From Synergistaceae bacterium (lineage in GTDB: Bacteria > Synergistota > Synergistia > Synergistales > Aminobacteriaceae), in the NCBI GenBank assembly GCA_018436725.1, contig JAHDKT010000022.1:100282-164281 (forward strand): 64,000 nt of DNA. The letters are read 5' to 3'. A program made the position numbers and the translations under genes. Shown piece after piece: positions 1 to 64,000 of this stretch; positions within the stretch are counted from its first letter, which is position 1; every line of letters begins with the position of its first letter. The notes beneath the pieces are model-generated. The model was not told where the DNA came from. It searched no databases and saw nothing but the letters and a program-made list of their open reading frames with translations.

Positions 1-670
1 CCATGAGGAAATAAGGGATGCAGATGCTCACCATCCCTTCGACTTCGCCCACCTTCAGCTTGAGTATCACCAACAACACCATATCCGTTCCGGGGCAGAT
101 CTGGACAAAGAAAGGGTTGCTCTCCAGATTCTCGTACCGAAAACGGACGTCCACTACAGTGCTCCACGCCTCTTCGAGGAGTTCGAGCATCCGCATGAGC
201 ATACGTTCGACCACGGTCCGTTCTATATCGGTCAGCTCTCTGATCTTTCCGGAAAACTCGCCCCTGCCTCCCAACATCCGGTCGATGATCGCGAAAACGA
301 GATTCGGGTTGATCTCGATAAGCGCGTTTCCGCTGAAAGGATACATTTCGAGAATACCGATCACCGTGGGCTGCACCAGAGAGCGGATAAATTCGTCGTA
401 GGCGAGCTGATCCACCGAAGCGATCTCCGCGGAGACCATCGACCGCACCATCGTCGACATTGTCGTGGTCAACTGACGGGTGAAGGACTCATGGATCATC
501 TGAATAGCCCGCAACTGGTCTTTGCTGAATTTGTCGGGGCGGCGGAAGTCGTAGCTCTTGATCTTCTTCTCGTCCGAAGCGCGAGTTATGGAGTCGACAT
601 CCACGCTCCCCGTGGACAGCGCTTCCAGTAACGAGTCGATCTCGCTTTGCGACATCACATCAGGTGTCAC
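1..670 (-). CDS. fliM: flagellar motor switch protein FliM (5' part; runs off the window)
   Basis: This is the N-terminal ~223 residues of FliM; the C-terminus lies beyond position 1. A GTG start at 670 follows a GGAGG about 10 nt upstream. The protein begins VTPDVMSQSEIDSLLEA, and MSQxEIDxLL is the typical FliM N-terminus that binds phospho-CheY. FliM sits in the C-ring with FliG and FliN/FliY and sets rotation direction. It is the last visible gene of a minus-strand run, 43 nt downstream of fliL, the same order as in many flagellar operons. Identification is strong; only the missing C-terminus limits it. Confidence 0.9.
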   Translation of the reverse strand, partial: MTPDVMSQSEIDSLLEALSTGSVDVDSITRASDEKKIKSYDFRRPDKFSKDQLRAIQMIHESFTRQLTTTMSTMVRSMVSAEIASVDQLAYDEFIRSLVQPTVIGILEMYPFSGNALIEINPNLVFAIIDRMLGGRGEFSGKIRELTDIERTVVERMLMRMLELLEEAWSTVVDVRFRYENLESNPFFVQICPGTDMVLLVILKLKVGEVEGMVSICIPYFLM

Positions 671-712
671 GATACCCCGCCTCCTTCCCGAGTTTTCATG
701 ACCGAGAACATC

Positions 713-1156
713 TCACTGAAGAATGAAACCTTCGAAAAGCACCCTGACTACGGGGGCTTTATCACGCACGGAGGGCATCATCGCGTTCACGGTTCTTTTT
801 ATGTCCTCGGCGAGCTTCATGATTCCCTCGGCGGTCGTCAGGTCGTCGAACACCCTGTCTTTGACGAGCAGGATAACCTCGTTGCGTACACGCGCAATCC
901 AACTTGGAGAGGAAACCATCTCCAAGGCTCTGGCGCTGCTGGTCTCGAGCGAGAGTTTGAAGTTCGCCACGTGATTTCCCGCACCGGAAAGATTCGCGAT
1001 GAAATCACCTACGAAATATACTGGCCCGGGCTCCTCGATTTTGACGGACGTGGCGCCCTCAGGGTTCAGCCATGTCCTCCCGACCATTATACCGCCTCCG
1101 AAACCGACGGAGAACAGAAGGATCGCCATAATCAAAAAGATAACAATTCGCTTCAT
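713..1156 (-). CDS. fliL: flagellar basal body-associated protein FliL
   Basis: A 147-residue protein with one N-terminal membrane segment (about residues 5-25, rich in I, L, F and G) and a periplasmic domain ending in VVRVLFEGFILQ, as FliL proteins do. FliL surrounds the stator units at the basal body and supports torque or stator stability. It lies 12 nt downstream of motB and 43 nt upstream of fliM, so stator and switch genes are probably cotranscribed. Family membership rests on size, topology and neighbours plus the short hydrophobic C-terminal strand typical of the family. Confidence 0.9.
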   Translation of the reverse strand: MKRIVIFLIMAILLFSVGFGGGIMVGRTWLNPEGATSVKIEEPGPVYFVGDFIANLSGAGNHVANFKLSLETSSARALEMVSSPSWIARVRNEVILLVKDRVFDDLTTAEGIMKLAEDIKRTVNAMMPSVRDKAPVVRVLFEGFILQ

Positions 1157-1168
1157 CGTCTTCTCCTC

Positions 1169-1897
1169 CTACTGTTTCGGATACTGCGAAAGAAACACAA
1201 GATCGACCCTGCGATTCAATGCCCGGTGCTCGGGCGTGTCGTTCGGAACAAGCGGACGATTGGGGCCGTACCCCACCGCCTGAAGCTTCAACGGATCGAA
1301 ACCCGCTCTCTCCTGCAAATACGATGCGACCGCAGCCGCACGGGCGGACGAGAGACCCCAGTTATCCCGATAGATTCCACCGCGCAGAGGAACGGCATCC
1401 GTATGCCCCTCGACTGCCACGGCAGGGACCGAGTCCTTGATGAACTCGGCGATCTTGAAAAGGACACGCATCCCCTCCGGCTTGATCTCAGCCCGCCCCG
1501 ACTCGAAAAGAAACTGATCCGAAAGAGACACCGTCACTCCGCGCTGGTCGATACGGACGACGATCTCCTTGTCGAGCCCCTCGGTACGCAGATAGTTGCG
1601 AAGGTTGCGCGCTATCTGCTGGATCTCGGGGGTAACCCTGGGCGACTCTCCCGCATGCTGCGCGGGCTGCCCCCCGAAGATAGCCGAATCCTCCTGCACG
1701 GCTTTGCCTCCCGGCATGAAGCCGATCGCGCCTTTGAAAGAGAGGATCATCAGCTCGAACTTTTGCACATCGATGGACGACATGGAAAACAGCAGCACGA
1801 AAAACGTAAGCACCAGCGTGACCATATCGCCGTAGGTGACAAGCCACAAAGGTGCTCCGGGAGAAGTATCCTCCTTTTTTTTCCTGCTGCGGGCCAT
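1169..1897 (-). CDS. motB: flagellar stator protein MotB
   Basis: A 242-residue stator subunit. Residues 17-41 form the single membrane segment, with the motif TYGDMVTLVLTFFVLLFSM; Asp24 is the ion-binding aspartate. The C-terminal half is an OmpA/MotB peptidoglycan-binding domain with VEGHTDAVPLRGG and a conserved Asn-Trp-Leu-Ser-Ala-Arg-Ala stretch. It pairs with MotA, whose stop codon directly abuts this ATG, so translation is probably coupled. Whether the motor uses protons or sodium cannot be decided from these residues. Confidence 0.95.
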   Translation of the reverse strand: MARSRKKKEDTSPGAPLWLVTYGDMVTLVLTFFVLLFSMSSIDVQKFELMILSFKGAIGFMPGGKAVQEDSAIFGGQPAQHAGESPRVTPEIQQIARNLRNYLRTEGLDKEIVVRIDQRGVTVSLSDQFLFESGRAEIKPEGMRVLFKIAEFIKDSVPAVAVEGHTDAVPLRGGIYRDNWGLSSARAAAVASYLQERAGFDPLKLQAVGYGPNRPLVPNDTPEHRALNRRVDLVFLSQYPKQ

Positions 1898-2692
1898 TTA
1901 CGCCCCTCCTTCCTTCGCCGCCTTCGCCTTCTCCTCGAGCGCCCTGCGGAGAGCGGGGGCAAGAAAGACCTTGAGCTTCTCCTCGACGATGCGCGGATTT
2001 TCACCCGCCTGGATGGAGAGCACGCCCTCCACCATAAGCTCCATCGAGAGAACTTCCTCGGAAGAGCGGACCGCAAGCTTCTTCGCGATCGGGATAGCAA
2101 ATCCGTTGGCGAGCAGCGAACCATAAAAAGTAGTGACAAGAGCGACCGCCATACCGGGGCCGAGCGCGTTGGGATCCTGCAGGTTGCCGAGCATGGTGAT
2201 AAGGCCGATGAGCGTTCCGAGCATGCCGAAAGCAGGCGCAAGCTCAGCCATCGAGTCGAAGAACGCTTTATTCGACGAGTGACGAGATTCCAGAATGCCG
2301 ATCTCCGTATCGAGAATCGCCTTTACAAGCTCCGGGTCCGTGCCGTCCACTACGAGCTGGATGGACTTCCTTAAAAACTCGTTGTCAAGCTCCGCAGCAT
2401 CCGCCTCCAAAGCCAATAGTCCTTCACGGCGTGCCTTCTCCGCGAAGCTGACGATGGTCTGCACCAACGACACCGTATCCGGAGAACCGCCGGTGAAGGC
2501 CATCTTGAGAACCTTCATAAAGCCCTTCAGTTTCTCCGGGGGATTCGCCGTAACGAGCGCACCGACTGTACCCCCTCCGACGATCAGTATGGACTGGAAG
2601 TCTATGAAGGCGATTCCTTGGCCTCCCGCCATGACTCCTCCTATAACCAGGATGTAACAGACGACAAGACCGATGACAGTAGTAAGATCCAC
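1898..2692 (-). CDS. motA: flagellar stator protein MotA
   Basis: A 264-residue protein with four predicted membrane segments and the MotA cytoplasmic loop. I chose the GTG at 2692 because it gives VDLTTVIGLV, the usual MotA N-terminus, behind a GGGGCGGG purine stretch; a GTG at 2710 would add six residues. MotA forms the pentameric ring around the MotB dimer and pushes on FliG. The C-terminal half contains the APAFGMLGTLIGLI segment typical of the family. The gene abuts motB and lies downstream of flbD. Confidence 0.95.
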   Translation of the reverse strand: MDLTTVIGLVVCYILVIGGVMAGGQGIAFIDFQSILIVGGGTVGALVTANPPEKLKGFMKVLKMAFTGGSPDTVSLVQTIVSFAEKARREGLLALEADAAELDNEFLRKSIQLVVDGTDPELVKAILDTEIGILESRHSSNKAFFDSMAELAPAFGMLGTLIGLITMLGNLQDPNALGPGMAVALVTTFYGSLLANGFAIPIAKKLAVRSSEEVLSMELMVEGVLSIQAGENPRIVEEKLKVFLAPALRRALEEKAKAAKEGGA

Positions 2693-2746
2693 AAATATCC
2701 CGCCCCTCACAAGTACGGCGTCGGTCGTCGAAACTCGACGCTTTTC

Positions 2747-2977
2747 TTATTCCTCCTCTTCTTCTTTCCGGACGAGGGTCTTTCCCGAGAAGAAGGAGAG
2801 GAAAACCTGCCGCCTGTACTGTACCACCAAATCCACGATTTCGTCCATAGGCTCGGCGACGACATACCGATGTCCGTTGACGAGGCGGATCACCGTGTCC
2901 GGCGTCGACTCCACCGTCTCGATAAGATCGGCGTTGATAGTGAACCGTTCGCCGTTGATCCGCCTCAATGTGATCAT
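2747..2977 (-). CDS. flbD: FlbD family flagellar protein
   Basis: A 76-residue protein starting MITLRRINGERFTINADLIE, the conserved core of the FlbD family (PF06289), which almost always lies between flgE and motA. Its function is not well understood; it is linked to swarming and flagellar assembly. Residues 25-45 carry the conserved TPDTVIRLVNGHRYVV stretch. The C-terminus ends in a run of glutamates. It sits 19 nt downstream of the flgE stop and about 55 nt upstream of motA. No good Shine-Dalgarno is visible, so it may be translated by coupling. Confidence 0.88.
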   Translation of the reverse strand: MITLRRINGERFTINADLIETVESTPDTVIRLVNGHRYVVAEPMDEIVDLVVQYRRQVFLSFFSGKTLVRKEEEEE

Positions 2978-2996
2978 CGTTCAATCGGCCCTTGGT

Positions 2997-5978
2997 TTAT
3001 CGCTTGAGGTTGATCAGCTCTTCAAGCACCTGGTCGCTGGTGGTGATCATGCGCGCGTTCGCTTGGAAGCCTCTCTGGGAGGTGATCAGCTTGGTGAACT
3101 CCTCGGTGAGGTCGACGTTCGACATTTCAAGCGAGGAACCGACGATCGACCCCGCGCCGCCCTCCTGGGGCGAACCTATCTGCGCTATCCCCGAGTTGTT
3201 GCTTTGCGTAAAAGCCGAGTTGCCTATCTTCACAAGGCCGGCTGGGTTGGAGAAGAGCGCCAGCGCAACGCGGTACAGCGGGATGTTCTGTCCGTTGCTG
3301 TAGATACCGTTGACCGTTCCGTCCTTAGCCACAGCGAAGTCCGTCAGCACGCCCATCGAGTAACCGTCCTGGTAGTAGCCCTTCGTCGTGAACTCGGAAC
3401 CGTACTGCGTTACTCCGTCGAGCAGCTCTTTCTGGAAACTCTGGCCGGAGAAATCGAGCTTGATTGTCGATTCGCGGGCACCGACCTCGTCGAACTGGAC
3501 AGTGATCTCCGGAGTCGGATTGTACATACCGGTGTCGCTTGTATCCAGTTTACCATCCGGGCCGAAGCGAAGCAGACCTGTATTTTCGGATAAAGACGCC
3601 TCGCCGTTGGGAAGCCACGCTCTCCAGCGCCAAACGCCGTTGTCCAGCTTCTCCCACGAGACTTCCAGGGTATACGGATTCCCGAGCGAGTCGTATACAT
3701 CAACCTTCGCGTTGTGAACGTTGGCGATCCGCTGGTTCACTGTCGCGAGCGCCTGTTCGTTGCCCTTGGTGACAGGGACGGAGAAGGTATTCGTGGTGGT
3801 AACAGCGGCTGTCGGGTCCCATATTTTCATAGTAAATGCACTGCTTCCGGCCTCGTCGTAGTCCACCACATAGCTGGTTCCGTTACTGTCTGTTACTGTT
3901 TGGAAGTTGACGTACTTCCCGACTTCGTATGTAAAGGTTTCAGCGGCAGTACCATTATTGAACGTCAAGATCCCCGTCGCAGGATCATACGAAATATGGG
4001 CGGCATTATACGTCTCGCCGCTGGGCAGAGTGAGCACAGGATCGCCCCCCACCGGCACCAGCTGAAGTCTTCCGGAGGCATCAAGACCGTTCATGCTGAA
4101 ATTTACGGTCGCAGGAACTCCTGTACCGGAAAATGTCAGCGTCATGAAGTTATTCGCCGCTGTCCCTTCAGTGGGAGTCACCGCATAGTTAGTACCATTC
4201 ACGATAACCTCGGAACTCGCCGGTACTATCCCCATGTACTTTCGGAAGTTATAGGTCTGGATTTCCAGAAAATCATCGTTACCCGCTACTCCGGGAGTTC
4301 TGTCTCCCAAGATTGTCATCCTGTAATCTCCGCTTCCCAGCGAATCGAATTCCGTCCTCACCGAGCCTCCTCCCGCTGGAACCAGATTGCCGGCCAACGG
4401 GGATGCTGCGGCAACAGCCTCCGTTCCCATCTTAATCCGAGATCCTAGCGCATATGTCCATGCATTGGGAGCAGGAGTGGTTAAATCGTTGAGGACAAGG
4501 CTACCATCCGCATCGGTAGCTCCGGGAGTATACACTCCCTGATACGTTTTTCCATCCAGGACGAAGGTTGAAGCAGGCACCAACACTACCGATCCCGTTC
4601 CATTCAGTCCGGCGTAGTTCAACTGGAGAGTTCCAGTGTTATTCGGGTCGTTGCGGTCGACGAACTTGAGCGTGGCGTAACCGCTGTTCGGGTTACCTTC
4701 GGTGATCGTGACGTCGTACGCTTTTCCGCCGATTCCGACGTTCTGCACGATCGTTGGCTGGATACCCACTCTGTCTGTAACTTGCGAAGAATCGACGATC
4801 TCCACGGTGCTGGTAAGCTGGACTCCCTGGTTCCCTGTAGCGTTGCTGATGGTAACGAAGGCGCCGCCGGCGAACCCTCCAAGGCGGGTGATTCCGTCGA
4901 CCGCTGTATCGGGAATGGCGAACGTCCCGTCGTCGTTCATCTGCACCGTGTATTCGAACATCGCCATGTCGCCCTTGTAGTCCTCGCCCCAGAGACGAAG
5001 TGTTCTATACCCTTCCTGCCCGGCGGTGGTGATATCCGTAAATTCCGCTAGGTACGAAAAGCTATTCGTTCCGTCCTTGATGGTGAGCGTCTGATAGTCC
5101 ATTTGTTTCTCGAGGTTGAGAGTCCACTCGTCGGGGTTCGTGGGGTCTATGTTGGTCAGCGTGAGGACGCCCGTAGCGGAGTCGAAGGCTACTGTGTATA
5201 CGCTTCCGTCGATTTCAAAGGGTGTTTCGGATGCAAGCATCGGGCGCCCGTTGGACTGATCCACTCCCGTCAGTTTCAGGGTCAACGTCTGTCCTCCGAT
5301 ATTCATCGTCATGAAGGCGTCGGCGCTCATCCCTTCCTGCATGGTCACATCGTACTTCTGATTGTTCAGAGTCGCCGCGGTGGAGAAGTTGTTCGCCGTA
5401 AGCCCCATCGGAAGATAGGTCGCGGCCCGGCCGTCGAGGTTGCAGCGATATCCGACCACCGTGGTCTGGCGGGCTTCCATCTTCTGGCCGGTGGGTATAT
5501 TGATGTCGGTCAGCGAAGAACCTTGGTTGAACTGTAGAGGATCGATCGGATCGCGGACTATCTGGTAGCCCTGGAGCTTGTACCCCGTTCCGGCCTGCGC
5601 GAGGTTGCTGTCTCCATCCAGGGTAAAATTCCCGGCTCTTGTAAAGAGACGGTTGTTCCCGTCCATGACGACGAAATAGCCGTCGCCCTGGATCGCGAAG
5701 TCGGTGCGGCTTCCTGTATACTGTGTAGTCCCCTGAGTATGCAGAACCTCTATTGCGGAGACTTGCATGCCGAGTCCGACCTGCTTCGCGTTGACGCCTC
5801 CGCGTTGATCGTTCGGCGCCATCGTACCGCTGGTGTTCTGATAGAGCAGATCCTGGAAGGTAATGTTGGATCGTTTATACCCTGCTGTATTGACGTTGGC
5901 TATGTTGTTGCCGACAACGTCGAGAGAAACCTGATGTCCTCTCACGCCCGACACGCCCGACATAAGGGATCGTAGCAT
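2997..5978 (-). CDS. flgE: very large flagellar hook protein FlgE, with a triple-repeat insert
   Basis: A 993-residue hook protein, more than twice the usual length (about 400-450). The start at 5978 follows AAGGAGG by 8 nt and begins MLRSLMSGVSGVRGHQ; an upstream ATG at 6170 lacks a ribosome site. Residues 1-185 and 750-993 match the ordinary FlgE shell, including the C-terminal coiled region QRGFQANARMITTSDQVLEE. Between them lies a ~560-residue insert with three tandem units of about 145 residues, opening YDVTMQEG (about 208), YDVTITEG (421) and YAVTPTEG (598). Each then carries a GLD-x-SGR-like turn and a W/F-T-Y-x-L/V-G segment. The insert should face outward as extra D2/D3-type domains. 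The next gene upstream is a second, shorter FlgE. Confidence 0.9.
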   Translation of the reverse strand: MLRSLMSGVSGVRGHQVSLDVVGNNIANVNTAGYKRSNITFQDLLYQNTSGTMAPNDQRGGVNAKQVGLGMQVSAIEVLHTQGTTQYTGSRTDFAIQGDGYFVVMDGNNRLFTRAGNFTLDGDSNLAQAGTGYKLQGYQIVRDPIDPLQFNQGSSLTDINIPTGQKMEARQTTVVGYRCNLDGRAATYLPMGLTANNFSTAATLNNQKYDVTMQEGMSADAFMTMNIGGQTLTLKLTGVDQSNGRPMLASETPFEIDGSVYTVAFDSATGVLTLTNIDPTNPDEWTLNLEKQMDYQTLTIKDGTNSFSYLAEFTDITTAGQEGYRTLRLWGEDYKGDMAMFEYTVQMNDDGTFAIPDTAVDGITRLGGFAGGAFVTISNATGNQGVQLTSTVEIVDSSQVTDRVGIQPTIVQNVGIGGKAYDVTITEGNPNSGYATLKFVDRNDPNNTGTLQLNYAGLNGTGSVVLVPASTFVLDGKTYQGVYTPGATDADGSLVLNDLTTPAPNAWTYALGSRIKMGTEAVAAASPLAGNLVPAGGGSVRTEFDSLGSGDYRMTILGDRTPGVAGNDDFLEIQTYNFRKYMGIVPASSEVIVNGTNYAVTPTEGTAANNFMTLTFSGTGVPATVNFSMNGLDASGRLQLVPVGGDPVLTLPSGETYNAAHISYDPATGILTFNNGTAAETFTYEVGKYVNFQTVTDSNGTSYVVDYDEAGSSAFTMKIWDPTAAVTTTNTFSVPVTKGNEQALATVNQRIANVHNAKVDVYDSLGNPYTLEVSWEKLDNGVWRWRAWLPNGEASLSENTGLLRFGPDGKLDTSDTGMYNPTPEITVQFDEVGARESTIKLDFSGQSFQKELLDGVTQYGSEFTTKGYYQDGYSMGVLTDFAVAKDGTVNGIYSNGQNIPLYRVALALFSNPAGLVKIGNSAFTQSNNSGIAQIGSPQEGGAGSIVGSSLEMSNVDLTEEFTKLITSQRGFQANARMITTSDQVLEELINLKR

Positions 5979-6090
5979 AGCGTATTCCTCCTTAAGCTTT
6001 CGTCGAAGATGGCGCAATCCCTTGCGCGGATCCTTCTGCCCGTCCGTCCGTGGGGGCGTTTGAGTCTTTTTATTCTTCGGCAGTTCCGCC
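5979..6090 (-). promoter_or_regulatory. flgE copy 1 leader with hairpin, duplicated in flgE copy 2
   Basis: The mRNA leader just before the hook gene carries a perfect hairpin (6012-6027: GCGCAA, loop GGGA, TTGCGC) about 33 nt before the start, then AAGGAGG. A recognisably homologous leader precedes the other flgE (7587-7690). Loop sequences of the ANGGA/AGGGA type followed by a purine-rich ribosome site resemble CsrA-regulated leaders. That reading is inference from the two copies. Confidence 0.4.
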
Positions 6091-6177
6091 GCCTTTCTGA
6101 AGCCTTTTGAAAGAGTTCGGGAAAAAAAGGAAAAGAGTACACGGAAATGCCGGAAAAAGCGCGAGAGCATCTATTTT

Positions 6178-6208
6178 AAAAAAGCCCGCGGAAAGGAAAA
6201 CCGCGGGC
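6178..6208 (-). terminator. intrinsic terminator between the two flgE genes
   Basis: Read on the minus strand: GCCCGCGG, a 9-nt loop, CCGCGGGC, then six T. The 8-bp stem is perfect (6184-6191 with 6201-6208). It lies 20 nt past the stop of flgE copy 2 and should reduce readthrough into flgE copy 1. Confidence 0.88.
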
Positions 6209-6227
6209 GAAGGCGAACTTTTCTTTT

Positions 6228-7586
6228 TTACCGTTTGATGTTGATCTGCTCCTCCAGAACCTGGTCGCTCGTATTGATGACGCGCGCATTCGCCTGGAAT
6301 CCTCTCTGGGCCAGGATAAGCTGCGTGAATTCTTCGGTGAGGTCGATATTCGACATCTCAAGAGCCCCCCCGATCAACGCTCCCGCGCCATCCTCCATCG
6401 GGACGCCGATCCTGGCCAAACCGGAGTTGGAACTCTCCTTGAAGACGGTGTCTCCCACCTTGGTCAGACCGGATGGGTTGACGAACGTCGCCAACGACAT
6501 TCGGTACATGGGAACGTTCTGTCCGTTGTCGTAGGTCGCCATGACCGTCCCGTTGTTGGTGACCATGAAGCTCTCCATGACGCCCATAGCGCATCCATCC
6601 TGATAGTACCCTTTCGTGGTGAAGGGAGAAGCGTACTGTGTCACGCCTTCGATCGGCGGCTTGTCGAAGGACTCCCCGGCGAAATCGAGCGTGATATCCG
6701 AAGATTCCGCGCCGACGGAGGTAAAGTCGATGGTGATCCCGGGGCTGACATCCGCTCCGGCGGCAGGTTTCCCATCGGGACCGAAGGTGAGCACTCCCCT
6801 CTGGACGAACTGCGGCGACCCCGCATCGGGCAGGTAGGCCACCCAGCTCCATTCATTATCCTCCTGTTGACCAGTCCTTACCCACAGCACTTCGAGCGTA
6901 TGCCCTTTTCCAAGCGAGTCGAAAATCTCTATCTGCGACTTGTGCGAACTCGCAGTAGGGGGAGTCTCCATCGGAGGATCGGCGTACGGATCCCACGCAG
7001 CGGGATCCCATGTCGCAGGATCGACCACCGGCGCCTTGCTGTCGAGATTGCATCGGAAGCCGACCTTCGTCGTGGTCCGCGCCTCCATCTTCGAACCGAT
7101 GGGGATGCTGATGTCGCTCAGCGATGAGCTTCGATTGAACTTGGTGGGATCGTTGGGGTCGGCGACCATCTGGTACCCCTGCACCCTGTAGCCCGTTCCC
7201 GATTGCACGATCTTGTTCTCCGAGTCGAGGGTGAAGTTGCCGCCTCTGGTGAAGAGACGGTTGTTTCCGTCCGTCACGACGTAGTACCCCTCTCCCTGTA
7301 TGGCGACATTCGTATCGCCGCCTACGTAATTGATATTCCCCTGGGTGTGAATCGTTTCGATCGCGGCGACACGCACTCCAAGTCCAACCTGAAGGGAATT
7401 GACTCCTCCTCTTCCTTCCACGGGAGGCATCGCGCCTCGGTGGGTCTGGTAGAGCAAATCCTGAAAGGTGACGTTCGATTTCTTAAACCCCACTGTATTG
7501 ATGTTGGCGATGTTATTTCCGACGACGTCGAGAAAGGTCTGATGCCCCCTCGCGCCCGACACGCCCGACATAAGGGATCGAAGCAT
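6228..7586 (-). CDS. flgE: flagellar hook protein FlgE, second copy of normal length
   Basis: A 452-residue FlgE paralogue. The ATG at 7586 is preferred to the one at 7592, because AGGAGG lies 7 nt before the first and only 1 nt before the second. Residues 1-180 (MLRSLMSGVSGARGHQTFLD) and the C-terminus (AQRGFQANARVINTSDQVLEE) are closely similar to the adjacent 993-residue FlgE, but the giant insert is replaced by a short Pro/Trp/Asp-rich linker (PATWDPAAWDPYADPP). The pair therefore arose by tandem duplication and then gained or lost the insert. Which copy builds the main hook is unknown. It follows flgD by about 108 nt and is followed by an intrinsic terminator. Confidence 0.92.
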   Translation of the reverse strand: MLRSLMSGVSGARGHQTFLDVVGNNIANINTVGFKKSNVTFQDLLYQTHRGAMPPVEGRGGVNSLQVGLGVRVAAIETIHTQGNINYVGGDTNVAIQGEGYYVVTDGNNRLFTRGGNFTLDSENKIVQSGTGYRVQGYQMVADPNDPTKFNRSSSLSDISIPIGSKMEARTTTKVGFRCNLDSKAPVVDPATWDPAAWDPYADPPMETPPTASSHKSQIEIFDSLGKGHTLEVLWVRTGQQEDNEWSWVAYLPDAGSPQFVQRGVLTFGPDGKPAAGADVSPGITIDFTSVGAESSDITLDFAGESFDKPPIEGVTQYASPFTTKGYYQDGCAMGVMESFMVTNNGTVMATYDNGQNVPMYRMSLATFVNPSGLTKVGDTVFKESSNSGLARIGVPMEDGAGALIGGALEMSNIDLTEEFTQLILAQRGFQANARVINTSDQVLEEQINIKR

Positions 7587-7690
7587 GCTCATTCCTCCTT
7601 GCTGTTTTCTCGAAGACGGTGCAGTCCGTTGCTCCGATCGCTTCAGGGGCGTCCATCCATGGAGCCGCTTTGTCTTTCCTGACTTCTCCG
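7587..7690 (-). promoter_or_regulatory. flgE copy 2 leader with hairpin homologous to that of copy 1
   Basis: A leader of about 100 nt between flgD and flgE copy 2. It aligns with the leader of copy 1: both run from a GGAC(G/A)-x-CC tract through a hairpin and a CTTCGA tract to AAGGAGGAAT. The hairpin at 7617-7636 pairs CGG-x-GCA with TGC-x-CCG around a loop containing ACGGA. The sequence differs from copy 1 but the fold and the GGA-containing loop are retained, suggesting selection on the RNA. Confidence 0.4.
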
Positions 7691-7694
7691 CTTT

Positions 7695-8111
7695 TTACGC
7701 CACTGAGACTACTTTTTCGAGGGGCACGTCTCCGTCCGTTGTATTCAGAATGATCTTCCCCTCTTCAAAACGAACGTAGCCAACAGTGGAGTACGCAGGA
7801 AGTCCCTCGTCGTCAGTGTACTCGATCACCCTGCCGATGTAGCTCACAGCGGACGCCTTGTTCATGGCGGCCATCTGTTCGATCGTCTTGTTCATGTTGG
7901 TCATCTGCTCAAGGGTGCTGAACTGCGCCATCTGGGCTATGAAATCCTTGTCCTTCAACGGATCCAGAGGATCCTGATTGCTCAGCTGAGTGATCAGAAT
8001 TTTCAGGAAGGCATCCTTTCCGAGGTCGTTGTTCGCCTTCTGTACGGCGTCTGTGACCGCAGTGCTGTTTCTATTCGAGGAGCTGCTGTTCGCTACGTTC
8101 TGTATCGCCAT
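7695..8111 (-). CDS. flgD: flagellar hook assembly scaffold FlgD
   Basis: A 138-residue short-form FlgD, the capping scaffold needed to polymerise FlgE. The ATG at 8111 sits 8 nt after AGGAGG; a GTG at 8120 would overlap that site. The conserved core is DAFLKILITQLSNQDPLDP at about residues 35-53, followed by FIAQMAQFSTLEQM, which defines the family. The C-terminal Fn3/Tudor-like part is reduced to about 50 residues, as in B. subtilis YlxG-type FlgD. The gene lies between fliK and flgE copy 2, the standard position. Confidence 0.93.
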   Translation of the reverse strand: MAIQNVANSSSSNRNSTAVTDAVQKANNDLGKDAFLKILITQLSNQDPLDPLKDKDFIAQMAQFSTLEQMTNMNKTIEQMAAMNKASAVSYIGRVIEYTDDEGLPAYSTVGYVRFEEGKIILNTTDGDVPLEKVVSVA

Positions 8112-8123
8112 TACGCCCACCTC

Positions 8124-10148
8124 CTAGGCTACCCAGGAGAGTAGCCCGTGCTCGAGATCCACTCCGAACGTTGGAATCTCTTCTTCGATGCCATCGGCCT
8201 CCGTAACGGAAAAACCTCTTCGGCGGGAGTTCCCGTTCTCAGCGAATGCGCCTCGCCCGGAATTCCCTTTGCTGTTGTCGCGAAGGTCCACGACGAATTC
8301 GCCGAGGTGAACCCCTTGCTGTTCCAAGTGATTCCGGAGGACTGTAATATGATCCTGAACAAGTTGTCGGACCTGTTCGCTGCTTACTTTAATCGATGCT
8401 TCCACGCCTTTCGCAATGGTGACGAGTTCGATCTCTATCCGTCCGAGCGCTGGAGGATCGACGATGATGCTGGCGGCCTGACGCCCTTCGGTCCGTAAGA
8501 AACGGACAACATGCTGCATGCCGTCCTCAAGGGCGGCGGCGCCTCTCCCCTGCAACGGGATCTCTCCGGAGAGTAGACTGGAAAAGGATATACCCGACGA
8601 AGCGGCTATCTGCGAGGAGCGCGAAGCAACGGAAGACGCAGCTGCTTCCAGCGTCTCCTTGCCTGTATTCCTTCCGAGATCGCTCTCTTTCGAGGTGTCT
8701 TTGAGGATGGAAAACTGCCTGCTCAATGGCTGTTGCTGGACGGCAGCCGGCTGAGATGCGCTCTTGCCCCCGGCCGGCTCGCCGAAGAGGTCGCGGGCAG
8801 CCGGAAAGATGCTTTGTTCTTGCTCCCGTCCCTCGGTAAGTCGATTCGTCGAGAGTTCCGATTCGGCTGCGGCTTTGAGCGCTCGTTCGGAGACGGTTGC
8901 CGATGTGAGGTCGGTGACTGTTTTTCCGTCGGATGAAGCTTCTCCCGTCTGAGAAGTCGCTACGGAGAGAAGTTGCGTGCGCAGTATCGGAGATTCTCCG
9001 CGGAGAGTTCGCGACACATCGCCCGCAGAGGCGTCATCGCTTGAACTCCCTCTCAAGTCGGGGATCGGGAACGCTCTTCTCGGGCGAACGTTGTCCATCA
9101 TGGACATCGAAAAAGGCGCTGAACTTCCGGCTTGTTCCGCGGAGGAAGCCGCAGACTCGGAAAGTACGGAGGCCGTATCTGTCCGATCGGATGCAGCATC
9201 GTTCAACGGGAGCGCACTCGAAGTCCGCACAGCAGAAGAGGCGAGAGCTGCCGGAGCCTGACTCCACCGCACAGCGGCGACATTTCCCTGCTCGGGTATC
9301 TCTAGTGCTCTCCGCTGCTCTCCGTCTCTCGAAACCACGCCCTCATCGGAGGCTGGAATCTGCCGCGCATCAAGAACGGCGGCGGCTCCCGATGATCGGG
9401 GAGCGGAAAGAGAATGACCCTGAATCTGTCCGCTGTCGGAGACACCTTTGGCAGCGAACTCTGGATTTGACTCCTCAGATAACTGAAGACGAGAAAACAT
9501 TTCCTGAATCTTCGGATCAGATCCCGCAGCCGATTCAAAGAGATCCGAAAGGGCAAAAGCTCGTCCCGTCGGGGCTCCATGCGGCCCTCCTGCTTCGGAC
9601 ATCGCATCGTCCACTTCCGTAAAAGGCTGGAGCACGGTCTCGAAACGCCGCGTCGCGGCAAGAGAATCCTCAGGGACGCCGCGATCGAACAGACCTCCAT
9701 CAGTATTCAATTCACTCGCTTCGAGCTGCGAGGCCTCCTGATCAACGCTCTCCGCCGGAACTCCGGAGGAAAGCCGCGCCTGCACCATGTTCGCACATCC
9801 ATCCGCAAGAGCCGGAGCGAGCATGCTCATCAGCAGATCGTCGCACGCGGAAGAACCGTGCGGAATCTCCTCATCCACAGTCTGGATGGCAACACCTTCG
9901 CCCTTCTTTTCGAAAAGAGAGGACGCAAGGAGCGCCAAGGAACGCACCCCTATCGCAGGAACGGGCATCTCTCCGACGGAACGCACTGCTTTTCCTCCGT
10001 CGGGTTCATTCTCCAACGACACGAAGAGCAGTCTGGCGAACTGCTCCTTTTTTTCACCGTCGCCTCCACGTTTTTCCGCTCCCGCCGTTTCAGCGGCGGC
10101 GGCATCGCTCAAAGCGTCTCTAGGCACTGGAAACAAGGCTGGAAACAT
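8124..10148 (-). CDS. fliK: flagellar hook-length control protein FliK
   Basis: A 674-residue protein. About 520 residues are low-complexity, Ala/Ser/Glu-rich and probably disordered, fitting a secreted molecular ruler. The C-terminal ~100 residues form the Flg_hook domain, with IIVDPPALGRIEIELVTI and LRNHLEQQGVHLGEFVVDL. The ATG at 10148 follows GGGAGG by 8 nt. FliK measures the hook and triggers the substrate switch at FlhB. It is longer than the ~400 residues of the enterobacterial protein. It precedes flgD by 12 nt and follows the MotE-like gene by 21 nt. Confidence 0.9.
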   Translation of the reverse strand: MFPALFPVPRDALSDAAAAETAGAEKRGGDGEKKEQFARLLFVSLENEPDGGKAVRSVGEMPVPAIGVRSLALLASSLFEKKGEGVAIQTVDEEIPHGSSACDDLLMSMLAPALADGCANMVQARLSSGVPAESVDQEASQLEASELNTDGGLFDRGVPEDSLAATRRFETVLQPFTEVDDAMSEAGGPHGAPTGRAFALSDLFESAAGSDPKIQEMFSRLQLSEESNPEFAAKGVSDSGQIQGHSLSAPRSSGAAAVLDARQIPASDEGVVSRDGEQRRALEIPEQGNVAAVRWSQAPAALASSAVRTSSALPLNDAASDRTDTASVLSESAASSAEQAGSSAPFSMSMMDNVRPRRAFPIPDLRGSSSDDASAGDVSRTLRGESPILRTQLLSVATSQTGEASSDGKTVTDLTSATVSERALKAAAESELSTNRLTEGREQEQSIFPAARDLFGEPAGGKSASQPAAVQQQPLSRQFSILKDTSKESDLGRNTGKETLEAAASSVASRSSQIAASSGISFSSLLSGEIPLQGRGAAALEDGMQHVVRFLRTEGRQAASIIVDPPALGRIEIELVTIAKGVEASIKVSSEQVRQLVQDHITVLRNHLEQQGVHLGEFVVDLRDNSKGNSGRGAFAENGNSRRRGFSVTEADGIEEEIPTFGVDLEHGLLSWVA

Positions 10149-10169
10149 GAAGCCGCACCTCCCGAATCG

Positions 10170-10826
10170 TTATCGCGACCCTCCGGTCGCCAGCCGCTCC
10201 GTCAGCCTTGCCGCTCTGGCCGCCTCCATGCGGCCCAATATGGACGCCCTCGCGTCCTGAGGCATTGCGGCGAGCATCTTCACTGCCAGATCTTCCCGCA
10301 GCTGCTCGATGATCAGCGCCGCCCGCCTCGGCGATATCTCCTGGTATGTTTTCATCAGCATATCGACATACGCCTTCTCTTCCGCGGGACTTTCCGGAAG
10401 CTTGTTCGCTTTGACGGCGAAGTCCGCTTCCTTCTTTTCGAGCGCAAGACTCCGCGCGTCGAGTTCCGAGGAGAGGGCGGCCAATTCCGCTTCTTTTTCC
10501 TTCAGGGCCCGCTCCCTTTCGTCGAGGCGTTTGTTCCATCGCTCCAGTTCAAGGCGTCTCCGCTGCTCGACGGTGAGCGAATACTCTTCGGGAATGCCTG
10601 CGAGCTTTGCGATCTCCTTGCCAACAAACGGAATTCTCGGAACGTTCGCGTACAGAAGAGGTCGAGCATCCCACGCTCCGGCTATGTGCAAGCCCGCGCC
10701 CACACCGGCGCTCATAAGCGACAAAAGAAGGAGCCAGGCAAGTTTGCTCGTTTTCTTTTTTTTCTTCCGGGGAGAAGATGGGACCTCCTCCTCTTCCCGG
10801 TCACGGTCGACCCGTTCTTCGGGCAT
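10170..10826 (-). CDS. MotE/MgtE-N domain flagellar protein (YlxF-like)
   Basis: A 218-residue protein with a charged N-terminus, one membrane segment (about residues 28-50), a long predicted coiled coil rich in Glu, Arg, Lys and Leu (about 85-150), and a C-terminal MgtE-N-like helical domain (ISPRRAALIIEQLREDLAVKMLAAM). This is the architecture of MotE and B. subtilis YlxF, found between fliJ and fliK in many flagellar operons. MotE is reported to stabilise the stator protein MotC in rhizobia; the role here is inferred from architecture. Its ATG overlaps the stop of the upstream transglycosylase gene (ATGA). Confidence 0.75.
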   Translation of the reverse strand: MPEERVDRDREEEEVPSSPRKKKKKTSKLAWLLLLSLMSAGVGAGLHIAGAWDARPLLYANVPRIPFVGKEIAKLAGIPEEYSLTVEQRRRLELERWNKRLDERERALKEKEAELAALSSELDARSLALEKKEADFAVKANKLPESPAEEKAYVDMLMKTYQEISPRRAALIIEQLREDLAVKMLAAMPQDARASILGRMEAARAARLTERLATGGSR

Positions 10827-11410
10827 CAGTTCTCTCCTTCCGCAGCGCGTTCATAGAGAGCGAGGATGTTCCGCACGTACTTCTGCGTCTCGGCGAAGGG
10901 AGGAATCCCGCCGTAGGCATCCACTCTTCCCGGCCCGGCGTTGTATGCCGCAAGCGCCTTCGTCAAGTCCCCATCGTATTTATCGGCCAGCTGCGAGAGG
11001 TATTTAATGCCGCCCTCCAGGTTCTGCACCGGATCGAACGGATCGTCTACACCGAGCATCTTCGCCGTTCCGGGCATAAGCTGCATAAGCCCCATCGCTC
11101 CCTTGTGCGATACGGCGTCCGTTCTTCCGCCCGATTCCATACGGATGACGGCCCGGACAAGCGCTTCGTCGACGCCGTATTCCCCCGCAAGACGGGAAAT
11201 ATGGTCTTCCCATCCTTCGGAAGATTCCGGTATTCGTACGCCTCCCCCCTTACCGTCGTGAGCGGGAGGCTTCGCCTCTTCACGGGCGAGAACATCGACG
11301 AACCGCTCCTGTTTTTCAGGCTTCGGCTCGTCCTGTTTCGGACGGATTCTTCGTTCGATCTCCTCGATCCGCCCCTGAACACGCACTATACCCGAGAGAT
11401 TCGGTCTCAT
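10826..11410 (-). CDS. soluble lytic transglycosylase (SLT domain) in the flagellar operon
   Basis: A 194-residue protein with a Pro/Lys/Glu-rich N-terminal linker and a C-terminal SLT/goose-lysozyme-like domain from about residue 75. The catalytic Glu lies in AVIRMESGG, followed by GAMGLMQLMPGTAKMLG and the AYNAGPGRV motif. The ATG at 11410 has GGAGG about 9 nt upstream and overlaps the fliJ stop (ATGA). Embedded between fliJ and the motE-like gene, it probably opens peptidoglycan for the rod and hook, the job of FlgJ's muramidase domain in enterobacteria. No signal peptide is obvious, so it may leave through the flagellar export gate. Confidence 0.85.
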   Translation of the reverse strand: MRPNLSGIVRVQGRIEEIERRIRPKQDEPKPEKQERFVDVLAREEAKPPAHDGKGGGVRIPESSEGWEDHISRLAGEYGVDEALVRAVIRMESGGRTDAVSHKGAMGLMQLMPGTAKMLGVDDPFDPVQNLEGGIKYLSQLADKYDGDLTKALAAYNAGPGRVDAYGGIPPFAETQKYVRNILALYERAAEGEN

Positions 11411-11862
11411 AGAAATTTCCTCCCTCGCGAGCCGTGACGAATCCCGGCCATATCGTCCATCTCGTTCTGTTCGTTCTTCTGCAGGTTCGTACGCCACTCC
11501 TCCACTATCGAGGTTATGTACTTCTCCATGATCTGCACCTCTCGGTGCTTTTCCACAAGGCGAACCTCCGTGGCTTCTATGGCCTGACGAACATCGCAAA
11601 GGGAGGTGTCGCCGTCGCAGATATGCTTTTCTATGACGTCGATCGATTTTCGCTGGAACCACATCTCCTGGGGGGTGCAGAGCATGCCCTGCTGCATGCC
11701 GAACGAAACGAGCGCCCGCTCCTTTTCGGAACGAAGAGTGTCGAGGTGCGAAAGAAGCTGCTCCTCTTCGTTTTTTTGGTCGGCAAGAAGGATTTGCTCC
11801 TCCTCGCGGCCTTTGACCCGCGTCTTCAGTATCCTTTCGAATCTGTCCACTTTTTCCTTCAT
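11407..11862 (-). CDS. fliJ: flagellar export chaperone FliJ
   Basis: A 151-residue, highly charged, almost wholly coiled-coil protein following fliI, as FliJ always does. The start MKEKVDRFERILKTR at 11862 has GGAGG 5 nt upstream; the ATG at 11907 has no ribosome site. FliJ is the central stalk of the FliI hexamer, resembling the gamma subunit of F1-ATPase, and escorts export chaperones. Sequence conservation is low in this family, so size, coiled coil and position carry the call. Confidence 0.83.
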   Translation of the reverse strand: MKEKVDRFERILKTRVKGREEEQILLADQKNEEEQLLSHLDTLRSEKERALVSFGMQQGMLCTPQEMWFQRKSIDVIEKHICDGDTSLCDVRQAIEATEVRLVEKHREVQIMEKYITSIVEEWRTNLQKNEQNEMDDMAGIRHGSRGRKFL

Positions 11863-11936
11863 GGCGCCCTCCGGGAAACTATCATATCTCTTAAAGTGTT
11901 TCGGCATTCAACGCGGTGCACTTGATTCCTCCGGCA

Positions 11937-13265
11937 TTACGGCACGAGGTTCTTCAGCTCCTGTTCCATGACGTCGAACGCGACATGCTCCCCTACGGGC
12001 TGCCGAAGAAAGCTCCTGGCCTTCTGGAGATGCGCTATCGCCCAGTCCACTCTGGGATTGCTGCCGCTTTTGTAGGCGCCGATGCTGATCAGGTCTTCCG
12101 CTTCGGCGTACACCGCCAGCAGCTCGCGGACGCGCCCCGCGGCCATGAGATGCTCCTCGTCGACGATGGAGGGCATGACGCGGCTGACGCTTTCCAAGAC
12201 GTCCACCGAGGGGTAGAAGTTTCGCGCCGCTATCTTCCTCGAGAGGACGACGTGTCCGTCGAGAACACCGCGGACCGTGTCGGCCACCGGTTCGTTCATG
12301 TCGTCCCCTTCGACGAGCACGGTGTAGACCCCGGTGATGCTTCCCTTCTCACCAGCGCCCGCTCTTTCGAGAAGACGCGGGAGAAGCTCGAATACTGAAG
12401 GGGTGTACCCCCGCGTCGTGGGAGGCTCTCCCACCGCAAGTCCGACCTCGCGCTGCGCCCGCGCCACGCGGGTGACGGAGTCCATCATCAGGAGGACGTT
12501 CTTCCCGCAGTCGCGGAAATACTCGGCGATCGCCGTTGCGGTGAGGGCTGCTTTCAGACGAATGAGCGGAGGTTGGTCGGATGTGGCGATGACGAGCACC
12601 GAGCGCTTCCGTCCTTCTTCTCCGAGGTCCCGGTCGAGAAACTCGCGCACCTCCCGCCCTCGTTCGCCGACGAGTGCGATTACGTTGATATCGGCTTCGG
12701 TATAGCGCGCCATCATCGCGAGGAGCGTGCTCTTGCCCACTCCGGAGCCCGCGAAGATGCCGATGCGCTGCCCCGTTCCCAGCGTGAGCATGCCGTCGAT
12801 AACCTTGACCCCTACCGGGAGCGGCGAGGAGATCATTTTCCGGCGCAACGGGTGAGGAGGATCGGCGTAGAGCGGGTAGAAGTCGGAGGCCGCGATCGGT
12901 CCCTTGTCGTCGAGAGGGTTGCCGAGACCGTCGAGCACGCGCCCTAAAAGCGCTTGCCCGACGCGGACGCCGAGCGGCCGTTCCATGGAGAGCACGTCGC
13001 ACCCCGGCCCGACCTCCTTGAGATTGCCGAGAGGCATCAGGAGTACCCTGTCCCCCCTGAAACCCACGACTTCGGCGGAAAGCGACGAATCGTTGTTCCT
13101 ATATCGTATGGAGCAGAGATCGCCCACCCGGACGTCGGGCCCTTGAGATTCGGCCACAAGGCCTACGACTTGGACGATGCGCCCGTTGATTCGGGTGAGT
13201 TGAACGCCCTCCAGCCGGTGTTCGAGTATCCGGAGCAGTTCGTCGTCAGCCGTTATCGTCGTCAT
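11937..13265 (-). CDS. fliI: flagellum-specific ATPase FliI
   Basis: A 442-residue F1-beta-like ATPase that powers flagellar type III export. The Walker A motif GSGVGKST is at residues 173-180; LVGERGREVREF and LLMMDSVTRVARAQREVGL give the catalytic Glu and Walker B regions; GEPPTTRGYTPSVF follows, as in all FliI proteins. The N-terminal ~95 residues form the beta-barrel that docks FliH. It overlaps the end of fliH by 20 nt, so translation is coupled. Confidence 0.97.
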   Translation of the reverse strand: MTTITADDELLRILEHRLEGVQLTRINGRIVQVVGLVAESQGPDVRVGDLCSIRYRNNDSSLSAEVVGFRGDRVLLMPLGNLKEVGPGCDVLSMERPLGVRVGQALLGRVLDGLGNPLDDKGPIAASDFYPLYADPPHPLRRKMISSPLPVGVKVIDGMLTLGTGQRIGIFAGSGVGKSTLLAMMARYTEADINVIALVGERGREVREFLDRDLGEEGRKRSVLVIATSDQPPLIRLKAALTATAIAEYFRDCGKNVLLMMDSVTRVARAQREVGLAVGEPPTTRGYTPSVFELLPRLLERAGAGEKGSITGVYTVLVEGDDMNEPVADTVRGVLDGHVVLSRKIAARNFYPSVDVLESVSRVMPSIVDEEHLMAAGRVRELLAVYAEAEDLISIGAYKSGSNPRVDWAIAHLQKARSFLRQPVGEHVAFDVMEQELKNLVP

Positions 13266-14136
13266 TTTTCCGCCCTTCGATGAAGAGATGCTCTATCTCC
13301 GTGTGGATCTGCTCGAGCTGCGTCCTCCATCTGGCGTCGTAGATGCCGAGGTTCGTCTCGACGATGCAGCTCCCCTTCTCCACATTGGCGTCGGAGATGA
13401 ACTCGAGGTGCTTGACTCCTCGAAGCAGATCGCCGAAGACGTCTCTCCGCTCGGCGGTCCGTTCGACGTCCTCGGGGTTCAAGTAGACGAGAATGCGGTC
13501 CCGGTCGCTGAGACGTTCAAGAAGGCTGCGCAGAACCGGGAGGACCGCGCCTTCGGAGATCTCGGCCTCGCGATGGAGCATTCGGGAGAGCATCAGCTCC
13601 CAGAGCCGGATAAGGCGAGGCATGGCAAGGGCGGCAAGCTCGTCGGTCCTCGATGCGAGAGAAGCGTGGACATGTTCGAGCAGGGATACCAGCGAGGCGA
13701 CGTTCTTTTCGTATTCCTGGGCGATTTCACGCCGCGCCTCCTCCAGACCCTCGGAGTACCCGGCTTCTCTTCCCTCCGCCGCGCCTTCGGCCGCCGCCTT
13801 CGCGCGCAGAGATTCATACTCGGCCTTCTGCATCGCCTGCATCTCCTGACGTTCGGCTGCAAGGCGATCCTTTTCTTTCGCGAGTTCCTTCTCGGACAGC
13901 GCGGCACGGGCCGCAAGATCCCGATTTTCCCGGCGAACATCCTCGAGAGAGGCTGAAAGGCGCTCTATCTCGTCTTGAAGCTCCCGGAGTTCGTTCGACT
14001 CCCTCGAGGAGGAGGGGACAGATGGAACGCGTTCCTCCCGTTCTTCCTCCTCGGCGGAAGGAGCGGTCCCCACCCTCACGACTTCGGGAAGGAGGCGAAC
14101 CGCACGAATAACGTTCGTCCTGGGGAACTTAGACAA
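13246..14136 (-). CDS. fliH: flagellar assembly protein FliH
   Basis: A 296-residue FliH. Residues 40-130 are a Glu/Arg/Ala-rich coiled coil; the C-terminal half holds the FliH/HrpE globular domain, with DRILVYLNPEDVE and EFISDANVEKGSCIVETNLG. FliH dimers bind and restrain FliI and tether it to FliN. The likely start is a TTG at 14136 within the end of fliG, with AGAGGAAG about 7 nt upstream; no better start exists nearby. The unusual TTG fits translation coupled to fliG. Confidence 0.88.
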   Translation of the reverse strand: MSKFPRTNVIRAVRLLPEVVRVGTAPSAEEEEREERVPSVPSSSRESNELRELQDEIERLSASLEDVRRENRDLAARAALSEKELAKEKDRLAAERQEMQAMQKAEYESLRAKAAAEGAAEGREAGYSEGLEEARREIAQEYEKNVASLVSLLEHVHASLASRTDELAALAMPRLIRLWELMLSRMLHREAEISEGAVLPVLRSLLERLSDRDRILVYLNPEDVERTAERRDVFGDLLRGVKHLEFISDANVEKGSCIVETNLGIYDARWRTQLEQIHTEIEHLFIEGRKNDDDNG

Positions 14137-15145
14137 CCAGATCTTCCTCTCCGCCGCGGGAGATCACGATCTCGCCGACATCCTCAAGGGCGCGAATGAC
14201 GTTGACGACCTTCTGCTGCGACTCTTCGACGTCCTTGACGCGTACCGGTCCCATGTAGTCCATGTCCTCTTTGAGCATCTCGGATGCGCGTTTGGACATG
14301 TTTTTGAAGAACTTGGCGCGAAGCTCCTCCGTGGCCCCCTTGAGGGCGAGGGAGAGTTCCTTCATTTCTACCTCGCGGAGGACGCGCTGGAGCGAACGGT
14401 CGTCGAGCTTGATGATGTCCTCGAAGACGAAGAGCCGCCGCTTGATCTCCTCCGCCAGTTCCGGGTCGTTCTCTTCCAGGTGCTCCATGATGTTCCGTTC
14501 CGTGGCGCGGTCGGCGTTGTTGATGATGTTGACGATGGCGTCGATGCCTCCGGCGAGCGTGAAGTCCTGCCCCATGACCGTGCTGAGCTTTCTTTCGAGC
14601 ACTCTTTCCACCTCCCGAAGCACCTCCGGAGTGATTCTGTCCATCCGGGCGATGCGTTTGGCCACCTCCGCCTGCATCGTGGCGGGAAGGCCGCCGATGA
14701 TCGAGGCCGCCTGGGCGGGTTCAAGATAGGACATGATGAGCGCGATCGTCTGCGGGTGTTCTCCTTGAATGAAGCCGAGCACCTGCTGTGCGTCCGTGTG
14801 GCGCATGAAGTCGAACGGGCGGACCTGAAGGCTTGCCGTGATCCGCGTAAGCAGGTTGTGCGCCCGTTCCGGGCCGAGAGCGCGCTCCAGGATGTCTCTG
14901 GCGTAATCCACGCCGCCGCGCGCCATGTACTCTCTGGCGAGAAGCACTTCCTGAGCGTCCTTCAGCACGGCGAGGCGCATCTCGGGCGTCACCTTCCGCA
15001 GATTCGCGATTTCCAGGGTGACGATTTCGATCGTCGTATCGTCCATCTTCTTGTAGACTTCCGCTGCGATCTCGTTCCCCAGGGCAACCATGAGAATGGC
15101 GATCTTCTCCTTGCCCGACATCCCCTTGCTTCCGGCTTTTGCCAT
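14129..15145 (-). CDS. fliG: flagellar motor switch protein FliG
   Basis: A 338-residue FliG with N, middle and C domains. Diagnostic stretches are HPQTIALIMSYLEPAQAA in the middle domain and MFVFEDIIKLDDRSLQRVLR-like sequence in the C domain, where charged residues meet MotA. FliG is the torque-bearing ring protein seated on FliF. The ATG at 15145 follows GGGGGAG. It lies 21 nt after fliF and overlaps fliH by 8 nt. Confidence 0.97.
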   Translation of the reverse strand: MAKAGSKGMSGKEKIAILMVALGNEIAAEVYKKMDDTTIEIVTLEIANLRKVTPEMRLAVLKDAQEVLLAREYMARGGVDYARDILERALGPERAHNLLTRITASLQVRPFDFMRHTDAQQVLGFIQGEHPQTIALIMSYLEPAQAASIIGGLPATMQAEVAKRIARMDRITPEVLREVERVLERKLSTVMGQDFTLAGGIDAIVNIINNADRATERNIMEHLEENDPELAEEIKRRLFVFEDIIKLDDRSLQRVLREVEMKELSLALKGATEELRAKFFKNMSKRASEMLKEDMDYMGPVRVKDVEESQQKVVNVIRALEDVGEIVISRGGEEDLVV

Positions 15146-15166
15146 GGTCTCGTCTCCCCCCCGTCT

Positions 15167-16732
15167 CTACTCTTCCGAGAGCCAATCCTGAACCAGGTTG
15201 GCTATCTCTTCGGGCTTGCTTCTCGCATATGCGCGAAGTTGCTCTTCCAGAACGGCAAGCTCGCCTTGCGCCTCAAGAAGTTCAGGAGATGAAAGAAGTT
15301 CCTGGATGGAAGGGATCCGTTTCTGTTCCTGGGAGGGGAGCGCAGCCTGGCGGAGCTTCCGTCGTCGCATCCAGACGACGCCCGCAAGCGCCGCGGCAAC
15401 CAGAAGAATCGCTCCGGCGACAAGGGCGATGATGAGCTGCAAGCGCCGCTCCGCCGCAAGTTGATCGGCGAGCGTATCCGCAAATGTCGTGGAGAAACGC
15501 ATCGCGTTGATCACAAGCTGGTCCCCTCGGGCCTCGCTCAGTCCGATCGCGGGAGCGACGAGCGCCCGCAGCTCCCCGATTCGCTCCGGCTCCAACTCCC
15601 CGTCCACGAGTACCGACGCGGAGAGTCGCTGAATGGCGCCCGGAGTGACGACCTGTTGCGTTTCCCGCGTTGTAATTTCGTAGTTGTTCGTGGTCTCGGT
15701 CTTGGCGTACTCCGTATCGCCGGCCTGCTGCTGGGCGAGGGCGTACCCCGGAATGTTGGTGGTGGTTCCCGGCGCGCCGCCGATCGGGCCGCCCGTTCCG
15801 GTGTAGGTCTCCTCCATCTGCTGCTGGCTTCGGATGACGCCCCTGCCCGTCTCTCCCGGTATGTACTCCTTCGTCGCGCTGGTTCGCCGGTCGAAATCGA
15901 GGTCGACCTTCACCCGGACAACGACTTTCCCCGGGCCGAAAACGCGTTCGAGCATTATGCGGACCTTGTTCTCCAGCTCCCGTTCCTGCTGGCGCTCAAG
16001 CTCCCTCTGAACGGAGGACACCGTGCGACCGTCGCCGGAGCCGGAGTAGATGAACAGCTCCTGGTCCAGCAGGTCGGAGAGAACCTTGCCGCTTGTATCC
16101 ACAACGGTGATGTTCTCGGGAAGAAGTCCCTGCACCGCGTGGGAGACCAAATGGACGATCGACTTCACATGATCGGGGCCGATCTGCATCCCGGTGCGCA
16201 GACGTATAAGGACGGATGCGGTAGAGGGCTGCTGCTGTTCGAGGAAGAGACGCTGCTCCGGGATGACGATATTCACCTTGGCGAAATCGACCGCGTCGAT
16301 CTGGCGGATAGTGCGTTCAAGCTCCCCTTCGAGCGCTCTGATATAGGTGATCTTCTGCTGAAATTCGCTCAACCCCATCTTCGCCGTGTCGAAGATCTCG
16401 TACCCGACGCTTCCGCCCTTTGGAAGCCCTCCCTGGGCGAGACTCAGGCGAGTCTCGTAGACCTGGTCGCGCGGGACGAGGATGGCATTTGCGGCGGGAT
16501 CCAGGCGGTAATCGACCTTGTTCTCGCGAAGCCAGGCGACGATGGCCGACTGATCTTCGACCTCGAGGGCCGAAAAGAGCGGTTCGTAGGCGGGACGTCC
16601 GGCCCAGTAGGCTCCGAGAATCAAAGCAAGCATGACAAGCGCCGACGCTCCCGCTATGGAGAATCTCTGCCACGGTTTAAGGGACGACCAGAAGAGGCCG
16701 CCCCGTGAAAGCGCTTGTCGCAACCAGTTCAT
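15167..16732 (-). CDS. fliF: flagellar MS-ring protein FliF
   Basis: A 521-residue MS-ring protein. Membrane segments are at about residues 27-47 and 435-458; the ring-building YscJ/FliF domain follows the first (RPAYEPLFSALEVEDQSAIV ...). The last ~40 residues form the FliG-binding tail (LRAYARSKPEEIANLVQDWL). It contains the conserved NIVIPEQRLFLEQQQPSTA segment. The ATG at 16732 has a weak AGGAA upstream; the gene is 10 nt downstream of fliE. Confidence 0.97.
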   Translation of the reverse strand: MNWLRQALSRGGLFWSSLKPWQRFSIAGASALVMLALILGAYWAGRPAYEPLFSALEVEDQSAIVAWLRENKVDYRLDPAANAILVPRDQVYETRLSLAQGGLPKGGSVGYEIFDTAKMGLSEFQQKITYIRALEGELERTIRQIDAVDFAKVNIVIPEQRLFLEQQQPSTASVLIRLRTGMQIGPDHVKSIVHLVSHAVQGLLPENITVVDTSGKVLSDLLDQELFIYSGSGDGRTVSSVQRELERQQERELENKVRIMLERVFGPGKVVVRVKVDLDFDRRTSATKEYIPGETGRGVIRSQQQMEETYTGTGGPIGGAPGTTTNIPGYALAQQQAGDTEYAKTETTNNYEITTRETQQVVTPGAIQRLSASVLVDGELEPERIGELRALVAPAIGLSEARGDQLVINAMRFSTTFADTLADQLAAERRLQLIIALVAGAILLVAAALAGVVWMRRRKLRQAALPSQEQKRIPSIQELLSSPELLEAQGELAVLEEQLRAYARSKPEEIANLVQDWLSEE

Positions 16733-16742
16733 CGGCTAGTTC

Positions 16743-17063
16743 CTAGACCGACATGCGTCCAAGCTGCTGGTATGCGTCGACGAGCTTGTTCCGAACCTCG
16801 GTGATCAGGCGCAGGGCGAACTCGGCCCGTTGCGCGGAGAGGACGACCTCGGAGATATCCTCGACGTCGCCCGTGGCCAGCTTGTTGACCATTTTGTCCG
16901 AATCCTGTTGAAGGTCGTTCACTCTTTTCATGGAACTCTCCAGCAGGTCTTCAAACGAGAGTCCCGTACCGCGGGGCACGTCCGCCTTTTCCGAGACGGA
17001 GGGCGCTGCCTGACGGTATTGGGTCTGCGCCATCTTCATTAAATCGAGCTTCAAGCTGTCCAC
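16743..17063 (-). CDS. fliE: flagellar hook-basal body complex protein FliE
   Basis: A 106-residue FliE joining the MS ring to the proximal rod. The GTG at 17063, with GGAGG 7 nt upstream, gives VDSLKLDLMKMAQ. The family core FEDLLESSMKRVNDLQQDSD and the C-terminal VLSAQRAEFALRLITEVRNKLVDAY are present. It is the first gene after the flgBC terminator and probably starts the fliEFGHIJ transcript. Confidence 0.93.
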   Translation of the reverse strand: MDSLKLDLMKMAQTQYRQAAPSVSEKADVPRGTGLSFEDLLESSMKRVNDLQQDSDKMVNKLATGDVEDISEVVLSAQRAEFALRLITEVRNKLVDAYQQLGRMSV

Positions 17064-17104
17064 TTGAATCTCCTCCTCTTCGTCGTGAGAGTGACTTAGC
17101 AAGT

Positions 17105-17134
17105 ATTTTATCACAACGCGCAAGTTTATAACAA
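17105..17134 (-). promoter_or_regulatory. probable promoter for fliE-fliM run
   Basis: On the minus strand, TTGTTA (17134-17129) and TAAAAT (17110-17105) are separated by 18 nt, just past the flgC terminator and about 40 nt before the fliE GTG. The fit to a sigma-70 type promoter is moderate; the T-run of the terminator overlaps the -35 element. Confidence 0.4.
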
Positions 17135-17162
17135 AAAAGGGAGGCCAATGAGTGCGCCTCCC
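17133..17162 (-). terminator. intrinsic terminator after flgC
   Basis: On the minus strand: GGGAGGC, a 10-nt loop, GCCTCCC, then TTTTTT. The 7-bp stem is perfect. It separates flgBC from fliE, so the long flagellar run is at least two transcription units. Confidence 0.82.
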
Positions 17163-17239
17163 GCTTCCTTCTCTATGAGACCTGGGACCCATTCAAAAAG
17201 GGGATATGGATTCCTCTCCGAGGGTTTGAACAAAAAACA

Positions 17240-17659
17240 TCAACCACGCATGATTTCGAGGGCGCCCGACCACATATTCCTCGCCGCATCAGCCACCGCA
17301 AGGTTGGCCTCGTAGGCCCTGCTGGCGACGAGCATATCGGTCATCTCCCGGACGACGTTCACATTCGGGAAGGCGACGTAGCCATCCACGTCGGCGTCGG
17401 GATGCTCCGGCTGATAGGCCAACCGCGGGGGCGTATCGTCGTGCGCGATCTCGGTCACCCGCACGCCGCCTATATCCTCGTATCCTCCGATCGTCTTGTC
17501 GAGCATCTCCGCGAAGACCGGAACCCGTCGTTTATAGGGACCTCCCTCGGGAGTCCTGGTAGTATTGACGTTGGCGAGGTTCGACGAGATGGCGTCCATC
17601 CATAGCCGATGCGCTGTGAGCGCGCTTCCGGAAACATCGATGGAACGGAACATTCTCAT
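17240..17659 (-). CDS. flgC: flagellar basal-body rod protein FlgC
   Basis: A 139-residue proximal rod protein. The ATG at 17659 is 9 nt from AGGAGG; one at 17665 is only 3 nt away and would add two residues. Conserved segments are LWMDAISSNLANVNTTRTPEG at the N-terminus (rod motif around NLANVNT) and VREMTDMLVASRAYEANLAV at the C-terminus. It directly follows flgB, overlapping its stop, and is followed by a terminator. Confidence 0.95.
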   Translation of the reverse strand: MRMFRSIDVSGSALTAHRLWMDAISSNLANVNTTRTPEGGPYKRRVPVFAEMLDKTIGGYEDIGGVRVTEIAHDDTPPRLAYQPEHPDADVDGYVAFPNVNVVREMTDMLVASRAYEANLAVADAARNMWSGALEIMRG

Positions 17660-17661
17660 GG

Positions 17662-18063
17662 TCATCGACCTCCTATGACAAGACGGTAGAGCGAACTCTT
17701 CTTCGCGACGAAGCGGGACATGGCGTTGTAGGCCATTCGGGTCTGCGAGAGCACAGCCATCTCCCGTTCAGGGTCGACGTTGTTGCCGTCGAGGCGGAAT
17801 TTCTCATCGAAAATCTTCATTTCCTGCGGTACGACGCCGCTGACGGCCATAGGCCCCGAAGGGATGTGCCCCTCGTCGGTCACCTTCATCGGAAGGCGGC
17901 GAGGACCGTCGACGAGATCGCGGAGCTGGTCTTCGAAGGAGACGTTGCGTCTGGCGTACTCGGGGGTGCTGGCGTTGGCGACGTTGCGCGAAGTTGCTTC
18001 GAATCGCTTCGACAGCCCCTCCATCGTCTTTTCCATTACCTTCCAATTGAAATCTCCCATCAT
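17662..18063 (-). CDS. flgB: flagellar basal-body rod protein FlgB
   Basis: A 133-residue FlgB, the first proximal rod subunit. It shows RFEATSRNVANASTPEYARR near the N-terminus and EREMAVLSQTRMAYNAMSRFVAKK at the C-terminus, both family hallmarks. It stands directly after codY, as in B. subtilis, separated by 126 nt containing a strong hairpin. The upstream purine stretch GAGGGGG is rather far (about 13 nt) from the ATG. Confidence 0.95.
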   Translation of the reverse strand: MMGDFNWKVMEKTMEGLSKRFEATSRNVANASTPEYARRNVSFEDQLRDLVDGPRRLPMKVTDEGHIPSGPMAVSGVVPQEMKIFDEKFRLDGNNVDPEREMAVLSQTRMAYNAMSRFVAKKSSLYRLVIGGR

Positions 18064-18128
18064 GGCCGTGCGTACCCCCTCGAAAGATTCTCTTTTCAGT
18101 TTCGGCGCTGCGGACGCCGAACTTGAGC

Positions 18129-18158
18129 GGAAGCCGGCGACTTATGCCGCCGGCTTCC
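18129..18158 (-). other. perfect 11-bp hairpin between codY and flgB
   Basis: GGAAGCCGGCG at 18129-18139 pairs perfectly with CGCCGGCTTCC at 18148-18158 around an 8-nt loop. Neither side has a T-run, so it is not a standard intrinsic terminator. It lies between the codY stop and flgB and could set mRNA processing or attenuation between the proteolysis/codY transcript and the flagellar genes. Confidence 0.5.
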
Positions 18159-18189
18159 GGGCGCTTCGCAAACGTACGCTGTTTCTCGG

Positions 18190-19050
18190 TTATTCGCCCT
18201 GGAGAACGCCGAGTTCCTCGACGAAGAGAGGGCTGAGCACCTTGATGAAGGTACCCTTCATTCCGAGGCTGCGGCTTTCGATGATCCCGGCGCTTTCAAG
18301 CTTGCGGAGCGCGTTGACGATGACGCTGCGGGTGACGCCCACGCGATCTGCGACTTTGCTCGCGATGACGACGCCCTCGAAGGAGCCGAGTTCGGTGATG
18401 ATGTGCTTCACGGACTCGACCTCGGAGTAGGAGAGCGCGCGCATGGCCATCTGGACGATAAGGCGCTCCCGGGCGCGTTCTTCGATGTTCTTCGTCCTCT
18501 CATGGAGAATTTCGATGCCCACGAGCGTGGCGAGATATTCGGCAAGAACGAGGTCGCGCATGGAGAACTCGTCGAAGAAACGGACGAGGAGCAACGTGCC
18601 CAAACGCTCGGCGGCGCCGTATATAGGGATGTAGAGCATGTGCTTCTCGGGAGCGTTGCCGTTTTCATCGTCGAAAAGATAGCCGTCGGTCTCGCTGAGG
18701 ATTGTCTCGCGGTGCTGGTTCATCTTCTCGACGAAGACCTCCGGCATAAATCCCTTCTCGAGGAAATTGGACACCTCTTCGGAGTGATACTCGGAAACCC
18801 AGGAGTGCCCGAGGATCTTGCCTTCCCGGTTGATGAGATAGACATTGGCGGTCGAGAACTCGCACAGCAGTTTCGCGAGCTTGTTGTAGTCGGGGCGGGT
18901 GCCCTCGCGGCGGCTCTGAAGCGCCCTGCCGACCTGGCGCGTCTTGTCGAGCAGATCCTTCAGTCCCGGCTCGTTGTCGATAACATGGGGGAGAGTCTCC
19001 GCTGCGTTCTGCTCACTTGCGATTTTGGTGTTTTTCTTTGCTGTAGCCAC
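18190..19050 (-). CDS. codY: GTP- and branched-chain amino acid-sensing global regulator CodY
   Basis: A 286-residue CodY. The N-terminal GAF domain (about residues 25-170) binds Ile, Leu and Val. The C-terminal winged helix carries ASKVADRVGVTRSVIVNALR and SAGIIESRSLGMKGTFIKVL, nearly identical to the B. subtilis recognition helix region. The GTG at 19050 follows GGAGGG by 8 nt; an ATG eight codons upstream is less favoured. It is the last gene of xerC-hslV-hslU-codY, the same order as codV-codW-codX-codY. In an amino-acid fermenter it likely couples amino acid supply to transport, catabolism and motility. Confidence 0.96.
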   Translation of the reverse strand: MATAKKNTKIASEQNAAETLPHVIDNEPGLKDLLDKTRQVGRALQSRREGTRPDYNKLAKLLCEFSTANVYLINREGKILGHSWVSEYHSEEVSNFLEKGFMPEVFVEKMNQHRETILSETDGYLFDDENGNAPEKHMLYIPIYGAAERLGTLLLVRFFDEFSMRDLVLAEYLATLVGIEILHERTKNIEERARERLIVQMAMRALSYSEVESVKHIITELGSFEGVVIASKVADRVGVTRSVIVNALRKLESAGIIESRSLGMKGTFIKVLSPLFVEELGVLQGE

Positions 19051-19120
19051 TGTAAATCCCTCCTGATAGTGCATCCGCCGCTGCGGATGGTCGTTCTTCT
19101 CTATGTAGTGTTCGTGAAAA

Positions 19121-20536
19121 TCACAGAAGATATCTTCTGATATCGCTGTCGGAAATAAGAGGCGCCAAACGCTCCCGGACGAACTCCGCTCCGATGGGGC
19201 AGCTGCGCGCGCCGCTCTCGGGGGCTTCGAAGCTGATTTCCTCGAGGAGCTGCTCGATCATCGTATGCAGCCTGCGCGCGCCTATGTTCTCCATCTCGCC
19301 GTTCATCCGCTCCGCAAGGAGCGCGATCTCCTGAACGGCGCCGTCGTCGAAGGCAAGCTCCACTCCCTCGGTTCCCAGGAGGGCCGTGTACTGCCGGAGA
19401 AGGCTGTTTTCGGGTTCGACGAGTATTCTCGCCAAATCCTCGCGCTTCAACGGTTGGAGTTCGACCCGTATCGGAAATCGCCCCTGGAGTTCCGGGACAA
19501 GGTCGGACGGCTTCACGCTCGAAAAGGCCCCGGCGGTGATGAAGAGGACGTGGTCGGTGTTGAGCGTGCCGTATTTCGTCGGAACAGGGGAACCTTCCAC
19601 TATAGGAAGCAGATCTCTCTGCACTCCCTCCCGGCTGACGTCCGGGCCGCCGCCGCTCCCTCCCCGCGCCGCCACCTTGTCGATCTCGTCGATGAAGACG
19701 ATTCCTTCCTCGGCCGCCTTTTCAAGGGCTTCGCGAACAACGGCGTCCATGTCGACGAGCTTCTCCGCCTCCTCGGCCCGAAGCAGACGCCGGGCCTCGA
19801 AAACCTTCATTCTGCGCCGCTTCGTCCTCTTCGGAAGCAGGCCGCCGAGCATGTCGTTGATGTTTATCCCCATGGAGTCCATTCCGGCGCCGCCGAGAAG
19901 CGGTATGCCGACCGACTGGTTCTCCGTAACATCGATCTCGACCTCGCGGTCGTCGAGCTTTCCCTCTTCAAGCAGCGTCAGCAACTTTTTGCGGGTGGAA
20001 TCCCTCATGCGCTCCTCCTCGGGAGCGGGCCGAGGAGCCTCTTCCTGCTCCCGGCCTCCGCCGAAGATCTTCATGAAGTCGGGCATGGAGGGTTTTTTCT
20101 CCGATCCGGGGAGCAGCGCGTCGGCGAGCCGCTGCTCCGCCCGCTCCGCCGCCGGGGTCTGCACTTCTTCGATCTTGCGTTTCTTCACCATCGCAACCGC
20201 TGTCTCCGCGAGATCCCTGATGATGGACTCGACGTCGCGGCCAACGTACCCAACTTCCGTGAACTTCGTCGCCTCAACCTTGACGAACGGCGCCTTCACA
20301 AGCTCCGCAAGTCTTCGGGCTATCTCGGTCTTGCCGACGCCGGTCGGCCCCACCATCAGAATATTCTTCGGGGCGACCTCCTTCGCCATCTCCGGAGGCA
20401 GATTTCTCCTCCGGATACGGTTACGGAGCGCGATGGCAACCGATTTTTTCGCTTTCTCCTGCCCGACGATGTACCGGTCGAGGTACTCGACGATACGGCG
20501 CGGGGTGAGGTCCATTTCCGATACGGTGCTGTTCAT
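19121..20536 (-). CDS. hslU: ATP-dependent protease ATPase subunit HslU
   Basis: A 471-residue AAA+ unfoldase of the HslUV protease. Walker A GPTGVGKT is at residues 63-70, Walker B includes [13 protein letters not shown], and the pore loop [14 protein letters not shown] is present. The I-domain (about 110-240) holds a Pro/Glu-rich insertion. The C-terminus [10 protein letters not shown] matches the tail that docks into HslV. Its ATG overlaps the hslV stop (ATGA), so the two subunits are coupled. Confidence 0.97.
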
Positions 20537-21066
20537 TCTCCAATTGCCTCCACTGTAACGATGCTGTCCGTGTAGATGCAGATCTCGGACGCGATCTCTA
20601 TGGATCGCTTCGCTATTTTCGACGGCGGCCAGTCCGAAGTTTCGAGCAACGCCATTCCGGCGGCCTGCGCGAACCCCGATCCGGATCCGATCGCGGCGAT
20701 GTTGTTCTCAGGTTCGAGGATATCGCCGGCTCCGGAAAGAAGCAGCGAGAGCTTCGCATCCGCGACGATCATCATCGCTTCCAACCTCCGGAGCGCCCTG
20801 TCCGTGCGCCACTCCTTGACCATCGCCACGGCGGAGCGCATCAGGTCGCCCGAGTTCTCCTCCAGACGGCTTTCAAATCGCTCCAGCAGCGTCATGGCGT
20901 CGGCGGTGCTCCCTGCGAACCCTGCGAGAACGCTCCCCTTGTAGAGTCTACGGACCTTTCGCGCTCCCGCTTTAATTATCTGGTTCCCCAAAGTGACCTG
21001 GCCGTCCCCGGCCATCGCCACCTGCTCTCCTCGTCGAACACAAATCACGGTCGTTCCCTTAAACAT
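20533..21066 (-). CDS. hslV: ATP-dependent protease peptidase subunit HslV
   Basis: A 177-residue threonine peptidase. The start [14 protein letters not shown] at 21066 implies removal of MFKG to expose catalytic Thr5. [30 protein letters not shown] and [18 protein letters not shown] are family signatures, including the Lys/Arg pair of the active site. The N-terminal Thr is preceded by a short propeptide as in Bacillus ClpQ, though that enzyme uses Ser. It overlaps xerC by 8 nt. Confidence 0.96.
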
Positions 21067-21958
21067 GCCCGTCCTCTCCTTTCGCGCGGGGGTGGGCAAC
21101 CCTGTAGCTCTCACGAAGATGCTCCGCGTTGATGGCCAGGTAGCGCTGCGTGGTGAGCAGGCTCTCGTGCCCTAGAAGGTCCTTTACAACAGCAAGCGAG
21201 GCGCCTCCTTCAAGGAGGTGGGTTGCAAAGCTGTGCCGCAGCGTGTGCGGCGTCACCCCGCTCAGGCCGACTCGCGCGGATGCGCGAAGCACGACCCTGT
21301 GCACCGTCCTGACCGTAACGGCTCCGCCCTTCAAGCCGGGGAAGAGAAACGGCGCATCGATCGGAACGAACGGTCGCCACTCTCGAAGGGCCGCGAGAGC
21401 GAACTGTCCGAAGGGGACGATCCGCTCCTTCTCCCCTTTTCCGGCAACGCGGAGCATTCGCTCCTCGACCGGTTCCAGAGCCTCCCAGCGAAGCGCAACA
21501 AGTTCCGAGACGCGGAGGCCGCATCCGTAGAGCAATTCCAGAATCGCCCTGTCTCGTATTCGGTCGTCGCCATCCGGCCCCTCCTCGATCAAGCGCTTCG
21601 CATGCTCGCGGGAAAGCGCCCTGGGGAGGATTGCAGGCAGCTTCGGGCCTTGTACTCCCTTGGCAGGGTCCGTCGGCAGCGCGCCGCGCTCCTTCAGAAA
21701 GGCGGACCAGCTTCGTACGGCGGAGAGCTTCCTGGAGACGGAAGTCTTGGAGTAACCGAACCCCATGATCTCCCGAAGGAAGAAGCGGATCATACGGGAA
21801 TCCAAACTCTCCGGGCGGGCGACTCCCTGGTGATCCAGGAACTCCGCAAACTGGGCCAGGTCCGCGGCATAGTTCGTCACCGTGTGCGGCGAGGCTTCCT
21901 TTTCAAATCGCAGATGATCGAGAAAAAGATCTATGGTTGACCAGACGTTTTCCAACAT
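21059..21958 (-). CDS. xerC: tyrosine recombinase XerC (CodV)
   Basis: A 299-residue Xer recombinase. The N-terminal SAM-like core-binding domain spans about residues 5-90. The catalytic residues are visible: Arg in [11 protein letters not shown], Lys in [11 protein letters not shown], His-x-x-Arg in [15 protein letters not shown], His in [13 protein letters not shown] and the Tyr nucleophile in TQRYLAI. With XerD it resolves chromosome dimers at dif. There is no Shine-Dalgarno before the ATG at 21958, and a TAAAAT lies only about 5 nt upstream, so a leaderless mRNA or a later start is possible. It heads the xerC-hslV-hslU-codY group. Confidence 0.92.
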
Positions 21959-22121
21959 AAAGACATTTTACCACGTTTTCTAGATTCTCGCTATTTTTCA
22001 AAAGAATCAATTAAGGCATGGTGTCTTCAACGCAAAACCGCATGAACAGCGCATTTGACGCTGAAAAGCATGAAAAACAGGCATTTTCACTGAAAGAGAT
22101 TTAAGAGAAAAAATAACCTCG

Positions 22122-23480
22122 TCACTTCGAATCCGGCGCCTCGCACGTCCGCGGAGTCGAGCCCGTACTCCTCGTCAAAGCTTCGAGAAAGGCGTCGAAG
22201 GCCTCCGAAGCCTTCGCGGCGACATGTTCGCACCGGAGGGCCTTGTTCCGAATCTTTCCCTCCGGTTTCGGCATGATACCGAGGTTCATGTTCATCGGCT
22301 GGAAGTGTTTCGGCTCGGCGTCTTCCAGGTAGTGCAGCAACGAACCGATAGCGGTCCCCCTCGGCCACTCCGGAAACGGAACGCCGTCGACGAGAGCCGC
22401 CGCGTTAAGCGCCGCAACGCACCCCATCGCGGTGCTCTCCATGTACCCCTCGACTCCTGTGATCTGCCCCGCGAGGAAGAGATCCGTTCGGCCTTCGCGG
22501 AAACGCAGACGGCTGTCGAGCGCTGCGGGGGCATTGACGTAGATGTTCCTGTGCATGACGCCCAAGCGTGCGAATTCGGCGTTTTCAAGCCCGGGGATCA
22601 TCCTGAAGACGCGCTCCTGCTCCCCCCACCGAAGACTGGTCTGAAAGCCGACGAGGTTGTAGAGCGTTCCTTCCCGGTTGTCCTGGCGAAGCTGGACGAC
22701 GGCCCACGCCTCTTCTCCCGTGCCGGGCAGAGGAAGCCCGACCGGGCGCAACGGACCAAAGCGGAGAGTATCGATGCCTCTCGACGCCATCACCTCGACG
22801 GGGAGGCATCCTTCGAACCACGAGGGAGAATCCTCGAAGTCGTGAGGAAGCGCCCGCTCCGCAGCGACGAGGGCGTTCCAGAACGCCTCGTACCGCTCGC
22901 GCGTAAAGGGGCAGTTGATGTAGTCCTCCTCCTGCCCCCAGCGCCCGCGCCGAAAGGCGACGGACATGTCGATGGAGTCCGCGACGACAACGGGCGCGAC
23001 GGCGTCGAAGAAGGAGAGGTACTCCGTCCCCGCCTGCTGCTGAAGCAGCGAAGAGAGCGCCGGAGAGGTCAGCGGTCCCGTAGCGACGATCGTCGGCCCT
23101 TCGGGCAGGGAGACGCACTCCTCCCTGCGAATCGAGACCTGCGGAAGCGACTCGAGCCGTTCCGTAACTTTTCGAGAAAAAATATCCCTGTCCACAGCGA
23201 GCGCCTTGCCCGCCGGAACTCGCGATTCGTCGGCGCAGGAGAGGATAAGGCTGTCCAATCGGCGCAACTCGTTCTTGAGGATTCCGGCCGGGCTTGCAGG
23301 ACCGTCCGCGCCGAAGGAGTTGCTGCAGACGACCTCGGCGAGCATCTCCGTCGAGTGCGCCGGGGTTGTCCGCAAGGGGCGCATTTCCAGAAGCAGCACA
23401 TCGATACCCCGCCGCGCGAGCTGCCACGCGGCCTCGGAACCGGCGAGCCCTCCGCCGACGACGGTGACGCGCCTATTCAT
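22122..23480 (-). CDS. trmFO: methylenetetrahydrofolate-tRNA (uracil-54-C5)-methyltransferase TrmFO
   Basis: A 452-residue FAD and folate-dependent enzyme that makes m5U54 (ribothymidine) in the T-loop of tRNA. The N-terminal GGGLAGSEAAW is the FAD-binding Rossmann motif. The Cys-containing segment AEVVCSNSFGAD, the EEDYINCPFTRERYEAFW core and GQITGVEGYMESTAMG are TrmFO signatures. The start at 23480 lies inside the end of topA (8-nt overlap). A 163-nt AT-rich gap separates it from xerC. Confidence 0.96.
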   Translation of the reverse strand: MNRRVTVVGGGLAGSEAAWQLARRGIDVLLLEMRPLRTTPAHSTEMLAEVVCSNSFGADGPASPAGILKNELRRLDSLILSCADESRVPAGKALAVDRDIFSRKVTERLESLPQVSIRREECVSLPEGPTIVATGPLTSPALSSLLQQQAGTEYLSFFDAVAPVVVADSIDMSVAFRRGRWGQEEDYINCPFTRERYEAFWNALVAAERALPHDFEDSPSWFEGCLPVEVMASRGIDTLRFGPLRPVGLPLPGTGEEAWAVVQLRQDNREGTLYNLVGFQTSLRWGEQERVFRMIPGLENAEFARLGVMHRNIYVNAPAALDSRLRFREGRTDLFLAGQITGVEGYMESTAMGCVAALNAAALVDGVPFPEWPRGTAIGSLLHYLEDAEPKHFQPMNMNLGIMPKPEGKIRNKALRCEHVAAKASEAFDAFLEALTRSTGSTPRTCEAPDSK

Positions 23481-25971
23481 CGGATGCAGGCTCCCGTACT
23501 CGCGAGAAACCGCACTTGACGCACTCCTCCGCCCCCTTGGTCCCCTTTGTGAAAAGATCCGCGCCGCACTGCGGGCACTTCTCCCCGGAGGGGGGATTCC
23601 ACGAGACGAAGTCGCACGCCGGGTAGCGCGAACAGCCGTAGAAGGGTTTCCCCTTGCGGCTCTTGCGCTTGACGACATCCCCCTCGCCGCATTTCGGACA
23701 GACCGCTCCCGTCTTTACAAGAACCGGCTTGGTGAACTTACACTCGGGGTACCCGCTGCATGCGATGAAGTCGCCGAAACGGCCGTTCTTCAGCACAAGC
23801 GGTTTGCCGCACTCGGGGCAGTCCTCGCCCGTAGGTTCCGGGGGCGGAAGCTTTTCGGCCGGAGCCTTCTCCGCGTCCTGCATCGTGCGGGTGAACGATT
23901 CCCAGAATTCCTTGAGGACGGAGAGCCAGGAGACCTTGCTCTCCTCGACGTTGTCCAGGTTCTCCTCCATCCGGGCCGTAAAGCCCGTGTCGACGATCGC
24001 CGAGAGACTTTCGGCGTCGAAGTATTTCCGGAGGAAGGAGTCCACCGTCTTCCCAAGCTCCGATGGCTGCAAGCGGCGTTCCTCGTTGCGGGCGACGTAT
24101 CCTCTGTCGTAGAGCGTCTCCACGATGGAAGCATAGGTGGAGGGGCGCCCGACGCCTTCGTCCTCGAGCACCTTGATCAGGCTGGCTTCGGAGTAGCGTG
24201 CGGGAGGACGGGTGAACTTCTGCTCGCGCTCCGTCTTCTCGACGCGGAGCGTCTCGCCGGCGCGAGCGGGCGCGAGACTCTCCCCCTTGAGGTCGAGAGG
24301 CCAGACGGCGCTCCACCCCGGGAAGACGAGCGTCTCGCCGAGCTGGCGCAAACCGACCTTCCCGGCGGTTGCGGCGAGCGTCGCGTTGGCTACCTTCGCC
24401 TTGGTCATCTGCGATGCCACGTATCGGCTCCAGATGAGCGAGTAGAGCTTCATCTGGTCGTTCGTGAGGATGCCTTCGAGACTCTTCGGCACAATGGTCA
24501 CGTCGGTCGGTCGGATAGCCTCGTGCGCGTCTTGCGAACGCCCCTTCGCGGCGTACTCGTTCGCCTTCTCCGGAAGGTATTCGGGATCGAAAGCGGAGGC
24601 TATGTACTGCCTGCACCTCTCGACGGCCTCCGGAGCGATTCTGAGGCTGTCGGTGCGCATGTAGGTGATGAGACCGGTCGGCCCTCTTTCCGGCAGGGAG
24701 ACGCCCTCGAAAAGCTCCTGGGCGACGCTCATGGTCCTGCGCGGCGACATGCTGTTCCGGCGGGCCGACTCCTGCTGGAGAGTGCTTGTCTTGAAAGGCG
24801 CCGGAGCCGCCCGGAGGCTTTCGCGCACCTTGAAGTCCGCGACGGAGAGAGGCGATTTCAGAATCTCGGCGACGAGAACGTCGACGAAGTCTTCCGAATC
24901 GATAAGAAGGGATTTACCCTCTTTCCAGAGGTTCTTTCCATCGTAGCCGTCCACCTTGAGCGAATAAACCCGTCCGTCCTCCGCAACGGCGAGAACGGTG
25001 ACGATCCAGTACTCTTTCGGGACGAACCCCTCTATCTCCCGCTCCCGCTCGCAGATAAGAGCGAGCGCCACGGACTGGACTCTGCCGGCGGAGAGCCCCC
25101 TGCGTATCTTCTTCCAGAGGAGCGGGCTCAGCGTATACCCCACCAGTCGGTCGAGTATGCGCCGCGCCTGCTGCGCCTCCACCTTGTTCATATTGACGCG
25201 CTCGGGGTGCGCAAGCGCCTCTTTCACCGCAGAAGGGGTGATCTCGTAGAAACGGACGCGGCATTCGGAGTCCGGAGGAATGTCGAGCAGCTCCGCGAGG
25301 TGCCACGCGATCGCCTCGCCTTCGCGGTCCGGGTCGGAGGCGAGGAGTACTCTGGGAGCCTGCTTCGCCGAAGCGACCAGCTCGTTCTTCAGCTTCGCCT
25401 TTCCCTTGACGAGGATATACTCGGGAGCGAAGTCGTTCTCGACATCGATGGCCAGTCTGCTCTTCGGCAGATCGCGAATGTGGCCGACGCTCGACTTCAC
25501 CACGTACTTCGAGCCGAGGATCTTCGTGAGCGTCTTCGCCTTCGTGGGCGACTCGACGATCACCAGCGTTTTATCGGAAAATCCTGCGGCAGCGGGAAGC
25601 GCGCTCGTCGTTTTTGCTCGGGATGACGCGCTCTTTTTCAGCCCGACTTTCGCCTTTGGAGCGGACTTCGTCCCCGACCGGGCTACGATTTTCGTTGTTT
25701 TTCCCGAAACGGCCTTGGAGGATACCGGTTTCTTCGCGGTCTCTTTCGACGAAGAGGTCTTCGAGGTCTTCGCCCCGACGCTCTTTTTCGGCGTCGCTTC
25801 GTCGACCGAAGACGACACAACATGTGCGGCAACGGTCTTTTTCGACGCGGTGCTCTTCTTCGAAGTCGTCGTTTCCGCAGGAGCGATCGTTTCTCCTGTA
25901 ATCGCGCTCTTTTTCGCCGCCGCAGAGCGCGCTGCGGGCTTCGTTTCAGTTTCGGTCTTCCTGCGAACCAT
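23473..25971 (-). CDS. topA: DNA topoisomerase I with a basic low-complexity N-terminal tail
   Basis: An 832-residue type IA topoisomerase that relaxes negative supercoils. The TOPRIM domain begins about residue 132 (TLVIVESPTKAKTLTKIL), and the catalytic Tyr is in GLITYMRTDSLR. The C-terminus has three four-Cys zinc ribbons (CPECGKPLV, CPKCGEGDV and CPQCGADLF opening each). Unusual is an N-terminal tail of about 128 residues made mainly of Lys, Ala, Ser and Thr, resembling histone-H1-like tails. TopA proteins normally start at the TOPRIM domain. The reading frame is intact through the tail with no better internal start. Confidence 0.96.
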   Translation of the reverse strand: MVRRKTETETKPAARSAAAKKSAITGETIAPAETTTSKKSTASKKTVAAHVVSSSVDEATPKKSVGAKTSKTSSSKETAKKPVSSKAVSGKTTKIVARSGTKSAPKAKVGLKKSASSRAKTTSALPAAAGFSDKTLVIVESPTKAKTLTKILGSKYVVKSSVGHIRDLPKSRLAIDVENDFAPEYILVKGKAKLKNELVASAKQAPRVLLASDPDREGEAIAWHLAELLDIPPDSECRVRFYEITPSAVKEALAHPERVNMNKVEAQQARRILDRLVGYTLSPLLWKKIRRGLSAGRVQSVALALICEREREIEGFVPKEYWIVTVLAVAEDGRVYSLKVDGYDGKNLWKEGKSLLIDSEDFVDVLVAEILKSPLSVADFKVRESLRAAPAPFKTSTLQQESARRNSMSPRRTMSVAQELFEGVSLPERGPTGLITYMRTDSLRIAPEAVERCRQYIASAFDPEYLPEKANEYAAKGRSQDAHEAIRPTDVTIVPKSLEGILTNDQMKLYSLIWSRYVASQMTKAKVANATLAATAGKVGLRQLGETLVFPGWSAVWPLDLKGESLAPARAGETLRVEKTEREQKFTRPPARYSEASLIKVLEDEGVGRPSTYASIVETLYDRGYVARNEERRLQPSELGKTVDSFLRKYFDAESLSAIVDTGFTARMEENLDNVEESKVSWLSVLKEFWESFTRTMQDAEKAPAEKLPPPEPTGEDCPECGKPLVLKNGRFGDFIACSGYPECKFTKPVLVKTGAVCPKCGEGDVVKRKSRKGKPFYGCSRYPACDFVSWNPPSGEKCPQCGADLFTKGTKGAEECVKCGFSRVREPASDE

Positions 25972-25985
25972 GCGGAACTCCGTTC

Positions 25986-26312
25986 TTAGCAGAGCGTGCA
26001 GCTCGAAGGGTAGAGTCTCTCGGACGCCGTCTCGGTAATCTCGAACGAACAGTCGTCAAGCAGCGCGTCAACGAGAGAATCGAAAAGAGCGGCGTCGGCG
26101 GCGGCGTTCTTGAGGCGAGCAAGAGAGACGGCTTCGAGAATCGCCCGCTCCGTGACTTCGAGCGGAACTTCCTCGGTGGCAAGATAGCGGTAGATCTTCG
26201 CTTGGGCATCGGGCGCAAGATAGCGTCGTTCCAGATCATGAAGAACTCTTCTGAACTCGAGGGACTCCGTCAAACGCCCCCGGGTTCCGCAAAAATTGGT
26301 TGTATTGGGCAC
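25986..26312 (-). CDS. small Smg/DUF494-like protein
   Basis: A 108-residue protein between dprA and topA. I use the GTG at 26312 (VPNTTNFCGTRGRLTESLEF), 8 nt after AAGGAAG and 32 nt past the dprA stop; longer reading would enter dprA. Residues 20-80 (RRVLHDLERRYLAPDAQAKI ... VPLEVTERAILEAV) resemble the C-terminal half of Smg (DUF494), whose gene also lies beside dprA and topA-related genes in proteobacteria. The similarity was judged by eye and is modest. No function is known for Smg. Confidence 0.6.
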   Translation of the reverse strand: MPNTTNFCGTRGRLTESLEFRRVLHDLERRYLAPDAQAKIYRYLATEEVPLEVTERAILEAVSLARLKNAAADAALFDSLVDALLDDCSFEITETASERLYPSSCTLC

Positions 26313-26343
26313 CAGGTTTCTTCCTTTCCCGAATGGTTTGGAG

Positions 26344-27450
26344 TTACTTCGGGACGGCGCTCCATCGGCCCGGTCCCGCGACAAAAACACGCCCCGCGGC
26401 CATAAGCGCGGCGAGGCTGGAAAAGACATCAGCGGGAGACATTGTACCCTCAACGGCGAGGTTGTCAACAGTTCTCTCCCCCGATTTTTCCAAAAGGCAA
26501 AGAATTCTTTGCTCTTTTTCAGTGAAGGCAACGGAATTTTGCTCTCCTCGGGGTATCGGCTCCTCGAAGAGGGTAAGCTGGCGGCCGAGGGCGAGAGAGA
26601 CAAAATCCGGAATAGAGATCAGGGGCACGGCTCCGTCGTATATGAGGCGGTTCGAACCTTCGCACCCGGCCTCGTTGATCCTCCCCGGCACGGCCCAGAC
26701 CTCCCGTCCCGCCTCGAGAGCGCAACGCGCGGTGATCATGGCGCCGCTCCGCACAGGAGCCTCCACGACGACAAGCCGTCCGGCAAGCGCCGCGATAATG
26801 CGGTTCCTCTCGGGGAAACGCCACTGTTTCGGCTGCGCCCCGAGGGGATATTCGGAGAGTAGCGCGCCTCCGTTCCGGACCAGTCGGTCGAAAAGAGGTT
26901 CGTGCTCCCTCGGATAGGCGACGTCGACACCGGTCCCGAGGACGGCCGCGCTCGCTCCCGCAACGGAAAGACACCCCTCGTGAGCGGCCTTGTCGATTCC
27001 TGCCGCGCCGCCGCTGAGGACAACGCCCCCCGATTCGCCGACCGCGCGCCCGATCTCGAAGGCCGTACTCCGGCCGTAGGAAGAGCAGCGCCGGGTGCCG
27101 ACGACGGCTACCGGGGGACCGACAAGCGGCCAATTTCCTCTGACGTAGAGAAGCCGAGGACAGTCGGACTGTTCCGCGAGCCCGTCCGGCCACTCCCTGT
27201 CGCGGAAGGTCAGGAGGCGAACGCCCCCCTGCTTCGCCCTCTCCTCCTCCTCCTCGGGCCATGAGGAACTCACGAGATTTCGAAGGGCGCGGCGTACTGT
27301 ATCGGAACACCCCAAGCGGCTCCACAGCGGCTCACCCTCCGTCCAGAACGCTTCCGGGGGGAGTCCCTCTCGTTCGAAGGCGTTCCAAAGCCGTGCGGCG
27401 GGACCGCCGGAACCGGCCAGGAGCAGGAGAGCCCGCAACAGCGGGGTCAT
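26344..27450 (-). CDS. dprA: DNA-processing protein DprA (Smf)
   Basis: A 368-residue DprA, which binds incoming single-stranded DNA and loads RecA during transformation. The start MTPLLRALLLLAG at 27450 overlaps the comM stop (ATGA). The Rossmann-like core shows VGTRRCSSYGRSTA, LSGGAAGIDKAAHEG, YPREHEPLFDRL, FPERNRIIAALAG and SGAMITARCALEAGREVWAVPG, all family motifs. A winged-helix DML1-like tail follows from about residue 300. Its neighbour comM supports a competence role. Confidence 0.95.
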   Translation of the reverse strand: MTPLLRALLLLAGSGGPAARLWNAFEREGLPPEAFWTEGEPLWSRLGCSDTVRRALRNLVSSSWPEEEEERAKQGGVRLLTFRDREWPDGLAEQSDCPRLLYVRGNWPLVGPPVAVVGTRRCSSYGRSTAFEIGRAVGESGGVVLSGGAAGIDKAAHEGCLSVAGASAAVLGTGVDVAYPREHEPLFDRLVRNGGALLSEYPLGAQPKQWRFPERNRIIAALAGRLVVVEAPVRSGAMITARCALEAGREVWAVPGRINEAGCEGSNRLIYDGAVPLISIPDFVSLALGRQLTLFEEPIPRGEQNSVAFTEKEQRILCLLEKSGERTVDNLAVEGTMSPADVFSSLAALMAAGRVFVAGPGRWSAVPK

Positions 27451-28949
27451 CGCCAGACGCCTCCGTCTCTGTACGCGAGGGCTTCCGCTACGTGGGGAAT
27501 CTCCACGTTCTCGCACTGAGCAAGATCGGCGATCGTACGAGCGACCTTGAGAACACGCCCTATTCCCCTGCCGGAGAGGCGCAGCCGACCCGCCATCGAG
27601 GAGAGGAACGGGCGAACGTCGGACGAAAGGCCGAGGGAGCGCTTCACTATTCGTTCGGGAAGCTCCGCGTTACAGGAAAAACCGTGAGGCGCCCACCGCT
27701 CGCGCTGCATCGTCCGGGCGCTCCGGACACGAGCCGCCACGTCCGCGCTGCTCTCTCCGCCCGCGCTCTCCACCGCGACAAGCTCTTCGGGGAGGAGGCG
27801 CGGCACGGCTACGTGAAGATCGATCCTGTCGAGGATGGGACCGGAGATCTTTCGGCGATAACGCTCCCGTTCCAGGTGAGAGCAGACGCACCGCTCCGCG
27901 GGATCTCCGTCCCAGCCGCACGCGCACGGATTCGCCGCCACGACGAGCAGCACCCTGCAGGGGTAGAGCGCCGACCCCGTCGCCCTGCTCACGGTGATCT
28001 CGCCGTCCTCGAGCGGCTGGCGAAGTCCTTCGAGGAGGTCGCGCCGGAACTCGGGAAATTCGTCGAGGAAGAGCACGCCTCTGTGAGCGAGACTGATCTC
28101 GCCCGGACGCAGGTTCGAACCTCCGCCGCAGATGGAGACCGTGCTCGCCGTATGGTGCACGGAACGAAACGGCGGCTGCAGCCCCTGTTCGAAGGGCAGG
28201 CCGAGCGTGCTTCTGACCAGCGTCGTCTCCAGCAGCTCTTCGTGGGAGAGCGGAGGGAGGATGCCTCGAAGCGCGCGTGCGAGCAGCGTCTTCCCGCTCC
28301 CCGGAGAGCCGATGAGCAGTATGTTGTGGTGCCCCGCCGCCGCGATCTCCAAAGCCCGTCGCGCTCCGGCCTGCCCCCGTATATCGGCGAAGTCGGGCTC
28401 GGCGCGGAACTCCTCTTCCCGGGGAGCGTATTCGGGCACGGAGGCGAGTTCCAACTCGCCCCGGAAGAACGCGAAGAGGTCGGCCAGATTCTCGACGGCG
28501 TAGGCCTCGCACCCCTTGACCAGCGATATCTCCGCGGCGTTCTCCGCAGGCGCGAAGAGAGGAACTCCCGAGTCGCGGGCGAGAAGAGCCGCCCCGACTG
28601 CGCCCCTGACTCCCCGCAGTCGACCGTCGAGAGCAAGTTCTCCCAGAAAAATGCCTCTCGGGAGGGAGGGGAGGCTCCCCATCGCGGAGGCGATCCCGAT
28701 GGCGATCGGGAGGTCGAGGACCGCGCCCTCCTTCGGAAGGTCCGCAGGCGCCAGATTGACCGCGACGCGCCCCCTGACCGCCATCCCCAGAAAGCGGAGC
28801 GCCGCGCGCACCCGTTCCTTCGATTCGCGAACCGCGGCGTCTGGAAGCCCGACGATGGAGATGGAGAAGAGCCCTCCGGCGATCTCGACTTCGACCTCGA
28901 CGCTCACGGCCTCTACCCCGCGGAGCGTGATTCCCTGGACCCCGTTCAT
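27447..28949 (-). CDS. comM: ComM/YifB family Mg-chelatase-like AAA+ ATPase
   Basis: A 500-residue ComM, a helicase reported to promote branch migration during natural transformation. The N-terminal Lon-like fold (SIVGLPDAAVRESKERVRAA) spans residues 1-170. The AAA+ module carries Walker A IGSPGSGKTLLARAL at about 216 and Walker B LFLDEFPEF. A Cys-rich element CACGWDGDPAERCVCS follows. The C-terminal Mg_chelatase_C domain ends LAYRDGGVWR. It overlaps yraN and dprA by 4 nt each. Confidence 0.95.
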   Translation of the reverse strand: MNGVQGITLRGVEAVSVEVEVEIAGGLFSISIVGLPDAAVRESKERVRAALRFLGMAVRGRVAVNLAPADLPKEGAVLDLPIAIGIASAMGSLPSLPRGIFLGELALDGRLRGVRGAVGAALLARDSGVPLFAPAENAAEISLVKGCEAYAVENLADLFAFFRGELELASVPEYAPREEEFRAEPDFADIRGQAGARRALEIAAAGHHNILLIGSPGSGKTLLARALRGILPPLSHEELLETTLVRSTLGLPFEQGLQPPFRSVHHTASTVSICGGGSNLRPGEISLAHRGVLFLDEFPEFRRDLLEGLRQPLEDGEITVSRATGSALYPCRVLLVVAANPCACGWDGDPAERCVCSHLERERYRRKISGPILDRIDLHVAVPRLLPEELVAVESAGGESSADVAARVRSARTMQRERWAPHGFSCNAELPERIVKRSLGLSSDVRPFLSSMAGRLRLSGRGIGRVLKVARTIADLAQCENVEIPHVAEALAYRDGGVWR

Positions 28950-29320
28950 GAGAAATCCCTTCCGGCGGTGACATCCTCGAAGCGTTCGATTCGGGCATCT
29001 TCGTCAGCCAACAGCGTCACGGCCACCACATCGATGCGCCACGGACCGTCCCACCGGCGCGAGACCATGTATTTCGTCCCGGTGCGGACGAGCCTGCGGA
29101 TCTTCCGGGGCCCGACGGACTCTTCCGCGCTCTGCATCCATCCGGGCGCGCGAGTACGCACCTCCACGACGACGAGTTCGTTTCCGTCGCGCGCGACGAT
29201 GTCCAGCTCGCCGCCCCTGAAAGAGACGTTCCGTTCGAGAATCGTCCACCCGAGAGCGTGCAGATGGGCGGCGGCAAGTTCCTCCCCGCGCAGACCGGTC
29301 AGAAGATGTTCCGCCGTCAT
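28946..29320 (-). CDS. YraN family (UPF0102) endonuclease-like protein
   Basis: A 124-residue UPF0102/YraN protein with a predicted Holliday-junction-resolvase/restriction-endonuclease fold. It shows GLRGEELAAAHLHALGWTI, NVSFRGGELDIVARDGNELV and VVEVRTR, where the E-x(n)-D-x(n)-E-V-x-R pattern forms the nuclease motif. It often lies next to rnhB and comM. The gene overlaps its neighbours by 4 nt on both sides. Confidence 0.92.
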   Translation of the reverse strand: MTAEHLLTGLRGEELAAAHLHALGWTILERNVSFRGGELDIVARDGNELVVVEVRTRAPGWMQSAEESVGPRKIRRLVRTGTKYMVSRRWDGPWRIDVVAVTLLADEDARIERFEDVTAGRDFS

Positions 29321-29595
29321 AGTTTTTCCCCCTTGTCGAGCTTGTAGACGAAGGTGAGTATCCTGGCGACGGCCTCGTACAGCTCTGCGGGAATCTCTTC
29401 GCCCAGTTCGAGCACGAGCAGCGCGCTCACAAGCGCGGCGTCCTCGACGACCGGAACGTCGGCCTGGCGCGCAAGCTCCACGATCTTCTCCGCGATGTAC
29501 CCCTCTCCCGAGGCGACAACACGCGGAGCGTCGTCTTGTTTTTGGTCGTACTGCACGGCGGCCGCCTGGGCGCGCTTTTTTTTCGGGGGGCTCAT
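29317..29595 (-). CDS. FlhB C-terminal domain-like protein (YlqH/FlhB2-like)
   Basis: A 92-residue protein matching the cytoplasmic tail of FlhB after its self-cleavage point. VVASGEGYIAEKIVELARQADVPVVEDAALVSALL and GEEIPAELYEAVARILTFVY correspond to the FlhB region following NPTH; the NPTH motif itself is absent (VVASGEG follows the basic N-terminus). There are no membrane segments. B. subtilis ylqH holds the same position next to ylqG and rnhB. Such orphan domains may modulate type III export switching, but no role has been shown here. Confidence 0.82.
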   Translation of the reverse strand: MSPPKKKRAQAAAVQYDQKQDDAPRVVASGEGYIAEKIVELARQADVPVVEDAALVSALLVLELGEEIPAELYEAVARILTFVYKLDKGEKL

Positions 29596-30641
29596 ACCGT
29601 GATGTCCAGTCCGCGCCCCGGCACGCGCGGCATTCGCCTTCCGTGTGTCACGGCGACGTTCTGCAGGGCAAGCGGAATACCTTCGAGTTCATGGCGAAGA
29701 CTATGGCGGCGGCGGCGAAGCTCCTCGAAGCTCGCCTCCTGTTCCGCCTTCAGCACCACGCTCAGGGACCGACCGTCCGTCTCCGCATCGCCCGCGACAA
29801 GACCCAATCGATCGCCCTCCATCTCGAAGGAGACCGTCCAGAAGGACTTCTCCCCTCGTTTAAAGGCGCTCGTGGCGATTCTGGCGTGCAGCGGGCGCTC
29901 GTCGTCGCCGGCTGGAAGAAACGCTCCCGCGAGCAGCGACGGATCGACGCCCTCGCGGGAGGGGCTTGAGAGCAACCCGTGTCCGCGCAGAAAGGAGGCT
30001 ATGTCGTCGTCCCTCCCGAGGAGGGAGCGGAGCGCGCGGCGAGGGTCGTCCCCGCGTGCAAGGCGTTCGCGCAACCCCTCCCTGGTTCGTTTCCAGAGGG
30101 CCGACGTCCGCTCTTCGTCCAGCGACAGATACCACGAGAGCACCTGCACGTTCGCCGCGGTCATGGGGAGGCCTCGCGCCCACAGCTCCGCAAGGGGAGC
30201 AAGCTGCCCCGGCTGCTGTCCCATGCCGGCCCACGCAGTGCGGATCGAGGCGAGCGCCTTCGGGTCCAGCGAAAGTCCCCGGGTGATCAGCGCCGAGGCA
30301 ACCTCCTTGTCGCCCGAGGAGAGCTTGCCCAGGAGGGCCTGCTCGGCATCGGAGAGGCGAAGCACCGGAATATCGCCCGAAGAGTCCCAGACCGCACGGA
30401 AGTGCTGTCCGACAAGAAGGGGAAGATTGGCCTGCGCCGTGAGGGTCTGCCCCGCCACACGGACGAGATAGGCTCCGCCGTCGCGCGCCTCGAGGACGGT
30501 ACCGTTCACCACGGTCCCGTTCGGAATGGAGGAAAGAGGCTTGCCGGGCTGCTGCGGCGCGCCGTCGATGCGTGGCTGCTGCGAGTCCGGAAGGCCGGGG
30601 CGTATCTGGGGGCCGGTGATGCCGCCGATATTCGGGGTCAC
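29592..30641 (-). CDS. FliK-like/YlqG-like protein of unknown function
   Basis: A 349-residue protein between rnhB and the FlhB-like gene. The N-terminal ~50 residues are Pro/Gln-rich, then a small beta-domain (NGTVVNGTVLEARDGGAYLV), then a helical middle. The C-terminal ~110 residues (FWTVSFEMEGDRLGLVAGDA, LSVVLKAEQEASFEELRRRR) resemble the FliK Flg_hook domain without its PPxLGxIEV signature. The GTG at 30641 has GGAG about 9 nt upstream; a GTG at 30656 has none. Position and pairing with an FlhB-like domain suggest it is the YlqG equivalent. Function unknown. Confidence 0.65.
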   Translation of the reverse strand: MTPNIGGITGPQIRPGLPDSQQPRIDGAPQQPGKPLSSIPNGTVVNGTVLEARDGGAYLVRVAGQTLTAQANLPLLVGQHFRAVWDSSGDIPVLRLSDAEQALLGKLSSGDKEVASALITRGLSLDPKALASIRTAWAGMGQQPGQLAPLAELWARGLPMTAANVQVLSWYLSLDEERTSALWKRTREGLRERLARGDDPRRALRSLLGRDDDIASFLRGHGLLSSPSREGVDPSLLAGAFLPAGDDERPLHARIATSAFKRGEKSFWTVSFEMEGDRLGLVAGDAETDGRSLSVVLKAEQEASFEELRRRRHSLRHELEGIPLALQNVAVTHGRRMPRVPGRGLDITV

Positions 30642-31225
30642 GAGGGGGCACTCCACGAGAAGGATTTTCTGTGCACAGGGGACGGACCGAGCGCGGCAAG
30701 CGCCTCCCTGTGCGCCGTCGTCGGGTACCCCTTGTGCTTCCTGAAGCCGTACTCCGGGTAGAGAACGTCAAGAGAGTCCATCACCCTGTCGCGCAGGACC
30801 TTCGCCACGACGGAGGCAGCCGCGACTGCGGGAATCAGCGAGTCGGCTTTCGGCAACGCACGCTGCCGGAACGGAACGCCGGGGACGGAGAATGCGCCGT
30901 CGACGATCACAGTGTCGAAGATCGGCGGGAGCTTCAGCAAACACCTCCGCATCGCCCAGAGGGAGGCCTGAAGGATGTTCATGCGGTCGATCCGCTCCAG
31001 GGAGGCGGCTTGCGCCCGCCAGAGCACGCCGCAAGAGGACATCCTTGCGAACAGCGCGTCTCGTTTCCGGGGAGAGAGTTTTTTAGAGTCGGTAAGGCCG
31101 AGGGCGAGCAGTTCGTCGCACTGTTCGTCGGTCAGGACGACCGCAACGGCGACGACCGGACCGCAGAGCGGTCCTCGCCCCGCCTCGTCCGTTCCGGCGA
31201 TTCTTCCGAACTCGCGCAGCTCCAT
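30638..31225 (-). CDS. rnhB: ribonuclease HII
   Basis: A 195-residue RNase HII that removes ribonucleotides from DNA. GTDEAGRGPLCGPVVAVAVV holds the catalytic Asp-Glu pair and the GRG motif; further acidic residues lie in VIVDGAF and RDRVMDSL. It ends with the YGFRKHKGYPTTAHREAL motif. The start MELREFGRIAGTDEAG at 31225 overlaps the rbgA stop (ATGA). Confidence 0.96.
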   Translation of the reverse strand: MELREFGRIAGTDEAGRGPLCGPVVAVAVVLTDEQCDELLALGLTDSKKLSPRKRDALFARMSSCGVLWRAQAASLERIDRMNILQASLWAMRRCLLKLPPIFDTVIVDGAFSVPGVPFRQRALPKADSLIPAVAAASVVAKVLRDRVMDSLDVLYPEYGFRKHKGYPTTAHREALAALGPSPVHRKSFSWSAPS

Positions 31226-32046
31226 CAGCGATCCTCCGGAAGCTCCAAGGTCACGCGCCCGAGCCGCCCCGTGGAGAACGCCTCCACGAAGCGCCGCGCC
31301 GCGCCCGACAGGTCCACCGCTCCTCCGGAGACGAGACAACCGAGACGCCTGCCGAGCGCCTGCAGAATCTCCTCGCCGGGGATATCGTCCGGAGCGGCGA
31401 CGCTCCACTTCGCTTCCACCATATCCCACAGCTTCTTGCGCCTGAGAACGGCGATGAGATCAAGCGCGACGTTCTCGTATCCGCCGATAACCTCCGCCTT
31501 GCTGCTCCCCAACCAGGCGAGGCAACGCTGTACGGAGTCGTCGGCCTTGGGGTCGAGGATGCCCGGCGAATCCACCGCAAGGATTCCCTTCCCCTTGTAC
31601 CAGGAGACGCCGCGCGTGATCCCCGGGATCCCGCCCACTTGCGCGGAGGACTTGCCGACGAGCGCGTTGAGAAACATCGACTTGCCTACGTTGGGAATAC
31701 CGACTACGGCGAGCCTGACCTCGCGATGCGACGGGCCGAAAGGAGCAAGGTCGCGCCGGACCGGTTCCATTCGGGGTTTGAGCAGATCAAGCGCCCACGC
31801 CTTCATGCCGGATGCGGAAAAGTGCGCAAGCCACTTGGACGTGGCCTTCTCGTCCGCCAGGTCGCGTTTCGAGAGGGCCACCGCTACAGGACATATTTCG
31901 GAGAGTTCTCCGATTAGGGGAGAGGACGTTTGAGCCGGAGCCCGCGCGTCTCTCACCTCGATGATGATGTCCAGTTTCCCGGCAAGCTCCGAAAGCTTTC
32001 GCTTCCCTTTGGCCATATGGCCGGGATACCAGACGGTACGGGCCAT
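31225..32046 (-). CDS. rbgA: ribosome biogenesis GTPase RbgA (YlqF)
   Basis: A 273-residue circularly permuted GTPase needed for late 50S assembly. The order G4 (ALSKRDLAD), G1 (GIPNVGKSMFLNAL), G2 (GITRG) and G3 (DSPGIL) is permuted, as in YlqF. The N-terminus VWYPGHMAKGKRKL is the family hallmark. It starts immediately after the lepB stop and precedes rnhB, the same pair as in B. subtilis. Confidence 0.95.
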   Translation of the reverse strand: MARTVWYPGHMAKGKRKLSELAGKLDIIIEVRDARAPAQTSSPLIGELSEICPVAVALSKRDLADEKATSKWLAHFSASGMKAWALDLLKPRMEPVRRDLAPFGPSHREVRLAVVGIPNVGKSMFLNALVGKSSAQVGGIPGITRGVSWYKGKGILAVDSPGILDPKADDSVQRCLAWLGSSKAEVIGGYENVALDLIAVLRRKKLWDMVEAKWSVAAPDDIPGEEILQALGRRLGCLVSGGAVDLSGAARRFVEAFSTGRLGRVTLELPEDR

Positions 32047-32586
32047 CTAGTCCACCGTCCCGATCCTGTTGAGCGGCCAGTAGCGGAAGAACACGGGACC
32101 TCTGATGTTCTGTTTGGGAACGAATCCCCAGAAACGGCTGTCCTGTGAGTTCGGCCTGTTGTCACCCATCGCGAAGTAGGAATTCGCCGGGATTTTCACC
32201 GGCACATCGGTAAACACCGGCCCCGCGGTCAGCGAAAAGTTATCGTGGTTCTTGACGTACTCCTCCTGCAGAGGCTGCCCGTTGATGAATACGGTACCGT
32301 TTCGCACTTCGAGCACATCGCCCGGAAGGCCGACGATCCGTTTGACGAAATCCCGCTTGGGATCGACAGGGTACTTGAAGACGAAGAGCTGCCCTCTCTT
32401 CGGCTCCTGGAAGGTATACCAGAATTTCGCCACGAGAACCCTGTCCCCGACCTCCAGGGTGGGGATCATGGAACCGCTGGGAATCCAAAACGCCTGCACA
32501 ACAAACGTCCGGAGAATAAGAGCCAGAACAAGAGCCCAAAGAATAGTCTCGATGGTCTCGCGCCACCACGGTTTCGCCGCCGCCAT
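32047..32586 (-). CDS. lepB: signal peptidase I
   Basis: A 179-residue signal peptidase I. One membrane segment (residues 12-33) precedes the Ser motif IPSGSMIPTLEVGD, with Ser39 as nucleophile. The Lys general base is Lys82 in VKRIVGLPGD, and GDNRPNSQDSRFWG is the conserved C-terminal box. It heads a tightly packed run through rbgA, rnhB and competence genes, with a good promoter upstream. The compact single-segment form is the Gram-positive-like type. Confidence 0.96.
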   Translation of the reverse strand: MAAAKPWWRETIETILWALVLALILRTFVVQAFWIPSGSMIPTLEVGDRVLVAKFWYTFQEPKRGQLFVFKYPVDPKRDFVKRIVGLPGDVLEVRNGTVFINGQPLQEEYVKNHDNFSLTAGPVFTDVPVKIPANSYFAMGDNRPNSQDSRFWGFVPKQNIRGPVFFRYWPLNRIGTVD

Positions 32587-32624
32587 ACAATAACCTCCGT
32601 TTCAAAATGAAGAAGCATGCAAAG

Positions 32625-32655
32625 AAAAGAGTTCATATTCATATCGGACTCTTTT
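32625..32655 (-). other. inverted repeat overlapping the lepB promoter
   Basis: AAAAGAGT at 32625-32632 pairs perfectly with ACTCTTTT at 32648-32655 around 15 nt. It overlaps the -10 element and the likely transcription start of lepB. It could be an operator or a 5' UTR hairpin, or an AT-rich terminator for the gene upstream. Confidence 0.35.
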
Positions 32656-32681
32656 ATACCCCGAAAAAGCAAGAGTTTCAA
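32653..32681 (-). promoter_or_regulatory. lepB operon promoter
   Basis: On the minus strand TTGAAA (32681-32676), a 17-nt spacer and TATAAA (32658-32653) match the sigma-70 consensus in 5 of 6 positions each. The predicted start is about 60 nt before the lepB ATG. Confidence 0.65.
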
Positions 32682-32728
32682 TCCCGTAGAATCGGAAGAT
32701 GCACAAACGCCCCCTCCGAATCGCCGGT

Positions 32729-33271
32729 TCAGGGAGACGTGTCGCGCAGAGAAACCCGGCCGTACGGAGATACGACAATGTAGCGGAGCGCTTTCAGCCC
32801 CTTCCGAGGACTCTCGGAGGAGCCCACCCTGATGGTCAGGGCGGGCGTCAGCATGTTCCACTTCGGAGTGTACTGGCAAAAAAACGACTCCAGAGCGTGA
32901 TTTAGAAAATACGCCCTTCCCTCTCCGTCGTACACCTCGTCTTCAACGGGAGACGCCCAGTGAACAACGATTCTCCGCTGCGACTGCAGCGATGCGACGC
33001 GTACCGAGAATCCTCGGCCCGAGAGAAGCGACTTGTGAAACACCCTCTGCATCCATGCCGCCGCTCTTTCGGCCTCGCGAATCACGCTCTCCCGCGAAGA
33101 AGAATCCAAGAACGAGGACGAGGGCGCCAGCGCGACGCCCCCGGAAAGCACGCCAAGAATAAGGATGGAGATCAACAACTCGGACAGGGAAAACGCACTG
33201 CGCGAAGTCTCCCGAAACGAGGTGTCGCCCCGCCCGTCCCGTCCTGCTTCAACGATCGGCGATGGCTTCAT
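32729..33271 (-). CDS. orphan type IV pilin-like (pseudopilin) protein
   Basis: A 180-residue protein with a prepilin signature. After a 26-residue charged leader comes SA|FSLSELLISILILGVLSG, with Phe at +1, Glu at +5 and a hydrophobic helix. The rest is a short globular domain with two Cys-free strands and a single Cys near residue 132. No other pilus or type II secretion gene is near. It overlaps iorB by 23 nt and precedes lepB. It may be a minor pseudopilin for DNA uptake, which would fit nearby dprA and comM, but that is inference. Confidence 0.65.
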   Translation of the reverse strand: MKPSPIVEAGRDGRGDTSFRETSRSAFSLSELLISILILGVLSGGVALAPSSSFLDSSSRESVIREAERAAAWMQRVFHKSLLSGRGFSVRVASLQSQRRIVVHWASPVEDEVYDGEGRAYFLNHALESFFCQYTPKWNMLTPALTIRVGSSESPRKGLKALRYIVVSPYGRVSLRDTSP

Positions 33272-33809
33272 ACCCCAGCGCGAGCACTTTCATATTCGCA
33301 TCTTCGAACTTTGCCGGAGAAAGCGTCTTCACCGCCGACGCCGTTTCGTCGAAGGAAGGGGCCCCGACCCCTGCGCAGCACATAGCGCCCATAAGGAGTA
33401 CGTTCAGGAAGAGAAAATTCCCCCCCATGTGCTCCTTCAGAAGCCGGTAGCCTTCGAGAGAGAAGGCGGAAATCCGTCGTTCGTTCAGAAAGGCGGTCAA
33501 TTTCGGATTCTCGAAAGACGCCCTGTCGTGGACATTCACCACGAAGGCCCCTCCTTGCCGAAGAAAGTGCAGATTGCGGACGCCTTCGTTTTGGTCGAAG
33601 GCAAGGAGGAGGTCCGCTTCGCCTGCTCTGACCAGAGGGCTGGCATATTCCCCCGTCTTGAAGTGACTGATCACCGAGCCGCCTCTTTGGGCCATGCCGT
33701 GCACCTCGCTCCCCATCACGGAGAGTCCGTTTTTCAGCGCGATCGCCCCCAGCACCTTGCTGGCGAAAAGAATCCCCTGGCCGCCGATTCCCACTATGAC
33801 GTACTGCAT
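33249..33809 (-). CDS. iorB: indolepyruvate ferredoxin oxidoreductase, beta subunit
   Basis: A 186-residue beta (gamma-type) subunit. MQYVIVGIGGQGILFASKVL and SEVHGMAQRGGSVISHFKTG are signatures of IorB and related 2-oxoacid:ferredoxin oxidoreductase domains. It starts 1 nt after the iorA stop. With IorA it oxidatively decarboxylates aryl pyruvates from Trp, Phe and Tyr to aryl-acetyl-CoA and reduces ferredoxin. Confidence 0.95.
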   Translation of the reverse strand: MQYVIVGIGGQGILFASKVLGAIALKNGLSVMGSEVHGMAQRGGSVISHFKTGEYASPLVRAGEADLLLAFDQNEGVRNLHFLRQGGAFVVNVHDRASFENPKLTAFLNERRISAFSLEGYRLLKEHMGGNFLFLNVLLMGAMCCAGVGAPSFDETASAVKTLSPAKFEDANMKVLALGYEAIADR

Positions 33810-33810
33810 C

Positions 33811-35670
33811 CTACTCAGCCTCCTCGGAAGACGCGACGATCGCCCCGTGCGGACAGACCGACAGGCACACGCCGCAGGAAACGCAGAACCTTTCGTCGAT
33901 GAAAGCCTTCCCCGTCTCCGCGGAGAAGACAAGCCCGGGACAGTTGAAAAAGTTGATGCAGAACTTGCAGCCGATGCATTTCTCCGGATCCACCTTCACC
34001 GGGATCGAAGACTGCTCCGGACGAAGGAGCATGCACGGATGGCGGAAGATCACCACGGCCGGCTCCCCCCTCGACTTCGCGTGCTCCCAGGCTTCCTTGA
34101 TCGCCGTTTTGCCGAGAGCGACGTCGTAGGCCTCGATCGTCTTTACGTACTCGACTCCGCAACCGCGACACGCGCCCTCGATATCGACCTTCCGCCCCTC
34201 GTCGCCTTTGCGGAGCTTCGTTCCGACTGCGGGGTTGGCCTGTCCGCCCGTCATCGCCGTGATACTGTTGTCGAGGATGGCAAGCACGAACGCATGACGG
34301 TTGTACACGGCGCTCGCAAGCCCGGGGAGCCCCATGTGGAAGAAGGTGGAGTCGCCTATGGTCGTCACGACGGGGCGGTCTATCCCCGCGGCCTTGTGGG
34401 CAAGGAAAAAACCCGAGCCCATCGTCACCGACGCGCCCATATCGACGACCGCGTCCACCGCCTTCTGGTTGACTCCGAGCGTGTAGCAGCCGATGTCGGA
34501 GGGGTTCACGGCGTTCGGAAGCGCCTGGCGTATGGAAAAGAAGCTCGCCCTGTGAGGGCAACCGGGACAGAGCATCGGCTTGCGGGGAACAATGCGCAGC
34601 TCCTCCAGCGCTTCCTTGAGAAGAGGGTGTTCCTTTCCCGCAAGAGAATCGTCCTGAAGCAATCGTCCGAGAATACCCGCGATCACCTCGGGAAGAAGCT
34701 CGCCCGCGCCGGGTACCGTTCCGTTCCAGCGCCCGAGGATGCGGGTGCGGTCAGGAAGCTGCATCTCCATCACGGGGTAGGTCTCCTCGAGGAAGAGCAC
34801 CCTGTCGTGGCGGGCGATGAAGTCGTTCACCATATTCACCGGCAACGGGTGGGGCGTGCCTATTTTCAGCACCGAAACGTCGTCCCTGCCGGCCTCCTTC
34901 AGAAGGTCCGTCGCCACGGAGAACGGAACGCCGGAGGCGACGATGCCGAGCACAGGCTTTCTCTTCGCCGGAATCTCGTAGTTGTACTTCGAGAACTCGG
35001 TCTCGAAGACTGTTCGAATATCTTCGACCTTGCGGTTGAGCTTCGGATGGTTGATCTTCACGCTCGCCGGAAGACATACCCAGCGGGAAGGCTCTTTTTC
35101 GAACTTCACAGCGCCGGAGGTCGGACGGATCTCCCCGAGTTCTATGTCCTGACGGCAGTGGTCGACGCGCACGCCCGGACGAAGCATCGCGATGATGCCG
35201 AAACGCTCGGAAAGGTCGAAGGCATCGAAGACCATCTCCTTGGCCTCCGCCGCGGTCGCCGGATCGAAGCACGGAATCTTGGCGAACATGGCGAAGTACC
35301 GGCTGTCCTGTTCCGTCTGCGAGCTGTGCGGGCCCGGGTCGTCCGCGACGACCAGCAAGAATCCGCCCTTCAGGTCGAAGTGCGCCACGCTCATGAACGG
35401 GTCGGCGGCAACGTTGAGTCCGACCTGCTTCATCACCGCGCATGCCCTGGCGCCTGTAAACGAAGCCGCGGCAGCCACTTCGAACGCCACTTTCTCGTTG
35501 ACGCTCCACTCCGCCGACATGGGAGACCCCATCTCGTCCGCGAACTTCGCCACCGCCGGCAGGATCTCGGACGACGGCGTGCCCGGATAGGCCGACGCAA
35601 CAAGACATCCGGCCTCCACAATCCCTCTCGCTATCGCTTCGTTTCCAAGCAGTATGGCCCTCGTGCTCAC
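33811..35670 (-). CDS. iorA: indolepyruvate ferredoxin oxidoreductase, alpha subunit
   Basis: A 619-residue IorA with a pyrimidine domain (AYPGTPSSEILPAVA), a TPP-binding domain (GDSTFFHMGLPGLASAVYN with NSITAMTGGQ) and a C-terminal two-[4Fe-4S] ferredoxin domain (CIGCKFCINFFNCPG, then CVSCGVCLSVCP). One cysteine cluster has the shifted spacing usual in IorA. I start at the GTG at 35670, 9 nt after GGAGGTG and just past the thioesterase stop. The ATG at 35691 overlaps that stop and lacks a site. This enzyme is a hallmark of anaerobic amino acid fermenters. Confidence 0.95.
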   Translation of the reverse strand: MSTRAILLGNEAIARGIVEAGCLVASAYPGTPSSEILPAVAKFADEMGSPMSAEWSVNEKVAFEVAAAASFTGARACAVMKQVGLNVAADPFMSVAHFDLKGGFLLVVADDPGPHSSQTEQDSRYFAMFAKIPCFDPATAAEAKEMVFDAFDLSERFGIIAMLRPGVRVDHCRQDIELGEIRPTSGAVKFEKEPSRWVCLPASVKINHPKLNRKVEDIRTVFETEFSKYNYEIPAKRKPVLGIVASGVPFSVATDLLKEAGRDDVSVLKIGTPHPLPVNMVNDFIARHDRVLFLEETYPVMEMQLPDRTRILGRWNGTVPGAGELLPEVIAGILGRLLQDDSLAGKEHPLLKEALEELRIVPRKPMLCPGCPHRASFFSIRQALPNAVNPSDIGCYTLGVNQKAVDAVVDMGASVTMGSGFFLAHKAAGIDRPVVTTIGDSTFFHMGLPGLASAVYNRHAFVLAILDNSITAMTGGQANPAVGTKLRKGDEGRKVDIEGACRGCGVEYVKTIEAYDVALGKTAIKEAWEHAKSRGEPAVVIFRHPCMLLRPEQSSIPVKVDPEKCIGCKFCINFFNCPGLVFSAETGKAFIDERFCVSCGVCLSVCPHGAIVASSEEAE

Positions 35671-35671
35671 T

Positions 35672-36097
35672 CTACGCGACACCTCCATCATCCCTCAGCG
35701 CCTCAATCCAGCGACGCATGGGGTTGTCTCCCCGCAACAACCTGCCGTTTCCGTCCACGAACGCGTGGCGGGTCCATCCGGCGGCAAGGGGTTTCCCGTC
35801 GGATGCCCTTTCGATGCGGCACTCGAAGACGATGCTGCTCGCCCTTAATTCACCGATCTTCGTGTAGATAACAATTTCATCCTCGTAGCGAGCAGGATGC
35901 TTGTAGCGGCAGTGGGATTCCACAACAGGAAGGTACACTCCCTCGGCTTCCCACTCGGCGTACGATCTGCCGAGAGAGCGGCAAAATTCGGTCCGCCCCA
36001 CTTCGAACCAGTAGAGATAATTGGCGTAATACGCGACGCCCATCTGGTCGGTGTCGCCGTAACGAACACGCAGTGTGAAAGGAACTTCGGAGGACAC
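35672..36097 (-). CDS. YbgC-type 4-hydroxybenzoyl-CoA thioesterase family protein
   Basis: A 141-residue hotdog-fold thioesterase. RYGDTDQMGVAYYANYLYWF contains the catalytic Asp and the conserved Asn-Tyr; HCRYKHPARYEDEI follows. The GTG at 36097 has GGGAGGT 7 nt upstream. It lies directly upstream of iorAB, so it may release free arylacetates from the CoA esters that IorAB makes, sacrificing ATP but recycling CoA. The substrate is inferred from position only; other YbgC proteins act on acyl-ACP or short acyl-CoA. Confidence 0.87.
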   Translation of the reverse strand: MSSEVPFTLRVRYGDTDQMGVAYYANYLYWFEVGRTEFCRSLGRSYAEWEAEGVYLPVVESHCRYKHPARYEDEIVIYTKIGELRASSIVFECRIERASDGKPLAAGWTRHAFVDGNGRLLRGDNPMRRWIEALRDDGGVA

Positions 36098-36192
36098 GGG
36101 AACACCTCCCGGAAAAGGTGAAGGAGAACGATCATACTGAGAAAACGCCTACAATGCACGCGTTTTCTTCAAGGACCTACTCCTTGTGGCGA

Positions 36193-36222
36193 ATTATATA
36201 CCAAATACTATTTTTGATGCAA
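36193..36222 (-). promoter_or_regulatory. promoter for the thioesterase-iorAB operon
   Basis: A perfect TATAAT on the minus strand (36198-36193) with a weak TTGCAT 18 nt upstream, in an AT-rich stretch about 100 nt before the thioesterase start. Confidence 0.5.
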
Positions 36223-36230
36223 CAAAAAAA

Positions 36231-36647
36231 TCATCCACCGCACTTATTCATATGCGCCGCCATGAGACAGTCCTCTTCCACCACAGGATACCCCGCCTCT
36301 GCAAGCGAAGAGGCCAGCGGCTCGTTTTGCGCTCCCGGCTGGAACCACACCACAGGCTTGTAGGAGAGCTGCTCCAAGTCGTCCGCAATCGCACCCTGCA
36401 TCTTCTCCGAGAGAAAGAGCGCGACAACATCCACTCCCTCTTTCAAGGAAGCGAGGTCGGCAACGCAGGGCAGTCCAAGTATTTCAGCGCCCGCGTACCC
36501 CGGATTTACCGGAAAGAGCGTAAAACCGGCGCCGGAAAGGTAGTTCATCACCCGAAACACCGGCCGGTCGGCCTTTGGCGACGCCCCGACTATCGCCACT
36601 CTGCTGGGAGCGCAGACATACTGCTTCAAAATATCTTCTTTCTTCAC
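36231..36647 (-). CDS. CoA-binding (YccU-like) protein
   Basis: A 138-residue protein consisting of a single CoA-binding Rossmann domain. It shows RVAIVGASPKADRPVFRVMN, FTLFPVNPGYAG and KPVVWFQPGAQNE, plus a Cys near VVEEDCLMAAH, as in YccU-type proteins. The GTG at 36647 follows GAGGTGA. The function of this family is unknown; it resembles the N-terminal domain of succinyl-CoA synthetase alpha. Its place beside a thioesterase and iorAB hints at CoA-ester metabolism, but the promoter between them suggests separate control. Confidence 0.85.
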   Translation of the reverse strand: MKKEDILKQYVCAPSRVAIVGASPKADRPVFRVMNYLSGAGFTLFPVNPGYAGAEILGLPCVADLASLKEGVDVVALFLSEKMQGAIADDLEQLSYKPVVWFQPGAQNEPLASSLAEAGYPVVEEDCLMAAHMNKCGG

Positions 36648-36778
36648 TCGAATCACCTCTCCCGAAAAATCGTTGCCGCACGCACTCTCTTTGAGTACCT
36701 TCGTATTATACCCCACCCGCCGGAAAGCGCGAAAAAACGCGAGAAGATTCGCAGTTCGCGCAGGTCGTCCTCCGCACG

Positions 36779-36807
36779 TTGGCAAGAGTGAAAAAGATGT
36801 GTATAAT
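36779..36807 (+). promoter_or_regulatory. tRNA-Ser promoter
   Basis: TTGGCA (36779-36784), a 17-nt spacer and a perfect TATAAT (36802-36807), 12 nt before the mature tRNA 5' end. It is the best sigma-70 promoter in the window. Confidence 0.82.
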
Positions 36808-36818
36808 GCTCTGCATCC

Positions 36819-36904
36819 GGAGGGCTGTCCGAGCGGTCGATGGTGGCTGACTTGAAATCAGCTGGGCGAAAGCCCCAGGGGTTCGAATCCTCTGCCCTCC
36901 GCCA
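36819..36904 (+). tRNA. tRNA-Ser (anticodon UGA)
   Basis: An 86-nt class II tRNA. The acceptor stem GGAGGGC pairs with GCCCTCC; the anticodon stem GCTGA pairs with TCAGC around CTTGAAA, giving anticodon TGA at 36853-36855. A long variable arm (TGGGCGAAAGCCCCA) and the T-arm GGTTCGAATCC fit Ser. The CCA end is encoded. It reads UCA and related Ser codons. Confidence 0.97.
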
Positions 36905-36941
36905 TTTTTTGTATGTTCGGACATGCCCACGTCCGCAGACG

Positions 36942-36979
36942 AAAAGGGGGAACGCGGGCGGAACGCGGTCCCCCTTTTT
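36942..36979. terminator. bidirectional terminator between tRNA-Ser and the FAH-family gene
   Basis: AAAA-GGGGGA-x-CGCG, loop GGCGGAA, CGCG-x-TCCCCC-TTTTT. The 10-bp stem with one mismatch is flanked by A and T runs on both sides, so it can serve the tRNA (plus) and the convergent FAH gene (minus). Confidence 0.8.
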
Positions 36980-37000
36980 GCGATCGCTTCAGGGAAGCGT

Positions 37001-37765
37001 TTACGCTACGACGTTTTCAAGCGCACCCAGCTCTTCTATCTCGACGCGCATCAGGTCGCCCTTCTGCACGGGTCCGATTCCCGCAGGAGTACCTGTGATG
37101 ATCACATCGCCGGCCTCCAGCGTCATCACATGCGAAATATGGCTGACCAGCACCGGGACCGGGAAGATGAAGTTGCTGGTTCGTGAGTGCTGAACAACCT
37201 TCCCGTTGACCAGCATCGCGATCTCCAAGTCCGACGGATCGACTCCGGCGACGACGAACGGTCCAAGCGGGCAGAATGTGTCGAACGACTTTGAACGCGT
37301 CCACTGCCCGTCCTTCGACTGAAGGTCGCGGGCGGTTACGTCGTTGGCGCATGTATAGCCCAGAATGTACTCAAGCGCCTTCTCCGGCGAAACGCTCCGG
37401 CATTTCTTCCCGATGACGATTCCCAGTTCCGCCTCGTAATCCACTCGCTTGGTCATCACCGGCGGATAGACCACCGGCTCGCGGTGTCCCGTCACGCTCG
37501 TCGCAGGTTTGATGAAAAGCAGCGGCTCCTCGGGGATCGGCAGTCCGACCTCCTTCGCATGGTCTCTGTAGTTCAGCCCCACGGCGACAACCTTCGAAGG
37601 CGATGTCGGAGGAAGAAAACGCTCCACATCCGAAAGCGTTCCAAGACGCTCCCCCGGCTTCGCGGTCTCCGCCATAGGACCGCGCACGGCGTAGAGCGAG
37701 CCGTCGAGCACCAAAGCTTGCCGTTCTTCCCCGTGAATTCTGCAGCGCACAAATGTCTTTTTCAT
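37001..37765 (-). CDS. fumarylacetoacetate hydrolase family protein
   Basis: A 254-residue FAH-fold enzyme. The metal site is formed by acidic residues in DYEAELGIVIGKK, and NYRDHAKE and TGTPAGIGPVQKGD are family motifs. Members hydrolyse or decarboxylate acylpyruvates, isomerise 2-hydroxyhepta-2,4-diene-1,7-dioate, or decarboxylate or tautomerise oxaloacetate. The length fits the FAHD1/YcgM/HpcE-like group. It stands alone, divergent from phoU, with GGAGGAG before its ATG. The exact substrate is unknown; in a fermenter, oxaloacetate tautomerase or decarboxylase activity is plausible. Confidence 0.88.
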   Translation of the reverse strand: MKKTFVRCRIHGEERQALVLDGSLYAVRGPMAETAKPGERLGTLSDVERFLPPTSPSKVVAVGLNYRDHAKEVGLPIPEEPLLFIKPATSVTGHREPVVYPPVMTKRVDYEAELGIVIGKKCRSVSPEKALEYILGYTCANDVTARDLQSKDGQWTRSKSFDTFCPLGPFVVAGVDPSDLEIAMLVNGKVVQHSRTSNFIFPVPVLVSHISHVMTLEAGDVIITGTPAGIGPVQKGDLMRVEIEELGALENVVA

Positions 37766-37893
37766 TTTATTATCTCCTCCGAAAATGGAATTTTCTCTGC
37801 CTGGGAATGTATGATAGCAGATAGAGCGGGGACAAAAAACCGACGCTCCGAGAAAAAATTTTATGAAAGAAAAACTCGGACTCGCCGAAATAA

Positions 37894-37922
37894 TTGACTT
37901 TCATGATGCCGTATCGTATCCT
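37894..37922 (+). promoter_or_regulatory. probable phoU promoter
   Basis: TTGACT (37894-37899), 17-nt spacer, TATCCT (37917-37922), about 135 nt before phoU in the 297-nt divergent gap with the FAH gene. A dyad (37922-37939) overlaps its start point. Confidence 0.5.
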
Positions 37923-37939
37923 GTAACATTATCGTTACA
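37922..37939. promoter_or_regulatory. operator-like dyad TGTAAC-N6-GTTACA
   Basis: A perfect 6+6 inverted repeat with a 6-nt centre, placed on the predicted transcription start of phoU. That is a classic repressor position. The cognate regulator is not in the window or not recognised. Confidence 0.5.
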
Positions 37940-38062
37940 TAACCGTTGCCCCCGTTGACACTTTCCATATCAATCCTCCGCTAAGCCGAAGTAAAGAGGA
38001 TATACTCGTTTCTTACAGGAAAATGCAACGGGATCGCCACTGTTTTCGAGGAGGGGTGGAGT

Positions 38063-38809
38063 ATGTTCGGAAAAAAGAACGGGAAGGTCGAGTCCCTTCT
38101 CTATTCGGGTGATCGAGTGAAGATTCTCGCCATGGTCCGCGAGATGGGCAGCATGGCGAGCGAGGCGTTCAGGCTTGCCGTTCAGTCGCTTGAAGAAAGG
38201 GACGACGCGCTGGCGGACAAAGTCATCGAAGAGGACGACGCCATAGACGATCTGGAGGCGACGATCGACCACGAATGTCTTTGCTCGATCGCAATGCGCC
38301 AGCCTGTGCGCGAGGATCTCCGCTTCGTCTTCGCCGTCCTGAAGATTATCACCGATCTGGAACGAATAGGCGACCAGGGCGTCAATATCGCCAAGAAGGC
38401 GAAGATCCTCAATCAGTATCCGCTGCTGAAACCACTTGTCGACATCCCCAAGATGAAGGTCATCGCCACGGAGATGGTAGCCGATTCCCTGAAGGCCTTC
38501 GAGGAGAACGACACGCTGCTTGCGGAGGCCATCTGCATGAGGGACGAGGAACTGGACACCCTCTACGACTGCATTTTCGATGAACTCATCGGTATCCTGG
38601 GCAAAAAGCCGGAGGGGGACCAGGCGACCGCCCAGTGCGCCGCCGGACTGCTCTGGGTTGCGCGCCATCTCGCCCGTATAGGCGACCATGCGACCAACGT
38701 CGCGGAGAGAGTCTACTTTATGGTGAAGGGCGAACGGCTCAAGCCGCTCATCGAAGCGAAGAAAAAGGCGCTTCAGGCGAAGATCGAGGAAAACGGATTT
38801 CCGCACTGA
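38063..38809 (+). CDS. phoU: PhoU domain protein
   Basis: A 248-residue protein with two PhoU three-helix repeats. Each has the family E/D-x-x-x-D core: DKVIEEDDAIDDLEATIDHE and LERIGDQGVNIA in the first, RDEELDTLYDCIFDELIGIL and ARIGDHATNVAERVYFM in the second. PhoU normally restrains the Pst transporter and PhoR. No pst or pho genes are here; instead it precedes tctCBA by about 105 nt. The N-terminus carries a short extension (MFGKKNGKVESLLYSGD). A solitary PhoU may act with a Na/Pi transporter elsewhere. Confidence 0.9.
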   Translation: MFGKKNGKVESLLYSGDRVKILAMVREMGSMASEAFRLAVQSLEERDDALADKVIEEDDAIDDLEATIDHECLCSIAMRQPVREDLRFVFAVLKIITDLERIGDQGVNIAKKAKILNQYPLLKPLVDIPKMKVIATEMVADSLKAFEENDTLLAEAICMRDEELDTLYDCIFDELIGILGKKPEGDQATAQCAAGLLWVARHLARIGDHATNVAERVYFMVKGERLKPLIEAKKKALQAKIEENGFPH

Positions 38810-38914
38810 GATCTTCATGCCCTTTCTCTGCGAAAGGAGGTGGAGCATTTTCTCCTCTGCTTCAGGCGCTACCGTACCAACAGATGCACCTCATATTCGA
38901 AAGGAGACGAGAAC

Positions 38915-39862
38915 ATGAAAAAAGCCATTCCGCTTGTCCTTGCGTTCTGTATCGTCCTTGGAGCGACTGCGGCCATAGCCGCCGAGTATCCGACCAAAGC
39001 GGTGACCATCATAGTCGCCTCCAACGCGGGAGGCGGTACCGACACGATGGCCCGCCTCTTCGCCAAGTTCGCCGAGAAATACTTCTCCCAGCCGTTCGTC
39101 ATCAACAACATCGACGGCGCCGGCGGCCAGAGAGGCTTCGAGGCCCTCGCGCGCGCCCGAAAGGACGCCTACACCATCGGCACGCTGTACACCCCGCACC
39201 TTACGGCGCACATGTCCGCCAAGAGGGCGAGCTACACTCTCGACAATTTCGCAATGCTGTACAACCTGGTCACCGACCCCGGCGTGCTCGTGGTGCCTTC
39301 CTCCAGCCGCTTCCACAGCATTCAGGACATCATCGATGCTGAGAAGGCCGCGCCGGGCTCCCTTACCGGCTCCACTTCCGGCCCCGGAAGCGACGACGCG
39401 TTCGCCCTCGCGCAGTTCAACGAGGCGACCGGATGCACGGTGAAGAGCGTTCCGTCGACGGGTTCCTCCAACGCGAAGGCGACCGTCATGGGCGGCCACG
39501 TTTCGATGGGCTTCATGAATCTCTCGCAGGTCGAGTCCAACATGAAGGCCGGAGAAGTCCGCATCCTCGCCATGATGACCCCGAAGCGCCACCCGAACGT
39601 CCCCGATATCCCGACATTCGCGGAGCTTGGGTACAAGGTGGTTTCCGACTCATCCAGAGGTTTCGCCGCGCCTGCGGGCATCCCCGACGAGGCGTACAAG
39701 AAGCTGGTGGAGACGTTCGAGAAGGTGCTCGTCGACCCCGAGTTCCTCGAGGCCGCCAAGGAACAGCTGCAGATGAACTTCATGACCCCCGAGGAGTACA
39801 AGGCCTACCTCGCCGATCTTCTTGAAGTGACGGACAAGGCTTACGAAAAGGATCCCTGGTAG
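38915..39862 (+). CDS. tctC: tripartite tricarboxylate transporter substrate-binding protein TctC
   Basis: A 315-residue periplasmic binding protein. Its signal peptide (MKKAIPLVLAFCIVLG..., cleavage near AIA|AEYP) follows AAGGAGA. The mature protein has the Bug/TctC fold, with ASNAGGGTDTMARLFAKF and NNIDGAGGQRGFEALARA as ligand-contact regions. It hands carboxylate substrates such as citrate, tartrate or aromatic acids to TctAB. The ligand cannot be read from sequence. No TctDE two-component regulator is adjacent. Confidence 0.94.
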   Translation: MKKAIPLVLAFCIVLGATAAIAAEYPTKAVTIIVASNAGGGTDTMARLFAKFAEKYFSQPFVINNIDGAGGQRGFEALARARKDAYTIGTLYTPHLTAHMSAKRASYTLDNFAMLYNLVTDPGVLVVPSSSRFHSIQDIIDAEKAAPGSLTGSTSGPGSDDAFALAQFNEATGCTVKSVPSTGSSNAKATVMGGHVSMGFMNLSQVESNMKAGEVRILAMMTPKRHPNVPDIPTFAELGYKVVSDSSRGFAAPAGIPDEAYKKLVETFEKVLVDPEFLEAAKEQLQMNFMTPEEYKAYLADLLEVTDKAYEKDPW

Positions 39863-39875
39863 AGAGAGGCCCGAT

Positions 39876-40316
39876 ATGACCCGATCTTCCATGAACCGCC
39901 TCTTCGCGGTCGGAGGATTGGGGCTCGCCGCAGCCCTTTTTTTCGGGGCGAATGGATTTCCGGACCGGGCCGCTGATGCGGCCCGTTACGTCTTTTTCCT
40001 CGCCGGAATTCTTGCGGCGCTGTCCCTCGTCCTTCTCCTGCAGAGCACGCCTTCGCCCGACTCGCACGTCAGGGGGGTCCGTTCTCCGCGTTCTTTCACC
40101 GTCGCGGTCGTTGCCATAGCCGTGTACGGAGCCGCTATACCGCGCTTCGGCTTCTTCCCGGCGAGCGCGTTCTTCATGCCGCTCTTGGCGCTGCTTCTGG
40201 GGTACCGACGTCCGCTGTTCATCATTATCGGCACGGGAATCATTCTCTCGTTCGTCTACCTCGTCTTCGTCTACTTCCTCGGCGTTCCGGTGCCGATGGG
40301 AATTTGGGGGGAATAA
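39876..40316 (+). CDS. tctB: tripartite tricarboxylate transporter small membrane protein TctB
   Basis: A 146-residue protein with four predicted membrane segments (about residues 8-26, 36-56, 73-100, 108-138), the TctB layout. It lies 13 nt after tctC and 3 nt before tctA. TctB is the poorly conserved small subunit, so position is an important part of the call. Confidence 0.9.
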   Translation: MTRSSMNRLFAVGGLGLAAALFFGANGFPDRAADAARYVFFLAGILAALSLVLLLQSTPSPDSHVRGVRSPRSFTVAVVAIAVYGAAIPRFGFFPASAFFMPLLALLLGYRRPLFIIIGTGIILSFVYLVFVYFLGVPVPMGIWGE

Positions 40317-40319
40317 ACC

Positions 40320-41807
40320 ATGACCGAATTCATTCTTCCCGCGCTCTCCTCTCTTCTCGATCCGATGGTGCTCCTCGTCATTTCGGCAGGCTCGGTCGTC
40401 GGCATCATCGTCGGCGCGATGCCCGGACTCACCGCCACCATGGCCGTGGCGCTGCTGATCCCGGTCACATTCGGCATGGCGCCGCTCCTCGGCCTCGCGC
40501 TGATGGGCGGAGTATACTCCGGCGGCATGTACGGCGGCGCGATCTCCGCCATTCTCCTCTCGACCCCGGGAACCCCGGCGGCGGCGGCGACAGCCTTCGA
40601 CGGATACCCGATGGCACGGCAGGGGAAGGGCGGCGAGGCGCTGTCCGTGGCCACGTGGGCCAGCTTCTGGGGGGGCATCGTCTCCACGTTCGCCCTGTTG
40701 CTCATGGCGCCCGCCCTCGCCAAGTTCTCGCTCCGTTTCGGGCCTCCCGAGTACTTCGTCCTCGCGATCATGGGGCTTTCCAGCATCGTCACCCTGACGA
40801 AGGGAAGCATGGTCAAGGGACTCCTCTCCGGCTTCCTGGGACTGACCATCGCCACGATCGGCATGGATCCGCTCTCCGGCTTCATGCGCTTTACCTTCGG
40901 AAAGATCGACCTCTTCGACGGAATCCCGTTCATGCCGGCGCTCATCGGGCTCTTCTCGGTCAGCCAGATTCTCGATCTGACCGCGGAGACCCGTATCACC
41001 GAGAACATCGACGACGCAACGCTTTCGACCATCAAACGGAGCAAGCTCCCTCGCGGACTTGCCGGGACGATCTGCCGGGGGGGCGTTATCGGCACGATCG
41101 TCGGCATGCTGCCCGGCGCCGGAGCGACCATATCGTCCTTCATCTCCTATAACTTCGCCAAGCAGAGCGCGAGGGATCCCGAGACCTTCGGCAAGGGCAA
41201 CCCCAAGGGCGTCGCTGCGGCGGAAAGCGCCAACAACGGCTGCGTCGGCGGCTCGCTCATTCCGCTGCTCACGCTCGGGATTCCCGGAAACAGCGTCGCC
41301 GCCGCGCTGATGGGCGGCCTGATGATCCAGGGGCTCATCCCGGGTCCCGAACTTTTCTCCCGGTACGGCACGCTGACCTACGGGTTCATCCTCTCCCTTT
41401 TCATCGCGAACCTCGTCTTTCTTGTCCTCGGGCTCTACCTCGCCCCTTACTTCGCGCGCGTGACCTCGACGCCGAACGCCCTGCTTATTCCGGGGATCGC
41501 CATCCTCTCGGTGATCGGCAGCTACGCCATCAACAACAACATGTTCGACGTCTGGCTGATGATCGCCTTCGGCATAGCCGGATACTTCCTCGAAAAGGGC
41601 GGTTTTTCCACGGGCGCCCTCGTCCTGGGGCTCATCCTCGGCCCGATCGCGGAACTCGGATTCGGGCAGTCGCTCATCATGTCGCAGGGGTCGCCGATGA
41701 TCTTCTTCGAGCGCCCGCTCTGCATCCTCCTCTGGGTCATCACCCTGCTCCTGATGATCCCGGCCTTTTCAAGCCACCTGAAAAAGACGAAAAACAGAAC
41801 AGAGTAG
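40320..41807 (+). CDS. tctA: tripartite tricarboxylate transporter large membrane protein TctA
   Basis: A 495-residue permease with about 11-12 membrane segments. Signatures include VGAMPGLTATMAVALLIPVT near residue 35, GGMYGGAISAILLSTPGTPA, and NSVAAALMGGLMIQGLIPGP. These are the glycine-rich TctA motifs for Na+ or H+-driven substrate movement. It ends 5 nt before a strong terminator, closing the tctCBA operon. Confidence 0.96.
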   Translation: MTEFILPALSSLLDPMVLLVISAGSVVGIIVGAMPGLTATMAVALLIPVTFGMAPLLGLALMGGVYSGGMYGGAISAILLSTPGTPAAAATAFDGYPMARQGKGGEALSVATWASFWGGIVSTFALLLMAPALAKFSLRFGPPEYFVLAIMGLSSIVTLTKGSMVKGLLSGFLGLTIATIGMDPLSGFMRFTFGKIDLFDGIPFMPALIGLFSVSQILDLTAETRITENIDDATLSTIKRSKLPRGLAGTICRGGVIGTIVGMLPGAGATISSFISYNFAKQSARDPETFGKGNPKGVAAAESANNGCVGGSLIPLLTLGIPGNSVAAALMGGLMIQGLIPGPELFSRYGTLTYGFILSLFIANLVFLVLGLYLAPYFARVTSTPNALLIPGIAILSVIGSYAINNNMFDVWLMIAFGIAGYFLEKGGFSTGALVLGLILGPIAELGFGQSLIMSQGSPMIFFERPLCILLWVITLLLMIPAFSSHLKKTKNRTE

Positions 41808-41812
41808 GCGAT

Positions 41813-41837
41813 CCGACCCTTCGGGGTCGGTTTTTTT
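41813..41837 (+). terminator. intrinsic terminator of tctCBA
   Basis: CCGACCC, tetraloop TTCG, GGGTCGG, then seven T. A perfect 7-bp stem with a stable UUCG loop, 5 nt after the tctA stop. Confidence 0.95.
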
Positions 41838-41914
41838 GCACTCCCCCCCTCCACGGAGGAAGGAACATGAACACCTCGCCATCCGCGCATTCGAGGCGCC
41901 GTTCGGCTCGACAT

Positions 41915-42211
41915 TTCGCGCGTTTTGTGGTACTTTTTTAGCATCATGATCTTCCGCTGCCTGAAAAAGGAGATGGTTCGGTGGATAGCGGAGCACAACC
42001 TTTAAGTAGCACCCTTCTCGCGTAGTACGGCGCCGCTGCGGCCTTCCTTTCCGGTAAGCCGAAGCCCGGCGCCCGCCGGGATTTTCCTTGCCGGAGATCC
42101 CTCCGTTTTTTCATTCGGAACGAGAACCGCATGTTCCTCCTTTCGGGATGCTCCTCGCCGAAAGGAGAGTATATCGGCGTCGTGCCGTACAGGAGACAAG
42201 GAGGCGTCGTT
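41915..42211 (+). promoter_or_regulatory. structured mgtE leader, candidate attenuator or riboswitch
   Basis: The 374-nt gap between the tctA terminator and mgtE holds no clear gene. TCGACA-N17-TACTTT (about 41911-41939) may be a promoter. Downstream come a 6-bp hairpin (42065-42080), an intrinsic terminator (42092-42111) and a perfect 10-bp hairpin (42137-42146 with 42158-42167). A 19-codon reading frame (41946-42005, MIFRCLKKEMVRWIAEHNL) could be a leader peptide but lacks a spaced ribosome site. The layout suggests premature termination control of the Mg2+ transporters. I do not see the M-box consensus. Confidence 0.45.
42092..42111 (+). terminator. intrinsic terminator inside the mgtE leader
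   Basis: CGGAG, loop ATCC, CTCCG, then six T, 100 nt upstream of the mgtE start. The stem is short (5 bp) but the T-run is complete. It would stop leader transcripts unless an alternative fold forms. Confidence 0.6.
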
Positions 42212-43567
42212 ATGACGGATCTGCAGAATAAATTCCTCGCAAGCGTGGACAAACTCTTCGAACGGAAGCAGTTCAAGAGCCTCAAAGAACTCCTGAGCAC
42301 CATGGAACCCGCCGACCTCGCGGAAGTTCTGGCGGAGAAGGCGGCCACCGAGCGCGCATTCCTCTTCAGGCTTCTGCCGAAGGACCTCGCGATAGAAGTC
42401 TTCGAGTTCATGGAGGGAACCGAGCGAGAGGAGCTGCTCGCGAACTTCACCGACTCGGAGGTCGCCTCCATCATCGAGGAGATGTCCGACGACGACCGCA
42501 CCGCCCTGTTCGACGAACTCCCCGCCAAAACGGTGAAAAAGCTGCTCGCGCACCTCTCCCCCGAGGAACGGAAGCTGGCGAACGCGCTGCTGAACTACCC
42601 CGCCGATTCCGCAGGCCGCATCATGACCCCCGAGTTCATCGACCTGAAGGAGGGGATGACCGTCGCCAGGGCGCTGGAGCGTATCCGCGCCACCGCCGCG
42701 AAGAAGGAGACCATCTACACGTCCTTCGTGGTCAGCCCCGAACGCCGCCTTAAGGGGACCGTCCACCTCGAGGATCTCATTCTCGCTGCTCCCGAGACGC
42801 CGCTGACCGACGTCATGGACGGCCAGCCTGTCTTCGTCACGACCTCTACCGATCAGGAAGAGGCTGCGAAAAAAATGTCGCGGTACGACCTCCAGACGAT
42901 CCCCGTGGTGGACAAGGAGGAGCGTTTGGTGGGAATACTCACCTTCGACGACATCCTCGACGTCATCCAGGAGGAGGCCACGGAGGACTTCGAGCGGATG
43001 GCGGGGATCCAGCCCGTCGAGGAGAACTATCTCGAAGCCGGCGTCATCACCCTCGCGCGCAAGCGGCTGACCTGGCTGCTCGTCTGCATCGTCACCCAGC
43101 TCTTTTCTTCCTTTATTCTGCAAAGCTACACCTTCGCCCTCGAAAGCGCCGTGGCGCTCGCTTTCTTCATCCCGATGCTCATAGGCACGGGAGGAAACAC
43201 CGGAACGCAGGCGGCGACGCTCGTCATCCGCGGTTTCACTCTCGGCGAAATCATTAAGACGGACATTCATAAAGTGCTTTCAAAAGAAATACTCTCCGGG
43301 CTGCTTCTCGGCGGATCGCTCGCCGTTCTCGCCTCGGTGCGGGCGTGGATGATGGGAACCGGAGTCGGTATCGCGATCACCGTGGCCATCTCCGTCGTGG
43401 GCGTCGTCATGCTGGGCAACCTCGTCGGCGCGCTCCTCCCCTTCGCGGCGAAGAAATTCAAAATAGACCCCGCGGTCATGTCCGGCCCCTTCATCACCAC
43501 CGTCGTCGACATCCTCGGCCTCCTGCTCTACTTCGAGGTCGCCCGGCGCGTGCTTGATCTGGGATAA
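42212..43567 (+). CDS. mgtE: magnesium transporter MgtE, copy 1
   Basis: A 451-residue MgtE. The N-domain (residues 1-125) contains RAFLFRLLPKDLAIEVFEF. Two CBS domains follow (about 130-250), with GRIMTPEFIDLKEG and LVGILTFDDILDVIQEEATE. Five membrane segments form the channel; the LIGTGGNTGTQAATLVIRG segment carries the Mg2+-selective pore region. The ATG at 42212 has AAGGAGG 8 nt upstream. It is followed 13 nt later by a near-identical copy. Cytosolic Mg2+ bound at the N and CBS domains closes this channel type. Confidence 0.96.
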   Translation: MTDLQNKFLASVDKLFERKQFKSLKELLSTMEPADLAEVLAEKAATERAFLFRLLPKDLAIEVFEFMEGTEREELLANFTDSEVASIIEEMSDDDRTALFDELPAKTVKKLLAHLSPEERKLANALLNYPADSAGRIMTPEFIDLKEGMTVARALERIRATAAKKETIYTSFVVSPERRLKGTVHLEDLILAAPETPLTDVMDGQPVFVTTSTDQEEAAKKMSRYDLQTIPVVDKEERLVGILTFDDILDVIQEEATEDFERMAGIQPVEENYLEAGVITLARKRLTWLLVCIVTQLFSSFILQSYTFALESAVALAFFIPMLIGTGGNTGTQAATLVIRGFTLGEIIKTDIHKVLSKEILSGLLLGGSLAVLASVRAWMMGTGVGIAITVAISVVGVVMLGNLVGALLPFAAKKFKIDPAVMSGPFITTVVDILGLLLYFEVARRVLDLG

Positions 43568-43580
43568 AAGGAGTCGTGTC

Positions 43581-44936
43581 ATGACGGATCTCAGGAACAA
43601 ATTCCTCGAAAGCGTGGACAAACTCTTCGAGCGGAGGCAGTTTCAGAGCCTCAAGGAGCTGTTCGACACCATGGAACCGGTCGATATCGCGGAAATCCTG
43701 GCGGAGAAGGCGGCTCCGGAGCGCGCCTTCCTCTTTCGCCTTCTGCCGAAGGATCTGGCGGTCGATGTCTTCGAGTTCATGGAGGGATCTGAACGGGAGG
43801 AGATGCTTGCCGGTTTCACCGATACGGAGGTGGCCTCCATCATCGAGGCGATGTCCGACGACGACCGCACCGCGCTCTTCGACGAACTCCCCGCACAGAC
43901 GGTGACCAAACTCCTTTCGCACCTCTCCGCCGAGGAGCGAAAGCTTGCCAACACACTGCTGAACTACCCCGCCGACTCGGCCGGCCATATCATGACCCCC
44001 GAGTTCATCGACCTGAAGGAGGGGATGACCGTCGCTCAGGCCATCGACAGGATCCGCGCCACGGCCGCGAGGAAGGAGACGATCTACACATCCTTCGTGC
44101 TTGGTCCCGACCGCCGCTTGAAGGGAACCGTAAGCTTGGAAGACCTCATCCTCGCCGCCCCGGAAACGCCGCTGACGGCGCTCGTGGACGGCAACCCGGT
44201 CTTCGTCGCCACCTCGACGGATCAGGAAGAAGCGGCGAAGACCATGTCCCGCTACGACCTCCAGACGCTCCCCGTCGTGGACAAGGAGGAGCGCCTGGTC
44301 GGCATACTCACCTTCGACGACATCCTCGACATCGTCCAGGAGGAGGCCACGGAGGACTTCGAACGAATGGCCGGTATCCGGCCCGTCGAAGAGGGCTACC
44401 TGGACGCGGGGGTGGTGATGCTCGCGCGCAAACGCCTGACGTGGCTGCTCGTCTGCATCGTGACGCAGCTCTTCTCGTCGACGATCCTCGAACGCTACAC
44501 CTTCGCGCTCGAAAGCATGGTAGCGCTCGCCTTCTTCATCCCTCTGCTGATCGATACGGGCGGAAACACGGGGACGCAGGCGGCGACGCTGGTCATCCGC
44601 GGGCTTACCGTGGGCGAGATCGGCATGAGCGATCTTCGAGGCGTCCTCTTCAAGGAGAGCCTCTCCGGTCTGCTGCTCGGAAGCGTTCTCGCCGCCCTGG
44701 CCTCGTTCCGGGCGTGGACGATGGGCACGGGCTTCGGGGTAGCGCTCACCGTGGCCATCTCCGTCGTCGGGGTCGTGATGCTGGGCAATCTCGTCGGCGC
44801 ACTGCTCCCCTTCATCGCGAAGAAGTTCAGGATCGATCCGGCGGTGATGTCGGGCCCCTTCATCACCACCGTCGTCGACATCCTCGGCCTCCTGCTCTAC
44901 TTCGAAGTCGCCCGGCGCGTGCTCGGTCTGGGGTAG
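43581..44936 (+). CDS. mgtE: magnesium transporter MgtE, copy 2 (tandem duplicate)
   Basis: A 451-residue MgtE of the same length and domain order as copy 1, with most residues identical. Differences include LIDTGGNTGTQA in place of LIGTGGNTGTQA in the pore region, and RDLTVGEIGMSDLRG-like changes after it. The Gly-to-Asp change beside the pore motif could alter gating or selectivity. It starts 9 nt after AAGGAG. The two genes probably share one transcript. It converges with the next gene with only 5 nt between stops and no visible terminator. Confidence 0.96.
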   Translation: MTDLRNKFLESVDKLFERRQFQSLKELFDTMEPVDIAEILAEKAAPERAFLFRLLPKDLAVDVFEFMEGSEREEMLAGFTDTEVASIIEAMSDDDRTALFDELPAQTVTKLLSHLSAEERKLANTLLNYPADSAGHIMTPEFIDLKEGMTVAQAIDRIRATAARKETIYTSFVLGPDRRLKGTVSLEDLILAAPETPLTALVDGNPVFVATSTDQEEAAKTMSRYDLQTLPVVDKEERLVGILTFDDILDIVQEEATEDFERMAGIRPVEEGYLDAGVVMLARKRLTWLLVCIVTQLFSSTILERYTFALESMVALAFFIPLLIDTGGNTGTQAATLVIRGLTVGEIGMSDLRGVLFKESLSGLLLGSVLAALASFRAWTMGTGFGVALTVAISVVGVVMLGNLVGALLPFIAKKFRIDPAVMSGPFITTVVDILGLLLYFEVARRVLGLG

Positions 44937-44941
44937 CGGCG

Positions 44942-45988
44942 CTACTTCTCCAGCTTCATATCTCCGGGGCGGATGCGTCCCGTCTTCCGCAGGATTTCCG
45001 CGAAGAGCAGCGAAAGAGCCGCAGGAAGGAGAAAGTGGAGCAGCAGAATGCCCGGCCATGCGGCGGCGCCCATCGTCTCCAGCGTCGAGACCTGCCCGAC
45101 GAGGCCGCTCGTTCCCATTCCGGCGCCGACCCGACTGTTCTCCATCCTGAAGAAGACCGTGGAAACGGGCCCCAGCACAGCGGAGGCAAGGGTGGGCGGA
45201 ATCCATATCCACGGGTTCCGTATGATGTTGGGAATTTGGATCATCGAGGTTCCAAGCCCCTGCGAGAAAAGCCCGCCGACGCCGTTGTCCCTGTAGCTCG
45301 CCACGGCGAACCCGATCATCTGGCAGCAGCACCCCGTAGTCGACGCGCCCGCGGCCAACCCCGAAAGACCGAGGGAGATGGCGAGCGCCGCGCTGCTTAT
45401 CGGAAGCGTTAGGGCGACGCCCATCATCACGGAGACGAGAATGCCCATCGGGATCGGGCGCAATGTCGTCGCGACGTTGATCGCGTTGCCTATCCAGTAC
45501 ATCATCCCCGCGATGAACGGGCCGGCGACGACGCCGGTCAGCCCGCCGACGAGGATCGTCCCCGCGGGTACCAGGACGATATCCATCCCGGTCTTCCCCG
45601 CGATACGCCTTGAAAATTCCGCTCCGGCCAGCGAGGCGACCAGCGCGCCCACCGGTTCGCCGATGACGACGCTCACCGCGCCTCCGTCGAAGGAGAAGGT
45701 CCCCGCGCCGACGGCCCCGGCGATCAGCGAGGAGAAAAGCACCAGGGGCGGCGCCCCCGTCGCGAAAGCGACACCTGCCCCTATCGCCGGTCCCATGAGG
45801 AGCTGGGCAACCCTTCCGAACATCTCCACCGAGGGCATGGAGAGGAGTCCTCCCGCCTGCCGGAGAATCAGGCCGATGATCAGCGAGGCGAAGAGTCCCA
45901 GCGCCATACCGTTGGACACCTTGACGAGGTATCCGCGGAAAGAGCCCCCACGTCCGGAGCCCTCTCCGGAAGTCACTTTTTCATCCAT
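44942..45988 (-). CDS. PTS EIIC-like membrane protein (PfoR/PF13303 family)
   Basis: A 348-residue membrane protein with about 8-10 hydrophobic segments and Gly-rich loops (NGMALGLFASLIIGLILRQ; ASTTGCCCQMIGFAVASYRD; NIIRNPWIWIPPTLASAVLG). These fit the PF13303 EIIC group, which includes the so-called toxin regulator PfoR. No EIIA or EIIB partner is present, so sugar phosphorylation is doubtful. I start at the ATG at 45988; ATGs up to 46021 overlap the tandem operator. It follows a NiaR-like regulator and may import a compound that regulator senses. Confidence 0.75.
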   Translation of the reverse strand: MDEKVTSGEGSGRGGSFRGYLVKVSNGMALGLFASLIIGLILRQAGGLLSMPSVEMFGRVAQLLMGPAIGAGVAFATGAPPLVLFSSLIAGAVGAGTFSFDGGAVSVVIGEPVGALVASLAGAEFSRRIAGKTGMDIVLVPAGTILVGGLTGVVAGPFIAGMMYWIGNAINVATTLRPIPMGILVSVMMGVALTLPISSAALAISLGLSGLAAGASTTGCCCQMIGFAVASYRDNGVGGLFSQGLGTSMIQIPNIIRNPWIWIPPTLASAVLGPVSTVFFRMENSRVGAGMGTSGLVGQVSTLETMGAAAWPGILLLHFLLPAALSLLFAEILRKTGRIRPGDMKLEK

Positions 45989-46003
45989 TCCGAGCACCAT
46001 CCT

Positions 46004-46027
46004 TGTCATCTGACATGTCATCAGACA
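46004..46027. promoter_or_regulatory. tandem operator-like dyads TGTCATCWGACA x2
   Basis: Two abutting 12-nt copies, TGTCATCTGACA (46004-46015) and TGTCATCAGACA (46016-46027), each a TGTC-N4-GACA dyad. They fill the space between the NiaR-like gene and the EIIC-like gene, covering upstream start codons of the latter. The adjacent repressor is the natural candidate to bind them. Confidence 0.55.
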
Positions 46028-46039
46028 AAGGATACACCC

Positions 46040-46564
46040 TTATTTCTCTTCGAGCAAGTAGTTCTTTTCGCGCAGCCCCTCGAGAACCGAACGCCAGGTC
46101 GTTTCGTCCGGCACTTCGAGCGTGTGAAGATGCACCCCTCCGGTAAGCGCCGAAAGAGGTTCGCCGTCGTTCTCCCGCATCTTTTCCATAAATCGCTCAA
46201 CATCGGCCGAAGTGAAGATCATCAGGTTGCCGGTTATCTCGCCGTAGAGCGGGTGCTCCACAATGACGTTGAGCACCTTCGCGCCCCGTTCGACCATGAC
46301 GCGCAGCTCCTCTTCCATCGAGGAATAGTCCGTGTGCCGCGTCACCACGGTCTTCGTCAGCACGCCGGACGCGCCCCTCGAAAGAAGCAAATACCCCTGC
46401 GGCGTGGCGACGATGCTCGCTCCCTCGGCGCGGAGCACCGCGATATCCTGCACGATGATCTGGCGGCTCACCGAAAAGAGCGAAGCGAGCGCCGCTCCCT
46501 TGACCGGACCGCCGGAGGCCGCAAGCTGCTCCCGTATCCGCAGACGCCGTTCTCCGCTGTTCAC
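46040..46564 (-). CDS. niaR: NiaR-like transcriptional repressor (HTH-11 + 3H domain)
   Basis: A 174-residue regulator. Residues 5-60 form a winged helix (VKGAALASLFSVSRQIIVQD), and the rest is a 3H domain named for its conserved histidines: here His77 (TRHTDY), His104 (IVEHPLYGEI) and His145/147 (GGVHLHTL). In Firmicutes NiaR senses nicotinic acid and represses NAD synthesis and niacin uptake genes. Here it lies immediately upstream of an EIIC-like membrane gene, with tandem dyads between. Whether it senses niacin in this organism is inference. Confidence 0.88.
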   Translation of the reverse strand: MNSGERRLRIREQLAASGGPVKGAALASLFSVSRQIIVQDIAVLRAEGASIVATPQGYLLLSRGASGVLTKTVVTRHTDYSSMEEELRVMVERGAKVLNVIVEHPLYGEITGNLMIFTSADVERFMEKMRENDGEPLSALTGGVHLHTLEVPDETTWRSVLEGLREKNYLLEEK

Positions 46565-48636
46565 TTATGTGCACCTCCCGAGAACCATTTCGTGAGAATC
46601 TCCTCCAAATCCCGCATCTTCACAGGTTTGGAAATGTAGTCGTTCATTCCGGCCCCGAAGCACTCGTCCCTGTCGCCGGGCATCGCGCGGGCGGTCATGG
46701 CGATCACCGGAAGATCCGGACGTCCGATTCCTCCAGGACTGCGCCTGATTCGCTTCACGGCTTCTAAACCGTCGAGAACGGGCATCTGCACGTCCATAAA
46801 AACCAGATCGAAGTCCTCGTGATGAAGTATTTCCAGTGCTTCGAATCCGTCGTGAGCCACCGTTACCGAACACCCGAGGCGCTGCAGCATGATGGAGGCG
46901 ACCTTGCGGTTCACTTCGCTGTCCTCGACAAGAAGCACTTTCGCCTCACCGACAGTGGGCGGCGCCGAAGCGGCGGCATAGGATCCCCCGCCTCGCGACT
47001 CCCTTTCGGAAGCGCCTGCGATCGAAAGAAGAAGGTTCTTCAAGGCGCTCCTCTTGACAGGCTTCGGAAGAAAGTCGGCGTAGCCGGCGTTACGAAGGGC
47101 TGTCCTCCCCCATCGCCTGGAGGAGTAGTCGAGCAAATAGAAGACGGAGAGGATGCGAAGCCTCTCCGGGAGATCGCGAGGCGAGAAGCCGCCTTCGTCC
47201 GCGAGACGGCTTCCGTCGACAAGCACGGCCGAGAACGGCCGTCCGGAATCCGCCGCCGCGACGATACACTCTTCGGCCCTTTCCAGTTCCGTCTCCGTAA
47301 CCTCGCAGAGCCAGCGCTTCAGGTGCATCGTCACGGAGCGCCTCCACCCGGGAGTCCCTCCTGCGAGCAGAACGGGTGTATTCATCAGATTCGGATCGAC
47401 AGGCAAGTCTTCGATATCGCCCCGGTCGATCCTGTCGAGGGGAATTTCGAACCAGAAAAGAGAACCACCCTTCGGGGCATCTTCCATGCCGATGCTCCCG
47501 CCCATGAGTTCGACGAGCCCCCTGGAAATGGCAAGCCCCAACCCCGTCCCCCCGAAACGCCGCGTTATGGAGGAATCGACCTGCGAAAAAGGTTTGAAGA
47601 GGAGCGTTTTCTTCTCCTTAGGAACACCGATGCCCGTGTCCTCTACTTCGAAGCGAAGTATCGTTCTGAGGATGCCGTCCTCTGCGAGGGAGACGGAAAG
47701 CGATACCTCCCCGGAATCGGTAAACTTCACCGCGTTCGAGAGGAGATTACCGAGCACCTGACGGAGGCGGGACGAATCCCCGCGGAAGAACAGGGGAACA
47801 TCGGACTCGACGACGGAGTAGACTTCCAGCCCCTTCTCCCTCCCTTTCACTGCGGTCTGGACGGCAAGCTCCTCGACGAGTCCCTGGAGATCGAACGGCG
47901 CGCTTTCCAGCGCGAGACGCTCCGCCTCTATCTTCGAAAAATCCAGCAGATCGTCGAGCAATTCCATAAGATGGTCGGCGCTGCTGCGGATCGTCTCTCC
48001 GAAGTCCCGCTGTTCCATCGAGAGCCCCGTGTCCAGAAGCAACTCGACCATGCCAAGTATCCCGTTCATAGGCGTTCGTATCTCATGGCTCATATTCGCC
48101 AGGAAGGCGCTCTTCGCTCGGCTCGACTCCTCCGCCCTGAGCGCAAGCATGCGCGACGTGGAACTTGCCTCGGTAAGCTCTCTGTTCCGTTCTTCCAATT
48201 CCTCCAGGGCGCGGGCGAGGCGTTCCTCGTTCCGTTTTCTCGCCGTACAGTCACGTAACTGCTCGACGACGCACCGTACATTGTCGGTCTCGTCCTTCAC
48301 CGGAATGGCGCGTATTTCAAACCATACCCCCAACTCAGGGAAATACTTTTCTCCCTCTTGCGTCATCCTTGATCGGACGGCTGCGAGAGAGAGACATCCG
48401 TCGCAGGGAGTTTCCTTCCCGAGGAGAGAGTAACAGCGTCTTCCAACCGTCCCTTCGGAGGTCGCTCTCAGGAATTCGAGTCCGGCCCGATTGTAGAAAA
48501 AGACTTCCAGATCCGCGCTCTGCACGGAAATGATGTCGGGAATGACATCGAGCACCGCCTTCAGCAGCCGATCTCCATGCCGCCATGTTCCGGCGCCGCA
48601 TTCGTCGAATAACGTTCCGTCTTCACGTGCGGTCAT
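46561..48636 (-). CDS. hybrid sensor histidine kinase (PAS-HisKA-HATPase-REC-like-REC)
   Basis: A 691-residue soluble hybrid kinase without membrane segments. The N-terminal PAS domain has Cys68, Cys78 and Cys81 (RRCYSLLGKETPCDGC), a pattern suited to metal or redox sensing. HisKA has the phospho-His at residue 184 (SHEIRTPMNGILG); HATPase shows NLLSNAVKF and RRFGGTGLGLAIS. A receiver-like domain lacking the usual acidic pocket follows (about 410-530), then a true receiver with DLVFMDVQMPVLDGLEA. The ATG at 48636 follows GAGGAGA. It overlaps the NiaR-like gene by 4 nt. Its output partner is not nearby. Confidence 0.93.
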   Translation of the reverse strand: MTAREDGTLFDECGAGTWRHGDRLLKAVLDVIPDIISVQSADLEVFFYNRAGLEFLRATSEGTVGRRCYSLLGKETPCDGCLSLAAVRSRMTQEGEKYFPELGVWFEIRAIPVKDETDNVRCVVEQLRDCTARKRNEERLARALEELEERNRELTEASSTSRMLALRAEESSRAKSAFLANMSHEIRTPMNGILGMVELLLDTGLSMEQRDFGETIRSSADHLMELLDDLLDFSKIEAERLALESAPFDLQGLVEELAVQTAVKGREKGLEVYSVVESDVPLFFRGDSSRLRQVLGNLLSNAVKFTDSGEVSLSVSLAEDGILRTILRFEVEDTGIGVPKEKKTLLFKPFSQVDSSITRRFGGTGLGLAISRGLVELMGGSIGMEDAPKGGSLFWFEIPLDRIDRGDIEDLPVDPNLMNTPVLLAGGTPGWRRSVTMHLKRWLCEVTETELERAEECIVAAADSGRPFSAVLVDGSRLADEGGFSPRDLPERLRILSVFYLLDYSSRRWGRTALRNAGYADFLPKPVKRSALKNLLLSIAGASERESRGGGSYAAASAPPTVGEAKVLLVEDSEVNRKVASIMLQRLGCSVTVAHDGFEALEILHHEDFDLVFMDVQMPVLDGLEAVKRIRRSPGGIGRPDLPVIAMTARAMPGDRDECFGAGMNDYISKPVKMRDLEEILTKWFSGGAHK

Positions 48637-48789
48637 TTCAGCATCTCCTCGCAATCTTCCGCACCGGCCGCCCACCACCGAACGCCCGTGAATTTCTTCC
48701 TTTTCAAGATATAGCACAAATCGAGCCGACGGGAAAGGAGTATGCTACCATATTTCCCGCATCACCAAAATCACGAAGGAGAGATCGGT

Positions 48790-49209
48790 ATGAAAAGCCA
48801 TACGGAATACCTCTGGTTCGAGACGAAAAAGCGCAAAGAGCTTGTGCATATCACCGCTCCGCTCCAGGAAATCCTGGAAAGGAGCGGCATCCGCGAAGGA
48901 ATGATGCTCGTCTCCGCCATGCACATCACCGCCGGAATCATTGTTAACGACAACGAATCAGGCCTTCACGAGGATATCATGAGGTGGCTGGAAAGGACAG
49001 CCCCCGAAGATCCGTCCTATCTTCATCACAGGACGGGGGAGGACAACGGCGACGCCCATCTGAAGCGCATCCTGGTCCACCATCAGGCGATTCTGCCGGT
49101 GACGGAGGGCAAGCTCGACCTCGGCCCGTGGGAGCGCTGTTTCTACGCCGAGTTCGACGGCCGCCGCCGCAAGCGCGTGGTCGTCAAGGTCATGGGGGAA
49201 CGATCATGA
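48790..49209 (+). CDS. YjbQ family (UPF0047) protein
   Basis: A 139-residue YjbQ/UPF0047 protein. [39 protein letters not shown] and [17 protein letters not shown] [14 protein letters not shown] define the family, with conserved His and Glu residues around a possible metal or phosphate site. Weak thiamine phosphate synthase activity has been described for the family; the true role is unclear. The ATG follows AAGGAGA, and the stop overlaps the start of the next gene (ATGA). Confidence 0.93.
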
Positions 49210-51104
49210 AGTTCTTTTCATCCCTCGCGCTGCTCGCGCTGTTGACGCTGCTGCTCCCCCGCCCGGCGAGGGCGGACGATCCCCTCATCCCTATGGAGGA
49301 TTTCTTCCGGAATCCCGAACAGAGCGGCTTCCAACTCTCTCCGAACGGGGAGTACATCTCCTTCATGAAACCGTGGGAACGCCGTATGAACATCTTCATC
49401 CAGAAAATCGGCGCCGAGGAAGCCGTCCGCGTGACCTCAGCCACGGAACGCGACATTCCGGCCTACTTCTGGTCGGGAAACGACAGGATCGTCTACCTTC
49501 AGGACCGGGGCGGCGACGAGAACTACCGGCTCTACGCAGTCTCGACCGACGGCACGGAATCACGCGAACTGACGCCGTTCGAGAATACCCGGGTCACCAT
49601 CGTCGACAGCCTTGAAGAGCAGGACGATTTCATCCTGATCGGGATGAACCGCAGAGACCAGCGCCTCTTCGACGTCTACCGCCTGAACCTGGAGACGGGA
49701 GAGCTGACGCTGCTGGAGGAGAATCCGGGGGATATCGCGGGCTGGATGACGGACCACGACGGAAAGCTGCGGGTCGCGGTGCGCTCCGACGGAGTGAACA
49801 CGTCGCTACTCTATCGCGACAAGGAGGACAAACCCTTCCGGAACATCCTGACTACGGACTTTCGCGAGAGCGTGTCGCCGCTCTTCTTCACGTTCGATAA
49901 CGAGAAGCTCTACGTCGCGTCGAACCTCGGACGGGACAAGTCGGCGATCTTCGTCTTCAATCCGCGGACCGTCGAGCACGAAGAGCTGCTCTTCGAACAC
50001 CCCGACGTCGACGTGAGTTCGCTCTTCCGCTCCCGGAAACGCAAGGTGATCACCGGAACCGGATTCACGACGGACCGCTTCCGCTACCACTTTTTCGACG
50101 AGGAGCGGGCCGCCCTCCAGAATGAACTCGAAGAGCGACTGCCCGGCGACGAGGTCGTCGTCGCCTCGATGAGCCGCGACGAGACGAAGGTGCTGGTGTA
50201 CGCGGGAAGCGACCGGACTCGCGGGACCTACTTCTTTTTCGACAGAGAGACGAAGAACTTCCGGAAGTTGGCGGAGCTGGCCCCGTGGCTGCCGAAGGAG
50301 CGCATGGCGCCGATGACGCCGGTGTCCTACGTTTCCAGAGACGGGCTGACCATCCACGGTTACCTGACGCTGCCTCCGGGGAAGGAGCCGAAGAACCTCC
50401 CCGTCGTGATCCACCCGCACGGCGGGCCGTGGGTACGCGACGGATGGGGGTTCGACCCGCAGGTGCAGTTTCTGGCGAGCAGGGGGCTTGCGGTGCTTCA
50501 GATGAACTTTCGCGGTTCCACCGGCTACGGAAGAGCGTTCTGGGAAGCGGGGTTCAAAGAGTGGGGCAGGTCGATGCAGGACGACATCACCGACGGCGTG
50601 CTCTGGCTGGTTGAACAGGGCATCGCGGACCCGGAGCGGGTAGGCATCTACGGAGCTTCCTACGGCGGGTACGCCGTGCTCGCCGGTCTTGCCTTCACTC
50701 CGGATCTGTACGCCTGCGGCGTCGATTACGTCGGCGTATCGAACATCTTCACGCTGCTGGAAACCATCCCTCCCTACTGGGAGCTGGGCCGGCAGATGCT
50801 CTACGAGAAGATCGGCCATCCGGAAAAGGACAAGGAGCTGCTGAAAGCGGCCTCGCCGGTCTTCCATGCGGACAGAATCACGGCGCCGCTCTTCGTCGCT
50901 CAGGGAGCGAACGACCCGAGAGTGAAGAAGGCGGAGTCGGACCAGATCGTCGAGGCGCTCCGCAGCAGGGGGATCGAGGTCGAGTACATGGTGAAGGAGA
51001 ACGAGGGGCACGGCTTCCGCAACGAGGAGAACCGCTTCGACTTCTACCGCGCGATGGAGCGCTTCCTCGCGACGCACCTGAGGAGCCTCTCGGAGCGCCC
51101 TTAG
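49206..51104 (+). CDS. secreted S9 family prolyl oligopeptidase-like peptidase
   Basis: A 632-residue serine peptidase. Residues 1-23 are a signal peptide (cleavage near ARA|DDP), so it acts in the periplasm. A beta-propeller fills about 30-350. The alpha/beta-hydrolase domain has Ser485 in [10 protein letters not shown], Asp570 in QGANDPRV and His602 in NEGHGF, plus the oxyanion region HPHGGPW. The propeller limits substrates to peptides, consistent with a peptide-fermenting life. It is coupled to yjbQ and converges on the next gene with a 4-nt overlap. Confidence 0.94.
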
Positions 51105-53005
51105 GACATCTTCTCCCGAAGCCAACTCGACGTTTCTTCGAGCAGCCGCTCGAAGTCCCGTACGCACGAAGCGAGTTCCGCAAAGGGCGCCTCCGCCGCG
51201 AGTTTCATGATCTTCTCCGCGGCGGCGACGCCCTTTGCCGCTCCCAGATTGGACAGCAGGCCTTTCAAGGCGTGCGACGCGTTCCGCAGCGCTTTCCTGT
51301 CCTCCCGTTCCAGCGCGTCGGAAAGCGCCCCGGTTTGGCCTGGAAGGTCCTCCAGGAAGAGCTGTACCAGTTCGGCAAGGGACTTCGTGTCGCCTTGGAG
51401 TTCGCGCAGCAGGCCGTCGAGATCGGCCAACGCGGCGGGCGAACTCTGCGCGGCCTTCATCAACCGATCGACCTCCTCGAAGAGGAGCCTTCTTCTTACG
51501 GGTTTGGAAATGAACGCGTCCATCCCGGCCTCGATGCAGCGCGCCTTGTAATCGGAAAGCGCGTGCGCGGTGAGAGCCATGATCGGCAGCCGTTCGCCCC
51601 TCTCTTGCCGCCTGATGGCCCGGGCCGCCTCGATACCGTCCATTACAGGCATCTGGCAGTCGAGCACAACAAGATCCACATCTCGTTCCGCGACGGCCTG
51701 AACAGCCGCGAGCCCGTCCGCCACAGAGATGGTCCGCCACCCTTCGGCGCGGAAGAGCTTCTCCACAAGCACCCTGTTCATGGTATTGTCCTCGGCGATG
51801 AGCACGGTCCTCCCCTCTCCACGAAAAGCGCCGGGCACCTCGGAGAGAGCGTTCCCGTCCGGAAGCGCCGCCGCCTCCGGAAGAGGAAGCGAGAACGAGA
51901 AGACGCTCCCCCGTCCGGGGACGCTCTGCAACAGAAGCGTTCCGTCCATCGCCTCGACAAGCCGTTTCGACAACGCAAGGCCGAGCCCCGTGCCGCCGTA
52001 TTTTCGCGTCATGCCGGGGTCTCCCTGGCTAAACCTCTCGAAAAGTCGCCCCATGACATTCTCCGATATGCCGATTCCCGTATCCTCCACGGAGAAGAGC
52101 ATCTTTCCCGAAGAGGCGTCTCCACGCTTGACGAAGACGCGTACGCCCCCTTCGTGCGTGAACTTAACCGCGTTTCCTACGAGGTTGAACAGGATCTGGC
52201 GCACCCGCACGGCATCCCCGATCACTCTCGACGGGACATCCGCATCCTTCCCGATGGAGAAGGCGATTCCCTTCTCCCTGCACTGAAAGTGAAAAATGTC
52301 GAGCGCCGCGAGCGCGTCGTCCAGAAGAAACGGCGCCGATTCCAGCTCCATCCGCCCCGATTCTATCTTCGCGAAGTCGAGGATGTTCGTCACGATCTCG
52401 AGGAGCCCTCTTCCTCCCGCCGAGATCATCCGGAGATACTCCGCGCGCTCCTCCGGCGAAGCGTCCTCCGAAAGGAGGAGTTCCGACATCCCGATCACCG
52501 AGTTCAGCGGCGTACGGATCTCGTGGCTCATCGCCGCCAGAAATTCGGTCTTCGCATGGCTCGCCTGCTCCGCCTCCCGCCTGGCCTCCTCCAGTTCACG
52601 CTCCATTCGAAGCCTCTCCGTGATGTCCGTGGCGGTACCGACGATGAACCTCTCCCCGTTCGGCGCACGAAACGACTTCTTTTTCGTGAGGGCGATGCGA
52701 ACCTTCCCGTCCTTGCCGGTATGGTCCTCCTCGGAGACCGCCACTTCCTCCGATGCCAGCACCTTGCCGTCGTTCTCCATGAACAGCAGCGCTTCGCGTT
52801 CCGGGTAGAGTTCGAGAGACGATCTCCCCAGCAGCTCCTCTTTCGACCGCCCGTCCCATCGGCAGAAAGCGGCGTTGACTAAGACGTAGCGGTGCGCTCC
52901 GTCCTTGACGAACAGAGGAGTGGCAGTGGCCTCGAAGAGCGCCGAAAAAAACTCGCCGGAAAACACCTCGCTCGCATTCTCCTTGGAGAGACCGAAAAGA
53001 TCCAC
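51101..53005 (-). CDS. hybrid sensor histidine kinase (PAS-HisKA-HATPase-REC-Hpt)
   Basis: A 634-residue soluble hybrid kinase with a complete internal phosphorelay. It has a PAS domain (about 20-130), HisKA with His161 (SHEIRTPLNSVIG), HATPase (NLVGNAVKF; RKYGGTGLGLALS), a receiver with Asp449 (LVVLDCQMPVMDG), and an Hpt domain with His578 (NASHALKGLLSNLGA). The start is a GTG at 53005 with GGAGG 10 nt upstream. It lies 16 nt after the GNAT-nitrilase gene, perhaps cotranscribed. Architecture resembles BarA/ArcB-type kinases; the cognate response regulator is absent here. Confidence 0.94.
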   Translation of the reverse strand: MDLFGLSKENASEVFSGEFFSALFEATATPLFVKDGAHRYVLVNAAFCRWDGRSKEELLGRSSLELYPEREALLFMENDGKVLASEEVAVSEEDHTGKDGKVRIALTKKKSFRAPNGERFIVGTATDITERLRMERELEEARREAEQASHAKTEFLAAMSHEIRTPLNSVIGMSELLLSEDASPEERAEYLRMISAGGRGLLEIVTNILDFAKIESGRMELESAPFLLDDALAALDIFHFQCREKGIAFSIGKDADVPSRVIGDAVRVRQILFNLVGNAVKFTHEGGVRVFVKRGDASSGKMLFSVEDTGIGISENVMGRLFERFSQGDPGMTRKYGGTGLGLALSKRLVEAMDGTLLLQSVPGRGSVFSFSLPLPEAAALPDGNALSEVPGAFRGEGRTVLIAEDNTMNRVLVEKLFRAEGWRTISVADGLAAVQAVAERDVDLVVLDCQMPVMDGIEAARAIRRQERGERLPIMALTAHALSDYKARCIEAGMDAFISKPVRRRLLFEEVDRLMKAAQSSPAALADLDGLLRELQGDTKSLAELVQLFLEDLPGQTGALSDALEREDRKALRNASHALKGLLSNLGAAKGVAAAEKIMKLAAEAPFAELASCVRDFERLLEETSSWLREKMS

Positions 53006-53021
53006 TGTGCACGCTCCTCCT

Positions 53022-54569
53022 CTACTCCTCGTTCTTGCCTTCCCGCAGCCAGTCGATCCAGTAGAGATCCGTCCGGCGGCTGTGGAGGTTCCGCACGCTT
53101 CCCTGTAAACGCAGCTCCTTGAGCAGCTCCACGTCGAGGTCGGCGATCAGCGCCATTTCGGTGTTGGGAGTCGCTTCCGCCGCCACGGCGTCGTGAGGGA
53201 AGGCGAAGTCGGACGGGGTGAAGATGGCGGACTGGGCATACTGAATATCCATATTCTCCACCTTCGGAATGTTCCCCACGCTGCCGGCGATGGCGACATA
53301 GCACTCGTTCTCGATGGCCCGCGCCTGAGCGCAGCGCCGAACGCGCAGGTAGGCGTTCTTGGTGTCCGTCCAGAAGGGGATGAGCAGAAGATCCATTCCC
53401 TTGATGGCGAGATAGCGAGCCAGCTCCGGAAACTCCACGTCGTAGCAGATGAGGATACCGACCTTGCCGACGTCCGTCTGGAAGACCTTGAGATCGTGCC
53501 CCCCCTGCAAGCCCCAGCAGCGGTACTCGTCCGGCGTAATGTGGAGTTTGTACTGCTGGTCCCAGGTTCCGTCCCGCCGGCAGAGAAAGGTGACGTTGTA
53601 GAGCCTGTTGTTCCGAAGCTCCGGCACGCTTCCCGAGACGATGTTGATGTTGTACGCCACCGCCATCTCCACGAGGTTCCTCCTGAGGTCGGCGGTGTAC
53701 CCTGCGAGCGAACGCATGGCCTCGGCGGGGTCCTCCTGGTCGAACTGCGCGAGCAACGGCGCGTTGAACAGCTCGGGGAAGAGCATGAGGTCGGTGTTGT
53801 ACCCGGCCTGGGTATCCACGAAAAACTCCACCTGCTGCAGAAAATCTTCGAAGGACTCGAAGCTCCGCATCTGCCACTGCACCACGCCCAGGCGCATATA
53901 GGTCTTTACCTTCGAGATGAGACGCTGTCGCTCTTCGTAGTAGATGTTGTTCCATTCGAGAATGACGCCGAACCCCTTCGAGCTGAAATCCTCGGGCCAG
54001 TAGTTCTCCACGATCTTCTTGTAGTGGAAGTCGTTGCTCACCTGGAAGGTCAGCACCGGGTCGGAGATCTCCCGGTTGTTCACCATGCGGATATACTGCT
54101 GAGGCGACTTCTTGTCCGCCCACTCCGCGTACCCCGGAATCCGGCCGCCGATGATGATCCCCTTCAGGTTGAGCGTCTCGCACAGCTCTTTACGCGCGTC
54201 GTAGAGACGGCGGCCGAGCCGTTTTTCCCTGTAGTCGGGGGAGACGAAGATGTCGATTCCGTAGAGATAGTCCCCTTCGGGATCGTGATTCTTCAGATCG
54301 CCCTCCCCGACGATATCCCTGTACGTGTGCCGGTCGCCGTAGCGGGAGTAGTCGATAACGAGCGAAAGCGCGCCCGCCACGACCCGCCCCTTGTCCTCGA
54401 TGCAGAGCTGGCCTTCCGGGAAACGCGCGATCATGGAGGCGAACTGCTCTCTCGTCCACGCCCCCCCCATCTTGGGGTATATTCTGTCCATGATGCGCTT
54501 GACTTCGTCGTAATCCCCGGGGGTGAACTGACGGAGTTCAAGCTCATGCTGGTAGCGTTTTTTAGCCAT
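53022..54569 (-). CDS. GNAT acetyltransferase-nitrilase fusion protein
   Basis: A 515-residue fusion. Residues 1-215 form a GNAT domain (YGIDIFVSPDYREKRLGRRL is the acetyl-CoA loop). Residues 226-500 form a carbon-nitrogen hydrolase with the catalytic triad Glu266 (LFPELFN), Lys341 (YKLHITP) and Cys375 (LICYDVEFPE). The same fusion occurs in the YhcX-like family. The GNAT part may recognise or acetylate the amine product or substrate of the amidase part. The natural substrate is unknown. A TATAAT lies about 38 nt upstream of the ATG. Confidence 0.92.
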   Translation of the reverse strand: MAKKRYQHELELRQFTPGDYDEVKRIMDRIYPKMGGAWTREQFASMIARFPEGQLCIEDKGRVVAGALSLVIDYSRYGDRHTYRDIVGEGDLKNHDPEGDYLYGIDIFVSPDYREKRLGRRLYDARKELCETLNLKGIIIGGRIPGYAEWADKKSPQQYIRMVNNREISDPVLTFQVSNDFHYKKIVENYWPEDFSSKGFGVILEWNNIYYEERQRLISKVKTYMRLGVVQWQMRSFESFEDFLQQVEFFVDTQAGYNTDLMLFPELFNAPLLAQFDQEDPAEAMRSLAGYTADLRRNLVEMAVAYNINIVSGSVPELRNNRLYNVTFLCRRDGTWDQQYKLHITPDEYRCWGLQGGHDLKVFQTDVGKVGILICYDVEFPELARYLAIKGMDLLLIPFWTDTKNAYLRVRRCAQARAIENECYVAIAGSVGNIPKVENMDIQYAQSAIFTPSDFAFPHDAVAAEATPNTEMALIADLDVELLKELRLQGSVRNLHSRRTDLYWIDWLREGKNEE

Positions 54570-54604
54570 AGAATATTCATTCCTTTCAACGTCCGTGTCG
54601 CTCC

Positions 54605-54610
54605 ATTATA
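54605..54610 (-). promoter_or_regulatory. -10 element for the GNAT-nitrilase gene
   Basis: A perfect TATAAT on the minus strand; the -35 region (GTGCTT at 17 nt) is poor. The 314-nt gap to the divergent GGDEF-like gene otherwise holds a 14-nt palindrome GGGAGCGCGCTCCC (54670-54683) and an extended -10 TGCTACAAT (54809-54817, plus strand). I see no gene in it. Confidence 0.4.
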
Positions 54611-54883
54611 CGTGGACGTCGGGTAAAAAGCACCTCGAATCCACCGAAGAAGCCGATGCCCGCAACTAGGGGAGCGCGCTCCCTCCTCGCCGCCGAGTAC
54701 GACGATACCTTTCCGCTTCGCTGCGGAGGGAGGTTATCCATGCGGCAACCGGGCCGGAACCGATGGCCGCCGTAACAGCCGGAACTGCTGTATCCACTGT
54801 CTCGTTTATGCTACAATGATCTGAAAGTGCACGAGATCTCCGGACCCTCCGGGAAATGATCGAAAAGGGAGATGAAAACCGGT

Positions 54884-56143
54884 ATGGAGTGCTGCGGCGG
54901 TATCAACTTCGAAAAAGTCGTCAATAAGAGTCCGGTAACTTCTTTTATCTGGCTTCCCTCCGATTCCGGGAAGCCATGTTTCGTATCGGAAGGAATCGGC
55001 GTGTTCGGGTATGCTCCGGAGGATTTCACCTCCGGAAGGCTCGGGTACACCGACCTGGTGCATCCGGACGACGTTTCCGTTCTCCCGTTCGTCCCCGACC
55101 CCGGGCCGAAGATCTACAGATTCGCCGATGCGGACGGCGCGTGGCGGTGGGTATTCCACAGGGTGATCACGCTCGGCGAGGAAGCCGGTTTCCCCGAGGA
55201 AATTCTATGGAACATCACCGATATTACCTACTACAAAGAGGCCGACGAAGAGCTGAGGAAGAACGAAACAAAGCTCAAAGCGTTCATGAAGGCGATTCCG
55301 GCCACTCTCCTCGTTCTCGACGAGGACGGAAGGTATATCGATATTTCAGGCTCCTCTGAAGCGGCGCTCGTCACCATCTCCTCCGAGGTGATCGGTAAGA
55401 CCGTCTATGAAGCTTTCTCGAAAGAGAAGGCGGAGGAGCTGATGGCGCCGCTGAAACGCTGCGTAGAGACCGGCACGCCTCAATTCATCACCTACGACAT
55501 CGACATCGGCGGCAGAAAATATTTCCAGGAGGCACGAATCTCCCTCATGCCGGAAGCCGTCAACGGCAAACGCACCGCGATTATCGTCGCGCTCGATGTT
55601 ACCGCCCAAAAAGAACTCGAGGAAGAAATACTGCTCCAGACCGGACACGACCCTCTCGGAGGGAGTTCGAACCGGACGTATTTCAACAGGTCGTTCCTCT
55701 TCTCGCTCGCCGAGGCGCAACGGGCCGAATCCTCGCTGGGTTTCTTCCTGATCGACATCGACCGATTCAACACCGTGAACGAGACGATAGGAAGAGACAT
55801 GGCGGATCTCCTCCTGAAGGGGTTGGGGCAGCGACTCCAGAAGGCCTGCCGACAAGACGACATTCTCTATCGAATGGAGGGCGTCAACTACTATCTCATC
55901 CTACCGAAGCCAGGGACGCGTGAGAACATGGCCTCGGTCGCCGAACGATTCCTCGACGCCATACGAGGAGCATCCTCGGGATACAGCGGTTCGTTCAGGC
56001 TTTCGGCAACCATAGGTATCAGCGTCTTCCCCGACGACGGCCGGGATGCAAAAACGTTGCTGAGAGCCGCCGAAGCGGCGCTTTCCGCAGGCAAGGCCGA
56101 CGGAGGAGACTGCTACAGGTTCGCCGAGCCACCGGGCGCTTAG
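54884..56143 (+). CDS. PAS-PAS protein with a degenerate GGDEF domain
   Basis: A 419-residue soluble protein. Two PAS domains (about 10-115 and 130-240) precede a GGDEF-like domain (250-410). Its opening HDPLGGSSNRTYFNR and FFLIDIDRFNTVNETIG fit the family. The active-site loop reads EGVNY instead of GGDEF (about residues 332-336; bases 55877-55891), so cyclase activity is probably lost. It may bind GTP or c-di-GMP or act as a protein scaffold. I chose ATG 54884 because GGGAG abuts the ATG at 54872; either is possible. A terminator follows. Confidence 0.85.
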   Translation: MECCGGINFEKVVNKSPVTSFIWLPSDSGKPCFVSEGIGVFGYAPEDFTSGRLGYTDLVHPDDVSVLPFVPDPGPKIYRFADADGAWRWVFHRVITLGEEAGFPEEILWNITDITYYKEADEELRKNETKLKAFMKAIPATLLVLDEDGRYIDISGSSEAALVTISSEVIGKTVYEAFSKEKAEELMAPLKRCVETGTPQFITYDIDIGGRKYFQEARISLMPEAVNGKRTAIIVALDVTAQKELEEEILLQTGHDPLGGSSNRTYFNRSFLFSLAEAQRAESSLGFFLIDIDRFNTVNETIGRDMADLLLKGLGQRLQKACRQDDILYRMEGVNYYLILPKPGTRENMASVAERFLDAIRGASSGYSGSFRLSATIGISVFPDDGRDAKTLLRAAEAALSAGKADGGDCYRFAEPPGA

Positions 56144-56164
56144 TACATTTCGGAGTTCCAAAAC

Positions 56165-56194
56165 AAGGGGGGCCCTCGAACGGGGCCCCCCCTT
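56165..56194. terminator. bidirectional GC hairpin between convergent genes
   Basis: GGGGGGCCC pairs with GGGCCCCCC around a 7-nt loop, flanked by AA and TT. Read on the minus strand it is followed by TTGTTTT. It lies between the GGDEF-like gene and the convergent glycerate kinase gene. Confidence 0.7.
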
Positions 56195-56213
56195 GCTGCA
56201 GCAAAACCGGGTG

Positions 56214-57479
56214 TCATCTACAAAGAAGGATGGTCAGATCATTGACATTGGTCCCCGTAGGGCCTGTCCGGACAAGGCAACCGCAGGCGTCGAGCGCATG
56301 GTAGGAATCGTTGTCGGCAAGCAGGGCCTCCGCATCCAGTCCAAGGTCGGCGAGCGCCCCTATAGTTCCCCCGTCCACTACGCCTCCCGCCGCGTCCGTC
56401 GGTCCGTCCGTGCCGTCGGAACCGACCGAAATCACGGCCGTCTCCGCAAACCCCTTGATGCCGAACGCCGCGGCCAGCGCCAGCTCCTGATTCCGTCCGC
56501 CTTTCCCCTTCCCCTTGAGCCGGACGATCGTCTCGCCGCCGAGGAGCAGGGCGCAGGGGGGCGAGAGAGGGTTGCCCGAAGACCGGATCTCCTTCGCCAT
56601 GGCGGCGATGAATGCGCCCGCCTCGCGGGCTTCGCAATTCAGCGTCGTCGTCAGCAGAAGCGGCCTGTATCCCAGCGCGGCGACCTCCTGCTCGGCAGCC
56701 CTGCAGAGCGCCGTTACGCTGCCGGTGATCAGCGTGGTCACGTTCGAAAGCGATTTCGGCGTCTCCTTCGCCAGCGCCTCCTTCAGCACCGGACTCAGAG
56801 AAAGCCCGTATTTCCCGACGATCCGCGCAGCGTCCTCGGCCGTCGAGCCGTCCGGATAGGCCGGTCCGGAGGCGATGCTGTCGAGCCTGTCGCCGAGGAC
56901 GTCGGAAAGCACAACCGAGAAGACGTGCGCCGGGGCGACGAACTGGGCGAAGCGCCCCCCCTTGACCGAGGAGAGCCGCTTTCGGATCGTATTGATCTCG
57001 ACGATATCCGCGCCGCATGCGAGCAGTTGATCGGTTACTCCGACGAGGTCGGCGAGGGTGATTCCTTCACCCGGCTTCTCGAAGAGGGCCGAACCGCCGC
57101 CCGAGACGAGGAAGAGCACCGTGTCCTCCGCGGAAAGCCCCCGGACGCTTTCGAGCGCGCGGGCGGTACCGCCGATCGTATTCTCGTCCGGGAAGGGGTG
57201 CCCCGCTTCGTGAATCTCGACGCCCTCGATAGGGCCGCCGGCGTGCCCGTACTTCGTCACGACCACGCCGCCGTCGAGCCGGTCTCCGAGCGTCTCCGCA
57301 GCGGCTTTCGCCATCCGCCACGCGGCCTTTCCGATGGCCACGAGCACGAGCTTCCCTCCGGACCGCACCCTCGCCGAAAAGGCCTCTCCGCGCAGCGCCG
57401 CCTGCACGGCGTTCTCGGGGAGAACGGCCTCTATCGCTTTCCGAGCAATTTTCAAGGCATCCTGCCGCACATCCGTCAT
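56214..57479 (-). CDS. gckA: glycerate 2-kinase (GckA/MOFRL family)
   Basis: A 421-residue class II glycerate kinase that makes 2-phosphoglycerate. The N-terminal DUF4147 domain shows [27 protein letters not shown] and [15 protein letters not shown]. The C-terminal MOFRL domain shows [25 protein letters not shown] and [16 protein letters not shown]. It is the last gene of the sugar-acid operon and would bring glycerate or tartronate-derived carbon into lower glycolysis. Confidence 0.94.
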
Positions 57480-57498
57480 TCCGTCTCCTCCTCCGTTT

Positions 57499-58719
57499 TC
57501 ATTTCCTGTCCGTCAGCACGGTGAAACATTCCACCATCGTCCGTTCTCCGCCGAATGCTCCCGCCTTGGTGACCACCGGAAGACCGTGGTATCGTCCTCC
57601 TCTGAGGCGGACGAGCGGAATTCCCGGCTCGATCTCCTTCTCAAGATCCGTCCCCCCGGCTCCCAACGCCCTGACGATCCAGATTGCGACCTCGCCTCCG
57701 GTAATGAACATTCCGGAGATCCGCGCGGACTCAAGGACCGAGGGAACAACGGCGGCGAGGCTCCGGCAGATATTCTCCGACGCGTTGCCGCTTCGCCCCT
57801 CCTCTATCTGTTCGTCGTCCAGCGAAGAGGCCAGAAGGACGCTCCGGCCGCTTCGAAGCAGTCCCGACACGGCGTCGGAAAGGCGGCGCTCCTCCGAAGG
57901 AGCGTCCTGTAAAAGCTCCCGGATATTCACAAGAACCGGAGCGATCTTCTTCTCCTGGAGCAGCGTCCGCGCCTGCATGGCGCTTTTCGGACTCATACTT
58001 CCGACGACGAAGAGCGCCGGGCGGCTTCCGCTCACCAGAGCCTCCGCCAACCCGGCCGACCCCACCCAGAGGATCTCCTCGGGCGGCAGCGCGGCGCACA
58101 TGCCGTTCACTATCAGGTGCAGATCTCCGTCCGTCTCGGCGTCGAAGGAGTACGAGCCCGAGTATCCGGCCGCCTTCAGAATCTCCGGAATCGCCCCTCC
58201 GCGTATTTCCGCGAGCGTAACGTTGCGGACGTCCGGTCCGCCGGCGCCGCGCAGCGTCTCCTTCAGCGACGAGGTGGTCACAGGTTTGCGAGGATCCCGC
58301 CCCATCTCGGTCTCGGCCACGGGCACTCCGTCGAGGAGCAGCAGATCCTCCCGGACCGTGCGTTTATTTCCGGGGTACGCCGGAGTGAACGCCGTCGCCC
58401 GAAAGCCGAGCGACTCCCGCAGGACGGCTGTTTCTGCGGCGATATTTCCCCGCAGCGTCGAGTCCACCTTTTTGTAGATAACTCTTTTCCCTCGCAGAGG
58501 AAGCAGGTATTCTGCCACCGTCTTCAGGCAGGCGGCAGCGTCCGAAGCGGGAATGTTCCGCGACTCGGTGTCCACGACGACGACCCCCTCTCCCTCAACC
58601 GACGAGAGCGCAGAGGGATCGAGGATCACCGAAGCGTCGTACCCCGCCTTCAAAAACTGAATACCGGTATCGTTCGACCCTGTTAAATCATCCGCGATGA
58701 CGATATATCTCGTGTCCAT
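57499..58719 (-). CDS. DUF1537 four-carbon acid-sugar kinase (DtnK/OtnK-like)
   Basis: A 406-residue member of the four-carbon acid-sugar kinase family. The N-terminal substrate domain begins [19 protein letters not shown] and contains [11 protein letters not shown]. The C-terminal nucleotide domain has [15 protein letters not shown] and the Gly-rich end of the family. Characterised relatives phosphorylate D-threonate (DtnK), D-erythronate or 2-oxo-tetronate (OtnK) at the 4-OH. Directly upstream lies a pdxA2 gene, the classic partner of DtnK, so D-threonate kinase is the best guess. Confidence 0.9.
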
Positions 58720-58738
58720 ACCGCTCCCTCCCGTTCGT

Positions 58739-59725
58739 TCAGGCGCGATTCCGCGCCATGCTGACGGCTGCGCGGATGGCCGCGAGCATGCTCGATTCGT
58801 CGGCCGTCCCCTTGCCGGCCTTGCCGAAGGCGGTCCCGTGATCGACGGAAGTACGGATGATCGGCAGGCCGACCGTGATATTCACTCCGCCCATGAAGTC
58901 GGTCAGCTTCAGGGGGATATGCCCCTGGTCGTGGTACATCGCCACCACGATGTCGAACTCGCCCTTGACGATTTTCAGAAAGACCGTGTCGGGAGGCACC
59001 GGCCCCGCGACGTCGATCCCTTCGCGCCGCGCGTCCTCGATGGCGGGAATGATCTCGTTGATCTCCTCGTTGCCGAAGAGCCCGCTCTCTCCGCTGTGCG
59101 GATTGAGGCCTGCGACCGCGATGCGGGGCTTGACCACCCCAAGACCTTTCGTCGCTTCATCGGCAAGACGGATCACCGAGAGCACCCGTTCGCGCTTCAC
59201 CCTGTCGCACGCCTCGCGCAGCGCGATATGCGTGGACACGTGAATTACGCGGATATCGCCGCCCGTCAGCAGCATCGCGTAATTTTTCGTCCCCGTGAGG
59301 TCGGCGAAGATCTCGGTATGCCCCGAATACGGAATGCCGCCCTCGTGGAGCGCCTCTTTGTTGATCGGGCCGGTAACGACTGCGTCAAGCGCGCCCCGGA
59401 GCGCGTCCTCTATGGCGCGCTTGATATACTCGAAGGCTGCCCGTCCGCACTTCCCCTGCACCTTCGCGAACTCCCACGGTTCGTCGAGCGCTCCCGGAGA
59501 GACGACGTTCACGGCGCCCTCGCGCGCATCTTTCGGGTTTGAGAGCACGTGCAGCGGCGTATCGCTTCCAAGGATCGACATGGCGCGACGAAGCACGTAC
59601 TCGTCGCCGTACAGAACGGGTGTGCACGAAGCGAAGACCTCTTCATGCCGGAGCGCCTTGAGCGCTATCTCGGGGCCGCTCCCCGCAGGGTCTCCGATGG
59701 TGATGCCGATGAACGGTGTATTCAT
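58739..59725 (-). CDS. pdxA2: PdxA2-type 4-phospho-D-threonate/erythronate dehydrogenase
   Basis: A 328-residue PdxA-family oxidative decarboxylase. It starts GITIGDPAGSGPEIALKAL. Metal-binding His residues lie in YSGHTEIFADLTG, GLNPHSGESGLFG and MYHDQGHIPLKL; VGLPIIRTSVDHGTAF is the C-terminal signature. PdxA makes pyridoxine precursors, but the PdxA2 subgroup beside DUF1537 kinases converts 4-phospho-D-threonate or 4-phospho-D-erythronate to DHAP. No other pyridoxine genes are near, supporting a catabolic role. The ATG at 59725 follows AGGAGG. Confidence 0.9.
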   Translation of the reverse strand: MNTPFIGITIGDPAGSGPEIALKALRHEEVFASCTPVLYGDEYVLRRAMSILGSDTPLHVLSNPKDAREGAVNVVSPGALDEPWEFAKVQGKCGRAAFEYIKRAIEDALRGALDAVVTGPINKEALHEGGIPYSGHTEIFADLTGTKNYAMLLTGGDIRVIHVSTHIALREACDRVKRERVLSVIRLADEATKGLGVVKPRIAVAGLNPHSGESGLFGNEEINEIIPAIEDARREGIDVAGPVPPDTVFLKIVKGEFDIVVAMYHDQGHIPLKLTDFMGGVNITVGLPIIRTSVDHGTAFGKAGKGTADESSMLAAIRAAVSMARNRA

Positions 59726-59751
59726 TCTTTGCCTCCTGGAGGATAGCGTAC

Positions 59752-59789
59752 AGCCGGTTCGCCCTGCGTCGACGCGGGGCGAACCGGCT
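59752..59789. repeat. near-perfect 38-nt palindrome between kdgT and pdxA2
   Basis: AGCCGGTTCGCCC (59752-59764) pairs with GGGCGAACCGGCT (59777-59789), and the intervening TGCGTCGACGCG continues the dyad. As RNA this is a 17-bp stem with one G-U pair and a TCGA tetraloop. There is no T-run, so it may be an intercistronic stability or processing hairpin rather than a terminator. Confidence 0.7.
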
Positions 59790-59796
59790 GTCACGA

Positions 59797-60786
59797 TCAG
59801 TTGCCTTCTTCCTTGACGACGTTGTTATGCTGCTTGCACATCCTGCTGAGGAAGTCCACCAGCAGCGGGCAGAGGATCGCGGTGATGACGATCGACGCGC
59901 CGACCTGCACCGTCGCGGCCGCGGCGTAGGGCGCCCAAGTCGGGTCGACCGCCGCGATCGCGGCGGGCGTTCCGGCGGCGTTGCCCGCCGTGGTGCCGAT
60001 GCCGGCGCCGACCGCGTCGCTGCGCTTATCCTTCGACGGGATGAGGAACTTGTAGGCGAAGAAACCGCCGATTCCCGTGACGAGGAGCGTCATCAGGCCC
60101 AGCGCGATGCCGGGGCCTCCCGCCTTTGCGATGTCCATAAGGTTGAGCCCGGCGCCGAGCGGGAAGGAGAAAAAGGGGATGGAGAGCATGACGCCCGGAG
60201 CGAGGAACTTCCGCATATCCTCGTCGAGGTTGCCGAGGATCATGCCGATGATGATCGGAACTACGACCGCCACCATCGCGATGATGGGGATGTTGGCCAG
60301 TCCCGTCATCCCCATGGCCACCATCGTGAAGAAGGGGCCGTCGTTCGTGGAGATGATGGCCACCGCGCCGATGTCCGAGGCGTCGCCGTACTTCTGGGCG
60401 AGCGCGGTGTAGAGGCCGCCGTTGGAGTTCGCCATGGCGGCGATGAGCGCGAGGGGCGTCAGTCCGAAGAGAGAAGCCTCCGGCCCCATGAGCTTCCCCA
60501 CGACAAGGCCTATTGAAATACCGAGGAGTATTTTGACCGTGTTCAGCACGAACCCCTTCCAGAGTGCGACTCCGGCCGTCTTGATGGTGATCTGCGCGCC
60601 GCTGCAGAAGAGGAGCACGGCGATGAGCGGCAGAGCGCCGTTCTTGAAGAGCGCTGTCGTGAAGCTGCCTATCTTGAGCGATTCGGGAGCGAATGTGTTC
60701 ACGACGGCGCCGAGGAGCAGGAAAACCACCATGAGACCGCCGGGAACCTTCTGTATCGTCTTGAGAATCGGGACTTTTCCGGTCAT
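59797..60786 (-). CDS. kdgT: 2-keto-3-deoxygluconate permease family transporter
   Basis: A 329-residue membrane protein with about 10 segments in the KdgT family. It shows IQKVPGGLMVVFLLLGAVVN, LTPLALIAAMANSNGGLYTA, STNDGPFFTMVAMG and GTTAGNAAGTPAAIAAVDP, which are highly conserved. KdgT proteins are proton symporters for 2-keto-3-deoxygluconate and related sugar acids. The ATG at 60786 has GGAAGG 8 nt upstream. In this operon it is the only transporter and probably brings in the aldonic or tetronic acid. Confidence 0.94.
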   Translation of the reverse strand: MTGKVPILKTIQKVPGGLMVVFLLLGAVVNTFAPESLKIGSFTTALFKNGALPLIAVLLFCSGAQITIKTAGVALWKGFVLNTVKILLGISIGLVVGKLMGPEASLFGLTPLALIAAMANSNGGLYTALAQKYGDASDIGAVAIISTNDGPFFTMVAMGMTGLANIPIIAMVAVVVPIIIGMILGNLDEDMRKFLAPGVMLSIPFFSFPLGAGLNLMDIAKAGGPGIALGLMTLLVTGIGGFFAYKFLIPSKDKRSDAVGAGIGTTAGNAAGTPAAIAAVDPTWAPYAAAATVQVGASIVITAILCPLLVDFLSRMCKQHNNVVKEEGN

Positions 60787-60835
60787 AGTATGCACCTTCC
60801 TTTGCAAGATAGAGTATTCTCTGGAAAAAGAGACT

Positions 60836-61993
60836 TCAGAATGTCGACGTCAGCTTGTAGATGCCGAACTCCATGTGTTTCAGCGCTTCCGCCTTGGTCA
60901 GCTTGCCGTCGCAGACCTTGAGGATCTCCGCGAAGACCCGTTCGCCGACTTCGGGAATGGATTCGACGCCGTCGATGATGGTCCCCGCGTTGATATCGAT
61001 GTTCTCCTCCATCATGACGTAGGTCTTCGGGTTGCCCGTGATCTTGATGACCGGAGCGAGAGGAAAGCCGGTCGGCGACCCTCTCCCCGTCGTGAAGATC
61101 ACGATCTGCGCGCCCCCCGCGACCATGCCGGTGATGGATTCGATATCCTGCCCCGGCGTGTCCATGACGTAGAGGCCATTGCCCGGCGCTCTCTCGCCAT
61201 AGTCAAGAACGCCTTCGAGAGGGCTGGCGCCCCCCTTGTAAATACAGCCGAGCGATTTCTCTTCGATGGTGGTGAGCCCTCCCTGGATATTGCCGGGCGT
61301 GGGCTGGCTCCCCCGCATGTCGACGCCCATCGCGTTCGCCTTCGCCTCGCAGGCGCGAACGATCTCGAAGAGCTTGTCCGCCACTTCCTTCGATACGGCC
61401 CTACGTGCGAGAACGTGCTCCGCGCCGATGAGTTCCGTCGTCTCCGAGAGGATGGACGTCCCGCCGAGGCCGATCAGCTTGTCGGACACGTAGCCGTGCA
61501 CCGGGTTCGCCGCAAGGCCCGACGTCGTGTCCGAACCGCCGCATTCGAGAGCGAGCACGAGGTTCGAAATATCCGCCTCCTCGCGGGTCATCATCGCGAC
61601 CTCCTGGCTGATCGCGCGGGCTATCCTGAGCCCCTGCTCCTGCGCCTTGAGCGTGCCGCCGCACTTCTGGATGACCAGCGACTCCACCCGCTTTCCCGAC
61701 TTCGCGATTTCTTCGTGAAGACGTTCCGCCTGCACGCTTTCGCACCCCAGGCCGATCACCAGCACGGCCGCGACGTTCGGGTTCGTCCCCAGTCCTGCGA
61801 GGGTTCTTGCGGTGATCTCAAGATCGGGGCCTATCTGTGCGCACCCGTGCTGGTTGGGAAGCGCGATCGCTCCCTCCACCTGCTCCGCTATTCGGGCCGC
61901 GACCGTCGAGGCGCACACCGACGCGGGGATAACGGCGATGTGGTTCCGTATACCCACGCGTCCGTCGGGACGGACATACCCTCTGAACTTCAT
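60836..61993 (-). CDS. UxaA family hydrolyase, large (C-terminal) subunit
   Basis: A 385-residue large fragment of the altronate/galactarate dehydratase family. It shows YVRPDGRVGIRNHIAVIPAS, ALPNQHGCAQIG, LALECGGSDTTSGLAANP and FTTGRGSPTGFPLAPVIKI. Its start overlaps the stop of the SAF-domain subunit (ATGA). These enzymes remove water from sugar acids to give 2-keto-3-deoxy acids and need Fe2+ or another metal. In E. coli UxaA both parts are in one chain; here they are split. The exact substrate is not evident; altronate-like acids are likely. Confidence 0.93.
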   Translation of the reverse strand: MKFRGYVRPDGRVGIRNHIAVIPASVCASTVAARIAEQVEGAIALPNQHGCAQIGPDLEITARTLAGLGTNPNVAAVLVIGLGCESVQAERLHEEIAKSGKRVESLVIQKCGGTLKAQEQGLRIARAISQEVAMMTREEADISNLVLALECGGSDTTSGLAANPVHGYVSDKLIGLGGTSILSETTELIGAEHVLARRAVSKEVADKLFEIVRACEAKANAMGVDMRGSQPTPGNIQGGLTTIEEKSLGCIYKGGASPLEGVLDYGERAPGNGLYVMDTPGQDIESITGMVAGGAQIVIFTTGRGSPTGFPLAPVIKITGNPKTYVMMEENIDINAGTIIDGVESIPEVGERVFAEILKVCDGKLTKAEALKHMEFGIYKLTSTF

Positions 61994-62316
61994 GATGCGG
62001 CGCCCCCTTTCGCGGATGTCTTTCCCGAGGCGAGATCCCCCCGCCCGCGGAGGCTTTCGAGATTATGCACATGGACGTGCGCCCCGACCGCTATGGACAC
62101 GGTCGCTCGGCCGATCACTTCGCCGTACTTCAGCACGTCGCCTCCCTCGGGGATAGCGACGAGCGCGAACTTGTGGCCGAAGGGTATGGCGTCGACCACT
62201 TTCATCGTCTCCATGCATCCGTTGCGCTCGAAGGAAACCTCGTCCCCGGCGCACAAATCCATCAGCGCGGTGGCGACGCTGTCTCCTCCGTGTGTCATGA
62301 GCGCTCCACGTTTCAA
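61990..62316 (-). CDS. UxaA family hydrolyase, small SAF-domain subunit
   Basis: A 108-residue SAF-domain protein matching the N-terminus of UxaA/GarD. It shows GDSVATALMDLCAGDEV, AIPFGHKFALVAIPEGGDVLKYGEVIG and VHVHNLES, the last being a family signature with likely metal-site His. The start is a TTG at 62316 behind GGGGGGAG; an ATG at 62298 is possible but cuts the conserved N-terminus. It works with the large subunit encoded next. Confidence 0.92.
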   Translation of the reverse strand: MKRGALMTHGGDSVATALMDLCAGDEVSFERNGCMETMKVVDAIPFGHKFALVAIPEGGDVLKYGEVIGRATVSIAVGAHVHVHNLESLRGRGDLASGKTSAKGGAAS

Positions 62317-62335
62317 GGCTCTCCCCCCTCTCCTT

Positions 62336-63682
62336 TCAGATTACGAACATCGTCTCGTCGCTCCCGGACTCTCCATTCTCCCGCGTTCGCCCCTCTCCTC
62401 GCGAAGCTACCGCATCGACGATAACGGCCACCCCGTCCGGAATGACGGTGATCGACGCGTCCTGTTTGCCCAGGATGCGCTCCGCCAGCGTCAGCGCCTC
62501 TTCCAGAGACGGGGCCCACCGCATGTTGAGATGCTCCACCATCTCTTTCGGCGCCGACGTCACCATGATCACCGTAAAATTCATCAACACCCTGGCGAAT
62601 ATCTGGATCTGCCACTGGTCGGGCTCCGTCTGATCGCGTCCTCTGGCCATGATCATGTCCATGATACCTTCGGGCGTCGGGATCGTCTCGAACGTACGGT
62701 AGAAGGCCTCGCCGCCGTGGCCGTCGCTGCATTCCGCGGCGACGATGATGACGCCCCCCTTGGTGCAGGACGCCTCTCCGGCGGTCATGCTCTTTACGGC
62801 CTGATAGAGGTTCTGGTCGAGAGGATACCCCGCGTTGCTCGTGATCACGATATCGGCGGGAACGGCCTCGACCCTGCCGTACCTGCCGACGAATTCGCAC
62901 CCCTTCTCGTGCGCCGCTTCCATGTCGCCGCTGAAGGCGGCCACGATATGCTTTTCCGAATCGATGACGACGTTGCAGACAAAGGCAAGCCCCGTCGTGC
63001 GCGCGGCGAAGACCATGTCGGCGTGGATGGGGTTCCCCCCGAGAATGCCCGTCCGCGCCCTGTCGTGCGCGATGAACTCCGCGCAGTGATTCGCCATGAC
63101 CGTCTTGTAGCTCGCCACGCCGGGAAGGACGCTCTTCCTGCCTCCGGAGAAACCAGCGAAAAAGTGCGGCTCGATGAAGCCCTCGGCCACGAGGAGATCC
63201 GCCTCGACGGCGAGTCTGCTCAGGATCATCTCGCCGCCGGAGGGCAGCGTCCCCAGATGGACGAGAGCGGCGTCGTCGTGGCTGTCGTGGACGACGATGC
63301 GCTCGTTCTTTACGATCTCGGAACCGTACTTCTTCAGGAGTTCTTCGGGGGTAGTGGCGCGATGGCCTCCGGTCGATACCAGGATGGTGATTTCCGCCTC
63401 GGGGTTTCCCGCCCGCACCTCTTCGAGGAGCAGGGGCATTATGATGGCGCTCGGGACCGGACGGGTATGGTCGCTGGAGATGATGACCACTTTTTTCTTC
63501 CCCTTCGCGAGTTCGCGCAGAGGGGCCGAACCGATGGGATTGTCGAGCGATCTTCTGACGATCTCACGCTCGGGCGCGTCGGCCTTCAGCTCGTGAAGGC
63601 TCGAAACGAGGACGGCTTTCAGCCGTCCGTCAGGAATGTCGCAGGAAAGCGCCGATGTTCCGTAGGGAATGGACACTCTCAT
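62336..63682 (-). CDS. larA: LarA family nickel-dependent 2-hydroxyacid racemase/epimerase
   Basis: A 448-residue LarA homologue. By position the catalytic set of Lactobacillus LarA is kept: His107 (STGGHRATT), His173 (EPHFFAGFSG), Lys183 (GGRKSVLPG), which would bind the nickel-pincer cofactor, and His199 (MANHCAEF). DHTRPVPSAI at 71-80 is another family motif. LarA interconverts lactate enantiomers, but many homologues act on other 2-hydroxyacids, including sugar acids. As first gene of a sugar-acid operon it may epimerise C2 of an aldonic or tetronic acid. Cofactor genes larB, larC and larE are not in the window. Confidence 0.9.
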   Translation of the reverse strand: MRVSIPYGTSALSCDIPDGRLKAVLVSSLHELKADAPEREIVRRSLDNPIGSAPLRELAKGKKKVVIISSDHTRPVPSAIIMPLLLEEVRAGNPEAEITILVSTGGHRATTPEELLKKYGSEIVKNERIVVHDSHDDAALVHLGTLPSGGEMILSRLAVEADLLVAEGFIEPHFFAGFSGGRKSVLPGVASYKTVMANHCAEFIAHDRARTGILGGNPIHADMVFAARTTGLAFVCNVVIDSEKHIVAAFSGDMEAAHEKGCEFVGRYGRVEAVPADIVITSNAGYPLDQNLYQAVKSMTAGEASCTKGGVIIVAAECSDGHGGEAFYRTFETIPTPEGIMDMIMARGRDQTEPDQWQIQIFARVLMNFTVIMVTSAPKEMVEHLNMRWAPSLEEALTLAERILGKQDASITVIPDGVAVIVDAVASRGEGRTRENGESGSDETMFVI

Positions 63683-63786
63683 ATTCTCCCGCCTCCTTGG
63701 CAATAGTCTGTGTGGCTGCTGCAAAGGAATTCGTGAAAACTCCGGTACATAGTATCGCGGCAAACGAACGAGAGGTCAAGAACAAA

Positions 63787-63815
63787 CGTGTCAAATATAT
63801 CGCATGAGCGACACG
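63787..63815. promoter_or_regulatory. dyad CGTGTC-N17-GACACG upstream of larA
   Basis: A perfect 6+6 inverted repeat in the 264-nt AT-rich gap between larA and the insertion sequence, about 105-135 nt before larA. TTGACC and TACTAT (19-nt spacing) lie nearby on the minus strand as a possible promoter. It may be the operator of the sugar-acid operon. Confidence 0.35.
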
Positions 63816-63870
63816 CTATTTATATGAAATTTCACTCTTGTCCAAAATAGGTTTTGAGAAAAATTAAAAA

Positions 63871-63939
63871 GCCCCCGGTGTTTTTGAGATATCATTGATT
63901 CACCACAAAGCAACAAGATCTCAAATCCACCAAGGGGGC
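63871..63939. other. long imperfect hairpin at the insertion sequence left end
   Basis: GCCCCC-GGTG-TT-TTTGAGAT (63871-63890) pairs with ATCTCAAA-TC-CACC-AA-GGGGGC (63918-63939): 18 bp with one bulge and a small internal loop. On the plus strand it buries AAGGGGG, the ribosome site of the transposase gene. On the minus strand it is followed by TTTTTAATTTTT and acts as a terminator toward larA. Confidence 0.75.
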
Positions 63940-63946
63940 GAATCAT

Positions 63947-64000
63947 ATGGTAAAGCTTTCGAGTCTGTTCGGTCAAATACTTTCGGAGATCTTTTCCGCC
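63947..64000 (+). mobile_element. IS4-type transposase gene (5' end only)
   Basis: The reading frame opens ATG at 63947 after AAGGGGGCGAATCAT and gives MVKLSSLFGQILSEIFSA before the window ends. This pattern (S-L-F-x-Q-I-L-S) is typical of IS4-family transposase N-termini. Too little is visible to name the element, its terminal repeat or target duplication. The hairpin just upstream fits the usual protection of transposases from outside transcription. Confidence 0.6.

Follow-up and report, generated by a model that had tools for sequence, protein, structure and literature searches.

Seven genes on the minus strand of a Synergistaceae genome place a LarA-family enzyme in one operon with a split UxaA/GarD-type dehydratase, a KdgT-family permease, a PdxA-family dehydrogenase, a DUF1537 kinase and a member of the glycerate 2-kinase family. 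Our preferred reading, to which we give a probability of about 0.45, is that LarA is a C2 isomerase of short aldonates, which would supply the operon with D-threonate made from D-erythronate and with D-glycerate made from L-glycerate. The observations from which we start are the content and order of the genes, the cofactor-site residues and pocket signature of LarA, the presence of cofactor genes, and the recurrence of the grouping. The genes occupy positions 56214-63682 of the window (the whole stretch of 64,000 nucleotides that was analysed) and are separated by gaps of -4 to 71 bp, which from larA to gckA run 19, -4, 28, 71, 19 and 19 bp by their coordinates; every one of the seven products has Pfam matches above cut-off, and the preliminary description of seven same-strand, mostly tightly spaced genes of these families was accurate.

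63692-63698, minus strand: larA ribosome-binding site AAGGAGG, read from the sequence, preceding larA
62336-63682, minus strand: larA (Pfam Lar_N 245.8 and LarA_C 216.3 bits; NF033504; PDB 2yjg 542 bits)
61990-62316, minus strand: uxaA1, SAF-domain small subunit of a split UxaA/GarD-type dehydratase (TTG start; Pfam SAF 37.1 against 21 bits)
60836-61993, minus strand: uxaA2, large subunit of the split UxaA/GarD-type dehydratase (Pfam GD_AH_C 332.2 and GD_AH_second 147.9 bits)
59797-60807, minus strand: kdgT, KdgT-family permease (TTG start; Pfam KdgT 392.3 bits)
58739-59725, minus strand: pdxA2, PdxA-family dehydrogenase (ATG start; Pfam PdxA 370.3 bits)
57499-58719, minus strand: DUF1537 (SBD_N/NBD_C) acid-sugar kinase (Pfam 179.7 and 98.6 bits)
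56214-57479, minus strand: gckA, glycerate 2-kinase family, DUF4147/MOFRL (Pfam 264.4 and 125 bits)

The pdxA2 frame has a further upstream GTG listed at 59794. In a scan for promoters and terminators, 3 promoter-like sites stood against an expected 1.5, and 4 terminator-like ones against an expected 5.9. Since the contig and the window both end 318 bp upstream of larA, a further operon partner may lie upstream.

LarA has the Lar_N and LarA_C domains, the catalytic histidine pair and the binding residues of the superfamily that depends on the nickel-pincer nucleotide (NPN). All eight residues tested (D72, R75, H108, H174, K184, H200, Q295 and K298 in L. plantarum numbering) are present, as had been claimed for the cofactor site; His108 and His174 are catalytic, while R75, K184 and H200 bind NPN (PMC11770544). 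The four specificity positions read F-F-W-Q, which fits the lactate racemase group (F, F, W, E/Q), and the protein scores 629 bits against the NCBI lactate racemase equivalog NF033504 (cut-off 460). We predict an NPN-dependent 2-hydroxyacid racemase or epimerase of the lactate-racemase group, acting as a C2 isomerase of short aldonates.

The genome also holds a 409-bit match to PF01969, which we take to be LarC, two matches above cut-off to TIGR00268, presumably LarE, and a second AIRC-domain match (49.6 bits, in a 252-codon frame) that is probably LarB, so that all three NPN cofactor genes appear to be present, larB by inference; their absence, which the preliminary description had offered as grounds for rejecting its proposal, is not what the genome shows. 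The same description saw no second epimerase of this type for sugar acids, which is true of the window and fails genome-wide, where Lar_N occurs at seven places including the operon (one marginal, at 23.4 against a cut-off of 23.3 bits), with one of the six others adjoining a fused UxaA.

The equivalog score would also suit an ordinary lactate racemase, stranded in a sugar-acid operon and acting apart from it, and the nearest branches outside the window's LarA clade include two (L106 and L011) that adjoin a lactate permease. We nevertheless consider this improbable, because lactate permease matches are absent from the 6 kb around larA throughout the window's eight-row clade, where all members have tetronate, split-uxaA or gckA neighbours, and because larA is repeatedly paired with kdgT and with glycerate kinases.

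Comparison of gene neighbourhoods bears on our short-aldonate reading in both directions. Of the 22 same-family genomes with this LarA, 11 have at least one of kdgT, dtnK (the DUF1537 kinase gene) and pdxA2 no more than 6 kb from larA; the other 11 have none of them within that distance (among them the congener G014, whose contig ends there), and three of the 22 have a lactate permease instead of tetronate genes. The window's gene order is also present in G014, spread over two contigs; larA-pdxA2-dtnK-gckA occurs without uxaA in L098, L099 and L100; and larA-gckA stands alone in L008/L094. Conservation of gene order in relatives, proposed earlier as a check, is thus borne out for the grouping itself, which recurs in varying subsets. 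The pairing of larA with kdgT, dtnK or pdxA2 occurs at two or more separate places on the LarA tree; a count of three independent origins for these neighbours was not kept, because the window clade and that of L102, L107 and L108 are neighbours and may share one origin. The genes also travel without larA, as split UxaA with kdgT, dtnK and pdxA2 in L182 and L184, and as pdxA2-dtnK beside uxaA in L222, which shows that the set can do without LarA. Neighbours were annotated with Pfam on a chosen subset, a dash on the tree denoting no query gene within 6 kb; the tree left out the duplicates L094, L095, L097, L098 and L110 (of L008, L009, L014, L010 and L013, respectively) and L069, which is 36% identical and has gaps at the final two positions of the pocket. 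In L028, L101-L104, L109 and L110 the chosen neighbours are mixed: asparaginase, peptidases, iron alcohol dehydrogenase, FtsX, phosphorylase, WYL, GntR and NUDIX.

What the pocket allows can be judged from characterised enzymes. Lactate-group LarAs are reported to act on lactate, glycerate, 2-hydroxybutyrate, 2,4-dihydroxybutyrate and both 4-deoxy-tetronate pairs, the 4-deoxy-D-threonate/erythronate pair being epimerised weakly, and LarAH43 of Enterocloster asparagiformis, another enzyme with Q as its fourth pocket residue, favours glycerate and lactate, with 1.14e5 M-1 s-1 on glycerate and a rate on 4-deoxy-D-tetronate about 670 times lower (PMC11770544). Across 62 loci the fourth position is Q in 27, E in 17, C in 14, T in 2 and M in 1, with no residue in 1. 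The idea that Q marks glycerate or tetronate substrates was discarded, since the Q-type L011 adjoins a lactate permease and L099 and L100 carry E in a tetronate setting.

These properties of LarAH43 are among the points in favour of a narrower role, in which LarA would do no more than supply GckA with D-glycerate from L-glycerate, the tetronate genes being a distinct arm of this operon. GckA has DUF4147 and MOFRL domains and scores 464 bits against PDB 2b8n, a solved glycerate kinase, which places it in the glycerate 2-kinase family; against two NCBI glycerate 2-kinase equivalogs it reaches 251.8 of 550 and 206.1 of 670 bits. The larA-gckA pair standing alone is likewise in keeping with this role, as is the PF02595 glycerate kinase that adjoins larA in L029, L030 and L036. 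With it, the glycerate kinases that neighbour LarA belong to two unrelated families, and they occur at three separate places on its tree. On the other side, gckA lies within 6 kb of larA in 6 of the 22 same-family genomes against 11 with a tetronate gene, and kdgT-larA pairs occur without gckA within 6 kb in L102, L107, L110 and L111. We judge glycerate as the sole substrate unlikely, yet it and a lactate role are serious competitors of our preferred reading. Both the two kinase families and the LarAH43 preference for glycerate and lactate had been overlooked in the preliminary description.

Returning to the short-aldonate reading, we propose that KdgT brings in a tetronate and that LarA inverts C2 of C3-C4 aldonates, converting D-erythronate to D-threonate and L-glycerate to D-glycerate and so letting the wrong epimers reach the operon's kinases. 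The DUF1537 kinase would then phosphorylate D-threonate, PdxA2 would oxidise and decarboxylate the product to dihydroxyacetone phosphate, and GckA would convert D-glycerate to 2-phosphoglycerate; the split UxaA may act on this (2S,3R) acid, D-threonate, as well, dehydrating it to 2-oxo-4-hydroxybutyrate and providing a second exit without phosphorylation. We infer all of these substrates, the direction of flow and the service of both branches by a single LarA. From family membership, KdgT (225.8 bits against TIGR00793, under its cut-off of 453.8) is a predicted tetronate importer, the DUF1537 protein (267.6 bits against the D-threonate kinase model, under 450) a predicted D-threonate kinase, and PdxA2 (347 bits against PRK03371, D-threonate 4-phosphate dehydrogenase, under 583; PDB 2hi1 317 and 6e85 298.5 bits) a predicted 4-phospho-D-threonate dehydrogenase. 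The known D-erythronate route proceeds through DenD, OtnK, OtnC and OtnI, and no match over cut-off to the OtnC model was found (best 62 bits, cut-off 250). The earlier suggestion that LarA may channel erythronate into the threonate arm draws support from context: the pairing in 11 of 22 genomes, its spread over the tree, the OtnC result and the weak 4-deoxy-tetronate activity of related enzymes.

The split UxaA is a candidate dehydratase of D-threonate or another (2S,3R) aldonate. The small subunit scores 56 bits against PDB 3k3s (the N-terminal piece of an altronate hydrolase) and the large one 208 bits against GarD 6u7l, whose Cys27, 51, 84 and 151 all align to Cys, conserved in 56, 55, 56 and 56 of 56 rows. 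SAF and GD_AH domains together with the four Cys place the pair among UxaA/GarD dehydratases (for the Cys rule, PMC6336799); the galactarate dehydratase equivalog TIGR03248 gives 229.4 and 32.4 bits for the two subunits against 730.85. SuyAB sulfolactate sulfo-lyase is likewise a two-subunit member of the superfamily and is reported to lack these Cys (PMC6336799); an identification with SuyAB, with LarA as a sulfolactate racemase, was rejected because the four Cys are present, SuyAB being compared by description only. According to the available part of PMC10079672, among the enzymes screened only two D-arabinonate dehydratases of the UxaA/GarD family dehydrated D-threonate, an activity called limiting for flux, and E. 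coli UxaA, which was in the screen, is absent from the active enzymes named there. The uxaA2 tree left out L057, where the gene is cut, and carries a long-branch warning for L123 and L124; its counts of 'larQ' and 'nolar' rows mean little, since the 'nolar' rows L074, L075 and L076 are the genes of L009, L096 and L014 from short loci.

Members of the UxaA/GarD family are known to act on D-arabinonate and D-altronate, and LarA could instead be a pentonate or hexonate C2-epimerase that makes such a substrate for the split UxaA, with KDPG-aldolase-type enzymes elsewhere completing the pathway and GckA consuming the glycerate formed at its end. Split uxaA follows larA both in the window and in all 14 loci of a second LarA type, and the KDPG-aldolase family has four genome matches above cut-off. 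Those matches confine the earlier statement that KDG kinase and aldolase are missing to the operon, its aldolase part failing genome-wide, and on their account we no longer take the lack of an operon aldolase as strong proof of a C3-C4 substrate for UxaA. The pocket, however, has the lactate-group pattern and not the E-V-A-H usual in gluconate 2-epimerases (GntE; PMC11770544), two hexonate-type LarA models give 72.2 bits (cut-off 740) and 26.1 bits (cut-off 500), and larA keeps pdxA2-dtnK-gckA in the three loci that lack uxaA. This pocket weakens the proposal that LarA epimerises a hexonate as a step before UxaA, and we consider a longer-chain substrate very improbable.

That second type, a clade of Clostridia LarAs with Cys at the fourth position, is separate (support 100/100) and 47-51% identical to the window LarA. 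The split uxaA lies downstream within 110 bp in 13 of its 14 loci and at 1.7 kb in L060, gckA lies within 6 kb in 10 and a GntP permease is present in 10, while no kdgT, dtnK or pdxA2 match was found within 6 kb in any of the 14. By one residue, C357, these loci may be LarAH42's own kind, and larA followed by split UxaA is common to them and the window. A bolder version of our reading, which we hold to be doubtful, would make the window LarA the first nickel-pincer tetronate C2-epimerase, opening a D-threonate operon to D-erythronate with kinase/PdxA2 and split-UxaA exits, and the Cys-type LarAs a second such partnership whose true substrate the published assays missed.

Against the tetronate reading stand the half of same-family genomes without tetronate genes, the 670-fold rate gap, the Q/E exceptions, the missed specific cut-offs, the larA-free gene sets and the result for E. 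coli UxaA. If it is true, D-erythronate would gain a redox-neutral entry into the D-threonate pathway in addition to the known route, and the split UxaA would add a candidate natural D-threonate dehydratase. According to PMC11770544, the physiological role of two of its lactate-group enzymes, LarAH42 and LarAH43, is still to be established; the recurring gene setting described here links C3-C4 aldonates with one LarA clade and split UxaA with a second, which has the residue type of LarAH42.

The operon has partial counterparts among known systems. With the lactate racemase group the window LarA shares the catalytic and NPN-binding residues and the F-F-W-Q pocket, and with LarAH43 in particular, compared by enzyme features only, the Q in fourth place; it sits with KdgT, a DUF1537 kinase, PdxA2, split UxaA and GckA. 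The dehydratase shares the domains and Cys of the UxaA/GarD superfamily as described in PMC6336799 and the available part of PMC10079672, and is divided into two subunits. The closest parallel is D-threonate catabolism in Ralstonia eutropha, where, in the available text of PMC10079672, KdgT imports D-threonate, and E. coli grows on it when given KdgT, D-threonate kinase and 4-phospho-D-threonate dehydrogenase. The KdgT, DUF1537 kinase and PdxA2 families are adjacent in the window too; the kinase and PdxA2 there score under the NCBI D-threonate equivalog cut-offs, and the window operon adds LarA, split UxaA and GckA to the set.

The seven genes that the preliminary description had placed in a single orientation are borne out:

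56214-63682, - strand: larA, uxaA1 (SAF small subunit), uxaA2 (large subunit), kdgT, pdxA2, DUF1537 kinase (dtnK), gckA

All seven products have domain matches above Pfam cut-offs, and the intergenic distances calculated from the coordinates, larA onward, are 19, -4, 28, 71, 19 and 19 bp, taking the ATG at 59725 as the pdxA2 start; AAGGAGG can be read for larA. The window ends with its contig, 318 bp upstream of larA. The assembly comprises 4.78 Mb in 127 contigs (completeness 99.45%, contamination 7.07%), but since the same gene set recurs in the family, contamination is an unlikely origin of the locus; the named relatives nearest to the window LarA are Synergistales/Synergistaceae MAGs. Near the operon, 53022-54569 encodes a protein whose N-terminal domain is GNAT-like and whose C-terminal domain is a carbon-nitrogen hydrolase.

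Our reading, to which we give a probability of roughly 0.45, is that LarA would be a C2 isomerase of short aldonates heading an operon with two kinase exits, one taking D-threonate through the DUF1537 kinase and then PdxA2, the other taking D-glycerate through GckA. As D-erythronate and D-threonate are epimers at C2, LarA would supply the form needed by the kinase and by a dehydratase of the UxaA type.

LarA scores 629 bits against a cut-off of 460 for the NCBI nickel-dependent lactate racemase equivalog, and lies under the cut-offs of the NCBI malate, LarAH10 and hexonate-type models. Alignment with L. plantarum LarA upholds the claimed cofactor site, all eight cofactor/catalytic positions examined being conserved, and gives F, F, W and Q at the four specificity positions. 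The cofactor-synthesis genes sought in the genome are represented by a LarC-family gene, two matches above cut-off to TIGR00268, which we take to be the LarE family, and a protein that has an AIRC domain and the length of a LarB, and is presumably LarB. In the data presented in PMC11770544, lactate-group pockets usually read F, F, W, E/Q and those of gluconate epimerases E, V, A, H; glycerate and 2-hydroxybutyrate were turned over by every lactate-group enzyme of that study. LarAH43, whose fourth pocket residue is Q, has kcat/KM values of 1.14e5 (glycerate), 8.3e4 (lactate), 400 (2,4-dihydroxybutyrate), 170 (4-deoxy-D-tetronate pair) and 80 M-1 s-1 (L pair). Together, the pocket pattern and these substrate data point to C3-C4 acids rather than hexonates, and a single promiscuous racemase serving both exits would fit the published breadth of the group. 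The low 4-deoxy-tetronate rates count against our reading; that LarA acts on glycerate only, which sequence does not separate from our reading, we consider unlikely.

A LarA match at E <= 1e-100 is present in 22 of 81 same-family genomes, and the scan of genome contigs yielded 62 loci. Neighbours were counted within 6 kb of larA (1.5 kb either side in G009), and the counts are lower bounds because several contigs terminate near larA. The expected conservation of gene order holds in part: the genes recur in varying subsets, and at least one of kdgT, dtnK and pdxA2 is near larA in 11 of the 22 genomes (the window's own, G000, with G001, G002, G003, G005, G011, G063, G065, G069, G075 and G076; on the opposite strand in G069), and the 11 without one weigh against the short-aldonate reading. 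Arrangements among relatives are:

L096: larA-uxaA1-uxaA2-kdgT-dtnK-gckA, without pdxA2; a 75% identical pdxA2 on a separate contig
L097: larA-uxaA1-uxaA2-kdgT-pdxA2, up to the contig end
L098, L099, L100: larA-pdxA2-dtnK-gckA
L094: larA-gckA only
L102, L107, L110, L111: kdgT adjoining larA, no dtnK-pdxA2 beside it
G014 (congener): larA-uxaA1-uxaA2 at a contig end; kdgT-pdxA2-dtnK-gckA on another contig

Combined, the two G014 contigs give the window gene order. Near larA, gckA occurs in 6/22 genomes (G000, G001, G002, G005, G011, G017) and split uxaA in 4/22 (G000, G003, G005, G014). A PF02595 glycerate kinase, of a family unrelated to GckA, lies upstream of larA at L029 (by Pfam) and at L030 and L036 (by similarity to the L029 gene). 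A lactate permease is found in 3/22 (G009, G012, G073); action on lactate only, likewise not separated by sequence from action on short aldonates, seems to us distinctly improbable. Six genomes (G066, G067, G068, G070, G071, G072) have no tetronate gene, gckA, split uxaA or lactate permease within 6 kb.

In the LarA tree (79 rows), the window protein falls in an eight-row clade (support 100/99) whose every member has tetronate, split-uxaA or gckA neighbours. The tetronate genes are likewise found beside larA in the clade next to it (L102, L107, L108) and in a distant one (L012, L013, L111; 100/95), so that no fewer than two separate regions of the tree show this pairing. Fourteen Clostridia sequences form one clade (100/100) with Cys at the fourth pocket position:

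L052-L054, L056-L065, L067: Clostridia larA-uxaA1-uxaA2 operons

Here all 14 have a split uxaA downstream of larA on its strand, no more than 110 bp away in 13 of them and 1.7 kb away in L060; gckA is found within 6 kb in 10/14 and a GntP permease in 10/14. These LarAs share the Cys at that position with LarAH42, which is poor on every one of its substrates (at best 610 M-1 s-1, on 2-hydroxybutyrate; PMC11770544). That the pocket residue does not track gene setting is a further point against the short-aldonate reading. In the UxaA2 tree the LarA-linked Clostridia rows form a single clade (100/99) and the window type sits among LarA-free rows of a neighbouring group (91/88, with long-branch warnings), the pattern expected of two separate LarA/split UxaA pairings, although there may have been one pairing followed by losses.

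Four Cys are common to UxaA/GarD dehydratases and absent from sulfolactate sulfo-lyase, according to PMC6336799; these appear to be Cys27, 51, 84 and 151 of UxaA2, which align with GarD Cys and are conserved in 56, 55, 56 and 56 of 56 rows (51 different). According to PMC10079672, two D-arabinonate dehydratases of this family, picked for their (2S,3R) substrates, form 2-oxo-4-hydroxybutyrate from D-threonate; the same screen included E. coli UxaA, which is unnamed among the active enzymes. Split uxaA accompanies kdgT, dtnK and pdxA2 without larA at L182 and L184, and such LarA-free tetronate operons also argue against our reading; uxaA1-uxaA2-gckA stands without larA at L180. A ketopantoate-reductase-like gene follows uxaA2 by 12 bp at L184:8551-9555, and another directly precedes larA at L033:9042-9998; speculatively, such an enzyme might reduce 2-oxo-4-hydroxybutyrate.

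The genome has seven Lar_N places in total, one marginal. A second LarA operon (L127:7991-13945, contig C100), a candidate hexonate setting, encodes a divergent LarA (35% identical; top model LarAH10 family, 468 bits, under the cut-off of 540), a lactate-permease family protein, a UxaA-type protein in a single chain, and a Mannitol_dh protein whose nearest model is tagaturonate reductase (329.7 bits, under the cut-off of 359).

Open-access searches found no mention of a glycerate racemase, and no report of lactate racemase together with either DUF1537 or altronate dehydratase. Within the scope of these searches, the LarA/tetronate/UxaA combination is therefore unreported, the supplementary neighbour tables of PMC7583248 lying outside them; the text of that paper already proposes that a larA-like gene with a sugar kinase or hydratase nearby could point to a sugar epimerase.

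The window kinase, PdxA2 and KdgT all score under their specific NCBI cut-offs, so their exact tetronate is assigned by inference. Both PdxA genes of the genome adjoin a DUF1537 kinase, the second pair being on contig C99. OtnC is part of the known D-erythronate route, and the top match to its model scores 62 bits, under the cut-off of 250. PMC10079672 describes D-threonate import by a KdgT of R. eutropha, and E. coli grows on D-threonate with KdgT, D-threonate kinase and 4-phospho-D-threonate dehydrogenase; the same three families are encoded together in the window.
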